From positions 124,001 through 188,000 of the forward strand of contig NZ_NBXA01000001.1 of the NCBI RefSeq assembly GCF_003399625.1: a DNA stretch of 64,000 bases, given 5' to 3'. The notes under the pieces are model-generated. The model worked only from the letters and a program-made list of their open reading frames with translations, ran no database searches and was not told the origin of the DNA. The first letter of the stretch is position 1. The number at the start of each line of letters is the position of its first letter. This document shows positions 1 through 64,000 of this stretch, piece by piece. Source of the DNA: Subtercola boreus (GTDB lineage Bacteria > Actinomycetota > Actinomycetes > Actinomycetales > Microbacteriaceae). The translations under genes were made by a program, and so were the position numbers.

Positions 1-30
1 GCAGAGTCCGGCGCGACCTTCCTGGTCTGA
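1..30 (+). CDS. C-terminal tail of a gene entering from the left edge (tentative)
   Basis: In frame 1 the window opens with nine sense codons (A-E-S-G-A-T-F-L-V) and a TGA. This could be the last codons of a plus-strand gene that starts outside the window. Nothing more can be said about function. The call rests only on the reading frame and on the absence of another gene in the first 174 bases. Confidence 0.25.
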   Translation, partial: AESGATFLV

Positions 31-83
31 CGCTGCGCCCGCGTCCCGCACCTGCTCGGGTTGGTCCCCCCGCCTACGAGGCG

Positions 84-150
84 CCAGCCGCCGCCCGCCC
101 GCCCGCCCGCCACCCGCCCGCCGCCGCCCGCCCGCCGCCACCCGCCATCC
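84..150. repeat. GC-only microsatellite, CCCG/CCG repeats
   Basis: This is a run of imperfect CCCG and CCG units between the left edge and the 3' end of the MATE gene. It is pure G/C simple sequence with no coding signal that I trust. It could fold or slip during replication. The rest of positions 31-174 holds nothing I recognise. Confidence 0.6.
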
Positions 151-174
151 ACCCGGCGCCGCGCGCGCGGCCCG

Positions 175-1515
175 TCAGGCGGCGGCGCCGGCCACCATCC
201 ATCTGTCGGTGCGCGCGCGAAGCCCGAGCGTGAGCGCCCGCGCACCGATGTAGCCGTAGCCGAACACCGCCCACAACCAGGCCAGCCCCGCGTCGCCGGC
301 GGGCGCGAACAGCGCCACGAGCGTGAGCAAGGGCGCGTAGATCGCGACGTTCACGAGGCCGCTGAGCGCGAGATACCGGGAGTCTCCGGCGCCGATCAGC
401 ACTCCGTCGAGCACGAACACGTAGCCCGCGAGCGGGATGCCGAACCCCATCGCGAGGGCCGTGACGGCAAGTGCCGCCGCGACATCCGGGCTCGAGGTGA
501 ACACCGGCCCGAGCAGCCCGAGCGCCGCCACCAGCGCGATGCCCGCCCCGAGCAGCGCGCCCACACCCCAGCCCCATCGCACGAGCCGACGCGTGACGAG
601 CCCGACCCGCTCGAGGTCGCCCGACCCGAGGCCGTGGCCCACCATCGCCTGCCCGGCGATCGCGAGGGCGTCGAGCACGAACGCCAGCGTGGTGAAGAGG
701 GTGAGCGCGATCTGGAACGCACCGAGCTCTGCGACACCGAACGTCGCCGCGACGGCCACCGTCGCGAGGATCGCCGCCCTGAGCGAAGCCGTGCGCACGA
801 ACAGCCAGGCCCCGGATGTCGCGGCCGACAGGGCCCCGTCGAGCCCCGGTCGGAGCCGCGCACCGCTCTGCCGCGCCGCCCGCACTGCGATCACGATGTA
901 GACCGCTGCCATCGCCCACTGGGCGAGGACGGTTCCTGCCGCTGAACCCGCGATCCCCCAGCCGAACCCGTAGATGAACACGGCGTTCAACCCGGCATTC
1001 GCTGCAAATCCGGCGACCGCCACGATGAGGGGGGTGCGGGTGTCCTGGAGGCCCCGCAAGAGCCCGGTTGCGGCGATCACCAGCAGTATGGCGGGCAGTC
1101 CGGCGAGCGAGACGGTGAGGTACGTCACGGCGTCGGCCGCGACATCCGGATCGCCCGTGAACAGCCCCACGACCGGCCGCGCGAAGAGCAGGCCGAGAAC
1201 GACGACGACCACACCCAGCCCGAGGGCCAGCCACAGCCCGTCGATGCCGGCCCGGATCGCGCCCGTGCGGTCCCCGGCGCCCATCCGCCGGGCCACGGCG
1301 GGTGTCGTCGCATAGGCGAGGAAGATGAGCAGCCCGATCACCGTCTGCACGATGGCGCTCGCGATGCCGAGGGCTGCGAGCGGCACCTCGCCGAGATGTC
1401 CGATGAGGGCGGTGTCGGTCAGCAGGAAGAGCGGCTCCGCAACGAGGGCGCCGAGCGCGGGCACGGCGAGGCGCAGGATGTCGCGGTCGAGGCTCGGGGC
1501 GGGCGGTGTGGGCAT
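175..1515 (-). CDS. MATE family efflux transporter
   Basis: This is a 446-residue polytopic membrane protein, the usual MATE length. It is predicted to export drugs or metabolites in exchange for H+ or Na+. About twelve hydrophobic segments are visible. The first helix region (LAVPALGALVAEPLFLLTDTA) and the repeat of this layout in the second half fit the two six-helix bundles of the family; it resembles the DinF-like branch. The ATG at 1515 (MPTPPAPSL) is preferred over a longer frame because the upstream codons are not MATE-like and a TACGGT hexamer lies 6 nt upstream. It diverges from the M13 peptidase gene. The substrate cannot be inferred. Confidence 0.88.
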   Translation of the reverse strand: MPTPPAPSLDRDILRLAVPALGALVAEPLFLLTDTALIGHLGEVPLAALGIASAIVQTVIGLLIFLAYATTPAVARRMGAGDRTGAIRAGIDGLWLALGLGVVVVVLGLLFARPVVGLFTGDPDVAADAVTYLTVSLAGLPAILLVIAATGLLRGLQDTRTPLIVAVAGFAANAGLNAVFIYGFGWGIAGSAAGTVLAQWAMAAVYIVIAVRAARQSGARLRPGLDGALSAATSGAWLFVRTASLRAAILATVAVAATFGVAELGAFQIALTLFTTLAFVLDALAIAGQAMVGHGLGSGDLERVGLVTRRLVRWGWGVGALLGAGIALVAALGLLGPVFTSSPDVAAALAVTALAMGFGIPLAGYVFVLDGVLIGAGDSRYLALSGLVNVAIYAPLLTLVALFAPAGDAGLAWLWAVFGYGYIGARALTLGLRARTDRWMVAGAAA

Positions 1516-1521
1516 CCACCA

Positions 1522-1527
1522 ACCGTA
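1522..1527 (-). promoter_or_regulatory. -10 hexamer for leaderless MATE mRNA
   Basis: TACGGT on the minus strand is separated by 6 nt from the ATG at 1515, and there is no Shine-Dalgarno sequence. The spacing matches several other genes here and suggests transcription starting at or next to the start codon. Confidence 0.5.
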
Positions 1528-1561
1528 GCCAGCACGACCGGCACTCGCGCCACCACTTTCG

Positions 1562-1610
1562 TGAGTGCGGCCCGCCCGGCTGAGAGCGACCGGCCTGCGT
1601 GCCGCACTCA
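1562..1610. repeat. Inverted repeat in divergent intergenic region
   Basis: Ten-base arms (TGAGTGCGGC at 1562-1571 and its complement at 1601-1610) flank a 29-base spacer. A second, interlocking pair (GAGAGCGACCGG at 1582 with its near-complement at 1617-1628) overlaps the first. It lies between the MATE and M13 genes. It could be a regulator site or a folded DNA/RNA element; I cannot tell which. Confidence 0.4.
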
Positions 1611-1651
1611 ACAGAACCGGTCGCGCTCGCGGCAGTGTCAGGGCGCGCAGG

Positions 1652-1657
1652 TACTCT
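1652..1657 (+). promoter_or_regulatory. -10 hexamer for leaderless M13 peptidase mRNA
   Basis: TACTCT is followed by six bases and then the ATG at 1664. There is no Shine-Dalgarno sequence, which fits a leaderless start. Confidence 0.5.
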
Positions 1658-1663
1658 GGACGC

Positions 1664-3730
1664 ATGAGCGAAACCGGCATCGACACCACCGAACTCGACC
1701 CCGACACCCGTGCGCAGGACGACCTGTTCCGGCACGTGAACGGGCGGTGGATCGCGCGCACCGAGATCCCGGCCGACAAAGCGCGGTACGGGTCGTTCTA
1801 CGAGCTCGCCGAAGAGGCCGAGAAGGCCGTGCAGCAGATCATCACCGAGGCGCAGGGCGCCGATGAGGGCACTGAGATGCGCAAATTCGGCGACCTCTAC
1901 ACGAGCTTCATGGATGAGGAGCGCATCGAGGAGCTGGGCACGGCCCCGATCGACGCCCAGCTCGCCCTGGTCGACGCCGTCGCCTCGGTCGAAGATCTCG
2001 TTCGAACCGTCGGGCGTCTCGAACGGCAGGGCGTGGGCGGATTCTTCCACCTGTTCGTCGACAACGACCCGGGAAACCCCGAGCGATACCTCGTCTTCGT
2101 CGAGCAGGGCGGCATTACGCTGCCCGATGAGAGCTACTACCGCGACGAGAAGTTCGCGTCGATCCGGGAGTCGTACGTCTCACACATCCAGCGCATGTTC
2201 GAGCTCGCCGGAGCCGGAGCCGATGCGTCGGCAGGCACCGCCCCCGGCACCGCCGCCGACCGCGCCCAGCGCGACGATGCCCACGGGCGCCGCGCCCAGC
2301 GCGAGGATGCCCACGGGCGCCGCGCCCAGCGCGTCTTCGACCTCGAGACGGCGATCGCGTCGAAGCACTGGGACAACGTGAAGACCCGTGACGCCCAGGC
2401 CACCTACAACCTGCTCTCCTGGGCCGACCTCCTCGCGCTGTTCACCGGAGCGGCAGCCGACGACTCGCCCGCCGGCGCGCTCACGATCTGGCGTGATGCC
2501 CTCGATGTGCCCGCCGGGGTGCTCGACGAGGTCGTCGTGCGCGAGCCGAGCTTCCTCGAGGGTCTCTCGAGCCTCATCACCGAGGACCGCCTCGCAGAGT
2601 GGAAGGACTGGCTCTCGTGGAAGATCATCCACGGCGCAGCCGCCTTCCTCCCCGACGCCTTCGTCGCCGAGAACTTCGAGTTCTACGGCCACACGCTCAC
2701 CGGAACGCCCTCGATCCGTGCCCGCTGGAAGCGCGGCGTCTCCCTCGTCGAGGGCTCCATGGGCGAGGCCGTCGGCCGCATCTACGTCGACCGCCACTTC
2801 GGCAGCACGGCGAAAGCCGCGATGGACGTGCTGGTCGCCAACCTCATCGAGGCCTACCGGCAGTCGATCACCGACCTCTCCTGGATGACTCCCTCCACCC
2901 GCGAGCGGGCACTGGAGAAGCTCGAGAAGTTCACGCCGAAGATCGGTTTCCCGGCGAAGTGGCGCGACTACTCCGCGCTCGAGCTCGACGCGTCGAGCCT
3001 GTTCGACAATGTGCGGGCGACGAGCGAGTTCGAGTTCCAGCGCGAACTCGGCAAGGTCGGCAAGCCACTCGACCGCGACGAGTGGTTCATGACCCCGCAG
3101 ACCATCAACGCCTACTACAACCCGGGCTTCAACGAGATCGTGTTCCCCGCCGCCATCCTGCAGTACCCGTTCTTCGACGAGGCACGGGATGCCGCGTCCA
3201 ACTACGGCGCGATCGGAGCCGTCATCGGGCACGAGATCGGCCACGGTTTCGACGACCAGGGCTCCCGGTTCGACGGCGACGGACGCCTGACGGACTGGTG
3301 GACATCCGAAGACCGCGAAGCCTTCGAGAAGCTGACCGCCTCGCTCATCGCGCAGTACGACGCACTCGCGCCCGCGCAGGTGCCCGAGCACCACGTGAAC
3401 GGCTCGCTGACAATCGGTGAGAACATCGGCGATCTCGGCGGACTCGGCATCGCATGGAAGGCCTACCTGATCTCGCTCGACGGCAGTGAACCGCCGGTGA
3501 TCGACGGACTGACCGGTGCGCAGAGGTTCTTCCTCTCCTGGGCGCAGGCCTGGCAGCAGAAGTCGAGAGACGAAGAGGTGATCCGTCTGCTGGCGATCGA
3601 CCCGCATTCGCCGAACGAATTCCGATGCAATCAGATCGTGCGGAACATCGGCGAGTTCTACGAGGCATTCTCCGTCGGCGAGGGCGATGCGCTCTGGCTG
3701 GCTCCGGATGATCGTGTGACCATCTGGTAG
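1664..3730 (+). CDS. M13 family zinc metallopeptidase (neprilysin/PepO-like)
   Basis: This 688-residue protein has the M13 layout. A long N-terminal all-helical domain is followed by the catalytic domain with HEIGH (H523) and GENIGD (E586 as third zinc ligand, D590), and the family-typical Asn-Ala-Tyr-Tyr-Asn-Pro segment just before. Members cleave peptides and are often secreted or membrane-anchored, but here no signal peptide or transmembrane helix is visible, so a cytosolic role as in PepO is likely. The ATG at 1664 is chosen because it starts the conserved DDLFRHVNGRWI region and follows a TACTCT hexamer by 6 nt. Oddity: residues near 200-224 are a Gly/Ala/Arg-rich loop made by a 30-bp tandem repeat. 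Confidence 0.93.
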   Translation: MSETGIDTTELDPDTRAQDDLFRHVNGRWIARTEIPADKARYGSFYELAEEAEKAVQQIITEAQGADEGTEMRKFGDLYTSFMDEERIEELGTAPIDAQLALVDAVASVEDLVRTVGRLERQGVGGFFHLFVDNDPGNPERYLVFVEQGGITLPDESYYRDEKFASIRESYVSHIQRMFELAGAGADASAGTAPGTAADRAQRDDAHGRRAQREDAHGRRAQRVFDLETAIASKHWDNVKTRDAQATYNLLSWADLLALFTGAAADDSPAGALTIWRDALDVPAGVLDEVVVREPSFLEGLSSLITEDRLAEWKDWLSWKIIHGAAAFLPDAFVAENFEFYGHTLTGTPSIRARWKRGVSLVEGSMGEAVGRIYVDRHFGSTAKAAMDVLVANLIEAYRQSITDLSWMTPSTRERALEKLEKFTPKIGFPAKWRDYSALELDASSLFDNVRATSEFEFQRELGKVGKPLDRDEWFMTPQTINAYYNPGFNEIVFPAAILQYPFFDEARDAASNYGAIGAVIGHEIGHGFDDQGSRFDGDGRLTDWWTSEDREAFEKLTASLIAQYDALAPAQVPEHHVNGSLTIGENIGDLGGLGIAWKAYLISLDGSEPPVIDGLTGAQRFFLSWAQAWQQKSRDEEVIRLLAIDPHSPNEFRCNQIVRNIGEFYEAFSVGEGDALWLAPDDRVTIW
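2261..2333 (+). repeat. 30-bp in-frame tandem repeat (2.4 copies) in M13 peptidase
   Basis: The unit CGCGCCCAGCGCGACGATGC plus ten further bases occurs at 2261-2290 and 2291-2320 (one mismatch), with a 13-base partial copy to 2333. It encodes repeated RAQR-D/E-DAHGR, so copy changes preserve frame. It lies in a surface-type insert of the N-terminal helical domain. Confidence 0.9.
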
Positions 3731-3745
3731 TTTCGACATCTGACA

Positions 3746-3767
3746 GCCGGGGTCGCGGGGCCCCGGC
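3746..3767 (+). terminator. GC-rich hairpin after the M13 peptidase gene (weak)
   Basis: A seven-base-pair stem (GCCGGGG with CCCCGGC) and an 8-nt loop start 16 nt after the peptidase stop. No U-tract follows, so a true intrinsic terminator is uncertain. Confidence 0.3.
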
Positions 3768-3816
3768 GCCCGTGCATGTGACGTGGCTCCCGGGGCCGCA
3801 GGCGAAGGAAACAACG

Positions 3817-4725
3817 GTGGCACAACCGATGCGCAAAGACCGGCGGCGGGGCCAGCCCGGCCCGCCGAGCGGGCGACGCTCGAGCGCCCCGCACGACAGC
3901 GAGACGTTCAAGCGTGGGTTTGTCTCCCTGACGAAACTTGCTCTCTCGGGCGTGCAGATCACCGCTTCGGCCCTGGATGTCGGCACCGAGAAGGTGCTCT
4001 TCTCCATCGACGACCACCTGTCGGTGCCCACTGCGAGCCTCGGCAAAGTGCTGCTGCTCATCGAGGTCGCCGCCCGGCTCACCCACCGTGACATCTCGGC
4101 GCACGGGCTGCTCGACCGAACCGTCGTGGATTCGGCCGCCGACACCGGACTCTGGCAGCACCTGCAGGTGCCGACACTGCCGGTCGCCGACCTCGCGGTG
4201 CTGGTCGGCGCGACGAGCGACAACCTGGCGACCAACGTGCTGCTGCGGCACATCGGCCTCGATGCGGTTCGCGCGCGTGGTGAGTCGCTGGGGCTGCACC
4301 GCACGTTCCTGCTCGACAAGGTCCGGGACTTCCGCGGTCCCGACGACGCACCGCACTTCTCGGTGGGCTCTGCGCGTGAGCTCGCCACGCTCTTCCGCAA
4401 CCTCGCCGAGGGCAATGTCGTCGACGTCGCGACCAGCCAGCAGGTGCTCGCCTGGCTCGGCCTCGGCAGCGACCTGTCGATGGTGGCCAGCGCCTTCGGG
4501 CTCGATCCGCTCTCGCACGTGCACTCCGATCACGGCCTGCTGCTGATCAACAAGACAGGCTCGGGTGCGGGCATCCGTTCGGAGGTGGGCGTGCTGCGTG
4601 GACCGCGGGCGAGCGTGGCCTACGCGATCACGATGCGGTTCAACGACGCAGAGCTGCCCGGCCGGCTCGCGGTGCTCGAGGGCATGCGCACGCTCGGCAC
4701 CGACATCCTCGAGTACGTGTACTGA
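3817..4725 (+). CDS. Beta-lactamase-fold serine hydrolase
   Basis: This 302-residue protein has the three hallmarks of the class A beta-lactamase/PBP fold: S74-L-G-K77 (acylated serine and lysine), S134-D-N and K246-T-G. The GTG at 3817 is preferred because GAAGGA lies 8 nt upstream; an in-frame ATG at 3772 would add 15 unlikely residues. No signal peptide or lipobox is visible, and the omega-loop ExxLN motif of true class A enzymes is not seen where expected. A cytoplasmic esterase/peptidase-like or non-hydrolytic member is therefore more likely than a resistance enzyme. It is convergent with the next gene, 17 bp away. Confidence 0.78.
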   Translation: MAQPMRKDRRRGQPGPPSGRRSSAPHDSETFKRGFVSLTKLALSGVQITASALDVGTEKVLFSIDDHLSVPTASLGKVLLLIEVAARLTHRDISAHGLLDRTVVDSAADTGLWQHLQVPTLPVADLAVLVGATSDNLATNVLLRHIGLDAVRARGESLGLHRTFLLDKVRDFRGPDDAPHFSVGSARELATLFRNLAEGNVVDVATSQQVLAWLGLGSDLSMVASAFGLDPLSHVHSDHGLLLINKTGSGAGIRSEVGVLRGPRASVAYAITMRFNDAELPGRLAVLEGMRTLGTDILEYVY

Positions 4726-4742
4726 GGCGCAGAGGGACGCCG

Positions 4743-5759
4743 TCAGTCGATGAGGTCGAGGGCGACGAGGCGGGAGAGCGTCTCGACGCCGGCGGGTGGG
4801 CAGCGGTGGGCATCGGTCGAGGTCACCCAGTGCACCGAATCCACCTCCGACGACGCCGTCGGCTCGTCGAGCGCAGTCGCGGCGAAGAGCTCCATCGCGA
4901 CCATCCGCCCCTCCGGCTCGCCGTGTGCCTGCACGGTGACCGTGAACAGGCTCCGGATGCTCGCCCCGTCGAGCTCGACCGCGATCTCCTCGCGGCATTC
5001 CCGCACGAGCGCCTCGGCGGCGGTCTCGCCCGCGTCGATCTTGCCACCGGGCAGGTAGAGCACGTCGCGGCCCCGTGCAGTGACCATGAGGACGCGCCGC
5101 TCCCGCAGCAACACGACGGCCGCGACCCGGATGGCCTGCATGCCGTCTGCTCGGGCTGAATCGCCACCCCTGAGCGTGTTCACACTGGCCGCGCGTTCCG
5201 CTGCCAGGATCCCGTAGACAGCGGTGTCGCCCCAGGCGCCCTTGAACCAGAGGTTCTCGCGAAGCAAGGCGTCGGGCGTCATTCCGAGCCGTCTGCACAC
5301 GGCGGCGGAGGCGGTGTTGCGCGGGTCGAGGTGAGCTTCGACGCGATGCACGCCGAGGGTCGTGAAGGCCCAGTCGAGCATCCGCCCTGCCGCTTCCGAG
5401 GCGTAGCCGCGGCCCTGGAAGTCGGGATGGAACGCCCAGCCGATCTCGGCCTGGGCGTTCGAGAGGCTGTGCAGGAAAACGGTGATCTCCCCGATCAGCC
5501 TCGGGCGGGACGGGATGAGTCCTTCGCCGGTGCCGGACAGCTCGACGCCGACGACCAGCACGTCCCCATCCGCCTCGAGTGCGGTGGTCTGGAGCCGACG
5601 CGCGAGGTGCTCGCGTGTCTCGTCGAGCGTGCGCACCTCCCAGAACATGAACTTGACGACCTCGGGCAGCCGCTGGTACGCGTTGATGTCTTCGGCGTCA
5701 CTCGCGCGCAGCAGCCGCAGCGTGAGCCGCTCGGTCTCGATCGGCGCAAAGGAACTCAT
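4743..5759 (-). CDS. GNAT acetyltransferase-Nudix hydrolase fusion
   Basis: This 338-residue protein has two domains. Residues 1-185 are a RimJ/RimL-type GNAT domain (IETERLTLRLL start, the GRGYASEA acetyl-CoA pyrophosphate loop, and the R-N-T-A-S helix typical of the family). Residues about 205-338 are a Nudix domain with the box G-KIDAG-E-TAAEALV-RE-C-R-EE (the usual Gly near the end of the box is Ala). The first half should acetylate an amine (protein N-terminus or small molecule), and the second should cleave a nucleoside-diphosphate-linked compound. A CAGAGT hexamer lies 6 nt before the ATG. Substrates are unknown, and a sequencing error merging two genes seems unlikely because the linker is continuous. 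Confidence 0.85.
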   Translation of the reverse strand: MSSFAPIETERLTLRLLRASDAEDINAYQRLPEVVKFMFWEVRTLDETREHLARRLQTTALEADGDVLVVGVELSGTGEGLIPSRPRLIGEITVFLHSLSNAQAEIGWAFHPDFQGRGYASEAAGRMLDWAFTTLGVHRVEAHLDPRNTASAAVCRRLGMTPDALLRENLWFKGAWGDTAVYGILAAERAASVNTLRGGDSARADGMQAIRVAAVVLLRERRVLMVTARGRDVLYLPGGKIDAGETAAEALVRECREEIAVELDGASIRSLFTVTVQAHGEPEGRMVAMELFAATALDEPTASSEVDSVHWVTSTDAHRCPPAGVETLSRLVALDLID

Positions 5760-5830
5760 GCTCCCACTCTGCCATCACCCCCGCCCCGCCCCGCTCCGCA
5801 CGGCCCCGCCCCGCCGCGCCTCCGACCTCA

Positions 5831-5890
5831 ATCGAGTGGGCACTTTCGTCCCTCGCGGCCGCTTCACAGGGACCGAACTGCCCACTCGAT
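5831..5890. repeat. 60-bp dispersed palindromic element, copy 1
   Basis: The arms 5831-5853 and 5868-5890 are complementary at 20 of 23 positions and begin and end with ATCGAGTGGGCA / TGCCCACTCGAT. Near-identical arms occur at 32200 and 51914. It lies 40 bp after the hemA stop. There is no U-tract. It may act as an mRNA 3'-end hairpin or be a REP-like repeat. Confidence 0.85.
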
Positions 5891-5929
5891 CAGGCGTGAG
5901 GGGATTCCGAGCGGCGGTCCGACGGGGCG

Positions 5930-7306
5930 TCAGGACGCCTCGGAGGAGTCCGAAGCGGAGGAGTCCGACGCGGCGCCGCCGGATGCGCCGGCGGAGGGGC
6001 TGCTTGCGGCGAGGCGCGCAGCGGCACCGAGGCGCACGATCGGCGTGACTGCCGCGGCCGGCTTCACACCGAACAGCGACTCCAGGGCGGCGACGAACGA
6101 CTCGCCCTCGCCGGCACGGGCGAGTTCGCGGGCGCGCACCGAAGGGGTGTGCAGCAGCACGCCGACGAGGTGGCGGAGAGCCGCCTCGGTTTCGGGCGAG
6201 CTGTCACCCCGACCCTTGGCGCGGCCGATCTCGGCGTCGAGCACATCGAAGAAGTGGGAGCGGAGCGCGACGACGGCAGGAGTGACCTCTGCCTCGACGC
6301 GGGCTGCACTGTACTCCGCAGCAGCCTCGTCCACCATCGCTCGGGCACTCGTGGTCGAGGCGAACTCGTCGATGGGTGCGTGCAGGCTGATGGTCTCGAG
6401 GTCGAGCAGTTCGACGCCTGCCACCGACGAGACGGCAGTATCGACGTTGCGTGGCAGTCCGAGATCGATGACGAGGCGGCGCTCGAGAGCATCCGGCGCG
6501 GCCTGTGCGGCAGCGAAGTGGGTGGCTGTGAGCACGGCGACCGGCGACTGGCTCGCGGTGACGATCACATCGGAGGCGGCGATCGCCGCCACAAGGTCGT
6601 CGGCCCAGATCTGGGGAATGCCGTGGCGCGCGGCGAACGGCGCGACGCGGCCCGAGGGGGAGTACACGGAGAACTCGGTGGCGCCCCGCTCCTGTAGGGC
6701 GAGGAGGCTGACGCGCGCGTACTTGCCGGTTCCGACGAGCAGGATGCGTGTTCCCGACCAGTCCGTGACGCGGCTCTCGGCGAGGTCGAGCGCAAGACGC
6801 ACCAGCGATCGACCGGCACCGCCGACCCCGGTCTTCGTCTTGACGTCACGGGAGGTGTGCGATGCCCGTTGGAACAGTCTCTCGAGCGCTGAGGATGTGG
6901 TGCCCTCCACCCGCGCAGTCTGGAGGGCTCGCTTGACCTGGCCGGCGATCTCGTCTTCGCCGACGACGACCGACTCGAGCCCGCTCGACACCGAGAAGAG
7001 GTGCTCGGCCACGGCATCGCCCGACAGCACGCTCACGGCCTCGAACACATCGGCCGGGTCGACGTCGGATGCGCGGCTCACGGCCTCGATCACCTCACGT
7101 GTGGCGAGTGCGCTGCCGGCGGTGAGCGGCTCGTCCACATCGAGGTAGGCCTCGAAACGATTGCACGTCGCCAGAACGACGGCGCCCTGGATGAAATTGC
7201 TGTCATCGACTAGTGAGGGGGCCACGGACGGTGCACCGATGGAGAGCTTCTCCAGGAGGGTGAAGCTCGCATTCCGATGACTCGCAGTCAGGCAGATGAG
7301 CACCAA
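5930..7306 (-). CDS. hemA: Glutamyl-tRNA reductase
   Basis: This enzyme reduces glutamyl-tRNA(Glu) to glutamate-1-semialdehyde with NADPH, the committed step of C5-pathway tetrapyrrole synthesis. The 458 residues carry the N-terminal SHRNAS motif, the catalytic cysteine in T-C48-N-R-F-E, the [10 protein letters not shown] segment, an NADPH-binding domain (LLVGTGKYA) and a helical dimerisation tail. The last ~25 residues are Ser/Ala-rich and not conserved. The ATG at 7306 gives [10 protein letters not shown]; a GTG one codon later is equally possible. It lies at one end of the heme locus, divided from the other heme genes by the YefM-YoeB pair on the same strand. Confidence 0.95.
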
Positions 7307-7391
7307 GCCATCGTAATCGAGATTGCTGGTGAACTACGACGTCTTGTAGAACTCGCACCCGCCCCAGAACGCGTGCCAGAACATCCCACCA

Positions 7392-7646
7392 TCAGTAGTG
7401 CTGCCTGCACTGCCAGATCACCAACAACTCGTCGGTGATCGAATAGACCATCCGATGCTCGCTCGTGATGCGCCTCGACCACACCTCGCCGAGCTCGAAG
7501 CGGAGCAGCTCCGGTTTGCCGATTCCGCGGCGAGCGTCTCGAAGGATCTCCTGGATCAGTCGATTGACCCGCTTCAGCATCACGCGATCCTCCTGCTGCC
7601 AGAAAACGTAGTCATTCCAGCCCTCGGGATCAAAGGAGAGTTTCAT
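7392..7646 (-). CDS. yoeB: YoeB/Txe family mRNA endonuclease toxin
   Basis: This 84-residue toxin has a RelE fold. The strongly conserved YoeB features are present: GKPELLRFELGEVWSRR, the SEHRMVY strand and a C-terminal Q-C-R-Q-H-Y. Members cut mRNA in the ribosomal A site. The start overlaps the antitoxin stop in an ATGA, so the two are translationally coupled with the antitoxin first. The length is typical and all usual catalytic positions (Glu, Arg, His near the C-terminus) appear to be kept, so it is probably active. Confidence 0.93.
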   Translation of the reverse strand: MKLSFDPEGWNDYVFWQQEDRVMLKRVNRLIQEILRDARRGIGKPELLRFELGEVWSRRITSEHRMVYSITDELLVIWQCRQHY

Positions 7647-7891
7647 GACAGATCGAGTTCGTGTTCTTCGTACTCGCCCGCCTGGACCCGTGCCATCGCC
7701 TCGAGGAGTCTGCGAGCATTGGCAGGGTGACGCATGAGGTGCTCGAACTCGCGCATGGAGTCGTACTCGGCCTTGGCAATCAGCACGGCGTTGCCCCGCC
7801 GTGAGGTGATCTCGATGTCGAGAGCGTCGTCGTTGACCTGCTCGATGAGTTTGAACAGGTTCTTACGGGCTTCGGACGCGGTGATGGCCAT
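7643..7891 (-). CDS. yefM: YefM/Phd family antitoxin
   Basis: This 82-residue antitoxin begins MAITASEARKNLFKLI, the usual Phd/YefM N-terminal DNA-binding half. An acidic C-terminal tail should wrap the YoeB toxin. The ATG at 7891 is chosen because a GAGGAG Shine-Dalgarno sequence lies about 8 nt upstream; the longer open frame to 7963 would put that sequence inside the gene. It should neutralise YoeB and repress its own operon together with the toxin. A GTACC/GGTAC inverted repeat lies 22 bp upstream. Confidence 0.93.
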   Translation of the reverse strand: MAITASEARKNLFKLIEQVNDDALDIEITSRRGNAVLIAKAEYDSMREFEHLMRHPANARRLLEAMARVQAGEYEEHELDLS

Positions 7892-7912
7892 GGTGGAGCT
7901 CCTCATGAAGTG

Positions 7913-7928
7913 GTACCGATCATGGTAC
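7913..7928 (-). promoter_or_regulatory. Candidate YefM-YoeB operator
   Basis: GTACC and GGTAC are separated by six bases just upstream of the antitoxin start. E. coli YefM recognises short palindromes with a GTAC-containing core, so this is the best autoregulatory site here. A TAGTAAT -10-like element lies just beyond it. The assignment is inferred from pattern and position only. Confidence 0.45.
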
Positions 7929-8079
7929 GTCTCGGGAGTCGGCATTACTAGAGTATTCGTCATGAATTCAGAGAATCAGATGCGAGGCAGCGCGGGCGAC
8001 CCGCAGGTGAGATGTGTGCAGAACTCCACCGAAACGCCCATTGGGGAAAACAGGAGCAAACCCTGAGACACTGGAGTAC

Positions 8080-9273
8080 GTGAGTCTTCCCACGATTGAG
8101 GCCGATGTGCAGGTGCTGCCGGCTGACCATCCGCTGCAGAGCGGCCGAACATCCGCCAGCCCCCTCGTCACCACCTACCAGGGCACCCGCGGCGCGGTCA
8201 CCCCGATCTGGATGATGCGGCAGGCGGGGCGATCCCTTCCCGAATACCGGGCGCTGAGGGTCGGCACCGACATGCTCGACGCCTGCCTCGACCCGGCAAT
8301 GGCCAGCGAGATCACCCTGCAACCCGTGCGCCGCCACGGCGTCGACGCCGGCATCTTCTTCAGCGACATCGTCGTGCCCATCAAACTGGCGGGCGTCGAC
8401 GTGTCGATCGTCGCCGGCAAGGGCCCTGTTCTGCCCCATCCGGTGCGCACGGCAGCGGATGTCGCGGCCCTCCCCGACCTCGACGAAGCCGCCCTCGCCC
8501 CGATCTCCGAGGCGGTCGCGCTCACCGTGGCCGCGCTCGGCGACACCCCTCTCATCGGATTCGCCGGCGCCCCGTTCACGCTTGCGGCCTACCTCGTCGA
8601 GGGCGGCCCGTCGAAGGATCACATCGCCGCCCGAACGATGATGCACTCCGACCCGGAGACCTGGCAGGGCCTCATGCGCTGGACGGCCACCATCACCGGT
8701 GCGTTCCTCCGCGCCCAGCTCATGGCGGGCGCCAGTGCGGCCCAGCTCTTCGACTCCTGGGCCGGCGCTCTTTCGCTCGCCGACTACACCGCCAAGGTCG
8801 CCCCCGCCTCGGCCCTCGCGCTCTCGCGCGTGCACGGCCTGCAGTACACGGCTCCGGATGCAGCGACCCGCACTGTTCCGATCGTGCACTTCGGCGTCGG
8901 AACCGGCGAGCTGCTCGGCGCGATGCACGACGTCGGCGCCGACGTCATGGGCGTCGACTACCGGATCCCGCTCGATGAGGCCTCGCGCCGGCTCGGCGGA
9001 ACCGTACCGCTGCAGGGCAACATCGACCCGGCGTTCCTCGCAGCCCCCTGGCCGGTGCTCGAGGCGCACGTGCTCGACGTGCTCGACCGGGGGCGGGCCG
9101 CGCCGTCGCACGTGCTGAACCTCGGCCACGGGGTGCCGCCCGACACGGATCCTGTGGTCATCACGCGTGTGGTGTCGTTCGTACACGACGTGGCGGGGGA
9201 TGCCGCGGCTCGAGGCTCCGATGCCGACGCTGGCACGTCCGCGACGACATCCGCCGAGACCTCCACCTCCTGA
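8080..9273 (+). CDS. hemE: Uroporphyrinogen III decarboxylase
   Basis: This enzyme removes four acetate carboxyls from uroporphyrinogen III to give coproporphyrinogen III. Both family signatures are present: WMMRQAGRSLPEYR near the N-terminus and GFAGAPFTLAAYLVEGG. The start is uncertain. The GTG at 8080 gives 397 residues, but the frame stays open to an ATG at 8014, and the ribosome-binding signal for either is poor (CTGGAG only 3 nt before the GTG). The C-terminus has a non-conserved Ser/Thr-rich tail. The hemY gene begins 5 bp downstream, so the two are co-transcribed. It is divergent from the toxin-antitoxin pair. Confidence 0.94.
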   Translation: MSLPTIEADVQVLPADHPLQSGRTSASPLVTTYQGTRGAVTPIWMMRQAGRSLPEYRALRVGTDMLDACLDPAMASEITLQPVRRHGVDAGIFFSDIVVPIKLAGVDVSIVAGKGPVLPHPVRTAADVAALPDLDEAALAPISEAVALTVAALGDTPLIGFAGAPFTLAAYLVEGGPSKDHIAARTMMHSDPETWQGLMRWTATITGAFLRAQLMAGASAAQLFDSWAGALSLADYTAKVAPASALALSRVHGLQYTAPDAATRTVPIVHFGVGTGELLGAMHDVGADVMGVDYRIPLDEASRRLGGTVPLQGNIDPAFLAAPWPVLEAHVLDVLDRGRAAPSHVLNLGHGVPPDTDPVVITRVVSFVHDVAGDAAARGSDADAGTSATTSAETSTS

Positions 9274-9278
9274 GCGCC

Positions 9279-11078
9279 GTGCCCGCCGGCCAGAGCGTCG
9301 TCATCGTCGGTGCGGGAGTCGCCGGCCTCGTCGCCGCGCGCACACTCGCCCGAAAAGGGTTCCGGGTGACCGTTCTGGAGTCCTCTGCGACGCCCGGCGG
9401 CTGTGTCGCGACCCATGAGGTGGCGGGAGTCCGGCTCGACGCGGGAGCGGAGAGCTTCGCCACGAGGGGCGGCACCGTGGCGGCCCACCTGGCCGAGCTC
9501 GGCCTCGGCGGCGAGATCGTGGTGCCGAATCCGAAGGGCGCCTGGGTGCAGCTCGAGGGCGACGCGGCTCCCCTCCCGAGGAACACGGTGCTGGGCATCC
9601 CGGGTGTTCCCCTCGCGGATGAGGTGCGGCGCATCGTCGGCTGGTCGGGGGTGCTCCGCGCCCAACTCGACCGCTACATCCCGCTCGTGCGTGTCGGCAA
9701 GTCGAAGTCGCTCGGCGACCTCGTGCGGAGGCGGATGGGCCAGAAGGTGCTCGACAGGCTGGTCGCGCCCATCGTCTCGGGAGTGCACTCCGCCCACCCC
9801 GACCTCGTCGACGTGGAAGCCGTGGCGCCGGGGCTCCTCGCCGCGATGGGGGTGCAGGGGTCGCTGTCGGGCGCGGTGATGTCGCTGATCGCTCGGCGCG
9901 GTACGGCAACTGCAGGCGGCGGGCGACCGGCGGCCGCACCTGCAGATGCAGCGAGTGGACCGGGAGTCGCGGGCGTGGCGGGCGCGAAGGCGGGTTCGGC
10001 CGTGGGCGGCATCGACGGCGGCATGTTCCGCCTCGTCGAGGCGCTCGTCGCCGACTGTGTGCGATTCGGAGTCGACTTGCGTTTCGGCGTCGGCGTGCGG
10101 GAGCTCCGCCGCGTCGACATGTCACACGCCCGCGCCGCCCCCACGGACGCGCCGACGGAGCCGACGGACGGCCCCACAATGCTCCATGACGAGGCTCCTG
10201 GAGCAGACAGCGTTCCTTCGTCGGTCGAGTCGGGGGGCGTGTCGCGCGGCGAGGCGTCCGCCGAGTGGATGACCGTGCTCGACGACGGCTCGGTACTGGG
10301 CTCGCACGGGGTGATCGTCGCGGCCGGTTTCCGGGCGGCGCTCACGCTGCTCCACGGGATAGACGGGATAGACGGGATAAACGGGATAAACGGGGTCGAC
10401 GGGCTGAGCGGGACCGCAGAGCTGAGCGGGACCACAGAGCTGAGCGGGACCGCCGGGCTGCGCGAGCAGACCTCGAGCCAGCGGTGGCCCGGTTCTTCGG
10501 CCGTCACCCTCGCGACCCTCGTGCTCGACGCCCCCGAACTCGATCGGGCACCACGCGGCACCGGTGTGCTCGTGGCCGAGGATGTCACGAGCGTCGGCGC
10601 GAAGGCTCTGACCCACGCGACCGCGAAGTGGGGATGGCTCGCCGCCGCCGCCGGCGAGGGCCGGCACGTCGTGCGCCTCTCCTATGGGCGGGGCGCACCC
10701 GCGACATCCGCCCCCGCGACATCCGCCCCCGCGACATCCGAATCCCGAACCCAGCCCCAGCAGCCCCAGCCCCAGCCCCAGCAGCCCCAGGCCCCCGTCG
10801 TCACCCGCGCCCAGGCCCTCCGCGACGCCTCCACACTGCTCGGCGTGCCACTCGCCGACAGCCAGGTTCGCGGATTCGCCCTCGTCGAATGGCGCGACTC
10901 GCTCGCCTTCGCGACGGGCGGGCACCGCGCGCGGGTCGATGCCGTGGTCGAAGCCGTGCACGAGCATCCGGGGCTCGAGGTCGTCGGAGCCTGGATTTCG
11001 GGCACGGGCCTCGCCTACGTCATCGACGGAGCCAAGGTCAAGGCCTCCGAGCTTGCTGCAAGTCTCCTCAGTTCATAG
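9279..11078 (+). CDS. hemY: Coproporphyrinogen III/protoporphyrinogen oxidase with low-complexity inserts
   Basis: This FAD-dependent oxidase starts with GTG (VIVGAGVAGLVAARTLARKG is the FAD-binding motif) and ends with the second FAD motif (ISGTGLAYVIDGA region). With HemQ and HemH nearby it should act as coproporphyrinogen oxidase (CgoX), giving coproporphyrin III. It is 599 residues, about 100-130 longer than usual. The excess is four repetitive linkers: Gly/Ala near 215-245, Pro/Thr-Glu near 288-330, (G-I-D/N)n plus SGT(A/T)EL near 360-395, and (APATS)n plus Pro/Gln near 473-507. The conserved blocks between them look intact. It is co-transcribed with hemE. Confidence 0.9.
   Translation: MPAGQSVVIVGAGVAGLVAARTLARKGFRVTVLESSATPGGCVATHEVAGVRLDAGAESFATRGGTVAAHLAELGLGGEIVVPNPKGAWVQLEGDAAPLPRNTVLGIPGVPLADEVRRIVGWSGVLRAQLDRYIPLVRVGKSKSLGDLVRRRMGQKVLDRLVAPIVSGVHSAHPDLVDVEAVAPGLLAAMGVQGSLSGAVMSLIARRGTATAGGGRPAAAPADAASGPGVAGVAGAKAGSAVGGIDGGMFRLVEALVADCVRFGVDLRFGVGVRELRRVDMSHARAAPTDAPTEPTDGPTMLHDEAPGADSVPSSVESGGVSRGEASAEWMTVLDDGSVLGSHGVIVAAGFRAALTLLHGIDGIDGINGINGVDGLSGTAELSGTTELSGTAGLREQTSSQRWPGSSAVTLATLVLDAPELDRAPRGTGVLVAEDVTSVGAKALTHATAKWGWLAAAAGEGRHVVRLSYGRGAPATSAPATSAPATSESRTQPQQPQPQPQQPQAPVVTRAQALRDASTLLGVPLADSQVRGFALVEWRDSLAFATGGHRARVDAVVEAVHEHPGLEVVGAWISGTGLAYVIDGAKVKASELAASLLSS
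10354..10461 (+). repeat. 9-bp and 18-bp in-frame tandem repeats in hemY
   Basis: Six 9-bp units of the type ACGGGATAG (10354-10407) run into three 18-bp units of the type GCGGGACCGCAGAGCTGA (10408-10461). They encode repeated G-I-D/N and S-G-T-A-E-L. All units are multiples of three, so copy changes keep the frame. Confidence 0.92.
10698..10790 (+). repeat. 15-bp tandem repeat and CAGCCC-type repeat in hemY
   Basis: The unit CCCGCGACATCCGCC is present nearly three times from 10698 to 10740 and encodes (A-P-A-T-S)3. From 10752 to 10790, CAGCCC/CAG units encode a Pro-Gln stretch. Both lie in a linker of the oxidase. Confidence 0.9.
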
Positions 11079-11123
11079 GGCTACGATTTACCAACAGGCA
11101 ATTCACGACTGATCGGAGTAATC

Positions 11124-11483
11124 ATGCGCGGAAAGCTGCTTTTCGTGGTCGGCATCGGTGCAGGTTATGTACTGGGTTCCCGGGCAGGCCGCCAGCGGTA
11201 CGAGCAGATCAAGGCCGGCGCAGACAAGGTCTGGCAGTCGCAGCCCGTTCAGGCTGGCGTCAGCCAGGTTCAGGGGTTCGCCAACCAGCGACTGGACGCC
11301 GCTTCGGGAAGGATCGCCGACGGCGTGCGCAAGGGTCTCGGTGCGGTCCTGCGACTCGACAGGTCTGCCGCCAGTGCAGAGAAGAACTCCGCCCGAACCA
11401 CCCCCGGTGCCCGGTCGGGTGCTTCGGGATCGGGAACCGGATCGGGTACCGTCGTTCCTCCGTTGACCGGTTTCGTCGAGTAG
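11124..11483 (+). CDS. YtxH-like small membrane-associated protein
   Basis: This 119-residue protein starts with a single hydrophobic segment (LLFVVGIGAGYVLGSRAG), followed by a helical Arg/Lys/Gln-rich part and a disordered Ser/Gly/Thr tail. This layout matches YtxH-domain proteins, a poorly characterised stress-associated family. GGAG precedes the ATG by a normal distance. It starts 45 bp after hemY and is followed by the holin-X-like gene, so the three small genes likely share the heme transcript. No enzymatic role is suggested. Confidence 0.65.
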   Translation: MRGKLLFVVGIGAGYVLGSRAGRQRYEQIKAGADKVWQSQPVQAGVSQVQGFANQRLDAASGRIADGVRKGLGAVLRLDRSAASAEKNSARTTPGARSGASGSGTGSGTVVPPLTGFVE

Positions 11484-11496
11484 TCGGAAGATCACT

Positions 11497-11931
11497 GTGG
11501 CTGATCCTGACGCGACCTACACGAACCCTCGCAACCCGAAGACGAAGCAGTCACTCGCCGAACTGGTGACCGCGCTCCCGGGACTTCTCGTCGCGCTCGT
11601 CAAAGACGAGCTGACGCTTCTGAAGTCCGAGGTCGTCAGCCGTGTCTCGAAACTCGGCATCGGTGCCGGCCTCATCGCCGCGGCGCTCTTCCTGCTGTTC
11701 TTCGTCTTCGCGGTGCTCGTCGCGGCCGCGGTGCTCGGCATCGCGACCGCGCTGCCGGGCTGGCTGTCGGCGCTCATCGTGGCCGGTGCGCTGCTCGTCG
11801 TTGCGATCATCCTGATCCTGGTCGGCATCGCCCAGATCAAGAAGGGCGCGCCTCCCGTGCCCGAAGACACCATCGCCAGCCTGAAGAAGGACGTCAACGC
11901 AGTGAAGGGACTGGGTGAGACCCATGAGTGA
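11497..11931 (+). CDS. Holin-X-like (phage-holin-family) membrane protein
   Basis: This 144-residue protein has a GTG start. Two strong hydrophobic segments sit in the middle (around residues 53-80 and 84-110), with a charged amphipathic N-terminal helix and a Lys-rich tail. This resembles the actinobacterial Holin-X/DUF1469 group, named for distant likeness to phage holins but chromosomal and widespread. Its role is unknown. It overlaps the next gene by 8 bp, which implies coupled translation. Confidence 0.7.
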   Translation: MADPDATYTNPRNPKTKQSLAELVTALPGLLVALVKDELTLLKSEVVSRVSKLGIGAGLIAAALFLLFFVFAVLVAAAVLGIATALPGWLSALIVAGALLVVAIILILVGIAQIKKGAPPVPEDTIASLKKDVNAVKGLGETHE

Positions 11932-12283
11932 CAAGAAGGCGCTCAGCGCGGGCTCACGAACCGGAGCGGCGTCCAAGGCGGCAGCCTCTGCGCTGAAGAA
12001 GAACCAGCCGCCGAAGCCCGACAAGCCCGAGGACACCCGTTCGCACGAGCAGATCAAGACCGACGTCGCCAAGAACCGTGACAACCTCGCGCAGACCCTC
12101 GACGCGATCGAATTCAAACTGAACATCCCGAAGCGCGCCAAGTACGAGACGGCGCAGCTGAAGTCGAAGCTCGAGACCCTCCGTGAGGAGAACCCGGCTG
12201 CCCTGGTCGCCGGCATCGCGGGTGTCGCAGCGCTCCTCGGCACCGGCATCTTCTTCGGCGTGCGCTCAGCCATACGGCGCTGA
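11924..12283 (+). CDS. DUF3618-type membrane protein
   Basis: This 119-residue protein has a disordered N-terminus, then the DUF3618-like core (RSHEQIKTDVAKNRDNLAQTL, a helical segment with I-x-x-D-I/V-x-x-x-R-x-x-L spacing), and a C-terminal membrane helix ending in RSAIRR. The family is almost always found beside Holin-X-like and YtxH-like genes in actinobacteria; its function is unknown. The ATG at 11924 is used because it starts within the preceding stop region. The 108 bp after it contain a 13-bp direct repeat (12305-12330) and no gene. Confidence 0.75.
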   Translation: MSDKKALSAGSRTGAASKAAASALKKNQPPKPDKPEDTRSHEQIKTDVAKNRDNLAQTLDAIEFKLNIPKRAKYETAQLKSKLETLREENPAALVAGIAGVAALLGTGIFFGVRSAIRR

Positions 12284-12391
12284 CACCCGCATCACCGCGA
12301 CATCACCAGACCACACCACCAGACCACACCACCGCAGCGGGGGGCTCCCATCACGACCGGACGCGGGGGCGGCCGCTTCAGAGAGTAGACA

Positions 12392-13120
12392 ATGACAGAC
12401 CCAGCCCCCACGACCATCGCTTCGACATCCGAGCCGACGGGCGAGCTCGTCACCGCGTATGCACTCTGGGCGGTGTTCCGTCGTAACCCCGACGCCCCGT
12501 TCGAGATCGACGGGTACGACGTACCCTCGGTTGTCGGCGAACTGGATGACGCCGTGCTGAGCGTCGAGGGCGAAGACGTGACCGTGCGCGGCTTCTACGA
12601 CGTCTCGGGGCTCCGCGCCGACGCCGACCTCATGGTCTGGATCCACGGCGAGACACCCGAGACCCTGCAGTGGGCCCTTCGCCAGCTCCGCCGGACGACC
12701 CTGTTGAAGAGCCTCCTCCCGGTGTGGAATGCCCTCGGCGTGCACCGCGACGCCGAGTTCAACAAGCGCCACATGCCCTCGTTCATGCTGGGTAAGCCGC
12801 CGCAGGGCTGGGTGACGGTGTACCCGTTCGTGCGCTCGTACGAGTGGTACCTGCTGCCCGAGGAGGAACGGAGCGCCATGCTCCGCGACCACGGCATGAA
12901 GGGTTCGGCGTTCCGGACGACGCTGGCCAACACCGTCGCGAGCTTCGCGCTCGGCGACTACGAGTGGATTCTCGCGCTCGAAGACGACGACCTGCTGAAC
13001 CTGGTCGACATGATGAGAGACCTCAGGCAGACGGAAGCCCGCCGGCACGTTCGCGAAGAGGTTCCGTTCTACACGGGGCGCCGTATCGGCACCGCCGAGA
13101 TCGTGGAGGTATTGCAGTGA
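12392..13120 (+). CDS. hemQ: Coproheme decarboxylase (HemQ, chlorite-dismutase family)
   Basis: This enzyme removes two propionate carboxyls of coproheme in an H2O2-dependent reaction to give heme b, the last step of the coproporphyrin pathway. The 242 residues form two ferredoxin-like repeats. The catalytic tyrosine region (YPFVRSYEWYLL) and the proximal histidine (M-L-R-D-H-G-M-K-G) are visible. The stop overlaps the hemH start (GTGA), so ferrochelatase and decarboxylase are translationally coupled, which makes sense because they act in succession. The ATG at 12392 gives a normal actinobacterial length. Confidence 0.93.
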   Translation: MTDPAPTTIASTSEPTGELVTAYALWAVFRRNPDAPFEIDGYDVPSVVGELDDAVLSVEGEDVTVRGFYDVSGLRADADLMVWIHGETPETLQWALRQLRRTTLLKSLLPVWNALGVHRDAEFNKRHMPSFMLGKPPQGWVTVYPFVRSYEWYLLPEEERSAMLRDHGMKGSAFRTTLANTVASFALGDYEWILALEDDDLLNLVDMMRDLRQTEARRHVREEVPFYTGRRIGTAEIVEVLQ

Positions 13121-14379
13121 GTGACGCAGCAGCAGTCGATCGGCCCGAACCGGTCGGCCCGGCCACCGACTCCGCCCCTGCGGCGGACCCGAACGCCTTC
13201 CCCGAGGGTGTCATCGTGCGAGCGGCGACCTCCGCCGCGGCATCCGGAGCCGAACATGTCGAGGAGGCCGTGGCCTACGACGCCATCCTGCTCGCCTCCT
13301 TCGGCGGGCCTGAGGGCCAGGACGACGTCATCCCCTTTCTCCGGAATGTGACACGCGGTCGCGGCATCCCCGACGAACGCCTCGAGGAGGTCGCCCACCA
13401 CTACCGGGCATTCGGCGGAATCAGCCCGATCAATGAGCAGAACCGCGAGCTGAAGGCGGCTCTCGAGGCTGAACTCGCACGCCGCGGCATCGACCTGCCC
13501 GTGCTCTGGGGCAACCGCAACTGGGCGCCCTACCTGCCCGAGGCCCTCCGCGAGGCGAACGAGCGCGGGTTCACCAAGCTCATCGCGATCGGCACGAGCG
13601 CCTACAGCTCGTACTCCAGCTGCCGCCAGTACCGCGAGGACTATGCCAAGGCGCTGACCGAGACCGGGCTCGAGGGCACGCTGCAGATCGACAAGGTCCG
13701 CCAGTTCTTCGACCACCCCGGTTTCGTCGCACCCTTCATCGACGGCGTTTCGGCGGCCTACGACGAGATCGAGGCGGCCCTGCCCGGTATCGACCTGGGC
13801 TCCGAGGTCGAGGTGCTGTTCTCGACCCACTCGATCCCCTCGACGGATGCGGACCGCTCCGGCCCGCCCGAACGCGGTTTCGGCCCGGGCGGCGCCTACC
13901 AGGCCCAGCACCTGGCGGTGGCCGAAGTCGTCATGGAGGCGGTCGGCGTCGGCCGGTCATCCATGCCGAACTGGCAGCTCGTGTTCCAGAGCCGCAGTGG
14001 CCCGCCCACCCAGCCGTGGCTCGACCCCGACATCAACGACGCCATCGGCGAGCTTCCGGCCCGCGGCATCCGTGCTGTCGTGATCGTGCCGCTCGGCTTC
14101 GTGAGTGACCACATGGAAGTGAAGTGGGACCTCGACAAGGAGGCCACCGACACCGCGAACGAGAATGCGTTGTACAGTGTTCGCGTGCCGACGCCGGGAG
14201 TACACCAGCAGTACGTCAGCGGCCTCATCGACCTCGTTCTCGAGCGAGTGAACGGTGTGCCGACCGCCGACCGACCCTCCGTGACACCCCTCGGGCCCTG
14301 GTACGACGTCTGCCGCTCGGGATGCTGCGAGAACGTCCGGCTCGGCTTCCGACCCGCCCTCGCCGGTTTGGCCCCATGA
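13117..14379 (+). CDS. hemH: Coproporphyrin ferrochelatase
   Basis: This enzyme inserts Fe2+ into coproporphyrin III (CpfC). The 420 residues include the conserved LLASFGGPEG start of the core, the catalytic histidine in S-T-H-S-I-P and the S-R-S-G-P-P-T-Q-P-W-L segment. Cysteines at Y-S-S-C-R-Q-Y and at the C-terminal C-R-S-G-C-C suggest the [2Fe-2S] cluster known in some actinobacterial ferrochelatases. The GTG at 13117 is preferred: it overlaps the hemQ stop and has an excellent GGAGGT 6 nt upstream. About 40 N-terminal residues before the core are Ala/Pro-rich. The stop overlaps hemC (ATGA). Confidence 0.93.
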   Translation: MSDAAAVDRPEPVGPATDSAPAADPNAFPEGVIVRAATSAAASGAEHVEEAVAYDAILLASFGGPEGQDDVIPFLRNVTRGRGIPDERLEEVAHHYRAFGGISPINEQNRELKAALEAELARRGIDLPVLWGNRNWAPYLPEALREANERGFTKLIAIGTSAYSSYSSCRQYREDYAKALTETGLEGTLQIDKVRQFFDHPGFVAPFIDGVSAAYDEIEAALPGIDLGSEVEVLFSTHSIPSTDADRSGPPERGFGPGGAYQAQHLAVAEVVMEAVGVGRSSMPNWQLVFQSRSGPPTQPWLDPDINDAIGELPARGIRAVVIVPLGFVSDHMEVKWDLDKEATDTANENALYSVRVPTPGVHQQYVSGLIDLVLERVNGVPTADRPSVTPLGPWYDVCRSGCCENVRLGFRPALAGLAP

Positions 14380-15323
14380 CCCGAAAGCTCAGAATCGCCA
14401 CTCGTGGCAGCGCGCTCGCCCTGGCCCAGACCGGGATGATCGCGGCCGAACTGACCCGGTTGACCGGCGTCGAGGTCACCATCACGGTGGTGACGACCGA
14501 GGGCGACACCTCCCGGGCGTCGCTTGCGAGCATCGGCGGCACCGGCGTCTTCGCGAGTGCGCTCCGGGCATCCCTCGACGAAGGCGGTTGCGACCTGGTC
14601 GTGCACTCGCTGAAAGACCTGCCGACTGCCGCCTACCCGGGGCTGGTGATCGGTGCGGTGCCCCTCCGCGAGGATCCGCGCGATGCCCTCTGCTCCCGCG
14701 ACGGATTGACTCTGGAGGAGCTTCCCGAGGGTTCCCGCGTCGGCACAGGGTCGCCCCGGCGGGTTGCGCAGCTGCTCAGTCTGAGACCGGATCTCCGCGT
14801 GATCGACATTAGAGGTAATGTCGACACCAGGTTGGCAAAGGTGTCGAGCGGGGAATTGGACGCTGTGGTGCTTGCTGCCGCCGGTCTCACTCGTCTGGGG
14901 AGACTTGACGCTGTGTCCGAATTCTTCGATCTCTCTGTCTGGCCTACTGCGCCCGGCCAGGGGGCGCTGGCGATCGAAGCGCGCGAGGAGGACAGCATTC
15001 CCGAACTCAACGAGATCCAGCACGACGGCACCCGCATCGGCATCGGAGCTGAACGGGCGGTGCTCGCAGCGCTCGAGGCGGGCTGCAGTGCGCCCATCGG
15101 CGCTTCGTCGACACTCGACGGCGACACTCTCACGCTCAACGCCGTCGTCTACAGTGCCGACGGATCGGCTGAGCTCGGCAGCACGCGGTCGGTGACGCTG
15201 GAATCCCCCGGCGACCTCGCGGCCCGGGAAGCCGCCGCGGTTGCCCTCGGCTCCGCAGTCGCCGCGCAACTCCTCTCGGACGGCGCGGACGAACTCGCAG
15301 AACTCGGGGCGGGCATCCGATGA
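14376..15323 (+). CDS. hemC: Porphobilinogen deaminase (hydroxymethylbilane synthase)
   Basis: This enzyme joins four porphobilinogens into hydroxymethylbilane. The 315 residues start RIATRGSALALAQ and hold the dipyrromethane-cofactor cysteine at C237 (L-E-A-G-C-S-A-P-I-G). The SLKDLP segment and the catalytic-loop arginines (GSPRRVAQL) are present. Both ends overlap neighbours by four bases (hemH and hemD), consistent with a single operon. Confidence 0.95.
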   Translation: MTRKLRIATRGSALALAQTGMIAAELTRLTGVEVTITVVTTEGDTSRASLASIGGTGVFASALRASLDEGGCDLVVHSLKDLPTAAYPGLVIGAVPLREDPRDALCSRDGLTLEELPEGSRVGTGSPRRVAQLLSLRPDLRVIDIRGNVDTRLAKVSSGELDAVVLAAAGLTRLGRLDAVSEFFDLSVWPTAPGQGALAIEAREEDSIPELNEIQHDGTRIGIGAERAVLAALEAGCSAPIGASSTLDGDTLTLNAVVYSADGSAELGSTRSVTLESPGDLAAREAAAVALGSAVAAQLLSDGADELAELGAGIR

Positions 15324-16102
15324 CCTCCCACACCGTTTCGCCGAAGCCCCTCGCGGGCTGGCGTATCCTCGTTCCCCGCGGAGGGCCCTGGGGGCATGGC
15401 GTCGCGTCAGACCTGAGGGCGGTCGGGGCTACGCCGATCGTCGCGCCGCTCATCAACTTCGCACCCACCGAAGACAGCGCGTCGCTCGAGAGTGCGCTGG
15501 AGCGTCTCGCGTCGGGCGCCTTCGACTGGCTCACGGTGACGAGCGCAACGACCGTCGACGTGCTCTCCGCCCACCAGGCACTCGTGCCGACCTCGACGCG
15601 CATCGCAGCCGTCGGGGAGACGACGGCCAGTGCCCTGACCTCGGCCGGCTACCGGGTCGACCTGGTACCGCTCGAAGACAATTCGGCAAAAGGCCTGCTC
15701 AGCGAGATGAAACAGTTCGAGGAGGCGGGAGCTTCGCTTCGCATCCTCACCCTCCGGAGCGAGATCGCGAAGCCCGTGCTGAGCCAGGGGCTCGTCCAAC
15801 GCGGGCATTCCGTGGAGTCGGTCGTCGCCTACCGGACGATCGGCGTGCAGGTCGACCCGAACATCCGCGAAGAGGTGACCGCGGGCTTGATCAGGGCCAT
15901 CCTCGTCACGTCGGGGAGTGTTGCCGAGCAGGTCCAACTGCAGTTGGGGCCTATTCCGGAGACCACAATCGTGGCGTGCATCGGCCCGGTGACGGCGCAG
16001 GATGCCCGCAGCTATGGCCTCCGTGTCGACCTCGTGGCAGCGGAAAGATCGGCGGAGTCGCTCATCGAGACCCTGATCGAGGCGGCGGGCGCGCTGCGCT
16101 GA
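15320..16102 (+). CDS. hemD: Uroporphyrinogen III synthase
   Basis: This 260-residue enzyme closes hydroxymethylbilane with inversion of ring D. Sequence conservation in this family is low. The assignment rests on the N-terminal W-R-I-L-V-P-R-G-G segment, the T-V-T-S-A-T-T-V-D-V-L block, the late V-T-S-G-S-V-A-E-Q block, the length, and the position directly after hemC with an ATGA overlap. Confidence 0.9.
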   Translation: MTSHTVSPKPLAGWRILVPRGGPWGHGVASDLRAVGATPIVAPLINFAPTEDSASLESALERLASGAFDWLTVTSATTVDVLSAHQALVPTSTRIAAVGETTASALTSAGYRVDLVPLEDNSAKGLLSEMKQFEEAGASLRILTLRSEIAKPVLSQGLVQRGHSVESVVAYRTIGVQVDPNIREEVTAGLIRAILVTSGSVAEQVQLQLGPIPETTIVACIGPVTAQDARSYGLRVDLVAAERSAESLIETLIEAAGALR

Positions 16103-16134
16103 CGCGCGGACGGCGCCCGCCCAGCCGCGGAGCG

Positions 16135-16140
16135 TAGGGT
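16135..16140 (+). promoter_or_regulatory. -10 hexamer for leaderless hemB mRNA
   Basis: TAGGGT is followed by six bases and then the hemB ATG. This suggests a separate promoter for hemB-hemL in addition to read-through from hemD. Confidence 0.5.
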
Positions 16141-16146
16141 TGGTGC

Positions 16147-17148
16147 ATGACTTCCCACAGGAACGGCGCGCCTGCCGATCTGACTGTTCGACCGCGTCGT
16201 CTCCGCGCCACGCCGGCGATGCGCCGCCTCGTCTCCGAGACGCGGCTGCACCCCGCAGACCTGATCCTGCCCCTGTTCGTGCGGGAGGGAACCGATCCGC
16301 TGCCGATCAGCTCGATGCCGGGCATCACGCAGCACACCACCGAGAGTGTTCGAGCCGTCGTCAACGAAGCGGCCGATCTGGGGCTCGGCGGGGTGATGCT
16401 GTTCGGTGTTCCCGACTCGAAAGACGCGATCGGGTCGGGGGCGACAGACCCTGACGGCATCCTGAACCTGGCGACGCGGGTCGTCGCCGCGGAGGTCGGC
16501 GATGCTCTCGTCGTGCAGACCGACCTCTGCCTCGACGAGTTCACCGACCACGGCCACTGTGGTGTGCTCGATTCGGAGGGGCGGGTGGACAACGACGCGA
16601 CCCTCCTGCGTTACCGCGACATGGCGGTCGCCCAGGCCGAGAGCGGCTCCGAGTTGGTCGGGCTGTCGGGCATGATGGATGGCCAGGTTGCCGCAGTGCG
16701 TGACGAACTCGATGCGCGCGGCTTCCAGGACACCGCGATCCTCGCCTACTCGGCAAAGTACGCATCGGCATTCTACGGACCGTTCCGCGAGGCGGTCGGT
16801 TCGACGCTGAAGGGCGACCGCAAGACCTACCAGCAGGATCCGGCGAACCGTCGTGAGGGCATGCGGGAGACACTCCTCGACCTCGAGCAGGGCGCGGACA
16901 TCGTGATGGTGAAACCTGCCATGAGCTACCTCGACGTGCTCGCCGACGTTGCTGCTGTGTCACCCGTGCCGGTCTGGGCCTACCAGGTGTCCGGTGAGTA
17001 CGCGATGATCGAAGCCGCTGCGGCCAACGGCTGGATCGACCGTGAGCGGGCCGTCTTCGAGTCGGTGACGGGCATCCGCCGTGCCGGAGCAGATGCTGTG
17101 CTGACCTACTTCGCGCCCGAGATCGCCCGCATCCTGCGCGAGCAGTGA
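16147..17148 (+). CDS. hemB: Delta-aminolevulinic acid dehydratase (porphobilinogen synthase)
   Basis: This enzyme condenses two 5-aminolevulinates into porphobilinogen. The 333 residues carry the Schiff-base lysine K256 ([10 protein letters not shown]) and the second lysine K204 ([11 protein letters not shown]). The metal loop reads C128-L-D130-E-F-T-D-H-G-H-C138, that is, two of the three zinc cysteines with Asp at the middle position, between the zinc and magnesium forms. The R-E-A-V-G...G-D-R-K-T-Y-Q-Q-D segment matches the allosteric magnesium site. hemL follows 34 bp downstream. Confidence 0.95.
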
Positions 17149-17182
17149 ACATATACCTCCACAGCTTTTGAAAGGCAGTTCC

Positions 17183-18514
17183 GTGTCTGAATCCGACGTT
17201 CTCTTCGCCCGTGCGAGCGTTTCCATCCCGGGCGGGGTCAACTCGCCGGTGCGCGCCTTCCGTTCAGTCGGCGGAACCCCTCGTTTCCTCGTGTCGGCCA
17301 AAGGCCCGCACGTCACGGATGCCGACGGCGTGGAATATGTCGACCTCGTCAACTCCTGGGGTCCGGCCATCCTCGGCCACGCCCATCCTGAGGTCGTTCA
17401 GGCGGTTCAGGATGCTGCGGCCAGGGGCCTCTCGTTCGGCGCATCGACCCCGGGTGAGACCGAGCTCGCCGAGGCCATCAGGGCGCGGGTCTCTGCAGCG
17501 GGCCTGTCGCCGGTCGAGAAGGTGAGGCTGGTGTCGACGGGCACGGAGGCCACGATGACAGCCATCCGCCTGGCTCGGGGTTTCACAGGCCGCGACCTGC
17601 TCGTCAAGTTCGCCGGCCACTACCACGGTCATTCCGACTCGCTCCTCGCCGAAGCCGGTTCGGGGCTCGCAACCCTCGCACTGCCGGCGTCGGCCGGAGT
17701 GACGGCCGCGAACGCTGCCCAGACTCTGGTACTGCCCTACAACGACCTCGATGCGGTGCGGGAGGTCTTCGCGGCCCACGAGGGTCGCATCGCCGCCGTC
17801 ATCACCGAGGCCGCCGCCGCCAACATGGGCGTGGTCGCCCCCGATCCCGGTTTCAATGCCGCCCTCGCCGACATCGTGCATGAGAACGGCGCCCTCCTCA
17901 TCATCGATGAGGTGCTCACCGGCTTCCGCGTGGGTCCCGCCGGGTGGTGGGGCCTGGACGTCGCCGCCCTGCCCTACCAGCCCGACCTCTTCACCTTCGG
18001 CAAGGTCGTCGGCGGGGGCATGCCTCTCGCCGCACTCGGCGGACGAGCCGACGTGATGGACCACCTCGCCCCCCTCGGCCCGGTCTACCAGGCGGGCACA
18101 CTCTCCGGCAATCCGGTGGCCGTCGCTGCGGGCCTCGCCACCCTGCGCCTCGCCGACGCGGAGGTCTATCGGGCGCTCGACTCCACCGCGCTCGTGCTCT
18201 CGAACGCTGTGTCTGATGCGCTCGCGGCAGAGGGAGTCGCCCACTCGGTGCAACGTGCGGGCAACCTGTTCAGCTTCGCCTTCGGCGACTTCGCCGGCGG
18301 CGGGCCGCGAACATATGCAGAGGTCCAGGCGCAGGAATCGTTCCGTTATGCGCCGTTCTTCCACTCCATGCTCGACGCGGGGATCTCCCTGCCACCCTCG
18401 GTGTTCGAAGCGTGGTTCGTCTCGGCAGCGCTCGATGAGAACGCAATCGACCGCATCGTCTCGGCCCTCCCGGGCGCGGCACGTTCCGCTGCTGAGGTTT
18501 CCCCGGCAGACTAG
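17183..18514 (+). CDS. hemL: Glutamate-1-semialdehyde 2,1-aminomutase
   Basis: This PLP enzyme moves the amino group of glutamate-1-semialdehyde to give 5-aminolevulinate, the step after HemA. The 443 residues include [12 protein letters not shown], the H-Y-H-G-H-S-D substrate loop, D-E-V-L-T-G-F-R, and the PLP lysine K274 ([12 protein letters not shown]). The GTG at 17183 is selected because GAAAGG lies 7 nt upstream; a TTG at 17168 would include that site. This is the last core heme gene of the cluster. Confidence 0.95.
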
Positions 18515-18518
18515 GCGC

Positions 18519-18905
18519 ATGGCAGTTCTGTTCGTGCATCCCGATCGGCTCGAGATCCGGTTGACGCGCGCCGAGAAGCTGATGTCGTTCCGTCGCGGCG
18601 ACATCGAGGTGCCACTCGACAGCATCCGTTCGGCCGTTCTGACCGACGATCCGTGGATCTGGGTTCGCGGCATCCGTGCCCCGGGCACCGCGGTGCCGCT
18701 GACTCTCGCCGTGGGGTCGTGGAAGTTCCACGACGGCAAGGATTTCCTGCTGATCAAGGGCACCCGTACCTCGGTCGTCATCGACATCGACGGGGCGGAG
18801 TTCTCACGCGTCATCGTGACGACCCGGCATTCGCTCACGCTGCTTCGCGCGCTGAGGCTGCCGCCGGCTGAGGCTGCCGCGGCGACGGAGATCGCCGCGA
18901 ACTAG
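18519..18905 (+). CDS. Uncharacterised small beta-rich protein
   Basis: This 128-residue protein starts 4 bp after hemL. I do not recognise a named family. Predicted strands alternate with charged turns, and there is a conserved-looking core (DDPWIWVRGIRAPGTAVP, then S-W-K-F-H-D-G-K-D-F), without membrane segments. The overall look is similar to small PH-like or DUF beta-barrel proteins of actinobacteria. It likely shares the hemB-hemL transcript. The 79 bp that follow hold no gene. Confidence 0.7.
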   Translation: MAVLFVHPDRLEIRLTRAEKLMSFRRGDIEVPLDSIRSAVLTDDPWIWVRGIRAPGTAVPLTLAVGSWKFHDGKDFLLIKGTRTSVVIDIDGAEFSRVIVTTRHSLTLLRALRLPPAEAAAATEIAAN

Positions 18906-18984
18906 GGATCCGACCTGGGTTCCGGCCAGTCGGGTGGGGGCAGTGGCCGAGGCCATGTCGTGCCATCGTCTCAGGCTCCTGTCT

Positions 18985-21900
18985 TCACGAGGCGGAGCCG
19001 GGGAGTTGCGGGGTACTCGGGCCGGCGCCGATCGCCGCGAGACTCGCTCGCGCGGCGTGCCACTCCTGCAGGGCCAGCTCCACCACCGGAGTGTCCGGCG
19101 GCAGCATGTCGAGGCTCCGCCGGTAGACGGGTAGGGCTTCCTCGTGTCGGCCGAGCGTCACGAGGAGCCGGGCCGTGAACAGGTGCGACCGGCCCGCGGA
19201 TGCCCGGTCGCACAGTCGTTCGTACAACCGGGCGGCACGGGCGGAGCTGATCAGTGCCTCGGTTTCGAGGCCCAGATCGTCGAAGGCCCGTGCCCGCGAC
19301 TCCGCGATCTCTGCGATGAGCGCATCGATGTCGAAGGCGGTCCGTGCTGCGAGATCGAGGGCGTCGTCGAGCGTTTCGAGACCGGTCGCGTCGCCGAACG
19401 CGCACTGGGCGATGCCGAGGAGGTGCAGCGCGTCGACCTCGGAGGAGGGATCCTCTGTGAGGAGCCGCGCCTGGTCGAGCGTGTGCTTCAGCACGTCGAG
19501 GCCGTCAGGATCGTCGTCGTCGAGCAGGAGCCGCCCGAGGGCGAGGCCGGAGCGCACGGCACCCCGGGCATCCCGTAGAGCGGAGGTCAGGCGCAGGGCG
19601 AGGCTCCACGATGCGTAGGCGGCCTCGTCGTCGTCTGCGAGCCGCTGGGCGTGCCCCAGCCAGAAGAGGATCTCTGCGTGCCCGACCGTGGTGGCTGGTG
19701 ATACTGCATCGCCCGGAACGGTGTCGCCGGGCGCACCGCCGACATCGCCCGGCGACTGGTCGTACAGGCGGAGGAGTTCCGCCGCGGCTTCGTCGCCTCG
19801 TTCGGCGGAGACCAGTGCCCGGGCGAGCCTCAGCCGCAGCATCCGCAGATCCGGGTGCTCATCGAGATGCTCGGGGAACGGATGACCGGCCACGGGTCGT
19901 CCCGAGGAGTTCTGGGCCTCCGTCACGGCCATTCTCCATGCTTCGACCACACCCGCTCGAATGCCGAGCTCCTCGAGCAGCGAGGCGAGTGTCGCGCAGG
20001 CATCGACGACACCCTTGCTGTAGCGCAGTTCCAGATGCAGGGAGAGTGCCCGATCCGCATCGTCGAGCGCAACTCGGAGATCCGCGGACTGTTGGAGCAC
20101 CCGCGCCCGCATCAGGAGCGCCCTCGCCCGCATCGCTCGATCGAGGTCGTGACGCAACAGCCGGTCGAGCGTCGCCCTCGCCCAGGCGGGCTGAGCGGTG
20201 TTCAGCTGGGCATGTGCGAGCAGGGCCAGGGGGCGTTGCACGATGGTGCTGTCGGGATCGTGGCCGCAGAGGGCCACAGCGGCGAGAAGATAGCCGATCG
20301 CCTCCTCGGAGCGACCTTCCCTGAGACGCAGTTCACCGAGGGCGTTCAGCACGCCCCGTTCGGCATCGGCGTCGAATTCGCCATCGCGGAGGAGTGTGAG
20401 GGCGCGCTCGAGATCTCCGCTCCGGCGCTGGGGAGGCACACCGAACATCAGCAGCCCGAGCTCGAGTTCCACGTCGGCGAGATCCTGTCGACCGTCGGCG
20501 ACCAGCAGCCCGACGCGAGAGGAGGCGAGTTCCTCGGCGAGTGTGAGGTCGCCCTGCTCGATGGCCAGCCGGATCTCGAGGTCGAGGAGCGCGCATCTGG
20601 TCACCGAGACAGAATCGCCGACGCTGGTCGGCCGGGTGCCGCCGGGTCCTCGGGCCGTGTCGGTGGTACCCGCGATGCCGAAGGTGCCTGCGGTATCTGC
20701 GGTGCGGACTGTGTCAGCCGTACCGGCTGTGCCAGAGGTGCCAGAGGTGCCGACCTCCGTACCGGGGCCGGCAGCGCCACTCGCACTGCCCCGGGAGATC
20801 GTCTTGCCGGGCCGGGCGGCTCCTGTGACGAGGTCGTCGAAGGCCGGGTGCTCGGATCCACCCACTTCCGGGTGCGGTCGATCGAGGGTTCGAGAGCTGC
20901 CACGCTGCGATCTCCGCCGCGCGCGCGCCGGGCCCCGAAGGTCGGCCACCGGCGGGAGGCTCCGCTCCGCCTCTTCCCGGTCGAGCAGGTCATGGGCCTG
21001 CCGGAGTGCGGCTCGGGCCCCGACCGGATCCTCTACGCTCGCCCGTTCCTTTGCGACCTGCAGCCAGTCTGCGCTGGTCAGGGTGCTGCGCTCCTCACCC
21101 CACCAGGGCGTCGTTGCGAGGTCGAGCCCGGCGGTGCTGCCCGTCGGCTGTGACGGTGACGGGGCAGTCTCGCCGCCCCCATCCCGGCGCGCAAGAGCCT
21201 CGCAGCGGATGTCGCTCCGTGCCTCGGCGCGCGCCAACTGGTCATCGAAGGAGCGGGTGCCGTTCCTCGTGTCGAAGGCGGTGGCTCGTCGCGCAGCAGC
21301 TCCCCAGCAGGCATCCCCCAGCACCTCTGCCGTGACCGGGGTGACGAGCTGCCCCCACACGTCGACGAGCGCCGGATGCTCCGCCGCCGTGATCCGTCGG
21401 TCGGCGCCCGTCGTGCCGGGTCCTCGCTCGCCGGAACCCGATGCGTCGGAACCCGATGCGACGGAACCCGACGCGACGGTGCCGGTCGCCGCCTCGCAGA
21501 TGGCATCGAGGAGCTCACCGATCACCAGCAGCGCATCGAACGACGAGCGCTCGTCGAGCGGATCTGCGGCGAGCCAGTGCAGGTGCCGTTCCGCCAGAAG
21601 AAGCCCTCGCTCGAGACTGCCGCTCTCGAGCAGGAACCGGAGGTGCAACACGAGGGTACCGAGCTGTCCCGGCTCGTTCCGCAGCATGTCGTAGCCGCGC
21701 AGGTGCTCGAGGTACGCGTCGGAGAGCTGGCCTCGCGCAAGCAGGGGCAACAGCGACTCGGCTATCCGCCGCCCCGGTGAGAACGCACCACGCACCCGGA
21801 GAAGTGGGTGCTCGGCAGGGTGACCTGCGTCGCTCCCGCCGACGGCGCCGCCGTCGGTCGCTGTCCTGTTGTGGTCGTGGAGGAGCTGCTTCAGGCGTGT

Positions 21901-22428
21901 CCGCTGCTCGCTCGCCTGACGCTCCCGGCCGCAGCTGTCGAAGGCCTCCGCCCTCGCCGCGGTGAGCAGGATGTCGCCCTCCCTCTGGGACTGCTCGGTG
22001 TGCGGCATCCGCTCGACGCGTTCGATGAGCAGTTCCCGGAGCTCATCGAGTGACTCGTCGATGGTTTCGAGGGAGTGGACGGTGCTGGAAGCGAGCGCCG
22101 GCGGGATGGCCGCAAATTCGACAGCCAGGTCAACGGTCATCCCGGCTTCGATCGCGGATGCCTCAGCACTTCCGAGCGCGGCCGGGAACTCATCCGAGTC
22201 TTCGAGGTGCCTGTCGAGACACCACTCCATATTCGTGAGAAGGTCTTGGGTGTTGCCTGTCCGGGCGGACGACGCGACGATCCGGAGTCGAGCTCTGTAG
22301 AGCAGGGACTCGTCGTCGGACAGCCCCGCGACGCGCGTCGCCTCATCGAACAGCGCGCGCTGAAGGGCTCCCCCGGGAAGGCGGTCACCTTCGCGGAGGA
22401 GTCGTTCTGCGTGCTTTTCATACTGCAT
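18985..22428 (-). CDS. Large helical-repeat (TPR-like) protein of unknown function
   Basis: This 1147-residue protein is Leu/Ala/Arg/Glu-rich with many 30-40-residue helix pairs resembling degenerate tetratricopeptide repeats (for example A-L-P-V-Y-R-R-S-L near the C-terminus and A-L-L-A-H-A-Q-L-N-T-A-Q-P-A-W-A in the middle). No signal peptide, membrane helix, ATPase or DNA-binding motif is seen. Two low-complexity linkers interrupt it: (S-G-S-V/D-A)n near residues 318-335 and a Gly-Thr-Ala-rich segment near 555-590. Such proteins usually act as scaffolds. It follows the 706-aa membrane protein on the same strand, 77 bp away, so the pair is probably one transcript. Confidence 0.7.
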   Translation of the reverse strand: MQYEKHAERLLREGDRLPGGALQRALFDEATRVAGLSDDESLLYRARLRIVASSARTGNTQDLLTNMEWCLDRHLEDSDEFPAALGSAEASAIEAGMTVDLAVEFAAIPPALASSTVHSLETIDESLDELRELLIERVERMPHTEQSQREGDILLTAARAEAFDSCGRERQASEQRTRLKQLLHDHNRTATDGGAVGGSDAGHPAEHPLLRVRGAFSPGRRIAESLLPLLARGQLSDAYLEHLRGYDMLRNEPGQLGTLVLHLRFLLESGSLERGLLLAERHLHWLAADPLDERSSFDALLVIGELLDAICEAATGTVASGSVASGSDASGSGERGPGTTGADRRITAAEHPALVDVWGQLVTPVTAEVLGDACWGAAARRATAFDTRNGTRSFDDQLARAEARSDIRCEALARRDGGGETAPSPSQPTGSTAGLDLATTPWWGEERSTLTSADWLQVAKERASVEDPVGARAALRQAHDLLDREEAERSLPPVADLRGPARARRRSQRGSSRTLDRPHPEVGGSEHPAFDDLVTGAARPGKTISRGSASGAAGPGTEVGTSGTSGTAGTADTVRTADTAGTFGIAGTTDTARGPGGTRPTSVGDSVSVTRCALLDLEIRLAIEQGDLTLAEELASSRVGLLVADGRQDLADVELELGLLMFGVPPQRRSGDLERALTLLRDGEFDADAERGVLNALGELRLREGRSEEAIGYLLAAVALCGHDPDSTIVQRPLALLAHAQLNTAQPAWARATLDRLLRHDLDRAMRARALLMRARVLQQSADLRVALDDADRALSLHLELRYSKGVVDACATLASLLEELGIRAGVVEAWRMAVTEAQNSSGRPVAGHPFPEHLDEHPDLRMLRLRLARALVSAERGDEAAAELLRLYDQSPGDVGGAPGDTVPGDAVSPATTVGHAEILFWLGHAQRLADDDEAAYASWSLALRLTSALRDARGAVRSGLALGRLLLDDDDPDGLDVLKHTLDQARLLTEDPSSEVDALHLLGIAQCAFGDATGLETLDDALDLAARTAFDIDALIAEIAESRARAFDDLGLETEALISSARAARLYERLCDRASAGRSHLFTARLLVTLGRHEEALPVYRRSLDMLPPDTPVVELALQEWHAARASLAAIGAGPSTPQLPGSAS
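21433..21477 (-). repeat. 15-bp in-frame tandem repeat in the helical-repeat protein gene
   Basis: Three 15-bp units of the type GGAACCCGATGCGTC lie head to tail. On the coding strand they encode repeated S-G-S-V/D-A. Confidence 0.85.
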
Positions 22429-22505
22429 GGAAGGGGGAGTCTCACCCGTCTTTCGTACTCAGGATCGTCGGGCAGATGAGTGTGGGCACTGCCGTGGCGC
22501 GAATG

Positions 22506-24626
22506 TCAGTAGGGGAGTCGGCCGAGGGACTGTCCCGAGTTCCAGCGGGTGCTGGGAGGAAGGGTCGGCTCGGTACCGCCGGTTCGGGCACCCACGGGTG
22601 GGGCAGGGTTCGGTGAAGAGGCGGCAGGCACCGTCTCCCGTTCGCCCTGAGGTTCGGGTGTGGGCACGGTGTCTCGACTCCGACTCCGCTTCGGCTTCGG
22701 CGCCGAAGTGGTGCGGCCCGGCAGGCCCTGCCTCTGGCGCGGGGGTCGGCGCCGTGTGGATGCTCCACCCAGCTCTCCGCCCTCTGCCGGGTCTGCGCTG
22801 TCGTCGCCGATGGGACCAGCGCTGCCTGGGGCTGCCACAGCCACCGGCGGGGGCTGTCTGAGTGAGAAGCGAGCTCGCGGCTCGGGAACCACCTCGGGGG
22901 CCACCTCGGGCAGGAGGTCCGGCCCGCGCCGCGATGCATCTCGCTCACCGAATGCCCGTGCAGGGGATGGTGGAGGGGCAGGAGAGGGCGCCGGGGCGGG
23001 AGCAGGTGCCGGGGTGGGAGCAGCCGCCGTGGCCGGGGCTTCCGGCTCCGTGGTCTCCGGCGCGAAGGACGACCGCCGGAGAGGGCTGGTCGATTCTCCC
23101 TTCGCGACACCAGCGTCGAACGGCACTCGCTCCGAGAGGGTTCCGGCCAGAGCCACGGCACGTTCCACCGGCCCGCTTCCGAGCAGGGCCCTCCAGAGCG
23201 TGGCGATCAGCGCCATCGCGGCCAGCACGGCGGCAAGTGCCAGTGACGTTCCGAATTCGGCCGAGACCCCGGAAGCGCGGGAGCTGACCAGAGTCCAGCC
23301 GTCGTCGACCGCCCTCGGTGCGAGTAGGAGTGCGGCGAAGAGCGCTGTCGATGTCGTCAGGGCGAGGGACCCGAGCGCACTGAGGGGAAGTGCGATCCAA
23401 CGGAGCGTCCGCGCGACAAGCAGGCAGAGGGCCAACAGGGTGAGCGCGACCGCCGTGGCCCCGAGAATGTCGACGGCCCCCGCAGTGTCGACGCGCAGCG
23501 CAGAGCCCGCCGTCGTCGGTGCGGAAGGGAAGAGCGATCCGAGGATCTGGTATCCGCGGCTCCCCGGGTCGAAGCCGCGGTCGACCAGGAGTGAGAGACC
23601 CGCAGCGAGTGCACAGCAGATCCCTCCCGCGGCGAACAGCGCGAAGGGCCGCCACAGGCGAGCCTCGGCCATCCGCCCTATCGCCAGCCCCGCGAGGAAT
23701 GGAGCACACCAGGTGAGCACGGGGAAGGCGCCCGAGGTGATCAGGAGCACGGACTCCCGGAGGAGGACGGACAGGTTCTGGCCGCCGACTCCGTTCTGGC
23801 CGGCGGCACCTGTCGGACTGGTGGCCCAGATCATCAGTGCGGCGTTGCAGGCAGGGAGAACGAGGATGCCCGCACCGGCGATCGCGAAAAGGCTTCGTGC
23901 GCGTAGTCTCCCCAGAAAGAGAGCGAGGAAGGTGAGCGCTCCGAGCATCTGCAGCATCACCGCCGGCTGGGTGACGATGCTCTCGGCAGGCGTGCCGCCA
24001 CCGCCCGCAGCACCGCCCGCGATGGCGCCGCCCGCAGCACCGCCCGCGATGGCGCCGCCCGCGAAGAGCACGCCGGCCCGAACGGCGATCCGCAGCGGCC
24101 CACCCGGCCCCCCTCCCATCAGCCGGGAGGCCGAGGCGCCGGCAACCAGCACGAACAACGCCGTCGTGACGAGAGCGAGCAGCCCACTGATATGGACCGC
24201 TCCGGCATCCAGGGCTCCGGCATCCAGAACACGGGCATCCACAGCTCCGGACTCTGCAGCCCCGGCAGCCCCGCCGCCACCCACCACTGCGCCGAGGGCC
24301 GGTACGAGCACCCCGATCACGAGACCGACGACGGCCAGGCCACGAGCCGCGTCGACCCCGATCATCCGACCATCGTGGCCGAACAGGCGCACCGGAGTGC
24401 GCCGCAACCAGCTGTCGACCTCGAAGCCCTCAGAGCCCGCGGAGTCTTCGGAGCGTTCCGGGCGTTCGGAGCTGTCCGGACGTGCCGGACGTGCCGGACG
24501 TTCCGGACGTGCCGGACGTTCCGGGCGTTCCGCTCGCGGGCGCACAACGGCCACTCCGACGGAGTAGGCGCCGGTCTCCGGGCTGCGGTGCTCGCGACCC
24601 CGCGGGCGCGTTGCGGTGCTCGACAT
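22506..24626 (-). CDS. Multipass membrane protein, possible YeiB/HGSNAT-type acyltransferase
   Basis: This 706-residue protein has three parts: a Pro/Arg/Glu low-complexity N-terminus (R-P-E-R-P-A-R-P repeats, residues ~35-60), about ten hydrophobic segments (residues ~90-500), and a long disordered Pro/Ala-rich cytosolic tail. The entry to the first helix, I-G-V-D-A-A-R-G-L-A-V-V-G, strongly resembles the start of HGSNAT-catalytic/DUF1624 (YeiB-like) proteins, which move acyl groups across membranes. I saw no clear catalytic histidine, so the enzyme call is tentative. GAAGGA precedes the ATG at 24626. It is divergent from the LssY-C gene. Confidence 0.6.
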   Translation of the reverse strand: MSSTATRPRGREHRSPETGAYSVGVAVVRPRAERPERPARPERPARPARPDSSERPERSEDSAGSEGFEVDSWLRRTPVRLFGHDGRMIGVDAARGLAVVGLVIGVLVPALGAVVGGGGAAGAAESGAVDARVLDAGALDAGAVHISGLLALVTTALFVLVAGASASRLMGGGPGGPLRIAVRAGVLFAGGAIAGGAAGGAIAGGAAGGGGTPAESIVTQPAVMLQMLGALTFLALFLGRLRARSLFAIAGAGILVLPACNAALMIWATSPTGAAGQNGVGGQNLSVLLRESVLLITSGAFPVLTWCAPFLAGLAIGRMAEARLWRPFALFAAGGICCALAAGLSLLVDRGFDPGSRGYQILGSLFPSAPTTAGSALRVDTAGAVDILGATAVALTLLALCLLVARTLRWIALPLSALGSLALTTSTALFAALLLAPRAVDDGWTLVSSRASGVSAEFGTSLALAAVLAAMALIATLWRALLGSGPVERAVALAGTLSERVPFDAGVAKGESTSPLRRSSFAPETTEPEAPATAAAPTPAPAPAPAPSPAPPPSPARAFGERDASRRGPDLLPEVAPEVVPEPRARFSLRQPPPVAVAAPGSAGPIGDDSADPAEGGELGGASTRRRPPRQRQGLPGRTTSAPKPKRSRSRDTVPTPEPQGERETVPAASSPNPAPPVGARTGGTEPTLPPSTRWNSGQSLGRLPY
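24007..24060 (-). repeat. 27-bp tandem repeat (2 perfect copies) in the membrane protein gene
   Basis: Two perfect 27-bp copies (24007-24033 and 24034-24060) starting GCAGCACCGCCCGCGATGGC encode a repeated Gly-Gly-Ala-Ile-Ala loop between membrane helices. Confidence 0.9.
24474..24530 (-). repeat. 9-bp tandem repeat in the membrane protein gene N-terminus
   Basis: Six or so units of GTGCCGGAC/GTTCCGGAC encode repeated Arg-Pro-Ala/Glu in the cytosolic N-terminus. Frame is kept whatever the copy number. Confidence 0.85.
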
Positions 24627-24740
24627 GCGGGTGTCCTTCTTCTCGTGATCGGTCCCACTGCAGAGGCTAGGGGAAACACCAGTCTAATCTGACGTTTACT
24701 CAGTTGTCTCTCAGTCGTGGTCGCGGCGGCAGTGGTGCTT

Positions 24741-24746
24741 TACGGT
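24741..24746 (+). promoter_or_regulatory. -10 hexamer for leaderless LssY-C gene mRNA
   Basis: TACGGT is followed by six bases and the ATG at 24753. Confidence 0.5.
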
Positions 24747-24752
24747 TGAGGC

Positions 24753-26261
24753 ATGACGCAGATCGAGACGCCGCAGACGGAGAACTCGCCCGCGCCGTTC
24801 GTGCCGCGCTCCGCCAGAGCGCTCCCCATTCCCGAGCGTCGCCGCGCGTCGTTCGAAGTGGTGCTCGACAACGTCTTCTTCTTCCTTGGTGCGCTCGCCG
24901 CGGGCTGGCTCGCCTACCTGGTGCTCTCAGAGACCTTCAGCCGGGGGCTCCAGTACGTCTGGTTCCTGCTCGTCTTCTGGTTGTTGCTCGCGTATCTGCT
25001 GCTGCCGCGCATCCACAGCATGCTGACGCTCATCTACGTGCCCGACTACTTCATCGGGCGGGCCCGCACGCACGAGGGGCTGCTCGGCGATCCGGTCAAT
25101 CTCGCGCTCTTCGGCACGGAGGCTCAGCTGCACACCGCGATGCTGGCCGCCGGATGGCACAAAGCCGACGAGGTCGGCTTCCGCAGCGCGCTCCGAATCG
25201 TGTCGTCGACGATCTTCCGCCGCAGCTACTCCGATGCGCCCGTGAGCCCGCTCTACCTCTTCGGAAACATCCAGGACTTCACCTACCAGCAGGAGGTGGC
25301 GGGTAATCCTGCCAAGCGTCACCATGTGCGGTTCTGGAAGACCCCTCCGGGCTGGTTGCTCCCCGGCGGGTACTCGGCCGAGTGGATGGCCGCGGGAACG
25401 TACGACCGCAACGTCGGGCTCTCCCTCTTCACCCTGCAGGTCACGCACCGCATCGAGCGCGAGACCGACATCGAGCGCGACCACATCGTGACCACGCTCG
25501 AACAGGCGAATCCGCGGGGCGTCTTCACGGTCATCCGCAATTTCTCCACGGGGTACCACGCCGTGAACGGCGGGGGCGACGCGATCACGACAGACGGCGA
25601 TCTGCCGATCATCGACCTGCGTGCAGTGGAGCCATCGGCCGAGGGCGCCCGGAGCGCCGCTGAGGTCGATTCGACGGGCATGCCGGCAGATGCCCTGCTG
25701 CTCGGCCAGAACGTCATCGAGACGGCGCGCGACTCCGGATCGTCGAACCGCGTGAAGCGGCCGATCTCGATCTACGTGAGCTACCTGCTGATGGTGGTTC
25801 GCGGTGCGATCGGCGCGGGCTCGGTGGTCGCCGTGCTCACGGCCTGGGCCGATTCCATCAAGACGGTGACGATCGAGCTGCCGGTGGGCCCGGATGTCGA
25901 CTCGCGCGACCTCGCGAACATCGTTCTCTGGATCGTGATCGGTGGCGCGATCATCGCCTATGTGGTCTACCTGCTGCTCGCCCAGCTGGTCTTCGCGGGG
26001 TTCAACTGGGCCCGATTCCTGGTGCTCGGAGTAAGCCTGCTGGGTGCTGGAACGGTGGCGATCGACTACTTCACGAACGGTACGGCGATCACGCTCACGA
26101 CGGGACTGGTGAATCTCTCGTTCGACATTCTCGTGCTGTTCTCGCTGTCTTCCGCCGACGCCAGGGTCTTCGCGCGCCAGCGCCGCATTCGGCGGAGGGC
26201 CGCGCGTGAGACGCGCCGTGCCGCCGGCGTTCTTGTCGGCCAGAAGGAACTCGCCGCCTGA
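24753..26261 (+). CDS. LssY C-terminal-domain membrane protein
   Basis: This 502-residue protein has two N-terminal membrane helices (residues ~38-90), a soluble central part, and three or four C-terminal helices (~345-470). The middle carries the LssY-C hallmarks: A-A-G-W-H-K-A-D-E, S-P-L-Y-L-F, and R-H-H-V-R-F-W. In some bacteria this domain is joined to a PAP2 phosphatase; here it stands alone with its own membrane anchors. It probably acts on lipids or at the envelope, but its activity is unknown. It ends 36 bp before the convergent next gene. Confidence 0.8.
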   Translation: MTQIETPQTENSPAPFVPRSARALPIPERRRASFEVVLDNVFFFLGALAAGWLAYLVLSETFSRGLQYVWFLLVFWLLLAYLLLPRIHSMLTLIYVPDYFIGRARTHEGLLGDPVNLALFGTEAQLHTAMLAAGWHKADEVGFRSALRIVSSTIFRRSYSDAPVSPLYLFGNIQDFTYQQEVAGNPAKRHHVRFWKTPPGWLLPGGYSAEWMAAGTYDRNVGLSLFTLQVTHRIERETDIERDHIVTTLEQANPRGVFTVIRNFSTGYHAVNGGGDAITTDGDLPIIDLRAVEPSAEGARSAAEVDSTGMPADALLLGQNVIETARDSGSSNRVKRPISIYVSYLLMVVRGAIGAGSVVAVLTAWADSIKTVTIELPVGPDVDSRDLANIVLWIVIGGAIIAYVVYLLLAQLVFAGFNWARFLVLGVSLLGAGTVAIDYFTNGTAITLTTGLVNLSFDILVLFSLSSADARVFARQRRIRRRAARETRRAAGVLVGQKELAA

Positions 26262-26297
26262 GCGCACCGATTTCTTCGACCGACGACACCACGCGCG

Positions 26298-27077
26298 TCA
26301 GTTCAGGGGGCGGGTACCGCCCGGCAGCTCGCCGTTCGCATAGAGGCTGATGGCGAGGTCGGCGAGAGCCGTGAGGGCGACGCGCTGGGTCCAGGGGCCG
26401 TAGGAGATGCGCGCGACACCGAGCTTCTCGAGGGTGGCGGGGGCGAGGGAGCCGGGAACGTTGATGACGCTGACACGTTGCTGGCCGAGGCCCTCGACGA
26501 GGCGCTCGACGGTGGTGAGGTCGAGCCTGCCGGGCACGAAGACGCAGGCGGCGCCCGCGTCGAGGAAGGCGCGGCCACGCGCGATGGCGTCGGCGACGAC
26601 CTCGTCGTGGGGGCGGTCGCCGGCCTTGACGAAGGCGTCGGTGCGGGCATTCAGCACGAAGTTCACGTTCTCTGACGAAGCAGCGGCAACCACAGCTGAG
26701 ACGGCGGCGACCGCTTCGTCGAACGGCTTCATCTGGTCTTCGAGGTTGGCGCCGACGATGCCGACTCCGATCGCCTTGCGGACGGTCTCCCCGGGGGCGC
26801 CATAGCCGGCCTCGAGATCTGCGCTCACGGGCAACGTGGTCGAGGCGGCGATGCGGCCGACCATGTCGATCATCAGCTCGACGGGGATGTTCTCACCGTC
26901 GTCGTAGCCGTAGAGCGCGGCGATGCTGTGGCTGGCGGTGGCCAGCGCGGTGGTCTCGGGGATGTCGGCGATGGCGCGGGCGCTGATCACATCCCATACG
27001 TTCACCACCGTCAGGATCTCGGGGGAGGTGTGCAGACGGAGCAGTTCGTCAGCTTTGGACTGAAGGGAGAGGGTCAT
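26298..27077 (-). CDS. Isocitrate lyase/PEP mutase superfamily enzyme
   Basis: This 259-residue (beta/alpha)8 enzyme has the family motifs S-A-D-L-E-A-G-Y-G (metal ligand Asp), A-N-L-E-D and L-N-A-R-T-D. The KKCGH loop of isocitrate lyase is not present, so it is closer to the PEP mutase/oxaloacetate decarboxylase or 2-methylisocitrate-lyase-like group cleaving or rearranging C-C or C-P bonds. The substrate cannot be assigned. A TAGGCT hexamer lies 6 nt upstream of the ATG. Confidence 0.85.
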   Translation of the reverse strand: MTLSLQSKADELLRLHTSPEILTVVNVWDVISARAIADIPETTALATASHSIAALYGYDDGENIPVELMIDMVGRIAASTTLPVSADLEAGYGAPGETVRKAIGVGIVGANLEDQMKPFDEAVAAVSAVVAAASSENVNFVLNARTDAFVKAGDRPHDEVVADAIARGRAFLDAGAACVFVPGRLDLTTVERLVEGLGQQRVSVINVPGSLAPATLEKLGVARISYGPWTQRVALTALADLAISLYANGELPGGTRPLN

Positions 27078-27083
27078 GGCTTC

Positions 27084-27089
27084 AGCCTA
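27084..27089 (-). promoter_or_regulatory. -10 hexamer for leaderless ICL/PEPM gene mRNA
   Basis: TAGGCT on the minus strand lies 6 nt upstream of the ATG at 27077. Confidence 0.5.
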
Positions 27090-27110
27090 GATCGGCCGGC
27101 CACAACAGGC

Positions 27111-28031
27111 TCAGGGGGTTGCGGCACCTGTGTGGAACTCGCAGAAGATGGAGGCTGTGGACGAGCAGTCAGTGCACACCACGAGCTGGGTGCGGCACGC
27201 CGGGTCGAGACAGTTCTGCATACGGCTGGTGGATGCTCCGCAGCGGTGACACGAACCGATCGGCCGGGCATCCGGTGTGAAGTCCACCGACATCCGGTCG
27301 TCGAACACATACAGCGAGCCCTTCCAGAGCCCCGAGTCGCCGTATGTCTCGCCGTAGCGCACTATGCCGCCGTCGAGTTGGTAGACGTTCGAGAATCCGC
27401 GCGACACCATCAGCGACGAAAGCACCTCGCAGCGGATCCCGCCCGTGCAGTACGTCACCACGGTCTTGTCCTTGAGGTGGTCGTAGGCTCCGCTGTCGAG
27501 CTCCGCGACGAAATCGCGGGTGTTGGCCACGGCGGGAACGACCGCGCCCTCGAACCGGCCGATCTCCGCCTCGAACGAGTTGCGCCCGTCGAAGAACACC
27601 ACGTCGTCGCCGGCATCGCGCTGCTGGTCGACGAGGGTGTGCAGCTCGGGCGGCGACAGGCGGATTCCGCCGCCGACGACACCCCGATCATCCACCCGCA
27701 GCTCGCCGGGGGCGCCGAAGCTGACGATCTCATCACGCACCTTCACGCTCAACCGGGGAAAGTCGAGGGAGAGACCTGTGCCATCGAGCCCCGTGCCTTC
27801 ACTCCACTTCACATCGACGCCTTTGAAGGCGGGGTACTCGCGTGTCTTCCGCAGGTATTTCTTCACCGCATCGAGCTCGCCCCCGAGCGTCGCGTTGATG
27901 CCCTGCGACGACAGCAGGATGCGGCCCCGGAGCCCCAGGCTCTCGCAGAGGTCGCGCTGCCAGAGGCGCAGCGCATCAGGATCGGCCAGCGGCGCGAACA
28001 CGTAGAACAGGATGATCTTCGAAACGGCCAC
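27111..28031 (-). CDS. trhO: tRNA uridine(34) hydroxylase (rhodanese family, YceA/TrhO)
   Basis: This 306-residue protein has the TrhO architecture: an N-terminal acylphosphatase-like domain ([14 protein letters not shown]), a rhodanese domain with the active-site loop C-T-G-G-I-R-C-E, and a C-terminal Cys-rich tail (C-H-R-C-G, C-x4-C, C-x-x-C) that may bind metal. Family members hydroxylate the wobble uridine of certain tRNAs with O2. It starts with GTG at 28031, preceded at 6 nt by TAAAAT, so it is probably leaderless. Confidence 0.9.
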
Positions 28032-28037
28032 GCCCCG

Positions 28038-28043
28038 ATTTTA
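28038..28043 (-). promoter_or_regulatory. -10 hexamer for leaderless trhO mRNA
   Basis: TAAAAT on the minus strand lies 6 nt before the GTG start at 28031. Confidence 0.5.
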
Positions 28044-28082
28044 CGGTCTCCGGATGCCCGGGGTGTGGCCGGGCATCCGGAA

Positions 28083-29096
28083 TCAGAGCCAGCCGCGCTT
28101 CTTGAACGCGAAGTACAGCGCCACGCCCGATCCGAGCATCAGAGCGAGCGCGAAGGGGTAGCCGAGGGGCCACTGCAGCTCGGGCATGTTCGCGAAGTTC
28201 ATCCCGTAGATCGCCGCCACCAGGGTGGGTGCGAACAGCACTGCGGCCCACGACGAGATCTTCTTCACCTGCTCGCCCTGCGCCAGGCTCGTCTCTGTCA
28301 TGCGCGTCATCTCGTCGTTCTGGCGTTCTGCAATCAGAGTCGAGTGCACGGTCAGTGCGTTCTCGAGGAGCGATCGGAAGGAATCCGTGCGATCGGTGAT
28401 GCGCGTTGCATGGTCGGCCACGTCGCGATAGTGCCGTTTGATCTCGAGTTCGGAGTCGCCCTCGAGCCCGTCGACGACCCGGGCGAGCATGTCGACGAGT
28501 GGCCGGGTCGCGCGCTGGAACGAGATCACCTCACGCAGCAGGTCGTAGATGCGTTTCGACACGGCGCGGTCGCCGTTGAAGAGTTGGTCCTCGATCTCGT
28601 CGATGTCGTTCTCGAGGCCCGCCAGAACGGGCGCGTACTCGTCGACGACCAGGTCGAGGATGCCGTACACAATGGTGTGAGGACCCTCAGCGAGCAGCTG
28701 CGGGCGCTCCTCGAGTCGCTTCCGCACCGCGGCTATCTCGGGAAAGTCGGAGTGGTTCACCGATACGACGAAGTCCTTCCCCATGAAGATGTGCACCTCG
28801 CCGAACTTCACTTTCTCGACGTCGTCGAGGTAGTGGGCGGGCCGCAGCACAATGAAGAGCGTCTCCCCGTAGCGCTCGAGCTTCGCGCGCTGGTGCCCGG
28901 TGAGGGCGTCCTCCACGGCGAGGTGGTGGAGGCCCAGCTCGTCGGCGACGGCCTGGAGTTCCGTCTTGTCGGGGTGGCTCAGGTCGATCCACGCGACACC
29001 GTGGTGCTCTCGCAACACTTCGAAGGTCTCGTCGAGGGTCTTCGGTTCGACGACCCGGCGGCCGTCGACGTAGACCGCGTTGTCTGTGATGGTCAC
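28083..29096 (-). CDS. corA: CorA family magnesium/cobalt channel
   Basis: This 337-residue protein has a large N-terminal cytosolic domain, long stalk helices, and two C-terminal membrane helices with the selectivity motif Y-G-M-N-F between them. It forms pentameric Mg2+ channels. A GTG start at 29096 is used (MTITDNAVYVDG). The C-terminal K-K-R-G-W-L is short and basic as usual. It is separated by 58 bp from the oxidoreductase gene upstream on the same strand. Confidence 0.93.
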   Translation of the reverse strand: MTITDNAVYVDGRRVVEPKTLDETFEVLREHHGVAWIDLSHPDKTELQAVADELGLHHLAVEDALTGHQRAKLERYGETLFIVLRPAHYLDDVEKVKFGEVHIFMGKDFVVSVNHSDFPEIAAVRKRLEERPQLLAEGPHTIVYGILDLVVDEYAPVLAGLENDIDEIEDQLFNGDRAVSKRIYDLLREVISFQRATRPLVDMLARVVDGLEGDSELEIKRHYRDVADHATRITDRTDSFRSLLENALTVHSTLIAERQNDEMTRMTETSLAQGEQVKKISSWAAVLFAPTLVAAIYGMNFANMPELQWPLGYPFALALMLGSGVALYFAFKKRGWL

Positions 29097-29154
29097 TGGA
29101 TGCCCGTCTCGTGGTCGTTCGTGCAGTGGGGGTGTGCGGTGGCAGGCCCGTCCC

Positions 29155-30888
29155 TCATTCTGCGCCGGGAAGCTGCATGCCGCGCGCTTCGAGCACAGCC
29201 ATGGCGGCGCTGTGCCCGCCGAGCCCGCTCACCGCGCCTCCCCGCCGGGAACCGGAACCGCAGAGCAGGATGTTCCCAAGCGCCGTCGCGACGCCCCACC
29301 GCTCGGCGGGCGTGTCGAGCGGTTCGTCGTCGTCGGCCCAGGGCCAGGAGAGCGGGCCGTGGAAGATGTTGCCCCCGGGCATCCTGAGCGCATGCTCGAG
29401 ATCGAGCGTGGTCTTCGTCTCGATACACGGTTCGCCCGCGGCATCCAGCGCCAGGCAGTTCTCGATCGGTTCGGCGAGCACGCTGTTCAGCGACGCGAGC
29501 ACGGCCGCCTGGATCTCGGCGCGGAAGGCGTCGTTCGTGGCCTCGGTGACCAATCGGTGCGGAACATGCAACGCGAACACCGTGAGGGTCTGGGCCCCGG
29601 ATGCCTGCAACTCGGCAGACAGGATGCTCGGATCGGTGAGCGAATGGCAGTAGATCTCGGCAGGGAGTGGATCGGGTAGAGCGCCGCCGGCCGCCGCGCG
29701 ATGGGCGTCGTCGAGCTGCTGGTACCCCTCGTTGATGTGGAAGGTTCCACCGAACGCCGCTTCAGGGGTGACCGTCTCGTCGCGGAGCCGCGGCAGGCGT
29801 GTCAGCAGCAGGTTCACCTTGGCCTGGGCGCCCTCCGGCGCTTCGCGACCGGCTCTGGTTCCGGTTCCGGACCCGGCCCCTGCCTCTGTTCTGGCCCCGG
29901 CCCCGGTCGGAGGGAGGCCGTCGGCGAGCAGGCCGTCGAGCACGGCGGGGGCGACGTTCGCGAGAACGGTTCCCGCATGCACAGAGGTGGAGCGGAGGGT
30001 GGCGGCGGGGCCCGCGGGCGCGCGGTACGTCACCACGCCGCCGGGCGACACCGCAATGACCTCGGCGTTCGTCACGACGGTGGCTCCGGCATCCAGAGCC
30101 GCCTTCAGCAGTGCCGCCGAGACCGCGCCCATTCCGCCGACCGGAACGTCCCAGTCGCCGGTTCCGCCGCCGATCAGGTGGTAGAGGAAGCAGATGTTCT
30201 GGGCCAGATCCGCGTCGTGGGCCCGGGCGAATGTGCCGATCAGCGCGTCGGTCAGCACCACCCCGCGCACCGTGTCGTTCTGGAGGTGCGCCTCGATGAC
30301 CTCGCCGATCGGGCGTTCGACCACAGCGTTCCAGACGAGCGGTGCTCCCGCGTCGACGACCTGCGCCCGGAGCTCCGAACGGCGCCGGAGCGGCCGGGTC
30401 AGGGTGGGCCAGAGCTGGCGCGCGAGCGAGGCGCAGTGCTCGTAGAACTCGGCGAAGAGCGCCGTGTCGGCACCTGCCCCGATGGAGGCGAACGAGGCGG
30501 CCGTGGCCGCGGCATCCCCGGTGTCGACGAGGAGGCCGCGATCGGTGCCGGGCACGGGGGTGTACGACGAGAAACGCCGCCTGATCAGCGTGATGTCGAG
30601 TCCGAGATCGTCGATGATCTGCGGGGGGAGCAGGCTCACGAGGTACGAGTACCGGGAGAGGCGGGCATCCATTCCGTCGAACGGCGACGCCGAGACCGCC
30701 GCGCCGCCGACGTCGGGCAGGCGTTCGAGAACGGTGACGGAGAGGCCCGCGCGGGCGAGGTAGGCCGCCGCGACGAGCCCGTTGTGCCCGCCGCCGACGA
30801 TGGCGACGTCGACGGACTCACCGAGGGCATCGGCGGCTTCGTCACTGTGCGCGCCGACGGCGTCGTCGGGGAGTGGATGATCGGTCAT
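29155..30888 (-). CDS. FAD-dependent oxidoreductase, phytoene-dehydrogenase/PYROXD2-like
   Basis: This 577-residue protein has the dinucleotide-binding motif V-A-I-V-G-G-G-H-N-G-L-V-A-A near residue 26 and the C-terminal FAD motif (L-L-C-G-S-G-S-R-R-G-G-A-V-S-G-L-G-G). The family covers carotene desaturases and amine oxidoreductases; the actual substrate is unknown and no carotenoid genes are nearby. A low-complexity insert (T-E-A-G-A-G-S-G-T-G-T near residue 340) is an expansion like those in HemY. The ATG at 30888 is chosen over 31002 because TATGCT lies 6 nt upstream. Confidence 0.85.
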   Translation of the reverse strand: MTDHPLPDDAVGAHSDEAADALGESVDVAIVGGGHNGLVAAAYLARAGLSVTVLERLPDVGGAAVSASPFDGMDARLSRYSYLVSLLPPQIIDDLGLDITLIRRRFSSYTPVPGTDRGLLVDTGDAAATAASFASIGAGADTALFAEFYEHCASLARQLWPTLTRPLRRRSELRAQVVDAGAPLVWNAVVERPIGEVIEAHLQNDTVRGVVLTDALIGTFARAHDADLAQNICFLYHLIGGGTGDWDVPVGGMGAVSAALLKAALDAGATVVTNAEVIAVSPGGVVTYRAPAGPAATLRSTSVHAGTVLANVAPAVLDGLLADGLPPTGAGARTEAGAGSGTGTRAGREAPEGAQAKVNLLLTRLPRLRDETVTPEAAFGGTFHINEGYQQLDDAHRAAAGGALPDPLPAEIYCHSLTDPSILSAELQASGAQTLTVFALHVPHRLVTEATNDAFRAEIQAAVLASLNSVLAEPIENCLALDAAGEPCIETKTTLDLEHALRMPGGNIFHGPLSWPWADDDEPLDTPAERWGVATALGNILLCGSGSRRGGAVSGLGGHSAAMAVLEARGMQLPGAE

Positions 30889-30894
30889 CCCTGA

Positions 30895-30900
30895 AGCATA
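30895..30900 (-). promoter_or_regulatory. -10 hexamer for FAD oxidoreductase mRNA
   Basis: TATGCT on the minus strand lies 6 nt before the ATG at 30888. It is divergent from the aro leader promoter 20 bp away. Confidence 0.5.
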
Positions 30901-30920
30901 CGGATCCGGCCATCTCGCGC

Positions 30921-30926
30921 TAGGGT
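30921..30926 (+). promoter_or_regulatory. -10 hexamer for the aroF leader
   Basis: TAGGGT is followed by six bases and then the leader-peptide ATG at 30933. Transcription would begin at or next to that ATG, so the leader peptide would be translated from a leaderless mRNA. Confidence 0.55.
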
Positions 30927-30932
30927 GTTCGC

Positions 30933-30989
30933 ATGCACAGTCGTTGGTATGCGTATTTCGAGTTGGCTCCGGGAGGGCCGACGCTGTAA
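30933..30989 (+). CDS. Aromatic-rich leader peptide of the DAHP synthase gene
   Basis: This 18-codon reading frame, MHSRWYAYFELAPGGPTL, ends 107 bp before aroF. Five residues in a row are Trp-Tyr-Ala-Tyr-Phe, so translation senses all three aromatic amino acids. The gene behind it makes the first committed intermediate of their synthesis. The second half of the frame (30962-30976) also forms one arm of an RNA stem, so the position of a stalled ribosome would change RNA folding. Leader-peptide control of aroF is known in Corynebacterium glutamicum (AroR); the peptide and RNA here are identified by reading, not by homology search. Confidence 0.8.
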   Translation: MHSRWYAYFELAPGGPTL

Positions 30990-31064
30990 TCGCGCACACC
31001 ACCTTCCAGAGCCAACGGGCAGAGACAACAGTCTCTGCCTTTCGCCATTAATGGCGGGTTGGCT
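30962..31064 (+). promoter_or_regulatory. Candidate aroF attenuator with mutually exclusive stems
   Basis: Segment A (30962-30976, GTTGGCTCCGGGAGG) pairs with segment B (31002-31016, CCTTCCAGAGCCAAC) over 15 positions with one mismatch and one G-U. The A-G-C-C-A-A-C core of B (31010-31016) can pair instead with segment C (31058-31064, GTTGGCT). Between them lies a perfect 9-bp hairpin with an AACA loop (31018-31039) followed by CCTTT, and a 14-base palindrome CGCCATTAATGGCG (31043-31056). The layout fits a ribosome-controlled switch between read-through and termination or occlusion of the aroF start. Confidence 0.7.
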
Positions 31065-31096
31065 GAGGAAGCTGCTCGCCGGAACGGAACCGTTTC

Positions 31097-32200
31097 ATGA
31101 GCACCACCGAAGACCTGCGCGTCACCCGCTTCGCACCGCTGCCGACGCCCCTGGAGCTCCGGAGCGAGCTGCCGCTCTCGCCCGCGCAGTCCGAGCTCGT
31201 GTCGAGCTCGAGGGCAGAGATCGAGGCGATCCTCCGCGGCGACGACCCGCGCCTGCTGCTCGTCGTCGGGCCGTGTTCGGTGCACGATCCGGATGCCGCA
31301 CTCGAGTACGCACGCCGCCTCGCCCCGCTCGCCGCGTCCCTCGCGGACTCCGTGCTGATCGTGATGCGGGTGTACTTCGAGAAGCCCCGGTCGACGGGCG
31401 GATGGAAGGGTCTCATCAACGATCCGTACCTGGATGGAACGCACCGGGTGGCCGATGGACTCCGCATTGCGCGGTTGCTGCTGCGCGACATCCTCGACCT
31501 CGGACTGCCGGTGGGATGCGAGTTCCTCGAGCCGACGAGCCCGCAGTACATCGCGGATGCGGTCAGCTGGGGGGCGATCGGGGCGCGCACGACGGAGAGC
31601 CAGATCCACCGCCAGCTCGCCTCGGGTCTCTCCATGCCGGTCGGGTTCAAGAACGCGACCGACGGCGACGTGCAGGTGGCGGTCGACGGCTGCGTGTCGT
31701 CGGCCGAGCCGCACGTCTTCTTCGGAATCGACGAGCTCGGGATGGCTGCGGCCGTGGAGACGACCGGCAACGCGGCGGGTCACGTGATCCTCCGTGGCGG
31801 ACGCGGCGGGCCCAACTCGGCGTCGGCGTCGGTTGCGGCGGCGTCGGCGCTGCTCGCCCGGGCCGGTCTGCCAGCCCGCGTGATCGTGGACGCCAGCCAT
31901 GCCAACAGCGGCAAGGACCACGTGCGCCAGGTCTCGGTCGTGCGGGAGCTCGCCGCCCAGGTGGCCGCGGGCGACGCGATCTCGGGGATCATGATGGAGA
32001 GCTTCCTGGTCGGCGGCGCGCAGAAGCTCGATGCGGCCGCGGGTGCTGAGGGTGCGGGCACGCTCGTCTACGGCCAGAGCGTCACCGATGCGTGCATCGA
32101 CTGGGACACGACGGCCGTGCTGCTGCGGGAAGTCGCGTCCGCGGCCTCTGCCCGCGCCCCCCGCGCCCCCCACGCCTACGCCCGGGCGGTGGCCGTCTGA
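31097..32200 (+). CDS. aroF: 3-deoxy-7-phosphoheptulonate (DAHP) synthase, class I
   Basis: This enzyme condenses phosphoenolpyruvate and erythrose-4-phosphate, the entry to the shikimate pathway. The 367 residues match the AroF/G/H type: V-G-P-C-S-V-H-D-P, M-R-V-Y-F-E-K-P-R-S-T-G-G-W-K-G, and the later D-A-S-H-A-N-S-G-K-D metal/substrate motif. A GGAA-type site precedes the ATG. Control is likely through the leader peptide and alternative stems just upstream, and perhaps by end-product feedback on the protein. The stop codon forms the first base of a palindromic repeat. Confidence 0.95.
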   Translation: MSTTEDLRVTRFAPLPTPLELRSELPLSPAQSELVSSSRAEIEAILRGDDPRLLLVVGPCSVHDPDAALEYARRLAPLAASLADSVLIVMRVYFEKPRSTGGWKGLINDPYLDGTHRVADGLRIARLLLRDILDLGLPVGCEFLEPTSPQYIADAVSWGAIGARTTESQIHRQLASGLSMPVGFKNATDGDVQVAVDGCVSSAEPHVFFGIDELGMAAAVETTGNAAGHVILRGGRGGPNSASASVAAASALLARAGLPARVIVDASHANSGKDHVRQVSVVRELAAQVAAGDAISGIMMESFLVGGAQKLDAAAGAEGAGTLVYGQSVTDACIDWDTTAVLLREVASAASARAPRAPHAYARAVAV

Positions 32201-32259
32201 TCGAGTGGGCAGTTCGGGCCCCGTGATTGCGGTTGCAGGGCCCGAACTGCCCACTCGAT
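32200..32259. repeat. 60-bp dispersed palindromic element, copy 2
   Basis: This is a perfect inverted repeat with 22-bp arms (32200-32221, ATCGAGTGGGCAGTTCGGGC plus two; complement at 32238-32259) and a 16-nt loop. It starts on the last base of the aroF stop codon. It belongs to the same family as 5831-5890 and 51914-51974. Confidence 0.92.
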
Positions 32260-32358
32260 TGAGCGTGTCGGTTGAGGAGGGCGGCGTGGGGGCGCGGGGG
32301 GCGCGGGGCGGCGGCGGAGGTCGCGAGTGTCGGCGGGGCGAACTAGGGTGGCGGCAGG

Positions 32359-33339
32359 ATGGATGCCCTGCTCGCCGATACGCGGCCCCTCACGACGACG
32401 TACGCGCCCGCGCGCCCGGTGAACCTCCGCCAGACGGTCGGTCCGCTGCTGCGGGGTGTTCACGAGCCGACGATGCGCCTCACTCCGAACGGGTTCTGGC
32501 GCATCATCCGCTCGCCTGAGGGAACCGCGACGCTGCACGCAGAGGCGCGTGCGGGCGGCCGGGTGGAGGCGACCGCCTGGGGCGCGGGTGCAGGGTGGGC
32601 TCTGGATGCTCTGCCCGGCCTGCTGGGCGACGGCGACGACTGGAGCGGGTTCGACCTGGAACGCATCCCGCCGCTGGCCGAGGTGCGGAGGCGGCATCCG
32701 GGCCTCTGGCTCACCTCGACGGCGCTCGTGTTCGAGTCGCTGGTGCCGAGCATCCTGGAGCAGAAGGTCACGACGATCGAGGCCCGTCGGGCGTGGCGTT
32801 ACCTCGTTGCGAAGTACGGCGAGATCCCGCCTGGCCCTGCGCCCGAGGGGATGCGGGTGCAGCCGAGCCCGCGGCAGTGGCAGCTCGTGCCGTCGTGGGA
32901 GTGGCACCGCGCAGGGGTGGGACCGAACCGGTCCCGTGCGGTGCTGGCGGCGGCCGCGGTCGCCGCGGGGCTCGACCGGCTCGCGCCTGCCGGCCCGCCC
33001 GCCGGCCCGCCCGCCGGCCCGGGTGGCACTCGAGCCGCGGGGTACGACGGTGTGCTCGAGAAACTCCAGACCGTGCACGGCATCGGCCCGTGGACGGCCG
33101 CCGAGACGAGCCAACGCTCCCACGGGCATCCTGACGCCGTGAGTGTCGGCGACTTCCATCTGGCCGCACACGTGGGCTGGGTGCTCATCGGCGAACCGGT
33201 GGACGACGAGGGGATGCTCGAGCTGCTGGAGCCCTGGCGCGGACACCGCCAGCGCCTGGTCCGTCTGATCCTCGCGAGCGGGGTGCCGAAGCCGAAGTTC
33301 GGGCCGCGCGCCACGATCCAGGATCACCGCTGGCACTGA
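32359..33339 (+). CDS. HhH-GPD DNA glycosylase (AlkA/3-methyladenine type)
   Basis: This 326-residue protein carries an AlkA-like N-terminal part and a helix-hairpin-helix plus Gly/Pro-Asp core (V-H-G-I-G-P-W-T-A-A-E-T, then the catalytic aspartate region V-S-V-G-D-F-H). It would excise alkylated bases. A Gly-Pro-Pro-Ala repeat (encoded around 32992-33025) sits in a loop before the HhH. TAGGGT lies 9 nt before the ATG. It stands alone between aroF and the PutA-like gene. Confidence 0.85.
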   Translation: MDALLADTRPLTTTYAPARPVNLRQTVGPLLRGVHEPTMRLTPNGFWRIIRSPEGTATLHAEARAGGRVEATAWGAGAGWALDALPGLLGDGDDWSGFDLERIPPLAEVRRRHPGLWLTSTALVFESLVPSILEQKVTTIEARRAWRYLVAKYGEIPPGPAPEGMRVQPSPRQWQLVPSWEWHRAGVGPNRSRAVLAAAAVAAGLDRLAPAGPPAGPPAGPGGTRAAGYDGVLEKLQTVHGIGPWTAAETSQRSHGHPDAVSVGDFHLAAHVGWVLIGEPVDDEGMLELLEPWRGHRQRLVRLILASGVPKPKFGPRATIQDHRWH

Positions 33340-33375
33340 GGCGTGTCCCCCGATCGTTCGTCGGCCGCGCAGCGT

Positions 33376-33381
33376 TAGGGT
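33376..33381 (+). promoter_or_regulatory. -10 hexamer for leaderless PutA-like gene mRNA
   Basis: TAGGGT is followed by six bases and the ATG at 33388. Confidence 0.5.
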
Positions 33382-33387
33382 CGGAGC

Positions 33388-36300
33388 ATGGTCGACCAGA
33401 AGTCCGATGATCGTGTGGCCGATGCGGCTCCGGATGCCGCGGACGACGACGTGGTGCGCGCGGACCAGGCCGGGGCGACCACCGTCGGCGACCAGGGCGA
33501 TTCGGGCGATTCGGGCGACCTCGCGGGCCTCGGCGCGGAGGCCGTGGTGCTGGTGCGCACCTGGTTGCACGAGGACGCGCCGCGTACCGGCGCCGCTTCG
33601 GGTGAGGCGTCCGGCAGAAGTGCCGATGCGGCTGGCAGGGCCCCCGACTCTCCGGCCGCCCGGCTCGTCGGCCTGCTCCGCGAACCCGACGGTCTCGCCT
33701 TCGCCGTCGAGTTCGTCGACGGTGTCGTCCGCCCCGACGACAACGCTGTGGCCGCAGGCAACCTCGAACGCCTCAGTTCCCGGGTACCCGAGTCGCTTCC
33801 GGCGCGCCTGCGGTCAGCCATCCGCGTGGGAAGCACCGTGGGCGAGGCGCTTCCGTGGGCTGTCGTTCCCCCGTCGGCGCGCCTGCTGCGCCGGATGGTC
33901 GCGCCCCTCATCGCCGACGCGACCCCGTCGAAGCTGGGCGAGACGATGGCGCGTCTCACCGCCGACGGTTCACGCGTGAACCTCGCCCCGGTGGGCGAGC
34001 CGGTGCTCGGCGAGGCCGGTGCCGCCCGGTGCCGGGCCGCAGTGAGCGCTCTTCTTGCGCGCGATGACGTGGACCACGTGCTGATGGCCCTGCCCTCGAT
34101 CGCGGACGGCCGCGCGCTCTGGGATTTCGACGAGACGGTCGAGCGGGTGGCGGAAGCTCTCGTCCCACTGTACGAACAGGCTCTGCCGAGGGAAGACCGC
34201 CGAACGGGGGCGGTCTTCCTCACCCTCGACTTCGAGGAGCCCCATCAGCTCGAGCTGGCGGCCGCGGTCTTCCAGAGCATCCTCTCCCGTGCCGAATTCC
34301 GTGGGCTCGAGGCCGGGATCACGCTCCCGGTCGGACTGCCCGGCGCGCTCACAGTGCTGGACCGACTGCAGCAGTGGGCGAGCGCGCGGGTCGAAGCGGG
34401 CGGCGCGGGCACCACGGTTCGGGTGGTGCAGAAGCATCCGAGCTCCCCAAGCGCCGGCGGCGCCGCCCTCGAGAGCCTGCTCGCCGCCGCGCTGACGGCA
34501 CAGGATTCGGATGCGGTGCGGATCGTCATCGCGCGCTGCAGCCTGTTCGAGACCGCCTTCGCGTGGCTGCTCGCCGAGCGACGGGGCGTGGCCGACCGGC
34601 TCGCTGTCGAGCTGGAGTCCGGCACATCCGCGAGGCTTCGTGCGGCGGTCCGCGGGAGTGTCGGCAACGTGCTGCTGCACGCACCCGTTGTACATCCACG
34701 CGAGTTCGCAGCTGTGACCGACTACCTCATCGACCGACTCGGCGAGGCCGCCGGCGACGGGAATCAGCTGGCGTCGGCATTCGATCCCGAAGTCGACCAG
34801 CACGTGTTCGTGAGGGAGCGCGACAGGTTCCTCGCGTCGCAGCGCAGTTCGGGGCCGGCGGGTTCGCGGGAGGATTCCGAGGGTGTCGCGGGCGCCGCTC
34901 ACCCCGATGGCTCTCTCCCGGCCGATCGGGAGCGAGCCCGCCGCATCCTGGATCGTGCGTCGCGCTCCCGTCTCGGCAGCGCGACCGACGCGGCGGCCAG
35001 GATCGTCGCCCCCTCCACTCTCGACGCGCTGGTCGAAAGGGCCGCGGCGGCAGGTGCGGCCTGGGGGGCACGGCCGGCCCTCGAGCGGGCAACCATGCTC
35101 CGACGTGCGGCGGAGGCGGTCGACGTCAACCGCGACCTGCTCGTCGAAGTGATGGTGAGCGAGACCGGCCTGATCTTCCAGGACGCCGAATCCGACGTGA
35201 GCCGCGCCGTGGAGCTCTCCGCCCACAGCGCCGATCTGGCCGAAGAACTCGGCGACGTGGACGGAGCCCGATTCGTTCCGTCTGCGCTCGTCGTGGTCGC
35301 ACCCTCCTGGAGCCACCCCGTCTCCGACCCGGCCGGCGGCGTGTTCGCGGCGTTGGGCGCGGGTGCTGCCGTGGTGCTGCAGCCGGCGGATGAGGCGGGC
35401 CGGTCATCCGCGCTCCTCTGCGAGGTGCTGTGGGAGGTGGGCATTCCCCGCGAGGTGCTGCTCCTGGTCGAGCTCGGCGTGCCGGAGCATTCCGTCGCCG
35501 GGCATTCGGACGACGCCGATCATCCGAGCACCACGGCCCTGCGCCGCCAGCTCTTCACCGACCCGCGCGTCGACCGCGTGCTCCTCACCGGTTCGTTCGA
35601 GACCGCGGAAGAGCTCAGGTCGTGGCGCCCCGACCTGCCGCTGATCGCCTCGACGGGCGGTCGAAATTCCCTCATCGTCACCCCGAGCGCCGACGTCGAT
35701 CTCGCCGTGACCGATGTCGTGGCCAGTGCGTTCTCCCACTCCGGCCAGCACCCCGGGGCGGCGCACCTTGTCATTCTCGTCGGTTCGGTCGCGAAGTCAG
35801 CCCGGTTCACGCGCCAGCTCGTCGATGCCGTGGCGTCGCTGAAGGTCGGGGAGGCGACGGCCCTCTCGAGCGGGATGGGTCCGATCATCCGCCCCGCCGA
35901 CGGTGGCCTGTTGGCTGCCCTCACGACGCTGGGCGACGACGAGCGCTGGCTCGTCGAACCTCGGAGACTCGATGAGGCGGGCCTGCTGTGGTCGCCCGGA
36001 CTGCGGGCGGGAGTGACGGCCGGCTCGGCATTTTCTCGTGCCGAAGACGCGGGCCCCGTGCTCGGCGTGACGCAGGTGGCGACCCTCGAGGAGGCCATCG
36101 CGCTGCAGAACAGCACGGCCTTCGGGTTGGCGGCGGGCATCCACTCCCTGGATCCGGCCGAGGTCGAGCGCTGGCTCGACGCCGTCGACGCCGGGAGTCT
36201 CTCGGTGAACCGACCGATCGCGGGGAGCCTCGGCGACCGGTGGCCCGCGCGGGGCTGGAAGCGGTCATCCGTCGGGCCGGGTGGAGCGATCGGCGGGCCG

Positions 36301-36957
36301 AACGCGCTGCTCGGCCTCGGACAGTGGGCGACCGAGGCGGGCGAGGAGAGCACCGATCTGGCGCTCGGCACCCTCGACCCGAAGGTGCGCGAGCTCATCG
36401 AAGCGGCGACGCCGGGACTCGACTGGCGGCAGTTCGACTTCGTGAGACGCGCGGCACTGAGCGATGAGGCGGCATGGAAGGGCGCGTTCGCGGCGGTCGA
36501 GCTTCCCGCCGCCGGGCGGAGGGTGTTGCGCTACCGGCCGGTTCCCGTCGTGATCAGGCTTTCCGAGGGAGAGCCGCTCGATGCGCTCGTACGGGTACTC
36601 GCCGCGGGAACCCGGGCACGGGCCTCCCTCGGGCTCAGTACGGCGCTGAAACTGCCGCGACCGCTCCGCGCGCTGCTGAAAGAACGGCGCGTGCGAGTGT
36701 TCGTCGAGAGCGATGAGACCTGGCTGGCGCGGGCAGCGAAGGTGGGCATCGGTTCGTCGCGAATCAGGATGATCGGGGGAGACCCGCGCGCGCTCGCCGA
36801 GGCGGTCGGCGGTTCGCCCGACGTGGCGATCCATGCGGGCGAGGCCACGCGGGCGGGGCGGATCGAGCTGCTGCCGTTCCTCGCGGAGCAGACGGTGAGC
36901 GTGGCGACGGTTCGCCGCGGCAGGCCGAGCCCGGTTGCGCACGTGCGGATCGCCTGA
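33388..36957 (+). CDS. PutA-like protein with degenerate proline dehydrogenase and aldehyde dehydrogenase sites
   Basis: This 1189-residue protein aligns by eye over its whole length with actinobacterial bifunctional PutA, which oxidises proline to glutamate. Key residues are replaced throughout. In the dehydrogenase half, the expected V-K-G-A-N reads V347-Q-K-H-P, the paired arginines that hold the proline carboxylate read D449-R450, and D-x-E-E-Y reads D-F-E-E-P. In the aldehyde dehydrogenase half, P-W-N-F-P reads S-W-S642-H-P, the general-base Glu (A-E-T-S-G-K-N) is Ser755, and the catalytic Cys (G-Q-K-C-S) is Pro789 (G-Q-H-P-G). The frame is intact, with normal codon bias, so it is not a decaying pseudogene. 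It likely folds but catalyses neither reaction; a binding or regulatory role is possible. Confidence 0.82.
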   Translation: MVDQKSDDRVADAAPDAADDDVVRADQAGATTVGDQGDSGDSGDLAGLGAEAVVLVRTWLHEDAPRTGAASGEASGRSADAAGRAPDSPAARLVGLLREPDGLAFAVEFVDGVVRPDDNAVAAGNLERLSSRVPESLPARLRSAIRVGSTVGEALPWAVVPPSARLLRRMVAPLIADATPSKLGETMARLTADGSRVNLAPVGEPVLGEAGAARCRAAVSALLARDDVDHVLMALPSIADGRALWDFDETVERVAEALVPLYEQALPREDRRTGAVFLTLDFEEPHQLELAAAVFQSILSRAEFRGLEAGITLPVGLPGALTVLDRLQQWASARVEAGGAGTTVRVVQKHPSSPSAGGAALESLLAAALTAQDSDAVRIVIARCSLFETAFAWLLAERRGVADRLAVELESGTSARLRAAVRGSVGNVLLHAPVVHPREFAAVTDYLIDRLGEAAGDGNQLASAFDPEVDQHVFVRERDRFLASQRSSGPAGSREDSEGVAGAAHPDGSLPADRERARRILDRASRSRLGSATDAAARIVAPSTLDALVERAAAAGAAWGARPALERATMLRRAAEAVDVNRDLLVEVMVSETGLIFQDAESDVSRAVELSAHSADLAEELGDVDGARFVPSALVVVAPSWSHPVSDPAGGVFAALGAGAAVVLQPADEAGRSSALLCEVLWEVGIPREVLLLVELGVPEHSVAGHSDDADHPSTTALRRQLFTDPRVDRVLLTGSFETAEELRSWRPDLPLIASTGGRNSLIVTPSADVDLAVTDVVASAFSHSGQHPGAAHLVILVGSVAKSARFTRQLVDAVASLKVGEATALSSGMGPIIRPADGGLLAALTTLGDDERWLVEPRRLDEAGLLWSPGLRAGVTAGSAFSRAEDAGPVLGVTQVATLEEAIALQNSTAFGLAAGIHSLDPAEVERWLDAVDAGSLSVNRPIAGSLGDRWPARGWKRSSVGPGGAIGGPNALLGLGQWATEAGEESTDLALGTLDPKVRELIEAATPGLDWRQFDFVRRAALSDEAAWKGAFAAVELPAAGRRVLRYRPVPVVIRLSEGEPLDALVRVLAAGTRARASLGLSTALKLPRPLRALLKERRVRVFVESDETWLARAAKVGIGSSRIRMIGGDPRALAEAVGGSPDVAIHAGEATRAGRIELLPFLAEQTVSVATVRRGRPSPVAHVRIA

Positions 36958-36995
36958 CCCGGACACCCCGCCACCACCCCCCCCGCGGCGCGCCG

Positions 36996-37424
36996 CTAGC
37001 GCTTGATGAGGTTCGACAGCACGATCGCGCTCCGCGTGTGATCGACGTTCGGCGCGATCCGAACCCGTTCAAGCGCCAGCTCCAGGCTCGGGATGTCGCG
37101 CGAACGCATGTGTACGATCGCGTCGGCACTGCCGGTCACGGTGCCTGCGTCGACGACCTCGGGCACGCCCGACAGAATGCGTTTCAGCTCCGCCGGCGCG
37201 ACCGTGCCCCGGCAGAACAGTTCGACGTAGGCCTCCGTCACCTTGCCGTCGAGCGAGGTGTCGAGCAGCACGGTGAAGCCCCGGATGATCCCGTCGGCAA
37301 TGAGCCGGTCGATCCGCCGTTTCACGGCCGACGCCGACAGCCCGATGACCTGGCCGATGTCCCCGTATCCCGTGCGGGCGTTGAGCTTCAGGAGGTCGAT
37401 GATACGAAAGTCGAGGTTGTCCAT
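36996..37424 (-). CDS. Lrp/AsnC family transcriptional regulator
   Basis: This 142-residue regulator has an N-terminal winged helix (DFRIIDLLKLNARTGYGDIG) and a C-terminal RAM ligand-binding domain. It diverges from the arginine-hydrolase/rocD operon and very probably controls it in response to arginine or ornithine. The same arrangement is known in mycobacteria, where an AsnC regulator adjoins a ddaH-like gene and rocD. TAAGCT lies 7 nt before the ATG. The 157-bp intergenic region contains AT-richer stretches (around 37440-37475) suited to Lrp binding. Confidence 0.9.
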   Translation of the reverse strand: MDNLDFRIIDLLKLNARTGYGDIGQVIGLSASAVKRRIDRLIADGIIRGFTVLLDTSLDGKVTEAYVELFCRGTVAPAELKRILSGVPEVVDAGTVTGSADAIVHMRSRDIPSLELALERVRIAPNVDHTRSAIVLSNLIKR

Positions 37425-37431
37425 TCGACCG

Positions 37432-37437
37432 AGCTTA
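37432..37437 (-). promoter_or_regulatory. -10 hexamer for leaderless Lrp/AsnC gene mRNA
   Basis: TAAGCT on the minus strand lies 7 nt before the ATG at 37424. Confidence 0.4.
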
Positions 37438-37587
37438 CGACGTTTTCTTGCATTCCGCCTTGCTCTACGCAGTTTTCCAGCGCGGGATGATCGACTAACG
37501 ACATTACGAGCGTGCCAGACTGGTCGCCTGGCGTGCTCTTCGGAGCCTCAGGACCTTCGTCCGCCATCCGTCGAACGAAGGATGCCC

Positions 37588-38475
37588 GTGTCTACCTCGT
37601 TGCCCGTTTCCGATACCCTCCCAGGAATCTTTCCCTCAGAACCTCGCGTTCGAAAGGCGAAACCGCACACCTACCTGATGTGCCGCCCCGAGTTCTTCAC
37701 CGTCACCTACAAGATCAACCCGTGGATGGATCCGGCCCTCCCCACCGACACCGCCCTCGCGCTGGCCCAGTGGCAGACCCTCTACGACACCTTCATCGCT
37801 CTCGGCCACACCGTCGAACTCATCGACCAGATCGACGGCCTGCCCGACATGGTCTACTCGGCCAACGGTGGCTTCGTCGTCGACAATGTGGCCTACGGCG
37901 CGAGCTTCACGCACGTCGAGCGCCAGGCCGAGGGCCCCGCGTACATGCGCTGGTTCGCGGATGCCGGCTACGCCGTGCACGAGCCGCAGAACATCAACGA
38001 GGGCGAGGGCGACTTCATGCTCGTCGGCGACACGATCCTCGCCGGAACCGGGTTCCGGAGTGCTTCCGACTCGCACGCTGAGGTCGCCGCGCTCTTCAAC
38101 CGTGAGGTGGTGACCCTCAACCTCGTGAACCCGAACTTCTACCACCTCGACACCGCCATCGCTGTTCTGAACGAGTCGGCAGACGAAGCTCCGGATGCCG
38201 CCACCATCGCCTACCTGCCGAGCGCCTTCGACGCCCCGAGCCGCGCCGAACTCGAGCGCCGGTACCCCGACGCGATCCTCGTCAGCGAGACCGACGCCGC
38301 GGTGCTCGGCCTGAACTCGATCTCCGACGGCTACAACGTGGTGATCGCCTCGCGTGCCACCGGCTTCGAGGCGCAACTGCGGGAGCGCGGCTACAACCCG
38401 ATCGGCGTCGACCTCAGCGAGCTGCTGCTCGGCGGCGGCGGGGTCAAGTGCTGCACGCTGGAGCTCCGCCGATGA
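37588..38475 (+). CDS. Guanidine-family amidinohydrolase (arginine dihydrolase or dimethylargininase)
   Basis: This 295-residue enzyme belongs to the pentein guanidine-modifying superfamily: the N-terminal M-C-R-P-E-F-F, the catalytic histidine (Y-H-L-D) and the C-terminal nucleophile in G-G-V-K-C-C-T-L-E. It is usually annotated ddaH. However, the motif D-M-V-Y-S-A-N-G-G has Asn where deiminases have Asp, a feature reported to mark ArgZ-type arginine dihydrolases, which form ornithine directly. The next gene is ornithine aminotransferase, so ornithine as product makes better metabolic sense than citrulline. The GTG at 37588 has GAAGGA 5 nt upstream; an ATG at 37582 is the alternative. It overlaps rocD (ATGA). 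Confidence 0.82.
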   Translation: MSTSLPVSDTLPGIFPSEPRVRKAKPHTYLMCRPEFFTVTYKINPWMDPALPTDTALALAQWQTLYDTFIALGHTVELIDQIDGLPDMVYSANGGFVVDNVAYGASFTHVERQAEGPAYMRWFADAGYAVHEPQNINEGEGDFMLVGDTILAGTGFRSASDSHAEVAALFNREVVTLNLVNPNFYHLDTAIAVLNESADEAPDAATIAYLPSAFDAPSRAELERRYPDAILVSETDAAVLGLNSISDGYNVVIASRATGFEAQLRERGYNPIGVDLSELLLGGGGVKCCTLELRR

Positions 38476-39704
38476 TCTCCGTCGACTCCGCCACCCTCAC
38501 CGACCGGGCCATCGCCCGCGAGGAGGAGCACGCCGCGCACAACTACCACCCGCTGCCGATCGTCGTCGAATCCGGTGACGGGGCGTGGGTGACCGCCGTC
38601 GACGGCCGTCGCTACCTCGACTGTCTCGCCGCCTACTCCGCGGTGAACTTCGGGCATTCGAACCCCGTTCTGCTGGATGCCGCACGCGCGCAACTCGGCC
38701 GCATCACGCTCACGTCGCGCGCCTTCCACAACGATCAGCTCGGCCCGTTCGTCGAGGCGCTCGCCGCGCTTGCGGGCAAGGAGATGGTGCTGCCGATGAA
38801 CACCGGCGCCGAAGCCGTGGAGTCGGGAATCAAGGTTGCACGCGCCTGGGGGTACCGGGTCAAAGGTGTTGCCGACGGAATGGCGAACATCGTCGTGGCT
38901 GACGGCAACTTCCACGGTCGCACGATCTCGATCGTCAGCTTCTCCGACGACGCCTCAGCGCGTGATGGGTTCGGGCCGTTCACACCCGGGTTCCGCTCGG
39001 TGCCGTACGGTGATCCGGCGGCGATCGAGGCTGCCATCGACGAGAACACTGTAGCCGTGCTGCTCGAGCCGATCCAGGGCGAGGCCGGCATCATCGTTCC
39101 ACCCGCCAGCTATCTTCCCGCCGTGCGAGACATCTGCACTTCCCACAACGTGCTGATGATCGCGGATGAGATCCAGTCCGGACTCGGCCGCACCGGCACG
39201 ACGTTCGCCTGCGACCGGGTCGGCGTCGTTCCCGACCTCTACCTGCTCGGCAAAGCGCTCGGCGGCGGCATCGTTCCCGTCTCGGCCGTGGTCGGCAACG
39301 CCGACATCCTGGGCGTGCTCCGCCCCGGCGAACACGGCTCGACGTTCGGCGGCAATCCGCTCGCCGCCGCGGTCGGCAGTGCTGTTGTGGCGATGCTCGC
39401 CACCGGCGAGTACCAGCGGCTCGCGGATGCCCGGGGCTCCCTCCTGGCGGCGCGCCTCGAGGCGCTCCTCGGCCACGGTGTCCTCGCCGTGCGCACCGCA
39501 GGGCTCTGGGCCGGGATCGACATCGACCCGGCGCTCGCCACCGGCCGCGAGGTCTGCGAGCGGCTGATGGAACGCGGCGTTCTCGCGAAGGACACGCACG
39601 GTTCGACGATCCGCCTGGCCCCTCCGCTGGTCGTCTCGGAGGCCGATCTCGACTGGGCGGTCGACCAGCTCGCGGCGGTGCTGCAGGAACTCGGCGCGGC
39701 GTAG
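38472..39704 (+). CDS. rocD: Ornithine aminotransferase
   Basis: This 410-residue PLP enzyme converts ornithine and 2-oxoglutarate to glutamate-5-semialdehyde and glutamate. Motifs: T-G-A-E-A-V-E, the A-D-E-I-Q-S-G-L-G-R PLP-binding aspartate, and the Schiff-base lysine in L-L-G-K-A-L-G-G-G. It is cotranslated with the hydrolase (ATGA overlap). Together they would turn arginine into glutamate semialdehyde/P5C, the intermediate that a working PutA would oxidise; the adjacent PutA homologue seems inactive, so P5C must be handled by a gene elsewhere. Confidence 0.94.
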   Translation: MISVDSATLTDRAIAREEEHAAHNYHPLPIVVESGDGAWVTAVDGRRYLDCLAAYSAVNFGHSNPVLLDAARAQLGRITLTSRAFHNDQLGPFVEALAALAGKEMVLPMNTGAEAVESGIKVARAWGYRVKGVADGMANIVVADGNFHGRTISIVSFSDDASARDGFGPFTPGFRSVPYGDPAAIEAAIDENTVAVLLEPIQGEAGIIVPPASYLPAVRDICTSHNVLMIADEIQSGLGRTGTTFACDRVGVVPDLYLLGKALGGGIVPVSAVVGNADILGVLRPGEHGSTFGGNPLAAAVGSAVVAMLATGEYQRLADARGSLLAARLEALLGHGVLAVRTAGLWAGIDIDPALATGREVCERLMERGVLAKDTHGSTIRLAPPLVVSEADLDWAVDQLAAVLQELGAA

Positions 39705-39745
39705 CGCCCCCTCCCCGCCCCGCCCTCCCCGCCCCTTCCCGTCCC

Positions 39746-39805
39746 GTCGACTTTCCCGTTTGCGCGGCGATTCTCGCAAAATGTCGCGCCAACGGGAAAC
39801 TCGAC
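39746..39805. repeat. 60-bp palindrome of different sequence, same architecture
   Basis: The 21-bp arms (39746-39766 starting GTCGACTTTCCCGTT; 39785-39805) are complementary with two mismatches, with an 18-nt loop. It lies 41 bp after rocD. Size and position match the ATCGAGTGGGCA family, but the sequence does not. It sits at the left border of a transporter remnant. Confidence 0.8.
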
Positions 39806-39853
39806 GGCGAGCGGCATCCCGAAGGACACTGCCGCGGGCATGGTCGGCGCGTA

Positions 39854-40169
39854 GTGGGCGTGGCCATCGGCCTCGTCACGATCGCCATCGGCATCGCCAT
39901 CGCCATCGGCGGGCTCAAGGCGAACGCCACCTCGATCGTCGGAACTCCCTACCGTCCTGCTCGTCTTCACGATCGCCGAGCTGCTCATGTCCCCGGTCGG
40001 CCTGTCGATCGCGCTGGGCACAGCCATCTCGGGCCAGCTCGCCTCGCTCTACGACCTCGCCAACCAGGCCCCGTACTTCGGCGCGCTCGGAGGAATCGCG
40101 ATCATGATCGGCTTGCTGCTCGCCCTCGCGACCCCCTTCGTGAGGCGCCTGATGGCAGGTGTCCGCTGA
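39854..40169 (+). pseudogene. Remnant of a POT/PTR peptide transporter
   Basis: Two frames together preserve the end of a proton-dependent oligopeptide transporter. The first (39854-about 39945) reads a membrane helix ending G-G-L-K-A-N-A-T-S-I-V-G. After a frameshift the second continues L-L-V-F-T-I-A-E-L-L-M-S-P-V-G-L-S, the conserved E-L-x-x-S-P-V-G-L-S of the family, and the terminal helices up to 40169. About 400 N-terminal residues are gone, and a deletion of about 20 residues follows the S-P-V-G-L-S motif. No functional product is expected. It may be what is left of a transporter serving the arginine/peptide genes. Confidence 0.75.
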
Positions 40170-40203
40170 CGCGACCCATCTGCCATCAGGCCTCGGGGAG
40201 GGA

Positions 40204-41016
40204 TCAGTTGACCACGACCGTGACGCTGGTCGCGTTGTTCGTGGGGTTGGTGTCGCCTGCGCTGCCCGTCACGATCATCGAGGGCACGGTCAGGGCATCC
40301 CGCACCGTCCAGCCGAGGTAGCCGACGACGGCGGTGCTCGAGTGGCCGAAGCCGGGGATCGGCACTGCGTAGGTGAGTACGTGGTTGGCGGGGTCGGAGG
40401 CGTCGTCGACGGTCCAGTTCAGGCCGGTCACGAGAAGTCCGCCGGCTTCCGGGCCGGCGAGCTTCGGGATCTTGACCGTGACGGGCCCGGTGCTTGCCGC
40501 GGCTTTCACGTTCTCGACAACGAGGCTCATCGCGACAGGTGTGGCACGGTTGCTCGGCACGCTGGGCGGGCTCACCGTCGCACCGAGAGCGAGATCGATG
40601 ACGGGTGAGTCCGGCGGAGCGGTAGTGGTGATCGGCCCGTCTGGGGTGCGTGTCGGGGTCGGAACCGCGGTGACGGTCACCGTCGTTGTCGGGCCCGGTA
40701 TCTGGGACGCAGTGTTCCCCTGACCCGCCGATGCCGAGGCGGACGAGGTGGCCGAGGCAGACGAGGTGGCCAGAGCTCCGCCGTGGCCTCCTGGCGCGCA
40801 GGATCCGGCGGACATCGGCGCAGCTTGCGAGGGAGGAGCTCCGGCCGTGCTGAGAGCTCCACCTCCCAGGAGAAGGAGCAGCAGCCCGAGTGCCATTCCG
40901 CCCTTGCGACGTCGCCTCCCGCCGAAGACAGCCACCGTCAGGCCTGCCACGAGTCCCACGGTTGCAAGCGCGAGCAACCCGCCGATCGGCAGTCCCGTTT
41001 CCGCCAGACAGTCCAC
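40204..41016 (-). CDS. Secreted DUF11-like protein with N-terminal sorting-like signal
   Basis: This 270-residue protein starts with GTG, with GAAGGAGA 5-6 nt upstream, so the N-terminus is firm. It begins C-L-A-E-T-G-L-P-I-G-G, a hydrophobic helix, and then R-R-R-R: exactly a cell-wall sorting signal of the LAETG type, which normally sits at the C-terminus. A second hydrophobic stretch (residues 41-64) follows, then a Ser/Thr/Pro linker and a beta-sandwich resembling DUF11 (ending D-T-N-P-T-N-N-A-T-S-V-T-V). It is probably exported with two N-terminal helices or with cleavage after the second. No sortase gene is in the window. Confidence 0.75.
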   Translation of the reverse strand: MDCLAETGLPIGGLLALATVGLVAGLTVAVFGGRRRRKGGMALGLLLLLLGGGALSTAGAPPSQAAPMSAGSCAPGGHGGALATSSASATSSASASAGQGNTASQIPGPTTTVTVTAVPTPTRTPDGPITTTAPPDSPVIDLALGATVSPPSVPSNRATPVAMSLVVENVKAAASTGPVTVKIPKLAGPEAGGLLVTGLNWTVDDASDPANHVLTYAVPIPGFGHSSTAVVGYLGWTVRDALTVPSMIVTGSAGDTNPTNNATSVTVVVN

Positions 41017-41088
41017 GAGGGTCTCCTTCAGTCGTAATGAGTAAATCTCATACTAGACCACGGAGGCACCGGATGGACACCGTTCGGG

Positions 41089-42357
41089 CTACAGGCCGCT
41101 GGGCTCGCGCTCCGCGGCCTCGGCGCGGGCGCGCGGGATGAGGCGCTCGAGCTGCGTCACGTGGCCCGGCTCGAGCTCTTCGAGCGAATTCACCCCGAGC
41201 AGGCGCATCGTGCGCGTGATCTCGCCGCCGAGAATCTGGATCATGCGGTCCACACCCTCCCTCCCGCCGGCCATCAGGCCATAGAGGTAAGCGCGGCCGA
41301 CCAGCGTGAAGCGGGCGCCGAGCGCCACGGCTGCCACGATGTCGGCCCCGGACATGATGCCCGTGTCGAGGTGCACCTCGTACTCAGATCCCACCTCGCG
41401 CACCACCTCCGGCAGCAGGTGAAACGGGATCGGGGCCCGGTCGAGCTGGCGCCCGCCGTGGTTCGAGAGCACGATGCCGTCGACGCCGAGATCGGCGAGT
41501 TGGCGGGCATCCGAAAGGTTTTGCACACCCTTGACGACGATTTTGCCAGGCCACTGCGCCTTGATCCAGGCCAGGTCGTCGAACGTCACGGTCGGGTCGA
41601 ACATCGAGTCCAGCAGTTCACCGACAGTGCCCGACCAGCGATCGAGCGAGGCGAAGGCGAGAGGCTCCGTGGTGAGGAAGTTGATCCACCATTCGGGCCT
41701 CGGCAGCGCGTTGACCACCGTGCCGAGTGTGAGCTGCGGCGGGATCGAGAAGCCATTGCGCTTGTCGCGGAGGCGCGCACCGGCCACGGGCACGTCGACC
41801 GTTACGAGCAGGGTGTCGAAGCCAGCGGCTGCTGCCCGGTCGACGAGCGCCATCGAGCGGTCCCGATCCTTCCACATGTACAGCTGGAACCAGTTGCGAC
41901 CGTTCGGGTTGGTCGCCTTCACGTCTTCGATGGCCGTCGTGCCCATCGTCGACAGCGAGAACGGGATGCCTGCCGCCGCAGCCGCGCCTGCTCCCGCGAT
42001 CTCGCCCTCCGTCTGCATCATGCGCGTGAAGCCGGTGGGCGCGATGCCGAACGGAAGCGAGACAGGGGCGCCGAGAACATCCCAGCCCGTCTTCACGGTC
42101 GACACGTCGCGGAGGATCGCCGGGTTGAACTGGATGTCCTCGAACGCCTGCCGGGCCCGGGCCAGGCTGATCTCGCCCTCGGCAGCGCCCTCTGTGTAGT
42201 CGAAGGCGGCCTTCGGGGTGCGCCGCCGGGCGATCTTCTGCAGGTCGGCAATGGTGAGCGCTTTGTCGAGCCGACGCCTCTTCGCATTCAGGTCAGGTGC
42301 CTTGAAGTGCATGAGGGGCGCGAGGTCTCGAACCTTGGGAAGGCGTCGTTCAACCAT
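41089..42357 (-). CDS. lldD: FMN-dependent alpha-hydroxy-acid oxidoreductase (L-lactate dehydrogenase type)
   Basis: This 422-residue TIM-barrel enzyme has the catalytic histidine motif S-N-H-G-G-R-Q-L-D and FMN-binding segments (G-I-A-P-T-G-F, S-T-M-G-T-T). It oxidises 2-hydroxy acids, most likely L-lactate with quinone as acceptor. It overlaps the FadR-type regulator by 8 bp (42350-42357), so both are made from the same transcript. Control by that regulator through the tandem TGGTCAGACCA sites at 43231-43254 is likely. Confidence 0.88.
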
Positions 42358-43183
42358 GGTGTGGTCCTTTCGGGAGGGTGGATGTCGCGGGGGTGCCGAA
42401 ACCGGCCTCCGCGTAGTACTGGGTGATGTGATCGTTGACGGTCTGGCTCGCCGCGACGGGGTCTCCGCCTTCGATCGCGGCGACTATGGCGCGGTGCTCC
42501 CGACGGAGCCGATCGGAGGTGGTTCGCCACGACGTCAGATGAGGAACCCCGGCGAGGGCGTAGCTCTCGATCGAGTTGCGGAGGCCGGTCATCATGGCGG
42601 CGATCACCTCGTTGCCGGCGATCTCGGCGAGCGAATAGTGGAACTGGGCATCGAGGGCGAGGAACTCGCCGGGTGTCGGTTCTGCGGCGCCCGTCGCCTC
42701 CATGGCGTCGAGGATCTCGGTCGCGGGGGCGAGATCGGGGCGGGGGGTCGCGGCCCTCTCCACGCTCGTGTCGGCGATCACGCTCGCACTCGCTCCGGCG
42801 TCGTCACGCCCACTCGCGGCGAGCTGCGCTGCCACCGCGGTCTCGAGGATCAGCCGGGTCGCGACCACGTCATCGACCCGGAATCCCTGCGCTGCGACCT
42901 GCAACCGGATCAGTGACGACATCCCTCCGGAGGGCCTCGCGATGATGATCGCTCCAGACCCCGGGCCCGATCCGGTCTGTGTTCGGAGCAGACCGAGCAC
43001 TTCGAGCACCCGAAGCGCCTCGCGAACGGAGGAGCGCCCGACGCCGAGCTCGGCGGCCAGCGTTCGCTCCGACGGGAGGTGATCTCCTGGCCCGAGCGCA
43101 CCCGAGAGCAGGTCGTTCTCGATGTGGGTGAGCACCTCCTGCCACGCGCGGGTGGACGCGGGGGAGAGGGTTTCGCCGATCAT
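42350..43183 (-). CDS. FadR/LldR-type GntR regulator (FCD domain)
   Basis: This 277-residue protein has an N-terminal winged helix ([22 protein letters not shown], a textbook GntR recognition helix) and a C-terminal all-helical FCD ligand domain with the metal-binding histidines. It is located directly upstream of and overlapping lldD. FadR-type lactate regulators (LldR, PdhR) bind TNGTNNNACNA, which matches the two sites 48-71 bp ahead of this gene. It should repress its own operon unless lactate or another 2-hydroxy acid is present. Confidence 0.9.
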
Positions 43184-43230
43184 CCGGAGCCTTCGACTGT
43201 GAGGGTGTACAGGACTGCCACTTCGATGTG

Positions 43231-43254
43231 TGGTCAGACCATGTGGTCAGACCA
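43231..43254. promoter_or_regulatory. Tandem FadR/LldR-type operators
   Basis: TGGTCAGACCA occurs twice, at 43231-43241 and 43244-43254, with centres 13 bp apart. Each is a perfect palindrome around the central base and matches TNGTNNNACNA. The sites lie between the regulator (start 43183) and the glycosyltransferase (start 43378), so both could be affected. Confidence 0.85.
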
Positions 43255-43377
43255 CACATTACGCTGCTCCGCCCCAGAAGACCAGCCACAATCCCTCTTC
43301 CGGTCGGCCTGAATTGTCATAGCCAGCTCATAGCTGCAGCAAGGTGCGTCAGAAGACTGCGGGCGCAGAGTGTCTGC

Positions 43378-44766
43378 ATGACCTCGCCAGACTCCTTTCT
43401 CGCTCTTGATGTCGTGGTGCCCGTGTACAACGAACAGGTGGCCCTCGAGCCGAGCATCCGCCGCCTCGCCGACTACCTCACCGACGCTGTTCGCGTACCG
43501 TGGCAGATCACGATCGCCGACAATGCGAGCATCGACCAGACGCCGGCCATCGCCGATTCGATCGCCGAGCGATATCCGAATGTGCGCGTCATCCACACGG
43601 TGCGGAAGGGCCGCGGGCACGCACTCAAGCTCGCCTGGGGGACGTCGATGGCTCACGTGCTCGCCTATGTCGACGTGGATCTCTCGACCGACCTGTCTGC
43701 TCTACCGCCACTGATCGCGCCATTGCTGTCGGGGCACTCAGACCTGGCGATCGGCACGCGGCTCTCCCGCTCGTCCCGCGTGGTGCGCGGGGGCAAGCGC
43801 GAGTTCATCTCCCGCAGTTACAACGTGCTGCTGCACGGGATGCTCGGGGCGAGCTTCTCCGATGCCCAGTGCGGATTCAAGGCCATTCGATCGGATGTCG
43901 CAGCCAAACTCCTTCCCCTCGTGCAGGATGACGCGTGGTTCTTCGACACCGAACTGCTGGTGATCGCGCAACGGAGCGGCCTGCGCATCCACGAGGTGCC
44001 GGTCGACTGGATCGACGACCTCGATTCGCGCGTCGACATCGTGCCGACGGCGATGGAGGATCTCCGCGGGGTCGTGCGAGTGGGGCGGGACCTGATGCGC
44101 GGGGTGATCCCGGTGCAGGCGGTCTACGCCGAGCTCGGTCGATCGCCGATCGGCCCGGTCGCGAGGCCGTCGTTCCTCGGGCAAGTGGTGCGTTTCGGTG
44201 TTGTCGGGGTGGCATCGACGCTCGCCTATGCCCTCCTCTACCTGCTGTTCCAGGGTGCTCTCGGAGCGCAGGGTGCGAACTTCACGGCGTTGCTGCTCAC
44301 GGCGGTCGCGAACACCTGGGCGAACCGGCGCTTCACGTTCAGGATCCGCGGACCCGAAAAAGCTGCCACTCACCAGTTCCAGGGCCTGATTGTCTTCGGT
44401 GTCGCCTGGGTCATCACGTCGGGTTCGCTGGTGGCGCTGAACGTGCTGGCTCCGGATGCTCCCACTTTCGTGGAGCTGGTCACACTGACGGCGGCGAACC
44501 TGGTGGCCACCGCCGTACGGTTCGTACTCCTGCGTCGCTGGGTGTTCCGGGCTCCGCAGGTCTCCTCCTCCCCAACCGGGGATTCGGTCGAGTTGTCCAC
44601 AGATCCCTCTGCGGTCGGCCGCCCCGTGTTGGCCGTCGCGCAGGATGGGGCCACGTCCCGATCCGACGCCTCGTCACTCGCTTCTTCCTCCTCCACCTCA
44701 TTGCCTCCCGCCTCCACCGTCTCTCCCACCTCTTCTTCTTCTTCACAGAAAGCGAGCGCCGCCTGA
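43378..44766 (+). CDS. Family 2 glycosyltransferase fused to GtrA membrane domain
   Basis: This 462-residue protein has an N-terminal GT-A domain (V-V-V-P-V-Y-N-E, the D-V-D metal motif in A-Y-V-D-V-D-L-S-T-D) like polyprenyl-phosphate sugar transferases, and a C-terminal GtrA domain with four membrane helices (residues ~265-395). It probably charges a lipid carrier with a sugar and helps flip it. The Ser-rich tail (residues 400-462) is not conserved. CAGAGT lies 6 nt before the ATG. The stop overlaps the next gene (TGATG), so the lipid-linked sugar likely feeds that enzyme. Confidence 0.88.
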   Translation: MTSPDSFLALDVVVPVYNEQVALEPSIRRLADYLTDAVRVPWQITIADNASIDQTPAIADSIAERYPNVRVIHTVRKGRGHALKLAWGTSMAHVLAYVDVDLSTDLSALPPLIAPLLSGHSDLAIGTRLSRSSRVVRGGKREFISRSYNVLLHGMLGASFSDAQCGFKAIRSDVAAKLLPLVQDDAWFFDTELLVIAQRSGLRIHEVPVDWIDDLDSRVDIVPTAMEDLRGVVRVGRDLMRGVIPVQAVYAELGRSPIGPVARPSFLGQVVRFGVVGVASTLAYALLYLLFQGALGAQGANFTALLLTAVANTWANRRFTFRIRGPEKAATHQFQGLIVFGVAWVITSGSLVALNVLAPDAPTFVELVTLTAANLVATAVRFVLLRRWVFRAPQVSSSPTGDSVELSTDPSAVGRPVLAVAQDGATSRSDASSLASSSSTSLPPASTVSPTSSSSSQKASAA

Positions 44767-46907
44767 TGTCCAGCAGCACTCTTCCCAGGCCCTCTGCGCC
44801 CTCCGCGCTGGGGGCATCCGCTCTCGGCGGCCGGATCCGTATGCTCGGCCGCTCCGTCATCCGCGGACGGGCCACCCATGCCGCCTGGGAGCGCCCCGCG
44901 TTCCTCGGGCTCCTCCTCGTCACGGCGATCGCGTACTTCTACAACCTCACCGCCAGCGGCTACGCCAACGAGTTCTACTCGGCAGCCGTCCAGGCCGGAT
45001 CGACGAACTGGGAGGCGTTCCTCTTCGGGTCCTCCGACGCCGGCAACTCGATCACCGTCGACAAGCCCCCGGCGTCGCTCTGGGTGATGGCGCTGTCTGT
45101 TCGCGTCTTCGGCCTGAGCTCCTTCGCCATCCTGATGCCTGAGGTGCTCATGGGCCTCGTGACAGTGGCTCTCGTCTACGTGATCGTGCGTCGGCACTTC
45201 TCTCCCGGTGCAGCGCTGCTGGCCGGCGGCGTGCTCGCTTCGACCCCGGTCGCTGCCCTGATGTTCCGCTTCAACAACCCGGACGCCCTGCTCGTGCTGC
45301 TGATGACCGCATCGGTCTACTTCACCCTCCGTGCCATCGAGAGCGGGCGTGTGCGCTGGCTGCTGCTCGCTGGGGCGATGATCGGATTCGGGTTCCTCAC
45401 GAAACAGCTGCAGGCATTCGTCGTCCTTCCCCCACTCGCTCTCGCCTACGGCCTGGCGGGCCCCGTGAAGTTCGGCAAGCGGATGCTTCACCTGCTGGCC
45501 GCGCTGGCTGCCGTCATCGTCTCCGCCGGGTGGTGGGTTGCTCTTGTCGAACTCGTCCCGGCCTCGATGCGGCCCTATGTCGGAGGGTCGCAGAACAACG
45601 ACTTCCTCGAACTGACGTTCGGCTACAACGGGTTCGGTCGCCTCACCGGCGCAGAGACCGGCAGCGTCACCGGTGGTGGCGGCGCCACCACCGGTGGTCA
45701 ATGGGGCGCCACGGGCATCACCCGCCTCCTCGACGGCGAGTTCGGTGGCCAGATCGCCTGGCTGATTCCGGCCGCCCTCGTTCTGCTCGCTGTCGGCTTC
45801 GTGTTGCTGCGCCGACAGAAGCGAGTGGATGCCCGCCGCGCCATCCTCATCATGTTCGGCGGTTGGCTCGTCATCACCGGTCTCGTCTTCAGCTTCATGG
45901 CCGGCATCTTCCATGCGTACTACACGGTCGCCCTCGCCCCAGCCATCGCGGGAACGGTCGGAGCTGGTGCGATCCTCCTCTGGAACACCCGTCGGCATCT
46001 CTGGGCCCGCATCGTCGCCGCGGTCGTCGTTCTCGGCACAGGAGTCTGGGCCTATTCGCTCCTGACTCGGGCCGCCGAGTGGCTGCCGTGGCTCAAGTTC
46101 GTCGTGCTCGTGCTCGCCATCATCGGGGCCGGGATGCTCGTGATCCGCTGGAAGCGACGCGCCTTCCGGGTGGCCGCGCTCGCGGTGGCTCTCACGGCGT
46201 CGCTCCTCGCCCCGGTCGCCTACACGCTCCAGACGCTCTCGACGGCGCACACCGGTTCCCTGGTGACTGCTGGTCCGACCGTGGCATCGTCGACCGGCTT
46301 CGGCCGCGGAGGCGGTTTCGGCGGTGCAGGTGGATTTGCCGGCGGCGCGCGACCGGGTGGAACCACGACCGGTGGCTCGACGACTGGTGGCACGACGACT
46401 GGTGGTCCCGGCGGCACTCCGCCCGGCGGGACCACCCCGGGAGCGACCGGCACCCCCGGCAGCGCCACTGGCGCAACGGGTGCCGGTACGACCCGGGGAG
46501 GCACGGGCACCCGCGGTGCGGGCGGAGGTGGACTCCTCGGAGGGGCCACCGTGAGCAGCCAGGTCAGCGCGCTCCTCACGGCGAACGCCTCGAGCTTCAC
46601 CTGGGCCGCGGCGACGGTCGGCTCGCAGAACGCGGCCAGCTATCAGCTCGCCAGCCAGGTGGCCGTCATGCCCCTCGGCGGGTTCAACGGCAGCGACCCC
46701 TCGCCGACCCTCGACGAGTTCAAGGCCCTCGTAGCCTCGGGCAAGATCCACTACTTCATCTCGGCCGGATTGATCGGTGCCTCCAACGGTGGCAGTTCGG
46801 TCTCCTCCGAGATCGCGAGCTGGGTCGCGTCGACCTTCACCGCCACAACGGTCGACGGTACGACGCTCTACGACCTGACGACGGCATCCGCCGCAAGCCA
46901 GTCCTGA
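44766..46907 (+). CDS. ArnT-like glycosyltransferase (family 39, PMT superfamily)
   Basis: This 713-residue protein has about eleven membrane helices. After the first helix, G-Y-A-N-E-F-Y-S-A-A-V-Q-A-G and the D-K-P-P-A-S-L loop are typical of ArnT/PMT-type enzymes that transfer a sugar from polyprenyl phosphate. Residues ~515-600 are a Gly/Thr/Pro-rich repeat (GGTTTGG type), then a folded exterior domain (~600-713) that contains the G-K-I-H-Y-F-I-S segment found in actinobacterial members. It forms an operon with the GT2-GtrA protein and probably glycosylates cell-envelope proteins or polymers. Confidence 0.87.
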   Translation: MSSSTLPRPSAPSALGASALGGRIRMLGRSVIRGRATHAAWERPAFLGLLLVTAIAYFYNLTASGYANEFYSAAVQAGSTNWEAFLFGSSDAGNSITVDKPPASLWVMALSVRVFGLSSFAILMPEVLMGLVTVALVYVIVRRHFSPGAALLAGGVLASTPVAALMFRFNNPDALLVLLMTASVYFTLRAIESGRVRWLLLAGAMIGFGFLTKQLQAFVVLPPLALAYGLAGPVKFGKRMLHLLAALAAVIVSAGWWVALVELVPASMRPYVGGSQNNDFLELTFGYNGFGRLTGAETGSVTGGGGATTGGQWGATGITRLLDGEFGGQIAWLIPAALVLLAVGFVLLRRQKRVDARRAILIMFGGWLVITGLVFSFMAGIFHAYYTVALAPAIAGTVGAGAILLWNTRRHLWARIVAAVVVLGTGVWAYSLLTRAAEWLPWLKFVVLVLAIIGAGMLVIRWKRRAFRVAALAVALTASLLAPVAYTLQTLSTAHTGSLVTAGPTVASSTGFGRGGGFGGAGGFAGGARPGGTTTGGSTTGGTTTGGPGGTPPGGTTPGATGTPGSATGATGAGTTRGGTGTRGAGGGGLLGGATVSSQVSALLTANASSFTWAAATVGSQNAASYQLASQVAVMPLGGFNGSDPSPTLDEFKALVASGKIHYFISAGLIGASNGGSSVSSEIASWVASTFTATTVDGTTLYDLTTASAASQS

Positions 46908-47006
46908 GCATCCGCAGCCAGACAGGGGAATCGAACAAATGTCGACCAATCCTCGAATTCACTGTGAACCGGAGGCGATCCCGTGAGACCGTGGCCACAA
47001 TGAAGG

Positions 47007-47288
47007 GTGTCGGAAACAGAATCGATCGCCCTCATGTGCCTGGCGATGGTCGGCGCGATCGCGGTCGCCCTGGTGGGCATTCCGTGGATGGTGCGTTCGG
47101 AGCGGGAGCAGCGCAAGCGCACCCCGACCGCGGGCATGATCGGCATCGCCGACGAGATCTTCCACCCGGGGGCGCACCAAGCCGACCTCATCTGGGTCGC
47201 CCAGACGGAGATGCCTGCGCCGGCCCCTCTCGCCGGGGATCCCTTCCCCGACGGCAGAGTCACCCTCGAACTCGGGGAAGGGCGTTAG
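47007..47288 (+). CDS. Small membrane-anchored protein of unknown function
   Basis: This 93-residue frame has a GTG start at 47007, one N-terminal membrane helix (I-A-L-M-C-L-A-M-V-G-A-I-A-V-A-L-V-G-I-P), and a soluble tail (T-A-G-M-I-G-I-A-D-E-I-F-H-P-G). Codon usage fits the neighbours. I do not recognise the family, and the ribosome-binding site is weak. It stands between the glycosyltransferase and ribokinase genes. Confidence 0.55.
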   Translation: MSETESIALMCLAMVGAIAVALVGIPWMVRSEREQRKRTPTAGMIGIADEIFHPGAHQADLIWVAQTEMPAPAPLAGDPFPDGRVTLELGEGR

Positions 47289-47373
47289 CCCCACCCCGCG
47301 TGCTCGCATCGGCCAACCCCGGCCGGGCAGGGTCGCGGATAGGCTGGCGACGTCGAAGTGAAAGGTGCCACCC

Positions 47374-48249
47374 GTGGGTCGTGTGTTCGTTGTCGGTTCG
47401 TTGAATGTCGATTCGGTCGTGCGGGTCGAACGGCATCCCGCGCCGGGCGAGACCCTGATGGGCGGTGACCTCACCACCTACTGGGGTGGCAAGGGAGCGA
47501 ATCAGGCGGTTGCTGCAGCCGAGGCCGGTGCCGATGTGGTCTTCGTCGGGCGGGTGGGCGACGATGCGAAGGGCGCCGAGTACCGCACGCGCCTCGCGTC
47601 GCGATCCATCGACGTGCGACCGCTCCGGGTCACGCGCGGCGCAAGCACCGGCCACGCGATGATCGCCGTCTCAGCCAGCGGGGAGAACACGATCATCGTC
47701 TCGCCGGGAGCGAACGCGCGAGTGACGGTCGCCGACCTCGACGTTCTCCGCGGCGGTGCCGACAGCGGTGGCCTCGAGACCACCGACACCGTCTACGACT
47801 CCGAACCGTCGGGTATCACGGGCAGCGATGTGCTCCTGGTGTCGCTCGAGCTCGATTTCGATGTGGTCGCCGAAGCGGTACGTATCGCGTCCGGTGCAGG
47901 AGCGCGCGTCGTGCTGAACCTGGCCCCGTTCGCCGAGCTCTCACCCGGGGTGCTTGCGCTCGCCGACCCTGTCATCGTGAACGAACACGAGGCCGAGCAG
48001 CTCCGGGCATCCGGTGCGACTCCCGGCTCGCTACTCGTGACCCTGGGTTCGGAGGGCTCGCGCTGGGGAGCTGTCGACGTCGCGGCCACCCGAGTGGCGC
48101 ATGTCGTCGACACGACAGGGGCGGGCGACTCCTACTGCGGCACGCTCGCAGCGCGTCTCGCTCGAGGAGACGACCACGCCTCCGCGATGGCGGCAGCCAG
48201 CGCTGCCGCGGCCCGCTCGGTCGGCTGGCTCGGAGCGCAGCCCGCCTGA
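47374..48249 (+). CDS. rbsK: Ribokinase (PfkB family sugar kinase)
   Basis: This 291-residue kinase phosphorylates ribose or a related sugar. It has the G-G-K-G-A-N-Q-A-V-A-A-A N-terminal signature and the catalytic D-T-T-G-A-G-D-S-Y-C-G-T. The GTG at 47374 is favoured because GTGAAAGG lies about 8 nt upstream; an in-frame GTG at 47365 is possible. It is convergent with the rhamnose operon, 60 bp away, and may be unrelated to it. Confidence 0.9.
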   Translation: MGRVFVVGSLNVDSVVRVERHPAPGETLMGGDLTTYWGGKGANQAVAAAEAGADVVFVGRVGDDAKGAEYRTRLASRSIDVRPLRVTRGASTGHAMIAVSASGENTIIVSPGANARVTVADLDVLRGGADSGGLETTDTVYDSEPSGITGSDVLLVSLELDFDVVAEAVRIASGAGARVVLNLAPFAELSPGVLALADPVIVNEHEAEQLRASGATPGSLLVTLGSEGSRWGAVDVAATRVAHVVDTTGAGDSYCGTLAARLARGDDHASAMAAASAAAARSVGWLGAQPA

Positions 48250-48309
48250 GGCAGCCCCTCCCCATGCGCCCCCTTCCCCCGCGCCCTCCCCGCGGCTTCC
48301 CCCTGCGGC

Positions 48310-49839
48310 TCAGCCCGCGGGTTCGTACCGCACGGGTGGGAACGACGCCGCAACGAGCGCCCGCAGCGCCGCGAGGTCGCCCGACACGAGCCCGACGGCC
48401 CGCGCCTGCGTCAGCACGTTGCCGATCGCGGTCGCCTCGACCGGCCCCGCGAGCACGGGAAGGCCCGTTCGATCCGCTGTCAGCTGGCAGAGCAGCGCAT
48501 TCTGCGACCCGCCACCGACGATGTGGATGGTGCGGATGATCTTTCCCGACAGTTCCGCCGCCGTAGCGAGCGAAGAGGAGTATGCCTCGGCGAGACTTTC
48601 GAGGATGCTCCGAACGACCTCCGCCCGAGATGTGGGCACGGGTTGATCGTGGTCTCTGCACCACGCCGCGATACGTGCCGGCATGTCGCCGGGCGCGACG
48701 AAGCGGGCATCCCCGACCTCGAACACGGCGACCGGCGCGGCGACGGCCGCAGCATCCGCCAGAAGAGAGGGCAGGTCGATGACCTCGCCGGACCGCTCCC
48801 ACGTGCGAACGGACTCGGACAGCAGCCACAGCCCGGAGACGTTCTGCAGAAACCTGACCCGGCCATCCACCCCGCCCTCGTTGGTGAAGTTCGCGGCGCG
48901 GCTCTCCTCGCTGACCACCGGATGCTCGAGCTCGACACCCACGAGGGACCAGGTTCCGCTCGAGATGTACGCGAAGTCGTCGTCCACGGCGGGCACCGCC
49001 ATCACGGCGGAGGCCGTGTCGTGCGAACCGATCGCCGTGACGGGCAGCGGCCTGGTGAGGTGCGCCGCGCCGATCTCCTCGGCGACCGCGGGCAGCAGCT
49101 GCCCTACGGTCTCGCCCGGCTCGATCAGGGCGGGGAAGAGCGCTCGCGGCAGTCCGAGCGCGGCGACGAGGGTGTCATCCCATTCGCGCGTCTGCACGTT
49201 GAGGAGGCCCGTCGTCGATGCATTCGTGCGTTCGGCGCGGCGTTCACCTGTCAGCCAGTAGCCGATGAGGTCGGGGATGAGCAGCAGCGCATCCGCCTGG
49301 TCCAGGATGTCCCGGGGCTCGGCCCCGAGCTGGTAGACGGTGTTGATCGTGAGGAACTGCAACCCGCTCGCTCGATACAGCTCCGCGAACGGCACGGCGT
49401 GGTGGATGGCGTCGACGCCACGCGCGGTGCGGTCGTCGCGATAGTGGAACGGGTTGCCGAGCATCCGGTCGCCTCGAAGAAGTGCATAGTCGACGGCCCA
49501 GGAGTCGACAGCGATGCTCGCGAGGGTCGGTTCGCGGCGCACCGCTTCGGCGAGGCCGGTGAGCACGTTCCGGTAGAGCTCGAGGATGTTCCAGTGCAGG
49601 CCGTCGATCGTGCGCACGGGGGTGTTCGGGAAGCGGGCGACCGGTTCGAGGCGAATCCCATCGGGGCCGACGTAGCCGAGCATGACTCGCCCGCTCGTGG
49701 CGCCGAGGTCGATGGCGGCGACGACGCCGCCTGTGAGTGCCGCGCCCCCGCCGGGTGCCGCACCGCCTGCGGCTGCGCCACCGCCTCCGCCTCCGGGTGC
49801 CGTACCGCCTCCGGGTGGGCCCGCAACCTCAGCGCTCAT
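48310..49839 (-). CDS. rhaB: Rhamnulokinase (first copy, operon end)
   Basis: This 509-residue FGGY kinase phosphorylates L-rhamnulose. It shows A-A-I-D-L-G-A-T-S-G-R, S-G-T-W-S-L-V-G-V and G-G-G-S-Q-N-A-L-L. The first 35 residues are a Gly/Ala/Pro-rich extension (poly-Gly run) before the kinase fold, an expansion not expected in the family. The start overlaps the stop of the preceding aldolase gene (ATGA). It closes the 13-gene operon. A second, homologous rhamnulokinase lies near the operon start. Confidence 0.9.
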   Translation of the reverse strand: MSAEVAGPPGGGTAPGGGGGGAAAGGAAPGGGAALTGGVVAAIDLGATSGRVMLGYVGPDGIRLEPVARFPNTPVRTIDGLHWNILELYRNVLTGLAEAVRREPTLASIAVDSWAVDYALLRGDRMLGNPFHYRDDRTARGVDAIHHAVPFAELYRASGLQFLTINTVYQLGAEPRDILDQADALLLIPDLIGYWLTGERRAERTNASTTGLLNVQTREWDDTLVAALGLPRALFPALIEPGETVGQLLPAVAEEIGAAHLTRPLPVTAIGSHDTASAVMAVPAVDDDFAYISSGTWSLVGVELEHPVVSEESRAANFTNEGGVDGRVRFLQNVSGLWLLSESVRTWERSGEVIDLPSLLADAAAVAAPVAVFEVGDARFVAPGDMPARIAAWCRDHDQPVPTSRAEVVRSILESLAEAYSSSLATAAELSGKIIRTIHIVGGGSQNALLCQLTADRTGLPVLAGPVEATAIGNVLTQARAVGLVSGDLAALRALVAASFPPVRYEPAG

Positions 49840-51872
49840 CGCAGGAACGCCGCGGCCACGCCCGCGTCCACCGGGATGTGCAGCCCCGTCGTGTGCGACA
49901 GGTCGTCGCCGGTCAGCACCGCGACCGCGTTGGCGACGTTCTCGGGCAGCACCTCCCGCTTCAGCAGCGTTCGCTTTGCGTAGTACGCGCCAAGGTCCTC
50001 TTCCGGCACCCCGTACACGGCCGCGCGCTTGGCGCCCCAGCCGCCGGCGAAGATGCCCGATCCGCGCACGACCCCGTCGGGGTTGATCCCGTTCACCCGT
50101 ACGCCGTACTCGCCGAGCTCTGCCGCGAGCAGCCGCACCTGGTGCGCCTGGTCGGCCTTGGTCGCTGAATAGGCGATGTTGTTGGGCCCGGCGAAGACGG
50201 AGTTCTTCGACGAGATGTAGACGATGTCCCCGCCGAGTCCCTGATCGATGAGCACCCGGGCCGCGGCGCGGGAGACCATGAACGAGCCCTTCGCCATCAC
50301 GTTGTGCTGCAGATCCCAGTCCGCGTCGGTCGTGTCGAGGAGCGACTTCGACAGCGAGAGTCCGGCGTTGTTCACGATGAGGTCGAGTCCTCCGAAGGCG
50401 AGCAGCGCGGCATCCACCGCCGCCTGGATCTCGACGGCGCTCGTCACGTTCGCCTGCACGCCGATGGCGACATCTGTCGACCCCAGCTCGGCCGCGGCGG
50501 CGACGGCCTTGTCGAGGTCGAGGTCGGCTATGACAACGCATGCTCCCTCGGCGGCCAGCCGGGTCGCGATGGCCTTGCCGATCCCGGATGCTGCACCGGT
50601 CACCAATGCGATGCGGGTGGCATGCGAGGCGGGCTTCGGCAGACGCTGCAGTTTCGCCTCTTCGAGGGCCCAGTATTCGATGCGGAACTTCTCGGACTCG
50701 TCGATCGGAGCATACGTCGAGAGCGCCTCGGCCCCCCGCATGACGTTGATCGCGTTGATGTAGAACTCGCCGGCGACGCGGGCGGTCTGGGCCGTGGCGC
50801 CGTACGAGAACATGCCGACGCCGGGGATCAGCACGATCGCCGGGTCTGCGCCGCGCATGCTAGGGCTGTCGGGCGTCGCGTGGCGGTCGTAGTAGGCCGC
50901 ATAGTCGCTGCGGTACTGCTCGTGCAGCTCCTTCAGGCGGGCGATCTGCTCCTCCACCGTGGCCGTGGCCGGCAGGTCCAGGATGAGCGGCTTCACCTTC
51001 GTGCGGAGAAAGTGGTCGGGGCAGCTGGTGCCGAGAGCCCCGAGTCGCGGATGTTCGGCGGAAGCCAGGAAGTCGAGCACCACATCGGCATCGGTGAACG
51101 ACCCGACCTGGGCGCGGTCGGTCGAAGCGAGGCCCCGGATGCTCGGGGCGAGCGCTGCCGCTCTGGCTCGTCGCTCGGCGGGCGGGAGCGACGCGTAGCC
51201 CTCGAGGGCAGGCCCGAACGGTTCGGCCGTGCCGTGCTCGTCGATGTACGCGGCGGCGGTCTCGATGATCCAGAGCGAGTTCGCCTCCGCTTCGCTGCTG
51301 GTGTCGCCCCAGGCGGTGATGCCGTGGCCGCCGAGGATCACGCCGATCGTGAGCGGATTCGCCTCCTTGATCGCGGCGATGTCGAGGCCGAGCTGGAAGC
51401 CGGGGCGACGCCAGTCGACCCACGCGACGCGGCCACCGAAGATCGTCGCGGTGAGCGCTGCGCCGTCGGCTGCCGTCGCGATGGAGATGCCGGAATCGGG
51501 GTGCAGGTGGTCGACGTGGGCCGCATCCACCAGCCCGTGCATGGCGGTGTCGATCGACGGTGTCGCCCCGCCCTTGCCGAACAAGGTGTGGTCGAAGGCG
51601 GCGACCATCTCGTCTTCGTGTTCGATTCCGCGGTAGACGCCTTTCAGCGCGCGGAGGCGGTCGAGCCGCAGCACGGCCAGACCCTGCTCCTTCAGCGTGC
51701 CGAGGTCGCCGCCCGAGCCCTTGACCCAGAGCAGTTCGACATCCTCACCGGTCACGGGGTCGCGTTCGAGTCCCTTCGCCGACGTGTTGCCGCCCGCGTA
51801 GTTCGTGTTCTTCGGGTCTGAACCGAGCCGGTTCGACCGCTCGATCAGCTCGCGGGCTGCGGGATTCGTCAT
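49836..51872 (-). CDS. rhaD: Bifunctional rhamnulose-1-phosphate aldolase/lactaldehyde dehydrogenase
   Basis: This 678-residue fusion has two parts. Residues ~1-420 are a class II aldolase domain (D-H-L-H-P-D-S zinc histidines, G-G-H-G-I). Residues ~430-678 are a short-chain dehydrogenase (V-T-G-A-A-S-G-I-G-K, Y-S-A-T-K catalytic pair). It cleaves rhamnulose-1-phosphate to DHAP and lactaldehyde and oxidises the latter. The ATG at 51872 is preferred to 51914 because GGAAGAG lies upstream and the longer frame reads into a palindromic repeat. Confidence 0.92.
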   Translation of the reverse strand: MTNPAARELIERSNRLGSDPKNTNYAGGNTSAKGLERDPVTGEDVELLWVKGSGGDLGTLKEQGLAVLRLDRLRALKGVYRGIEHEDEMVAAFDHTLFGKGGATPSIDTAMHGLVDAAHVDHLHPDSGISIATAADGAALTATIFGGRVAWVDWRRPGFQLGLDIAAIKEANPLTIGVILGGHGITAWGDTSSEAEANSLWIIETAAAYIDEHGTAEPFGPALEGYASLPPAERRARAAALAPSIRGLASTDRAQVGSFTDADVVLDFLASAEHPRLGALGTSCPDHFLRTKVKPLILDLPATATVEEQIARLKELHEQYRSDYAAYYDRHATPDSPSMRGADPAIVLIPGVGMFSYGATAQTARVAGEFYINAINVMRGAEALSTYAPIDESEKFRIEYWALEEAKLQRLPKPASHATRIALVTGAASGIGKAIATRLAAEGACVVIADLDLDKAVAAAAELGSTDVAIGVQANVTSAVEIQAAVDAALLAFGGLDLIVNNAGLSLSKSLLDTTDADWDLQHNVMAKGSFMVSRAAARVLIDQGLGGDIVYISSKNSVFAGPNNIAYSATKADQAHQVRLLAAELGEYGVRVNGINPDGVVRGSGIFAGGWGAKRAAVYGVPEEDLGAYYAKRTLLKREVLPENVANAVAVLTGDDLSHTTGLHIPVDAGVAAAFLR

Positions 51873-51913
51873 GGTGCTCTTCCTGGTTCGGGGGTGCGTG
51901 GGGCGGGTGGTCA

Positions 51914-51974
51914 ATCGAGTGGGCAGTTCCGGCCCTGGGGTGGAGTGTTTCGGGGCCCGAACTGCCCACTCGAT
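51914..51974. repeat. 60-bp dispersed palindromic element, copy 3
   Basis: The 22-bp arms (51914-51935 and 51953-51974) are complementary with one mismatch, with a 17-nt loop. They are the same ATCGAGTGGGCAGTTC...GAACTGCCCACTCGAT arms as copies 1 and 2. It lies inside the rhamnose operon between rhaI and rhaD. Confidence 0.9.
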
Positions 51975-51976
51975 TT

Positions 51977-52034
51977 GGGGAAGGGGGTGATGGGGGGGGA
52001 TGGGGAGGGAGGGAGGGAGGGAGGGAGAGGGGGG
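51977..52034. repeat. G-rich tract with GGGA microsatellite
   Basis: Runs of four to eight G and then (GGGA) repeats (about 52002-52029) lie between the palindrome and the rhaI stop. The plus strand has many G-runs at short intervals, enough for a G-quadruplex; the rha transcript carries the C-rich strand. Confidence 0.75.
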
Positions 52035-53201
52035 TCAGGCGCCCCAGCCGGCCTGGGTGCCGCCGGCGCGGGCCGCGGCGATGGTGGCCTGGTAGCCGGA
52101 GGCGGCGTAGGCCGCCATGGGGTCGGCGGGGAGGCCGCGTGATTCGCGCCAGGCCGCGAGGTCGGAGCGCACGTCGGTGTAGAAGGCGTCCATCAGGATG
52201 CCGTTGGCCCCGAGCACGTCGCCGGCGGACTGGGCCGCATCGAGGGCGTCGCGGTCGACGAGCAGCGCACGGGCCGTCATCTCCTGCACGTTCAGCACCG
52301 AACGGATCTGCCCGGGGATCTTGTCTTCGACGTTGTGGCACTGGTCGAGCATGAACGCGACCGGCGAGGAGGGGCCGTAGCCGCCCCCGCGCACGACCTC
52401 CACGAGGATCCGGAACAGTTGGAACGGGTCGGCCGCCCCCACGATCAGGTCGTCGTCGGCGTAGAAGCGCGAGTTGAAGTCGAACGAGCCGAGCTTGCCG
52501 AGGCGGAGGAGCTGCATCACGATGAACTCGATGTTCGTGCCCGGTGCGTGGTGCCCGGTGTCGAGGCAGACCATCGCGCGATCGCCGAGCGCCGCAACCT
52601 GGGTGTACGAGGTTCCCCAGTCCGGAACATCCGTGTGATAGAAAGCCGGCTCGAAGAACTTGTATTCGAGCACGAGGCGCTGGTTCTCGCCGATGCGGTC
52701 GTAGATGGCGGCGAGGGATGTCGCGAGCCGATCCTGCCGGCCGCGAATGTCGCCCTGGCCGGGGTAGTTGGTGCCGTCGGCGAGCCAGACCTTCAGGTCC
52801 TGTGACCCGATCTCGCTCATGATGTCGATGCACTCGAAGTGGTGGTCGATGGCCTTCTGGCGGATGACCGGATCGATGTGCGTCAGGCTGCCGAACTTGT
52901 AGTCGTCGTCCTGGAAGGTGTTCGAGTTGACAGTTCCGAGCGACACTCCGAGGTCGTTCGCGTAGCGGCCGAGGGCGCCGAAGTCGTCGACCTTGTCCCA
53001 CGGGATGTGGATCGCGACCTTCGGCGACAGCCCGGTGTGCGTGTTCACCTGCGCGGCGTCGGCGATCTTCTCCTCGGGCGTGCGGGGAGTGCCGGGCGTG
53101 CCGAACACCTTGAAGCGGGTCCCTGAGTTGCCGAACGCCCAAGAGGGGAGCTCAATGGCCTGGGCCTCGAGGTCTGCGGCGATGTCGCTGAACTGCACCA
53201 T
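52035..53201 (-). CDS. rhaI: L-rhamnose isomerase
   Basis: This 388-residue enzyme interconverts L-rhamnose and L-rhamnulose. It is of the RhaI type of actinobacteria and Pseudomonas, a TIM barrel with metal ligands in E-Y-K-F-F-E-P, L-D-T-G-H-H and D-F-N-S-R-F-Y-A-D-D-D. GGAGAA precedes the ATG at 53201. A LacI-type operator candidate and TATAGT hexamer just upstream suggest that rhaI-rhaD-rhaB can also start from an internal promoter. Confidence 0.93.
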   Translation of the reverse strand: MVQFSDIAADLEAQAIELPSWAFGNSGTRFKVFGTPGTPRTPEEKIADAAQVNTHTGLSPKVAIHIPWDKVDDFGALGRYANDLGVSLGTVNSNTFQDDDYKFGSLTHIDPVIRQKAIDHHFECIDIMSEIGSQDLKVWLADGTNYPGQGDIRGRQDRLATSLAAIYDRIGENQRLVLEYKFFEPAFYHTDVPDWGTSYTQVAALGDRAMVCLDTGHHAPGTNIEFIVMQLLRLGKLGSFDFNSRFYADDDLIVGAADPFQLFRILVEVVRGGGYGPSSPVAFMLDQCHNVEDKIPGQIRSVLNVQEMTARALLVDRDALDAAQSAGDVLGANGILMDAFYTDVRSDLAAWRESRGLPADPMAAYAASGYQATIAAARAGGTQAGWGA

Positions 53202-53236
53202 GGGAATTCTCCGTAATCTTGCGGGTGGAACGTGGG

Positions 53237-53258
53237 TTGAAACGATTCAATCACTATA
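53237..53258 (-). promoter_or_regulatory. Internal promoter with LacI-type operator before rhaI
   Basis: TTGAAACGATTCAA (53237-53250) has 5-bp perfect arms and the CG centre typical of LacI-family sites. On the minus strand TATAGT (53253-53258) would be a -10 element, putting the site at the start of transcription. It overlaps the rhaM stop. No clear -35 is seen and no LacI gene is in the window. Confidence 0.55.
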
Positions 53259-53627
53259 TCTGGCGGCGGTGGGGTCGGACGGGTCGAGCTGGTCGAGCTG
53301 GTCGTCGAGGTTGAAGATCTCGGTGAGCTGGAGGAAGCCCTGGTCGGGGCTTCCCGAGAGCCCCTCGAAGAACCCGGCCATCTCGCTCTGCCAGCGCTCG
53401 TTCACTGCCGTCTCAGCCATGTCCGCCTGGGCCGCCGCGAGGTCGGGCGTCTCGAAGTACCCGATCAGCAGTCCGTCGTCGCGGAGGAACAGCGAGTAGT
53501 TCTGCCAGCCCGTGCGCCGAAGCTCCAGCAGGAACTCGGGCCAGACGGCCGCGTGCCTTCGCCGGTACTCGTCGAGTCGCGCGGGATTCACCTGCAATTG
53601 GAAGCAGACTCGCTGCAGTCCGGCCAT
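53247..53627 (-). CDS. rhaM: L-rhamnose mutarotase
   Basis: This 126-residue enzyme interconverts the anomers of L-rhamnose. The family core Y-R-R-R-H-A-A-V-W-P-E (active-site His) and N-Y-S-L-F-L-R are clear. Its start overlaps the kinase stop by one base (TGATG). The C-terminal Asp/Leu repeat (D-Q-L-D-Q-L-D) is a small expansion. Confidence 0.92.
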   Translation of the reverse strand: MAGLQRVCFQLQVNPARLDEYRRRHAAVWPEFLLELRRTGWQNYSLFLRDDGLLIGYFETPDLAAAQADMAETAVNERWQSEMAGFFEGLSGSPDQGFLQLTEIFNLDDQLDQLDPSDPTAARYSD

Positions 53628-55099
53628 CAGGCCACCGCCCGCGCACCGAGACGTTCACCGAGAGTCTCGGTGAACACCGCGTACCGGTCTTCGAGCGCCG
53701 GAACCTGCGCCGGATCGGGGTCGACGAAGCGCCCGGGGGAGGCGAGCCTGTCGATCACGCCCTGGTAGGTCTCACCCGGCAGTCCTGCGGCGGCGAGCAT
53801 CGCGGCGCCGAACGCGCTCGACCGGTTGCCCGGCACCACGACGGGTCGTCCGAGTACCGACGCGCGGATGGTGTTCCACACCGCGCTGCCCGAGGCGCCG
53901 CCGCCGACATGGTGGTGGCCAGTCGCGGCTGCTGCACCGCCCGCACCCGCGCCGGCCAGCGCCGACAGCCGCTCGATTCCCAGCCGCTCCACGAAGGCCA
54001 CACCCTCGAGCACAGCGCGAAAGCGCACAAGAGCAGGATCTGCCCAGGCGGCAGCATCGCTGTACACAGAGGGCGCCCCGACCAGGGTGACGTCGAAACC
54101 ACCGAACGCGGCATTCACCACCGGAAACCGCTCGCCGAGCCCCACCAGCGGATACGCCACCACCGGCGACACTCCCAGCGCCACCGCGGCACGGTCGGCC
54201 TCCCGCACATCGAGCCCGGCCGTGAGCCCGTGCCGCAAGACGCCCGCCCCAGTGTTCGAGGCGCCGCCGGCCCAGAAGGTTCCGTCGGGGGCGACGTGCG
54301 AGTAGATTCCGGATGCCCCGTCGGTGAGCATCGTGCGCGACGCCGCCTTGAGCACCAGCGTCGTGCCGAGCACTCCCACCGTGTCGCCGGGGCGCACGGC
54401 TCCCGTTGCGAGTTGCGCGGTGCTGCCGTCGGTCATTCCGGAGACGATGAGCACGTCGCGCGGCAGGCCGAGCGACGACGCGACCGAGCCGGAGACGACG
54501 CCGATGGCACGGGCGGGCCGGGCGAGGGTCGGGAGCGACGCGGCGGGAAGGCCCAACACGTCAAGGGCCGCCGCATCCCACGAGGCGTCGACGGCGTCGA
54601 TTCCGCTCTTGAGCGCGTGTGAGGTATCGCTGGCCAGCACCGTGCCCGCGAGGGCCGCGGCGACCACGTCGGGCGTGGAGAGGTAGAGGGGCGAGGGGGT
54701 GTGGGCGTGCATCCAGGCCGCGCGTGCCAGCGCACCCGACGGCCGGACGCCGAGGCCAGCCGTGGCAAGGAGGGCAAGCTCGTCGGAGCCGCGCGGGTCG
54801 TTGTAGAGCAGCGCGTTGCCGACCGGGCGGCCCTGCAGGTCGGTCGGTACGACCGTGCCCGAGGTGCCGGTGGTCGAGAGGGCGGCGATGTCGGATGCCC
54901 GTGCTCCGAGTGCGGCGGTGACAGCCGCGATCAGCGCGAAGACGGCCTCGGCGTAGACCGCCGGCTGCTCACGGGTTCCGGCGGTGCTCACCGTCGGCAG
55001 CGCGGTCGACCGCTCGGCGAGGTGTTCCCCCGTCTCGGCGTCGACTGCCAGCACGCGGGCGTCGCCGGTGGCGAGGTCGATGCCGAGCACGACGCTCAC
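53627..55099 (-). CDS. FGGY family carbohydrate kinase (non-rhamnulokinase)
   Basis: This 490-residue sugar kinase has a GTG start that overlaps the HAD gene stop (GTGA). FGGY features: V-L-G-I-D-L-A-T-G-D, S-T-T-G-T-S-G-T and G-M-T-D-G-S-T-A-Q. Residue choices differ from the two rhamnulokinases and are closer to the xylulokinase/gluconokinase group, so a different substrate, possibly another deoxy sugar or sugar acid, is likely. An Ala/Gly/His-rich loop near residue 390 is low complexity. Confidence 0.85.
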   Translation of the reverse strand: MSVVLGIDLATGDARVLAVDAETGEHLAERSTALPTVSTAGTREQPAVYAEAVFALIAAVTAALGARASDIAALSTTGTSGTVVPTDLQGRPVGNALLYNDPRGSDELALLATAGLGVRPSGALARAAWMHAHTPSPLYLSTPDVVAAALAGTVLASDTSHALKSGIDAVDASWDAAALDVLGLPAASLPTLARPARAIGVVSGSVASSLGLPRDVLIVSGMTDGSTAQLATGAVRPGDTVGVLGTTLVLKAASRTMLTDGASGIYSHVAPDGTFWAGGASNTGAGVLRHGLTAGLDVREADRAAVALGVSPVVAYPLVGLGERFPVVNAAFGGFDVTLVGAPSVYSDAAAWADPALVRFRAVLEGVAFVERLGIERLSALAGAGAGGAAAATGHHHVGGGASGSAVWNTIRASVLGRPVVVPGNRSSAFGAAMLAAAGLPGETYQGVIDRLASPGRFVDPDPAQVPALEDRYAVFTETLGERLGARAVA

Positions 55100-55821
55100 G
55101 AGGCCACCGCCGCAGCGGGCCGGGCGGCCGGCAGCTCCGTGAAGATGCGCTCGGCGAGGCCGTCGAGCGTCCAGACCGCGATGTCCGGCTCTGCGAGCTG
55201 GGCCGCGGTCGGCGCCGAGGGCGCCTCACCGCGCAGCACCCACACCGTCGACAGCCCGAGGGCCGCCGCCGGGCGCACGTCGGTGTCGAGCCGGTTGCCG
55301 ATGTGCACGGCCTCCGACGCAGCAACGTCGGCCGCCGCCAGCGCCCACGTGAAGAATTCGGGCGACGGCTTCTCGAAGCCCACTACCGCAGACACCCCCC
55401 ACACGTCGATGTAGGGCGCGAGGCCGTCGCGTTCGAGCGAGCGGATCACCGTCTCCTCCTGGTTCGCCAGGATCCCGATCTTCACCCGTCCGGCAAGCGA
55501 GGCGAAGAACGGCAGCACGTCGGAGTACAGCGTGCCGACCGGATGCGACCAGTACTCCCGCGTCAGCTCGTGCAGCTCGCGCTTCCGCGACTCCGATCCG
55601 AGGAACTCCCGCGCGATGGACGCCCGGAGCGACACCCCGCCCTGCTCGGCACGCACCCTGTCGTAGATCGACCGGAACCGCCCGCGGTCGAGGGCACCGA
55701 GCCCGTCGGCTGCACGCAGTTCATCGGCGGCGCGCAGCACAGCGGCGACGAAGTTCTCGTCATCGTAGATCGGCCCGCCGACGTCGCAGAAGACGGCCCG
55801 AATGGAAGGAGCTTCAGCCAT
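55096..55821 (-). CDS. HAD superfamily hydrolase
   Basis: This 241-residue HAD (subfamily IA) starts motif I as F-C-D-V-G-G-P, with the nucleophilic Asp but Gly in place of the second Asp. Motif III/IV reads G-F-E-K-P-S-P and G-N-R-L-D-T-D. The V-G-G variant occurs in other HAD proteins, but acid/base catalysis may differ. In the operon it sits between a FGGY kinase and an aldolase, so it probably dephosphorylates a sugar phosphate, perhaps to limit accumulation. Confidence 0.85.
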   Translation of the reverse strand: MAEAPSIRAVFCDVGGPIYDDENFVAAVLRAADELRAADGLGALDRGRFRSIYDRVRAEQGGVSLRASIAREFLGSESRKRELHELTREYWSHPVGTLYSDVLPFFASLAGRVKIGILANQEETVIRSLERDGLAPYIDVWGVSAVVGFEKPSPEFFTWALAAADVAASEAVHIGNRLDTDVRPAAALGLSTVWVLRGEAPSAPTAAQLAEPDIAVWTLDGLAERIFTELPAARPAAAVAS

Positions 55822-56594
55822 CAGTTGGTTCCGGCCAGCGCCTTCCGGCGCTCAGCCATGTCTTCGCGTTCGAAGTAGTGCGACACCGTGTCGCCGCCGA
55901 GTCCGCGCACCCCGCCGACCGACAGCGCTTCGAGCCGCACGCGCGCACCCTTGACGGCCATCAGTGTGATGGCCTCGGCTGCCTCCGCACTGCCGCCGAT
56001 CGCGACCATGCCGTGGTTGCCGAGCAGCACCAGCGAGGGCAGCTCCCCATGGAGGGCGAAGTACTCGCGGAGCTTCGTCAGGTACAGCCGTCCGAGCTGG
56101 ATGCCCGGTTCGGCGTAGGGCACGAAGAGAGGTTTGCCGATCACGACGGCCTCGTCCGAGTAGACCCACTCGTCGAACGCGGTCGCCGCGTGCACCGACG
56201 CGAGCAGCGAGACGATCGCCGTCGGGTGGGTGTGCGCCACGAAGGCGGTGGGCTGGATCGACTGCACCGCCGCGTGCACCAGGGTCTCGATCGAGCCGCG
56301 GCGACGGATGCCGTCGTGCACACCCGCATCCAGCATCGCGGTGAGCTCCGCCTGGGTGGTCGATTCGGCCATCATCAGCTCGACGAGGGGTGCGACATCC
56401 ACGACCACGAATTGCGAGGCATCCGAGCGGGCCATGTAGGAGCCCGACGTCTTGATCGCGATGCGGCCGTCGGCCAGACGCTGGGAGACGTTGCCCTCCG
56501 CGAGGATCACCAGGTCTTTGGCCGGTTCGCCGAGCGAGCGGGTCAGCGCGACCAATTCGTCGCTGACGAGTTCGGGCAGCCAGTTCGTGGCCAT
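55821..56594 (-). CDS. Class II aldolase/adducin family protein
   Basis: This 257-residue protein has zinc-binding H-T-H-P and G-N-H-G of the fuculose/ribulose-phosphate aldolase family. It overlaps the HAD gene and the permease by one base at each end. With the FGGY kinase and HAD hydrolase it may form a second aldol-cleavage branch beside the rhaD route. The substrate cannot be deduced. Confidence 0.87.
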   Translation of the reverse strand: MATNWLPELVSDELVALTRSLGEPAKDLVILAEGNVSQRLADGRIAIKTSGSYMARSDASQFVVVDVAPLVELMMAESTTQAELTAMLDAGVHDGIRRRGSIETLVHAAVQSIQPTAFVAHTHPTAIVSLLASVHAATAFDEWVYSDEAVVIGKPLFVPYAEPGIQLGRLYLTKLREYFALHGELPSLVLLGNHGMVAIGGSAEAAEAITLMAVKGARVRLEALSVGGVRGLGGDTVSHYFEREDMAERRKALAGTN

Positions 56595-57691
56595 TAGATT
56601 CCTCCGTATTTGCGTTTGGTGAGTCCGTTGAGCAGCGACGCGAAGACCAGCACGAGGCCGAGCGCGAGCAGCTGGAACTGCGATCCGTCGTTACCGGGCA
56701 GGGCGAGGAGGATGCCCGCATTCAGCCAGACGATGAGCAGCGTGGCGAGCACGATTCCGCTGACCCGGCCGATGCCGCCGGTGATGGCGACACCACCGAG
56801 CACGGCGATCGTGATGGCGGGCAGCGCCATGCCGTTGCCCGAGGTTCCGGCATCGGGCCGGGCCGAGGCGAACTGCGCGACCGTGACGACCGACACGAGG
56901 CCGGCGATCACACCCGAGATGGCGTAGACGGCCATCCGGTTCGGCCGCACGTTGATGCCCGACCACTCGGCCGCGACATCGTTGGTGCCGATGGCGTAGA
57001 GGCGCCGGCCGAAGGTCGTCTTGTTGAGCACGACCCAGACCACGATGACGGTCGGGATGAGGAACGTGAAGATGCCGAGCGGGATCAGGGGGATCGTGGC
57101 ACCGATCACCGGGATCTCGACCGACTGCGCCGCTGAGTAGAAGTTCTGGATCGACTCCGACGAGACGGGCTTCTGGTTCGAGATCACCAGGGCGAGCGAA
57201 CGGTAGGCGTAGTAGGTCGCGAGCGTCGCGATCAGCGGCGGGAAGCCGATGTACGCGATGAGCACGCCGTTGATCGCGCCGAACACGCCACCGGCGACCA
57301 CGGCCAGGATCAGCGCAGGAACGAAGTCCCAACCGCCCGGGCCATAGGCGAGGCCGAACAGGATGCCCGTGAGTGAGACGATCGAGCCGACCGAGAGGTC
57401 GATGCCGCCCTTGCCCGACAGGATCACCAGCAGCTGCGCCATGCCGAGCATCGCCAGCGGAACAGCGCTGATCAGCGAGGAGGCGAGGTAGTCGGCGTTG
57501 TACGCACCGCTCAGCTGGCCGGCCGAGTCGAGGATCGTCATCACGACGAGCACGACGACGATCAGCACAGCGAGCAGCACGACGCGGTTCGTCAGCAGGG
57601 CTTCGAGGCCCCTGGAGGGCAGCGACCGACCGCCCGGCTTCTTCGGATTCTTCGGCACCTGGATGTGCGTGGTCTCGTTGACGAGTGTCAT
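56594..57691 (-). CDS. Sugar ABC transporter permease (rhamnose-type, 1)
   Basis: This 365-residue permease has about nine membrane helices of the BPD-transporter-2 (ribose/rhamnose) family, with the G-K-G-G-I-D-L-S-V-G-S-I motif. A basic N-terminus (P-K-N-P-K-K-P-G-G-R-S) precedes the first helix. It overlaps the second permease by four bases. It should form the channel with the next gene's product. Confidence 0.92.
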   Translation of the reverse strand: MTLVNETTHIQVPKNPKKPGGRSLPSRGLEALLTNRVVLLAVLIVVVLVVMTILDSAGQLSGAYNADYLASSLISAVPLAMLGMAQLLVILSGKGGIDLSVGSIVSLTGILFGLAYGPGGWDFVPALILAVVAGGVFGAINGVLIAYIGFPPLIATLATYYAYRSLALVISNQKPVSSESIQNFYSAAQSVEIPVIGATIPLIPLGIFTFLIPTVIVVWVVLNKTTFGRRLYAIGTNDVAAEWSGINVRPNRMAVYAISGVIAGLVSVVTVAQFASARPDAGTSGNGMALPAITIAVLGGVAITGGIGRVSGIVLATLLIVWLNAGILLALPGNDGSQFQLLALGLVLVFASLLNGLTKRKYGGI

Positions 57692-58725
57692 GCTTTTCTC
57701 CTTGCACGCTCACGCAGCAGGTCAGTGCCGACAGCAATGATGATGAAGATGCCCACGAACAGGTTCGCGAGCTGACTGGGCCAGCCGAGCTGCGTGACGC
57801 CGGAGGTCACGGTCTGCACCAGGATGGCGCCGAGCACGGTGCCGATGACCGAGCCGCGGCCGCCGAGGATGGATGTTCCACCGATCACCACCGCGGCGAT
57901 GACCTGCAGCTCCTTGCCGGAGCCGACCGACTGGTCGAGCGTCGCGGTTCCCGAGGCGAGGATGAAGCACGCACCGAGCCCGACGAGGGCGCCGGTGAGG
58001 GCGTAGGCGACCAGCAACCGCGGCTGCACCTTGATGCCCACGAGGCGGGCGGCGTTCGCGTTGCCGCCGATCGCGAACAGGTGGCGGCCGCCCGAAGCGT
58101 GCCGGAGGTACCACCAGGCGACCGCCGCGATCACGATCATGATCGCGAAGCTGTTCGGTACACCGAGCGTGCGGCCGGCCTCGCCGCGACCGAACACTTC
58201 GAGGGTCGAGGGGATGCCGTTGACCGTCGAGGATCCGAAGACGCGGAGCGCGAGGAACTGGAAGATGTTCGCCGTACCGAACGTGATGATGATCGCGGCG
58301 ACCCGGCCGTAGGCGATCAGCACGCCGTTGACCACGCCGAGCACGAGCCCGACGACGATCGCCAGCGCGACCGCACCGATCAGCGGGATGTCGACGCTGA
58401 CCATGGTCTTTGCGACGATCACCGCGCAGAGCATGATCGCCCCGCCGACGGAGACGTCGATGCCGGCCGTGATGATGATGAACGTCATGCCGACGCCGAT
58501 CAGGGCGATCGGGGCGACGGAGACCAACAGGGGCTGGATCGAGTTGGGCGTGAGGAACGCCGGCGTGAAGATGCCGAGCAGGATCCACAGCACGATCAGC
58601 ACGCCGATCAGCACGAACTCCTGGCCGGTGACCGGTAGCGGCAGGATGCGCTTCGCCGTCGCGGTGGAGGAGCCGGCCGGCCGGCCGGACTGGGGCGCAG
58701 GCTTGGTGCGCTCGTCGAGGGTCAT
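57688..58725 (-). CDS. Sugar ABC transporter permease (rhamnose-type, 2)
   Basis: This 345-residue permease is in the same family as the previous gene, with T-A-G-I-D-V-S-V-G-G-A and about nine membrane helices. ATGA-type overlaps exist on both sides. Together with the neighbouring permease, the ATPase and RhaS it forms a complete importer. Confidence 0.92.
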   Translation of the reverse strand: MTLDERTKPAPQSGRPAGSSTATAKRILPLPVTGQEFVLIGVLIVLWILLGIFTPAFLTPNSIQPLLVSVAPIALIGVGMTFIIITAGIDVSVGGAIMLCAVIVAKTMVSVDIPLIGAVALAIVVGLVLGVVNGVLIAYGRVAAIIITFGTANIFQFLALRVFGSSTVNGIPSTLEVFGRGEAGRTLGVPNSFAIMIVIAAVAWWYLRHASGGRHLFAIGGNANAARLVGIKVQPRLLVAYALTGALVGLGACFILASGTATLDQSVGSGKELQVIAAVVIGGTSILGGRGSVIGTVLGAILVQTVTSGVTQLGWPSQLANLFVGIFIIIAVGTDLLRERARRKA

Positions 58726-60254
58726 GAGAGTTCTTCCGTTGTCTGGTCTCCGGCCGCTGCGGCGAGGATCTCGACCTGCGTGGCTTGAGGGGTGAATTCG
58801 GCGGCGACTTCGCCGGCCCGGATGACAAGGATGCGGTCGGAGATGCGCAGCACCTCACCCAGGTCGCTCGTCACCACGAGCACGGCGGATCCGTCGTCTG
58901 CGAGGTTCGAGATGATGCGGTGGATCTCCTCCTTGGCACCCACGTCGACGCCCTGGGTGGGCTCGGCGAGCACCAGCAGCTTCGGCGTCTGCACGAGTTG
59001 CCGGGCGAGCACGACCTTCTGCGCGTTGCCGCCCGACATGGCGCTGATCGGCTGCTTCTCCGACGGGGTCTTCACGGCGAGGCGTTTGACGAAGTCGCGG
59101 GCGATGTCCCGCTGCACGCGGCCGCTCACCCAGCCCGGTACCCGGCTGAGCTTGCCGAGTTCGCCGATCACGATGTTCAGCGAGATGCTCTGGAAGCTGA
59201 AGGAGCCCTGCGCCGAACGGTTCGCCGGGAGCAACCGGATGCCGATTCTCTTGGCCTGCGAGGGCCGTTTCACGACGACCTCGCTGCCGGAGAGGCGCAT
59301 CGTGCCCGAGGTGGCCTTGTCCATGCCGTAGATGACGCCCGCGATGTCGCCGGCACCCGAGCCGACGAGCCCGTAGAGCCCGACGATCTCGCCGGAGCGC
59401 ACTGTGAGGCTGACGTTCTCGAATTTTCCCGTGCGCGACAGGTTCAACAGCTCGAGCACCGTCTCGCCCGAGGTGCCCGATCCCTTCGGCCGAGCCTCGG
59501 CGAGAACGCCGCCGACCATGAGTTCGGCGATCTCGCGAACCGAGAGCTCGCCGATCGGCCGAGTGGTGATGGTCTCGCCGTCGCGCATGACCGTGACCTC
59601 GTCGGCGATGACGAACAGTTCATCGAGCCGGTGCGAGATGTAGATGACGGAGACGCCGGTGGCGGTGAGGCGACGGATGACCGTGAAGAGCACCTCGATC
59701 TCGGAGTCCGTCAGGATGGCCGACGGTTCGTCGAGGATGAGCACCGACGCCTGTCCGGCCAGCGCCTTCGCGATGGAGACCTGCTGCTGCTCGGCGATCG
59801 AGAGGGTCCCGACGGGCACGGTCGCGATGCGGGCGGGCAGACCGACGGTGTCGAGGAGGCCCTGGATCTGGTCGGCCTCGGCCTTCCAGTCGACCCGGCC
59901 GCCCTTCTTCAGTTCGCGGCCGACGAAGACGTTCTCGGCGACGCTCAGCTCGGGGAACAGCTGCGGCTCCTGGTAGACCGTCTGCACGCCGAGGGCGATC
60001 GAGTCGGAGGTGGAGGAGATCGTCTTGGCGCTGCCGTCGAACGCGATCGTGCCGGCGTCGGGGATCTCGGCGCCCGCGATGATCTTGATCAGCGTCGACT
60101 TGCCGGCGCCGTTCTCGCCCACCAGCGCGTGCACGGTTCCGGGCTTCAGGGCGAAGTCGGCATGACGGATGGCGCGCACGCCCCCGTAGCTCTTGACGAT
60201 GTCCTGCAACTCGAGGCGGTACGTCGCGGTGGCGACCGGAGTGTCTGCGCTCAT
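58722..60254 (-). CDS. Sugar ABC transporter ATP-binding protein
   Basis: This 510-residue protein has two ATPase domains, as usual for ribose/rhamnose systems. The first has an intact Walker A (G-E-N-G-A-G-K-S-T), signature L-S-I-A-E-Q-Q-Q and D-E-P-S; the second has A-L-S-G-G-type signature M-S-G-G-N-A-Q-K and A-E-P-T-Q-G. The ATG at 60254 follows GAAGGA. It energises the two permeases. It is separated from rhaS by a hairpin, which may lower its expression relative to the binding protein. Confidence 0.92.
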   Translation of the reverse strand: MSADTPVATATYRLELQDIVKSYGGVRAIRHADFALKPGTVHALVGENGAGKSTLIKIIAGAEIPDAGTIAFDGSAKTISSTSDSIALGVQTVYQEPQLFPELSVAENVFVGRELKKGGRVDWKAEADQIQGLLDTVGLPARIATVPVGTLSIAEQQQVSIAKALAGQASVLILDEPSAILTDSEIEVLFTVIRRLTATGVSVIYISHRLDELFVIADEVTVMRDGETITTRPIGELSVREIAELMVGGVLAEARPKGSGTSGETVLELLNLSRTGKFENVSLTVRSGEIVGLYGLVGSGAGDIAGVIYGMDKATSGTMRLSGSEVVVKRPSQAKRIGIRLLPANRSAQGSFSFQSISLNIVIGELGKLSRVPGWVSGRVQRDIARDFVKRLAVKTPSEKQPISAMSGGNAQKVVLARQLVQTPKLLVLAEPTQGVDVGAKEEIHRIISNLADDGSAVLVVTSDLGEVLRISDRILVIRAGEVAAEFTPQATQVEILAAAAGDQTTEELS

Positions 60255-60296
60255 GGGCAGCGATTTCCTTCGGGAGGTAGTGAAAGAGGGGAGGGA

Positions 60297-60336
60297 GGCG
60301 GTACGGGACGCCCGGTGAGGAGCATCCCGTACCGCC
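60297..60336 (-). terminator. Strong hairpin between the binding-protein and ATPase genes
   Basis: A perfect 12-bp stem (60297-60308 with 60325-60336, GGCGGTACGGGA/TCCCGTACCGCC) with a 16-nt loop lies 10 nt after the rhaS stop. There is no U-run, so it more likely stabilises the rhaS mRNA end or attenuates partly, as in other binding-protein operons. Confidence 0.65.
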
Positions 60337-60345
60337 AGGTGGTGC

Positions 60346-61386
60346 CTAGTAGCTGAACGTGTCGACGTTGTCCTTGGTGATGACCAGCGGGTCACCCAAA
60401 AGGAGCACCTTCGAGGAGGAGTCGTAGGCGATACCCTTCAGGTCGGCGTTGACGTCGTTCGTCGCGGCAAGGGTCTTGCCGGTGGCGAGCTGGTCGCCGG
60501 CCCACGCTGCGAGGTAGCCGAGGTTCTGCACGTCCCAGAGGATCGAGGCGCTGGAGGAGCCGTCCTTCAGGTACGGAGCCATCGACTGCGGGGTGCCGAG
60601 GCCGTCGGTGAAGACGGTTCCGGTCTTGCCGGCATCCTTCACTGCCTGTGCCACGCCGGGAGCCGACGAGGTGCACTCGCCGACGAGACCGGTGAGGTCG
60701 GGGTTGGCGTTCATCAGGTCGGTTGCCATCGAGGTCGCAGCAGCCTGGTCTTCACCGGCGTAGACGACGTTCACGAGGGTGGCGTCCGGGTACTTCGAAG
60801 CCGTGTAGGCCTTCTGCACAGCGATCCATGCGTTCAGGTTTGCCGCGGTCTCTCCACAGGAGACGATCGCGTACTTGCCCTTGCCGCCCATGGCGGTCAT
60901 CAGCTGGTCGGTCAGGGCCTCGCCGATACCTTCGACGGAGGCCTGGTTCACGAACACTTCGCGCACCGAGTCGGGTGCGTCGGTGTCAGCGGTCAGAACC
61001 TTGATGCCCTTGTCAGCGGCTTCCTTCAGGAGGGGAGCCATCGAGTCGGGGTCGTTCGGGGCCACGATGAGTGCCGAGACGTTCTGCTGGATGTACGAGC
61101 GCACGATGTCGGCCTGTGCTGCTGCATCGGCGGTGGTCGGACCCTGGTAGAGCCAGGTGATGCCGAGCTCTTCTGCCGCCTTCTTGCCACCGGCGTTCAT
61201 CGCTTCGAAGTAGGGGATGCCCTGCAGCTTCGGAACGAAGGCGACGGTGATCTTCGCATCGCCGGCGCCGGCGGCGGCGGTGCTGCCGCCCGAGGATGAA
61301 TCGGTGCGGCTGGTGCAGCCCGAGACGGTGAGAACGGCGGCGAGTGCGATCGCACCGACGGCGATGACTTTCTTCTTGCTGATCAC
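60346..61386 (-). CDS. rhaS: Rhamnose-type ABC transporter substrate-binding lipoprotein
   Basis: This 346-residue periplasmic-binding protein has a lipoprotein signal peptide with lipobox L-T-V-S-G-C24, after which the cysteine is lipidated. The body is a two-lobed sugar-binding fold (N-T-domain motif F-V-P-K-L-Q-G-I-P-Y-F). The GTG at 61386 has GAGAGG 7 nt upstream. Rhamnose is inferred from operon context. It overlaps the rhamnulokinase gene by four bases. Confidence 0.9.
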   Translation of the reverse strand: MISKKKVIAVGAIALAAVLTVSGCTSRTDSSSGGSTAAAGAGDAKITVAFVPKLQGIPYFEAMNAGGKKAAEELGITWLYQGPTTADAAAQADIVRSYIQQNVSALIVAPNDPDSMAPLLKEAADKGIKVLTADTDAPDSVREVFVNQASVEGIGEALTDQLMTAMGGKGKYAIVSCGETAANLNAWIAVQKAYTASKYPDATLVNVVYAGEDQAAATSMATDLMNANPDLTGLVGECTSSAPGVAQAVKDAGKTGTVFTDGLGTPQSMAPYLKDGSSSASILWDVQNLGYLAAWAGDQLATGKTLAATNDVNADLKGIAYDSSSKVLLLGDPLVITKDNVDTFSY

Positions 61387-62954
61387 TGTGTTGCCTCTCT
61401 TGTTGTGCGGGCAGACGCGACTGTGCGACCTGCCTCGTGGTGGAGTGTGAGTTCCTGGTAGGAATCCCCGAGCCCCCGACGCGCTGACTCCGCGCGTTCG
61501 AGGTTCCGAAGTCTGTGGGCCGCGTCATCCCAGCGGCTGTCGGGCTGTGGCTGGAACGAGCGCGTCTGGGTGCTCGCTGCCGCCACCTCCCAGATCTGTT
61601 CGACCGAGTCGAGTTCGCCGAGCGACCGCAGCTGCGCCGCCGCGTTGCCGAGGGCGGTGGCCTCCTTCGCCCAGCAGACGACAGGGCGGCCGGTCGCCGA
61701 GGCGGTGGCCTGCTGCAGCAGGGCGTTCAGGCCGCCCCCGCCGACGACGGCCACGGAGCTGATCGGCACGCCGGTCAGCTGCTCGATGTCCTCCAGCACG
61801 AGGCGGTAGCTGAGCGCGAGCGAGTCGAAGATGGCCCGCGCTATCTCGCCCATTCCGGCCGGCACGACGAGCGCGCGGCTGGCGCAGTACCCACGGATGC
61901 GCGCCGGCATGTCGCCTGGGGCGAGGAACTCGGTCGCGTTGAGGTCGATGACGCTCACGAGGGGGGTCGCGGCATCCGCCAGCTCGACGAGTCGCTCGTA
62001 GCTCACGTCGATGCCTTCGCGCTGCCACTGGCGGCGGCACTCCTGCAGCACCCAGAGGCCCATGACGTTTCTGAGGAACCGCACGCTGCCGTCGTAGCCG
62101 CCCTCGTTCGTGAGGTTCAGCAGCCGTGACTCGCGAGTGACGATCGGCTCGTCGAGAACGACGCCGACGAGCGACCAGGTTCCTGAGGAGATGAAGAGCG
62201 TGTCGGCTCCGGCGTTCGGGATCGAGAGCACGGCGCTCGACGTGTCGTGGGCGGAGGGGAGGATGACGCGGGTCGTCGAGAGCCCGCCCCGGGCCAGCTC
62301 GCCAACGATGCCGCCGACGTCCGTTCCGGCCGGAACGACGGTGGGGAGCACCTGCGCGGGCAGTCCGAGGTCGGCGAAGAGCCCGAGTGCCCAGCCGCCC
62401 GAGGCGAGGTCGTAGAGGCCGGTCGTCGAGGCGACGGAGAACTCGGTGACGCGGCTGCCGCTCAACTGATTGTGGAAGATGTCGGGCATCATCAGCATCA
62501 GGTCGGCCGCCTCGAGCACCTCGGGCCGCTCATGCGCGTCGGCGAGCATCCCGAACAGGGCTGTGATCTCGATGAGTTGGATGCCCGTGGCGCTGTACAG
62601 CCGGTCGCTGCCGAACTCGGCGAGCGCGCGTTCGAAAGCTTCGATGCGGTGTGAGTCGCGATAGGTGACGGGGTCGTCGAGCAGAGCGCCGCCCCGGTAG
62701 AGCCCGTAGTCGATTCCCCAGGTATCGACACCCACCGACGCGACGCTCTCGCGGTCGCCGAGCGTGCTGAGGCCCTGAGCGATGTCGTTCCAGAGGGCAT
62801 CCACGTTCCAGCGCAGCCAGCCACCGGTCTCCCGGGGGGTGTTCGCGAAACGGTGCACGATCTCGAGGTCGATGCGGCTGCCGTCGAAACGGGCTGCGGC
62901 GACCCGCCCGCTCTCGGCACCGAGGTCGACGGCGGCCACGGTGAGGCCGCTCAT
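61383..62954 (-). CDS. rhaB2: Rhamnulokinase (second copy)
   Basis: This 523-residue FGGY kinase is clearly homologous to the gene at 48310: A-V-D-L-G-A-E-S-G-R, S-S-G-T-W-S-L-V-G-V, T-N-E-G-G-x-D-G-x-V-R-F-L and G-G-G-G-L-N-A-L-L all match. Its C-terminus is longer by about 40 residues of Arg/Ala/Glu-rich sequence. It starts in the stop of the DeoR gene (ATGA). Two rhamnulokinases in one operon are unusual, and one may act on a related sugar. Confidence 0.88.
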   Translation of the reverse strand: MSGLTVAAVDLGAESGRVAAARFDGSRIDLEIVHRFANTPRETGGWLRWNVDALWNDIAQGLSTLGDRESVASVGVDTWGIDYGLYRGGALLDDPVTYRDSHRIEAFERALAEFGSDRLYSATGIQLIEITALFGMLADAHERPEVLEAADLMLMMPDIFHNQLSGSRVTEFSVASTTGLYDLASGGWALGLFADLGLPAQVLPTVVPAGTDVGGIVGELARGGLSTTRVILPSAHDTSSAVLSIPNAGADTLFISSGTWSLVGVVLDEPIVTRESRLLNLTNEGGYDGSVRFLRNVMGLWVLQECRRQWQREGIDVSYERLVELADAATPLVSVIDLNATEFLAPGDMPARIRGYCASRALVVPAGMGEIARAIFDSLALSYRLVLEDIEQLTGVPISSVAVVGGGGLNALLQQATASATGRPVVCWAKEATALGNAAAQLRSLGELDSVEQIWEVAAASTQTRSFQPQPDSRWDDAAHRLRNLERAESARRGLGDSYQELTLHHEAGRTVASARTTREATQ

Positions 62955-63799
62955 TCGTCGACCGCCCGGAGGGTGCGGGAGGTGACGGCATCGATGGAGC
63001 GCTCGCCGTTGTCGAGCGAGGCGCCCGTGCCGGCGACGCGGGTGACCGGCGAGCCGGCCGCGGTCCAGGCGTCGACGAAGCTGTCGTCGGCGCGCTCGTC
63101 GGTGTAGAGGCGCGTGATCTCGCCCGGTGTGCCCCAGGAGTGCAGCCCGAAACCGTTGACCTTCGACGAGGGCATGGTGACGAAGATCTTGTCGCACGAG
63201 GCCATCAGGGTTCGCTTGGAGGTGGCTTCCTCGGCCACCAGCTCGAGCATGCCGAGTTCGGTCGAGGCGGCGGCGAGGCCGAAGAAGCCCTTGTCGATGC
63301 GTCCGCGGCCCTTCAGCACGTCGGAGAAGGCCCCGACGAGGGATCCGGATGCCCGCCGCAGCACGCCGCCCGGAACCACCACGGTCGCGTTCGAGTGGTC
63401 CATCAGCAGCATCGTGACGCGGAGGCCGTAGGTGATGACGATCAGGTCGCGGTGCTCGAGGAGTTCCTGCGCGAGGTAGTAGGAGGTGGTCGAGGAGTCG
63501 ATGGCGATGACGTCCCCGTCGTCGACGAGTTTCGCGACCTCCTTCGCCAAGAGGCTCTTCACCGTCGAGTCGCGGCGCATCCGCTCACTGAACGCGCCCT
63601 CTTCGCCGGTCGAGGGAGCGACGGCGCCGCCGCGCACGCGTCGCAGCAGGGAGCGCTTCTCGAGGGAGTCGAGGTCTTTTCGCACCGTGACCGTCGAGAC
63701 GCCGAGCGTGCGGGCGAGGTCGTTGACCATGACGCGGCCCGTCAGCGTGAGCTCGTGGAGGATGACCTCTTCACGCACGAAGTCGTAGCTTTCAGACAT
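62951..63799 (-). CDS. DeoR family transcriptional regulator of the rhamnose operon
   Basis: This 282-residue protein has an N-terminal DeoR helix-turn-helix (V-N-D-L-A-R-T-L-G-V-S-T-V-T-V-R-K-D-L) and a C-terminal ligand domain (D-S-S-T-T-S-Y-Y-L). It is the first gene of the minus-strand operon and likely represses it unless a rhamnose-derived phosphate is bound. The promoter region just upstream holds repeated CGAAAG half-sites that are probably its operators. Confidence 0.9.
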   Translation of the reverse strand: MSESYDFVREEVILHELTLTGRVMVNDLARTLGVSTVTVRKDLDSLEKRSLLRRVRGGAVAPSTGEEGAFSERMRRDSTVKSLLAKEVAKLVDDGDVIAIDSSTTSYYLAQELLEHRDLIVITYGLRVTMLLMDHSNATVVVPGGVLRRASGSLVGAFSDVLKGRGRIDKGFFGLAAASTELGMLELVAEEATSKRTLMASCDKIFVTMPSSKVNGFGLHSWGTPGEITRLYTDERADDSFVDAWTAAGSPVTRVAGTGASLDNGERSIDAVTSRTLRAVDE

Positions 63800-63841
63800 C
63801 GGTGCTCCGTTCGGCTGCAGTGGCGAAGAGTGGTGACGGGT

Positions 63842-63938
63842 CGAAAGCAGTTGGCTTTCGTCGTTGTGGTGAACCTATCCGAAAGTAAACATTGCGTCAA
63901 GATTTGAAAAGTTACGAAAGAGAAACGACTTTCGAAAG
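63842..63938. promoter_or_regulatory. Array of CGAAAG/CTTTCG half-sites (DeoR operators)
   Basis: Six half-sites occur in 97 bp: CGAAAG at 63842, 63880, 63915 and 63933, and CTTTCG at 63855 and 63929. The last pair forms the palindrome CTTTCGAAAG (63929-63938). One half-site lies in the spacer of the operon promoter. The array is best read as the binding region of the DeoR regulator. Confidence 0.7.
63872..63900 (-). promoter_or_regulatory. Sigma-70-type promoter of the rhamnose operon
   Basis: On the minus strand TTGACG (63895-63900) and TAGGTT (63872-63877) are separated by exactly 17 bp. The operon's first ATG is at 63799. A CGAAAG half-site overlaps the spacer. Confidence 0.7.
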
Positions 63939-63950
63939 GAAGCATTGTGC

Positions 63951-63979
63951 TTGACAGAGGGTACTGCTGCTCATAGATT
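63951..63979 (+). promoter_or_regulatory. Divergent sigma-70-type promoter at the right edge
   Basis: TTGACA (63951-63956) and TAGATT (63974-63979) are separated by 17 bp on the plus strand. A gene transcribed rightward probably begins beyond the window and may belong to the same regulon. The remaining 21 bases are a C-rich tract. Confidence 0.6.
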
Positions 63980-64000
63980 GGCCCCGGCCCCCACCCCCCC

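What the first reader, a model, noticed from the sequence alone, without database searches (positions are those of the whole stretch)
33388..36957. Full-length PutA homologue that has lost catalytic residues in both domains
The sequence shows an intact, normally biased 1189-codon gene whose order of blocks follows actinobacterial PutA. The proline-binding arginine pair, the FAD-side V-K-G-A motif, the aldehyde dehydrogenase Cys (now Pro789), Glu (now Ser755) and oxyanion Asn (now Ser642) are all changed. Established knowledge of both families says these residues are needed for catalysis. Keeping length and frame while losing both sites suggests selection for a non-enzymatic role such as sensing, scaffolding or competition with the active PutA. 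Its neighbour is an AsnC-controlled arginine-to-P5C route.
Basis: partly seen in the sequence, partly recalled or inferred. Interest (0 to 1): 0.78.

Follow-up and report, generated by a model that had tools for sequence, protein, structure and literature searches.

The report
Dead proline enzyme kept by selection
This gene makes a full-length relative of the proline-burning enzyme PutA in which both active sites are gone, yet evolution still preserves the protein, and similar losses happened separately in related bacteria, mostly at the same chromosomal spot, which points to an unknown non-enzymatic job.

Summary
In detail: window:33388-36957 (+) is an open 1189-aa PutA homologue lacking catalytic residues in both domains (equivalents of SmPutA Lys265, Tyr473, Arg488, Asn707, Phe708, Glu810, Cys844). 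One correction: Arg489 is kept (R450). The genome, Subtercola by its relatives, holds a second, complete PutA1. The window gene is PutA2, found in 12 of 12 Subtercola genomes, intact at the inspected sites in six and dead in one six-species clade.

Simple decay does not explain it. Most sites were lost before the window and its nearest relative split, yet dN/dS since is 0.226 (neutral simulations 0.59-1.09). All three parts are constrained, the C-terminal domain most; in most intact pairs compared that domain evolves faster than the catalytic parts.

Degraded copies with open frames arose separately in two other Microbacteriaceae genera (9 of 9 and 4 of 9 genomes examined), mostly at the same locus and beside a high-scoring second PutA; in one genus the closest pairs have dN/dS 0.026-0.038.

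Best reading: a recurrent PutA pseudoenzyme, probably a scaffold or partner subunit working through its C-terminal domain. Against: at least two of six Subtercola dead copies look broken; function unknown; both structure predictions failed.

The parts
33388..36957 (+). PutA2 pseudoenzyme gene, 1189 aa
   Evidence: open frame; Pfam Aldedh and Pro_dh; orthologue in 12 of 12 Subtercola genomes
33640..34887 (+). degenerate proline-dehydrogenase part (residues 85-500): A234, G316, Q348, C384, H431, D449, G452; R450 and E204 kept
   Evidence: dN/dS 0.275 to G003
34888..36342 (+). degenerate aldehyde-dehydrogenase part (residues 501-985): S642, H643, Q665, S755, P789, A888
   Evidence: dN/dS 0.208 to G003
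36343..36954 (+). C-terminal domain (residues 986-1189), the slowest part in the dead clade; contains TALKLPRPLRALLKERRVRVFVE
   Evidence: dN/dS 0.107 to G003; profile match to PutA 5ux5
32359..33339 (+). upstream neighbour, HhH-GPD-like DNA glycosylase (name recalled from its motif; no Pfam match at 1e-5)
   Evidence: found beside PutA2 in the 11 other Subtercola genomes
36996..37424 (-). Lrp/AsnC-family regulator, convergent with the PutA2 gene
   Evidence: Pfam HTH_AsnC-type and AsnC_trans_reg; 97-100% identical in 11 of 11 other Subtercola genomes
37600..38475 (+). dimethylargininase/arginine-deiminase family protein (exact start not determined)
   Evidence: Pfam DDAH_eukar and ADI
38448..39704 (+). 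class-III aminotransferase, likely ornithine aminotransferase (P5C-forming; that name is inferred)
   Evidence: Pfam Aminotran_3

Best explanation
The gene encodes a PutA pseudoenzyme. A catalytically complete second PutA (PutA2), sitting beside an arginine-to-P5C gene set, lost its active-site residues in a six-species Subtercola clade while a complete PutA1 elsewhere covered the chemistry (shown by residues and tree, not by assay). The dead protein has since stayed under purifying selection in all three parts, strongest in the C-terminal domain (shown for the window and its nearest relative). Similar changes occurred separately in two other Microbacteriaceae genera, mostly at the same locus (shown). 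I infer that the locus copy had a second, non-catalytic role and kept only that: most likely a scaffold or partner subunit that docks through the C-terminal domain to the arginine/proline catabolic machinery (PutA1 or the P5C-forming aminotransferase). The role and the partner are inference.
For: (1) The window and G003 share most of the lost sites, so the loss predates their split; dN/dS since is 0.226 (LR 166 against 1); PRODH part 0.275 (LR 47), ALDH part 0.208 (LR 75), C-terminal domain 0.107 (LR 47). Neutral simulation through the same estimator (12 estimates per setting) gives 0.59-1.08 for the full path and 0.74-1.09 for one lineage; simulated identity over the full path is 58-66%, observed 86.5%. 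(2) C-terminal to catalytic distance ratio: 15 of 15 dead Subtercola pairs 0.32-0.61; 10 of 10 pairs of five intact PutA2 copies 1.29-1.71; 8 PutA1 pairs examined 1.86-4.24. (3) Genus g35: 9 of 9 genomes hold a high-scoring PutA plus a degraded one with a stop-to-stop frame of 1210-1317 aa; four close pairs of degraded copies have dN/dS 0.026-0.038 against 0.018-0.020 for the intact copies of the same genomes; a more distant pair has 0.078 at dS 2.6. (4) Three separate dead clades in a tree of 86 sequences, each beside intact relatives. (5) 31 columns at least 98% conserved in 62 intact PutAs are lost in at least 75% of each dead clade, among them K234, N642, F643 and C789. (6) A second high-scoring Pro_dh in 6 of 6 dead Subtercola genomes, 9 of 9 in g35 and 4 of 4 in g31; 17 of 17 genomes with one match row have an intact copy, one of them with a single Glu-to-Asp.
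Against: Constraint in Subtercola is about four times weaker than in PutA1 (0.226 against 0.055). G002 has an in-frame stop; G003 ends inside the gene at two contig ends that look like an insertion element; G007 is split between contigs with about 70 residues missing. So some strains may do without the protein. In g35 the domain ratio is less extreme (median 0.76, range 0.50-1.25, 36 pairs), and five g31 locus copies with most or all sites intact also give low ratios (median 0.71, range 0.57-1.51, 10 pairs), so a slow C-terminal domain is not special to dead copies; one other intact pair also shows no faster C-terminal domain (L074/L075, dN 0.011 against 0.012 in ALDH). Site loss is incomplete: in the 13 degraded copies of g35 and g31 both arginines of the pair are kept in 8, the Glu810 equivalent in 5 and the Cys in 1, so some ligand binding there is not excluded. 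No expression, partner or structure evidence; both AlphaFold models are poor.
Confidence: 0.72

Rival explanations
1. A redundant second PutA that is simply decaying. The frame is still open because stops are rare at high G+C and the loss is recent.
For: Faster evolution than PutA1, different replacements in most lineages, G002 and G003 copies that look broken, an intact PutA1 as backup.
Against: dN/dS 0.226 after loss of the sites, against 0.59-1.09 in neutral simulation; open frames in both the window and G001, which are far apart (dS about 2.5, near saturation); C-terminal domain about as slow as in PutA1 of the same species; degraded g35 copies at dN/dS 0.026-0.038 with 9 of 9 frames open.
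Confidence: 0.17
2. Only the C-terminal domain is needed (perhaps made on its own) and the rest is passive.
For: The C-terminal domain is the slowest part in all 15 dead Subtercola pairs and stays readable downstream of the breaks in G002 and G003.
Against: The PRODH and ALDH parts are themselves constrained (LR 47 and 75); in three close g35 pairs they are strongly constrained (dN/dS 0.019-0.053).
Confidence: 0.08
3. A remodelled enzyme with a new activity in one of the two barrels.
For: Long branches followed by tight constraint in g35 would fit a new activity there; 8 columns conserved in intact PutAs are fixed for a new residue in the four g31 dead copies.
Against: In Subtercola the nucleophile, oxyanion Asn and substrate Lys are replaced by different residues in different lineages; among columns at least 95% conserved in intact PutAs only 1 in Subtercola and none in g35 is fixed for one new residue.
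Confidence: 0.03

Closest known systems
Bifunctional PutA with a C-terminal domain (PDB 5ux5; the labels class 3B and Corynebacterium freiburgense are recalled)
   Same: Order of parts and alignment over residues 87-1064; the C-terminal profile also matches it.
   Different: Catalytic residues of both active sites are lost; the C-terminal domain is the slowest part instead of the fastest.
Trifunctional PutA with a DNA-binding domain (start of the abstract of PMC5293562 in the listing) and PutA as a regulator in Ralstonia solanacearum (PMC9132996, start of the abstract in the listing)
   Same: A precedent for a PutA with a non-enzymatic job.
   Different: No DNA-binding Pfam domain was found here, and the catalytic residues are lost.
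Bacterial pseudoenzyme paralogues, for example the pseudokinase version of ChrS in Corynebacterium glutamicum (PMC9491836, listing only)
   Same: An inactive version of a known enzyme family with a biological effect.
   Different: Here two catalytic domains in one chain are dead, and degraded copies arose at least three times, mostly at one locus.

Membership tests
PutA (bifunctional proline utilization A) | PRODH and ALDH domains in one chain in that order | tested here: met
   Pfam Pro_dh 185-347 and Aldedh 543-964; alignment to 5ux5; PutA2 clade nested among PutAs
PutA (bifunctional proline utilization A) | PRODH substrate residues (K265, Y473, R488, R489 of SmPutA) | tested here: not met
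   A234, H431, D449, R450: three of four changed
PutA (bifunctional proline utilization A) | ALDH catalytic residues (N707, E810, C844 of SmPutA) | tested here: not met
   S642, S755, P789
PutA (bifunctional proline utilization A) | proline and P5C dehydrogenase activity | not testable with these tools
   needs an enzyme assay
Pseudoenzyme | catalytic residues absent, with homologues that have them | tested here: met
Pseudoenzyme | protein kept by selection after the loss | tested here: met
   dN/dS 0.226 with neutral control; closest pairs of another genus 0.026-0.038
Pseudoenzyme | a defined non-catalytic function | not testable with these tools
   needs an experiment
Pseudogene | broken frame or neutral evolution | tested here: not met
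   open frame in the window and dN/dS 0.226; but a stop in G002 and contig ends inside the gene in G003
Trifunctional PutA | N-terminal ribbon-helix-helix DNA-binding domain | tested here: not met
   no such Pfam domain listed up to E-value 1

The most novel reading that the evidence does not exclude
The PutA at the arginine locus of Microbacteriaceae has an undescribed non-catalytic function, carried mainly by its C-terminal domain, that predates the loss of catalysis. Whenever a second PutA takes over the chemistry, the locus copy is free to become a pure scaffold or regulatory subunit of arginine-to-glutamate catabolism, and this has happened at least three times.
Probability: 0.4. Interest if true: 0.75.

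Novelty: new variant of a known kind. Interest (0 to 1): 0.6.

Why it matters
PutA is a model for substrate channelling between two active sites. A lineage that repeatedly removes these sites while keeping the chain under selection says that PutA, or its C-terminal domain, does something besides catalysis, and gives a natural separation-of-function set to find out what. It also warns that genes that score as PutA in these genera can be catalytically dead, which matters for models of proline and arginine metabolism.

Tried and rejected
Structure: AlphaFold of the full protein (4 sequences, pLDDT 42.2) and of the C-terminal domain alone (8 sequences, pLDDT 41.5) are too poor to read; no fold search was run. 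Family-wide Pro_dh scan of 398 genomes: the listing is cut to the best scores, so it could not be used to count degraded copies; 43 genomes, chosen mostly because they had two matches, were scanned instead, so its shares are not shares of the family. Constraint at RNA level in the 3' end: rejected, because dS there is as high as elsewhere (0.297 against 0.301 and 0.333) and only dN is low. Pairwise dN/dS beyond dS of about 2 is saturated; those rows are rough signs only.

Literature: no report of a dead PutA paralogue turned up in searches of the held library: PutA terms; pseudoenzyme terms; Subtercola; a guess at the name of genus g35, nothing useful. PMC12398946: passages seen. PMC5786444: searched for six terms, none found. 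PMC9287328: three passages, none on PutA. A paper on the class 3B PutA was asked for by DOI and is not held; it is recalled only.

Rows left out: G009 from the intact group (its C-terminal domain lies on another contig); L081 from the trees (same gene as PutA1 of G000); five g31 locus copies from the intact set. Sites of the second PutA were inspected in 7 of 9 g35 genomes and in none of the four g31 dead genomes. The 44 outside PutAs are best matches plus chosen second copies, not a random sample.
Full report

Which residues are lost. Aligned to PutA1, with SmPutA numbers from PMC12398946 (passages), the window has A234 for K265, H431 for Y473, D449 for R488, S642 for N707, H643 for F708, S755 for E810 and P789 for C844, plus Q348 in VKGAN and G316 in LQAY. 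I placed the SmPutA numbers on the motifs by eye; the motif around K265 and the Arg pair is supported by alignments to PutAs of known structure.

Not unique to the window, and not ancestral. All 12 Subtercola genomes have PutA2, in the order glycosylase, PutA2, AsnC on the other strand, DDAH-like, aminotransferase (in G003, G007 and G009 the two sides lie on different contigs). Six PutA2 copies keep all 15 inspected sites (G004, G005, G006, G008, G009, G010); six have lost many (the window, G001, G002, G003, G007, G011). The dead six form one clade with support 1.000. Replacements differ between lineages: in the order window, G003, G001, G002, G007, G011 the Cys position reads P, P, R, S, A, R and the Asn position S, S, P, R, D, Q; the Glu810 equivalent is kept in G007 and G011, and G011 also keeps the VKGAN Lys and Y473. 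Pro_dh bit scores fall from 208-216 in the six intact copies to 129 (G011), 79 (G007), 45 (G001) and 36 (G002) with neighbours in the frame counted, 38 (G003) and 33 (window).

Broken copies. G002 has an in-frame TAA. G003, the nearest relative, is cut inside the gene at two contig ends whose terminal sequences mirror each other, as an insertion element would leave (adjacency of the contigs and the element family were not tested). G007 is split between two contigs at a Pro/Ala/Thr-rich stretch with about 70 residues missing; I cannot tell whether its frame is whole. The window, G001 and G011 have open frames.

Selection test. The window and G003 carry the same residue at most lost sites, so the loss is older than their split. 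Since then dN/dS is 0.226 over 1185 codons (dS 0.309, LR 166 against 1), with 0.275, 0.208 and 0.107 for the PRODH part, ALDH part and C-terminal domain; PutA1 of the same pair has 0.055. Neutral simulation from the window's codons with a fourfold-site spectrum gives estimates of 0.76-1.08 over the full path and 58% identity; a flat spectrum gives 0.59-0.82 and 66%; observed identity is 86.5% (12 estimates per setting). Stops alone are a weaker argument: 3.4 expected on average over the full path in the GC-biased setting, none in 2% of runs (7.5% for one lineage); 12.5 in the flat setting. On either side of the G003 break each piece reads in one frame.

Where the constraint sits. Over all 15 pairs of the six dead Subtercola copies the C-terminal domain evolves at 0.32-0.61 of the rate of the catalytic parts; over all 10 pairs of five intact PutA2 copies at 1.29-1.71; over 8 PutA1 pairs at 1.86-4.24. 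Its distance in dead copies is similar to that of PutA1 in the same species (window-G003 0.05 against 0.078; window-G001 0.22 against 0.28; window-G002 0.33 against 0.27; window-G007 0.36 against 0.26; window-G011 0.38 against 0.64). The stretch TALKLPRPLRALLKERRVRVFVE lies in it and is nearly the same in the Subtercola PutA2 rows that reach it; two catalytically intact sister sequences have close forms, so it predates the loss.

The same thing elsewhere. Of 44 PutAs from other Microbacteriaceae genomes three were changed at several of 15 sites (L094, L103, L099). A Pro_dh scan of 43 chosen genomes of 10 genera showed that in unnamed genus g35 9 of 9 genomes hold one PutA at 204-209 bits and one at 61-136 bits with a stop-to-stop frame of 1210-1317 aa (G360 also has a separate short Pro_dh protein); in genus g31 4 of 9 genomes hold one at 61-136 bits with frames of 1188-1452 aa. 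Of these 13 degraded copies 13 have lost the K265 equivalent, 13 the N707 equivalent and 12 the Cys (G045 keeps it); both arginines of the pair are kept in 8 and the E810 equivalent in 5. Neighbours: 9 of 9 g35 copies have the glycosylase, AsnC and DDAH; of the four g31 copies two have all three, one shows only the glycosylase and one shows none in the stretch fetched. Four close pairs of degraded g35 copies have dN/dS 0.031, 0.026, 0.035 and 0.038, against 0.018-0.020 for the intact copies of the same genomes; a more distant pair has 0.078. The tree of 86 sequences puts the three dead groups in three places (supports 1.000, 1.000, 0.986), each beside intact relatives. The domain ratio is 0.50-1.25 (median 0.76, 36 pairs) for degraded g35 copies, 1.38-4.56 (median 2.37, 21 pairs) for seven intact g35 copies, and 0.60-0.76 (6 pairs) for degraded g31 copies; five g31 locus copies with most or all sites intact give 0.57-1.51 (median 0.71, 10 pairs). 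The last figure counts against a link between a slow C-terminal domain and loss of catalysis, and fits the idea that the constraint on this domain is older than the loss.

Convergence. Of columns at least 98% conserved in 62 intact PutAs, 31 are lost in at least 75% of each dead clade. Four of them (K234, N642, F643, C789) match residues named as ligand-contact or catalytic in PMC12398946; others such as E452, S757, K759, K788, F888 and F954 lie in the same motifs, and their role is recalled, not tested. Asn279 became Thr in 6 of 6 Subtercola, 4 of 4 g31 and 2 of 9 g35 dead copies. Of columns at least 95% conserved in intact PutAs, every Subtercola dead copy keeps 61 of 182 in the PRODH part, 64 of 176 in the ALDH part and 14 of 27 in the C-terminal domain.

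Backup copies. A second high-scoring Pro_dh is present in 6 of 6 (Subtercola), 9 of 9 (g35) and 4 of 4 (g31) dead genomes. Of the Subtercola genomes with an intact PutA2, G006 and G009 showed no PutA1 (G009 is 86% complete), so PutA2 is probably their working PutA; G006 also has a short separate Pro_dh protein. All 17 genomes with a single match row have intact sites, one with a Glu-to-Asp; 16 of the 17 also show a single Pro_dh match, and G044 shows two.

Interpretation. In the genomes examined catalysis is lost only where another PutA is present, the loss happened at least three times and mostly at the arginine locus, and the dead chains tested remain under selection. I therefore favour a non-catalytic role that was there before. 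Because most ligand-contact residues are gone in the window protein, sensing through the old sites is unlikely there; because the C-terminal domain is the slowest part, docking through it is my best guess. That step is inference, and the partner is unknown. In Subtercola the constraint is milder and at least two of six copies look broken, so in this genus the role may be dispensable or on its way out.

Noticed in passing
window:36996-37424 (-): The AsnC/Lrp regulator is 97-100% identical in protein in 11 of 11 other Subtercola genomes, more conserved than most of its neighbours.
   Followed up: no
L035 9540-9747 and L036 1-120: Contig ends inside the G003 PutA2 gene carry mirrored terminal sequences, as an insertion element would; an ATG close to the right end opens a 241-aa frame holding the C-terminal domain.
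   Followed up: partly
L036 about 830-2830: In G003 about 2 kb of extra DNA lies between PutA2 and AsnC, where the window has 38 bases.
   Followed up: no
L040 9840-9931 and L041 6240-6319: G007 PutA2 is split at a Pro/Ala/Thr-rich low-complexity stretch near the catalytic-Cys region.
   Followed up: partly
L124, L099 (genus g31: G041, G114): Locus PutAs with two or three of 13 sites changed (for example Cys to Arg in G114) and the rest intact, perhaps early steps of the same loss.
   Followed up: partly
G006:C5:147123-147842: A separate short Pro_dh protein (frame 335 aa) in S. lobariae, which shows no PutA1 match.
   Followed up: no
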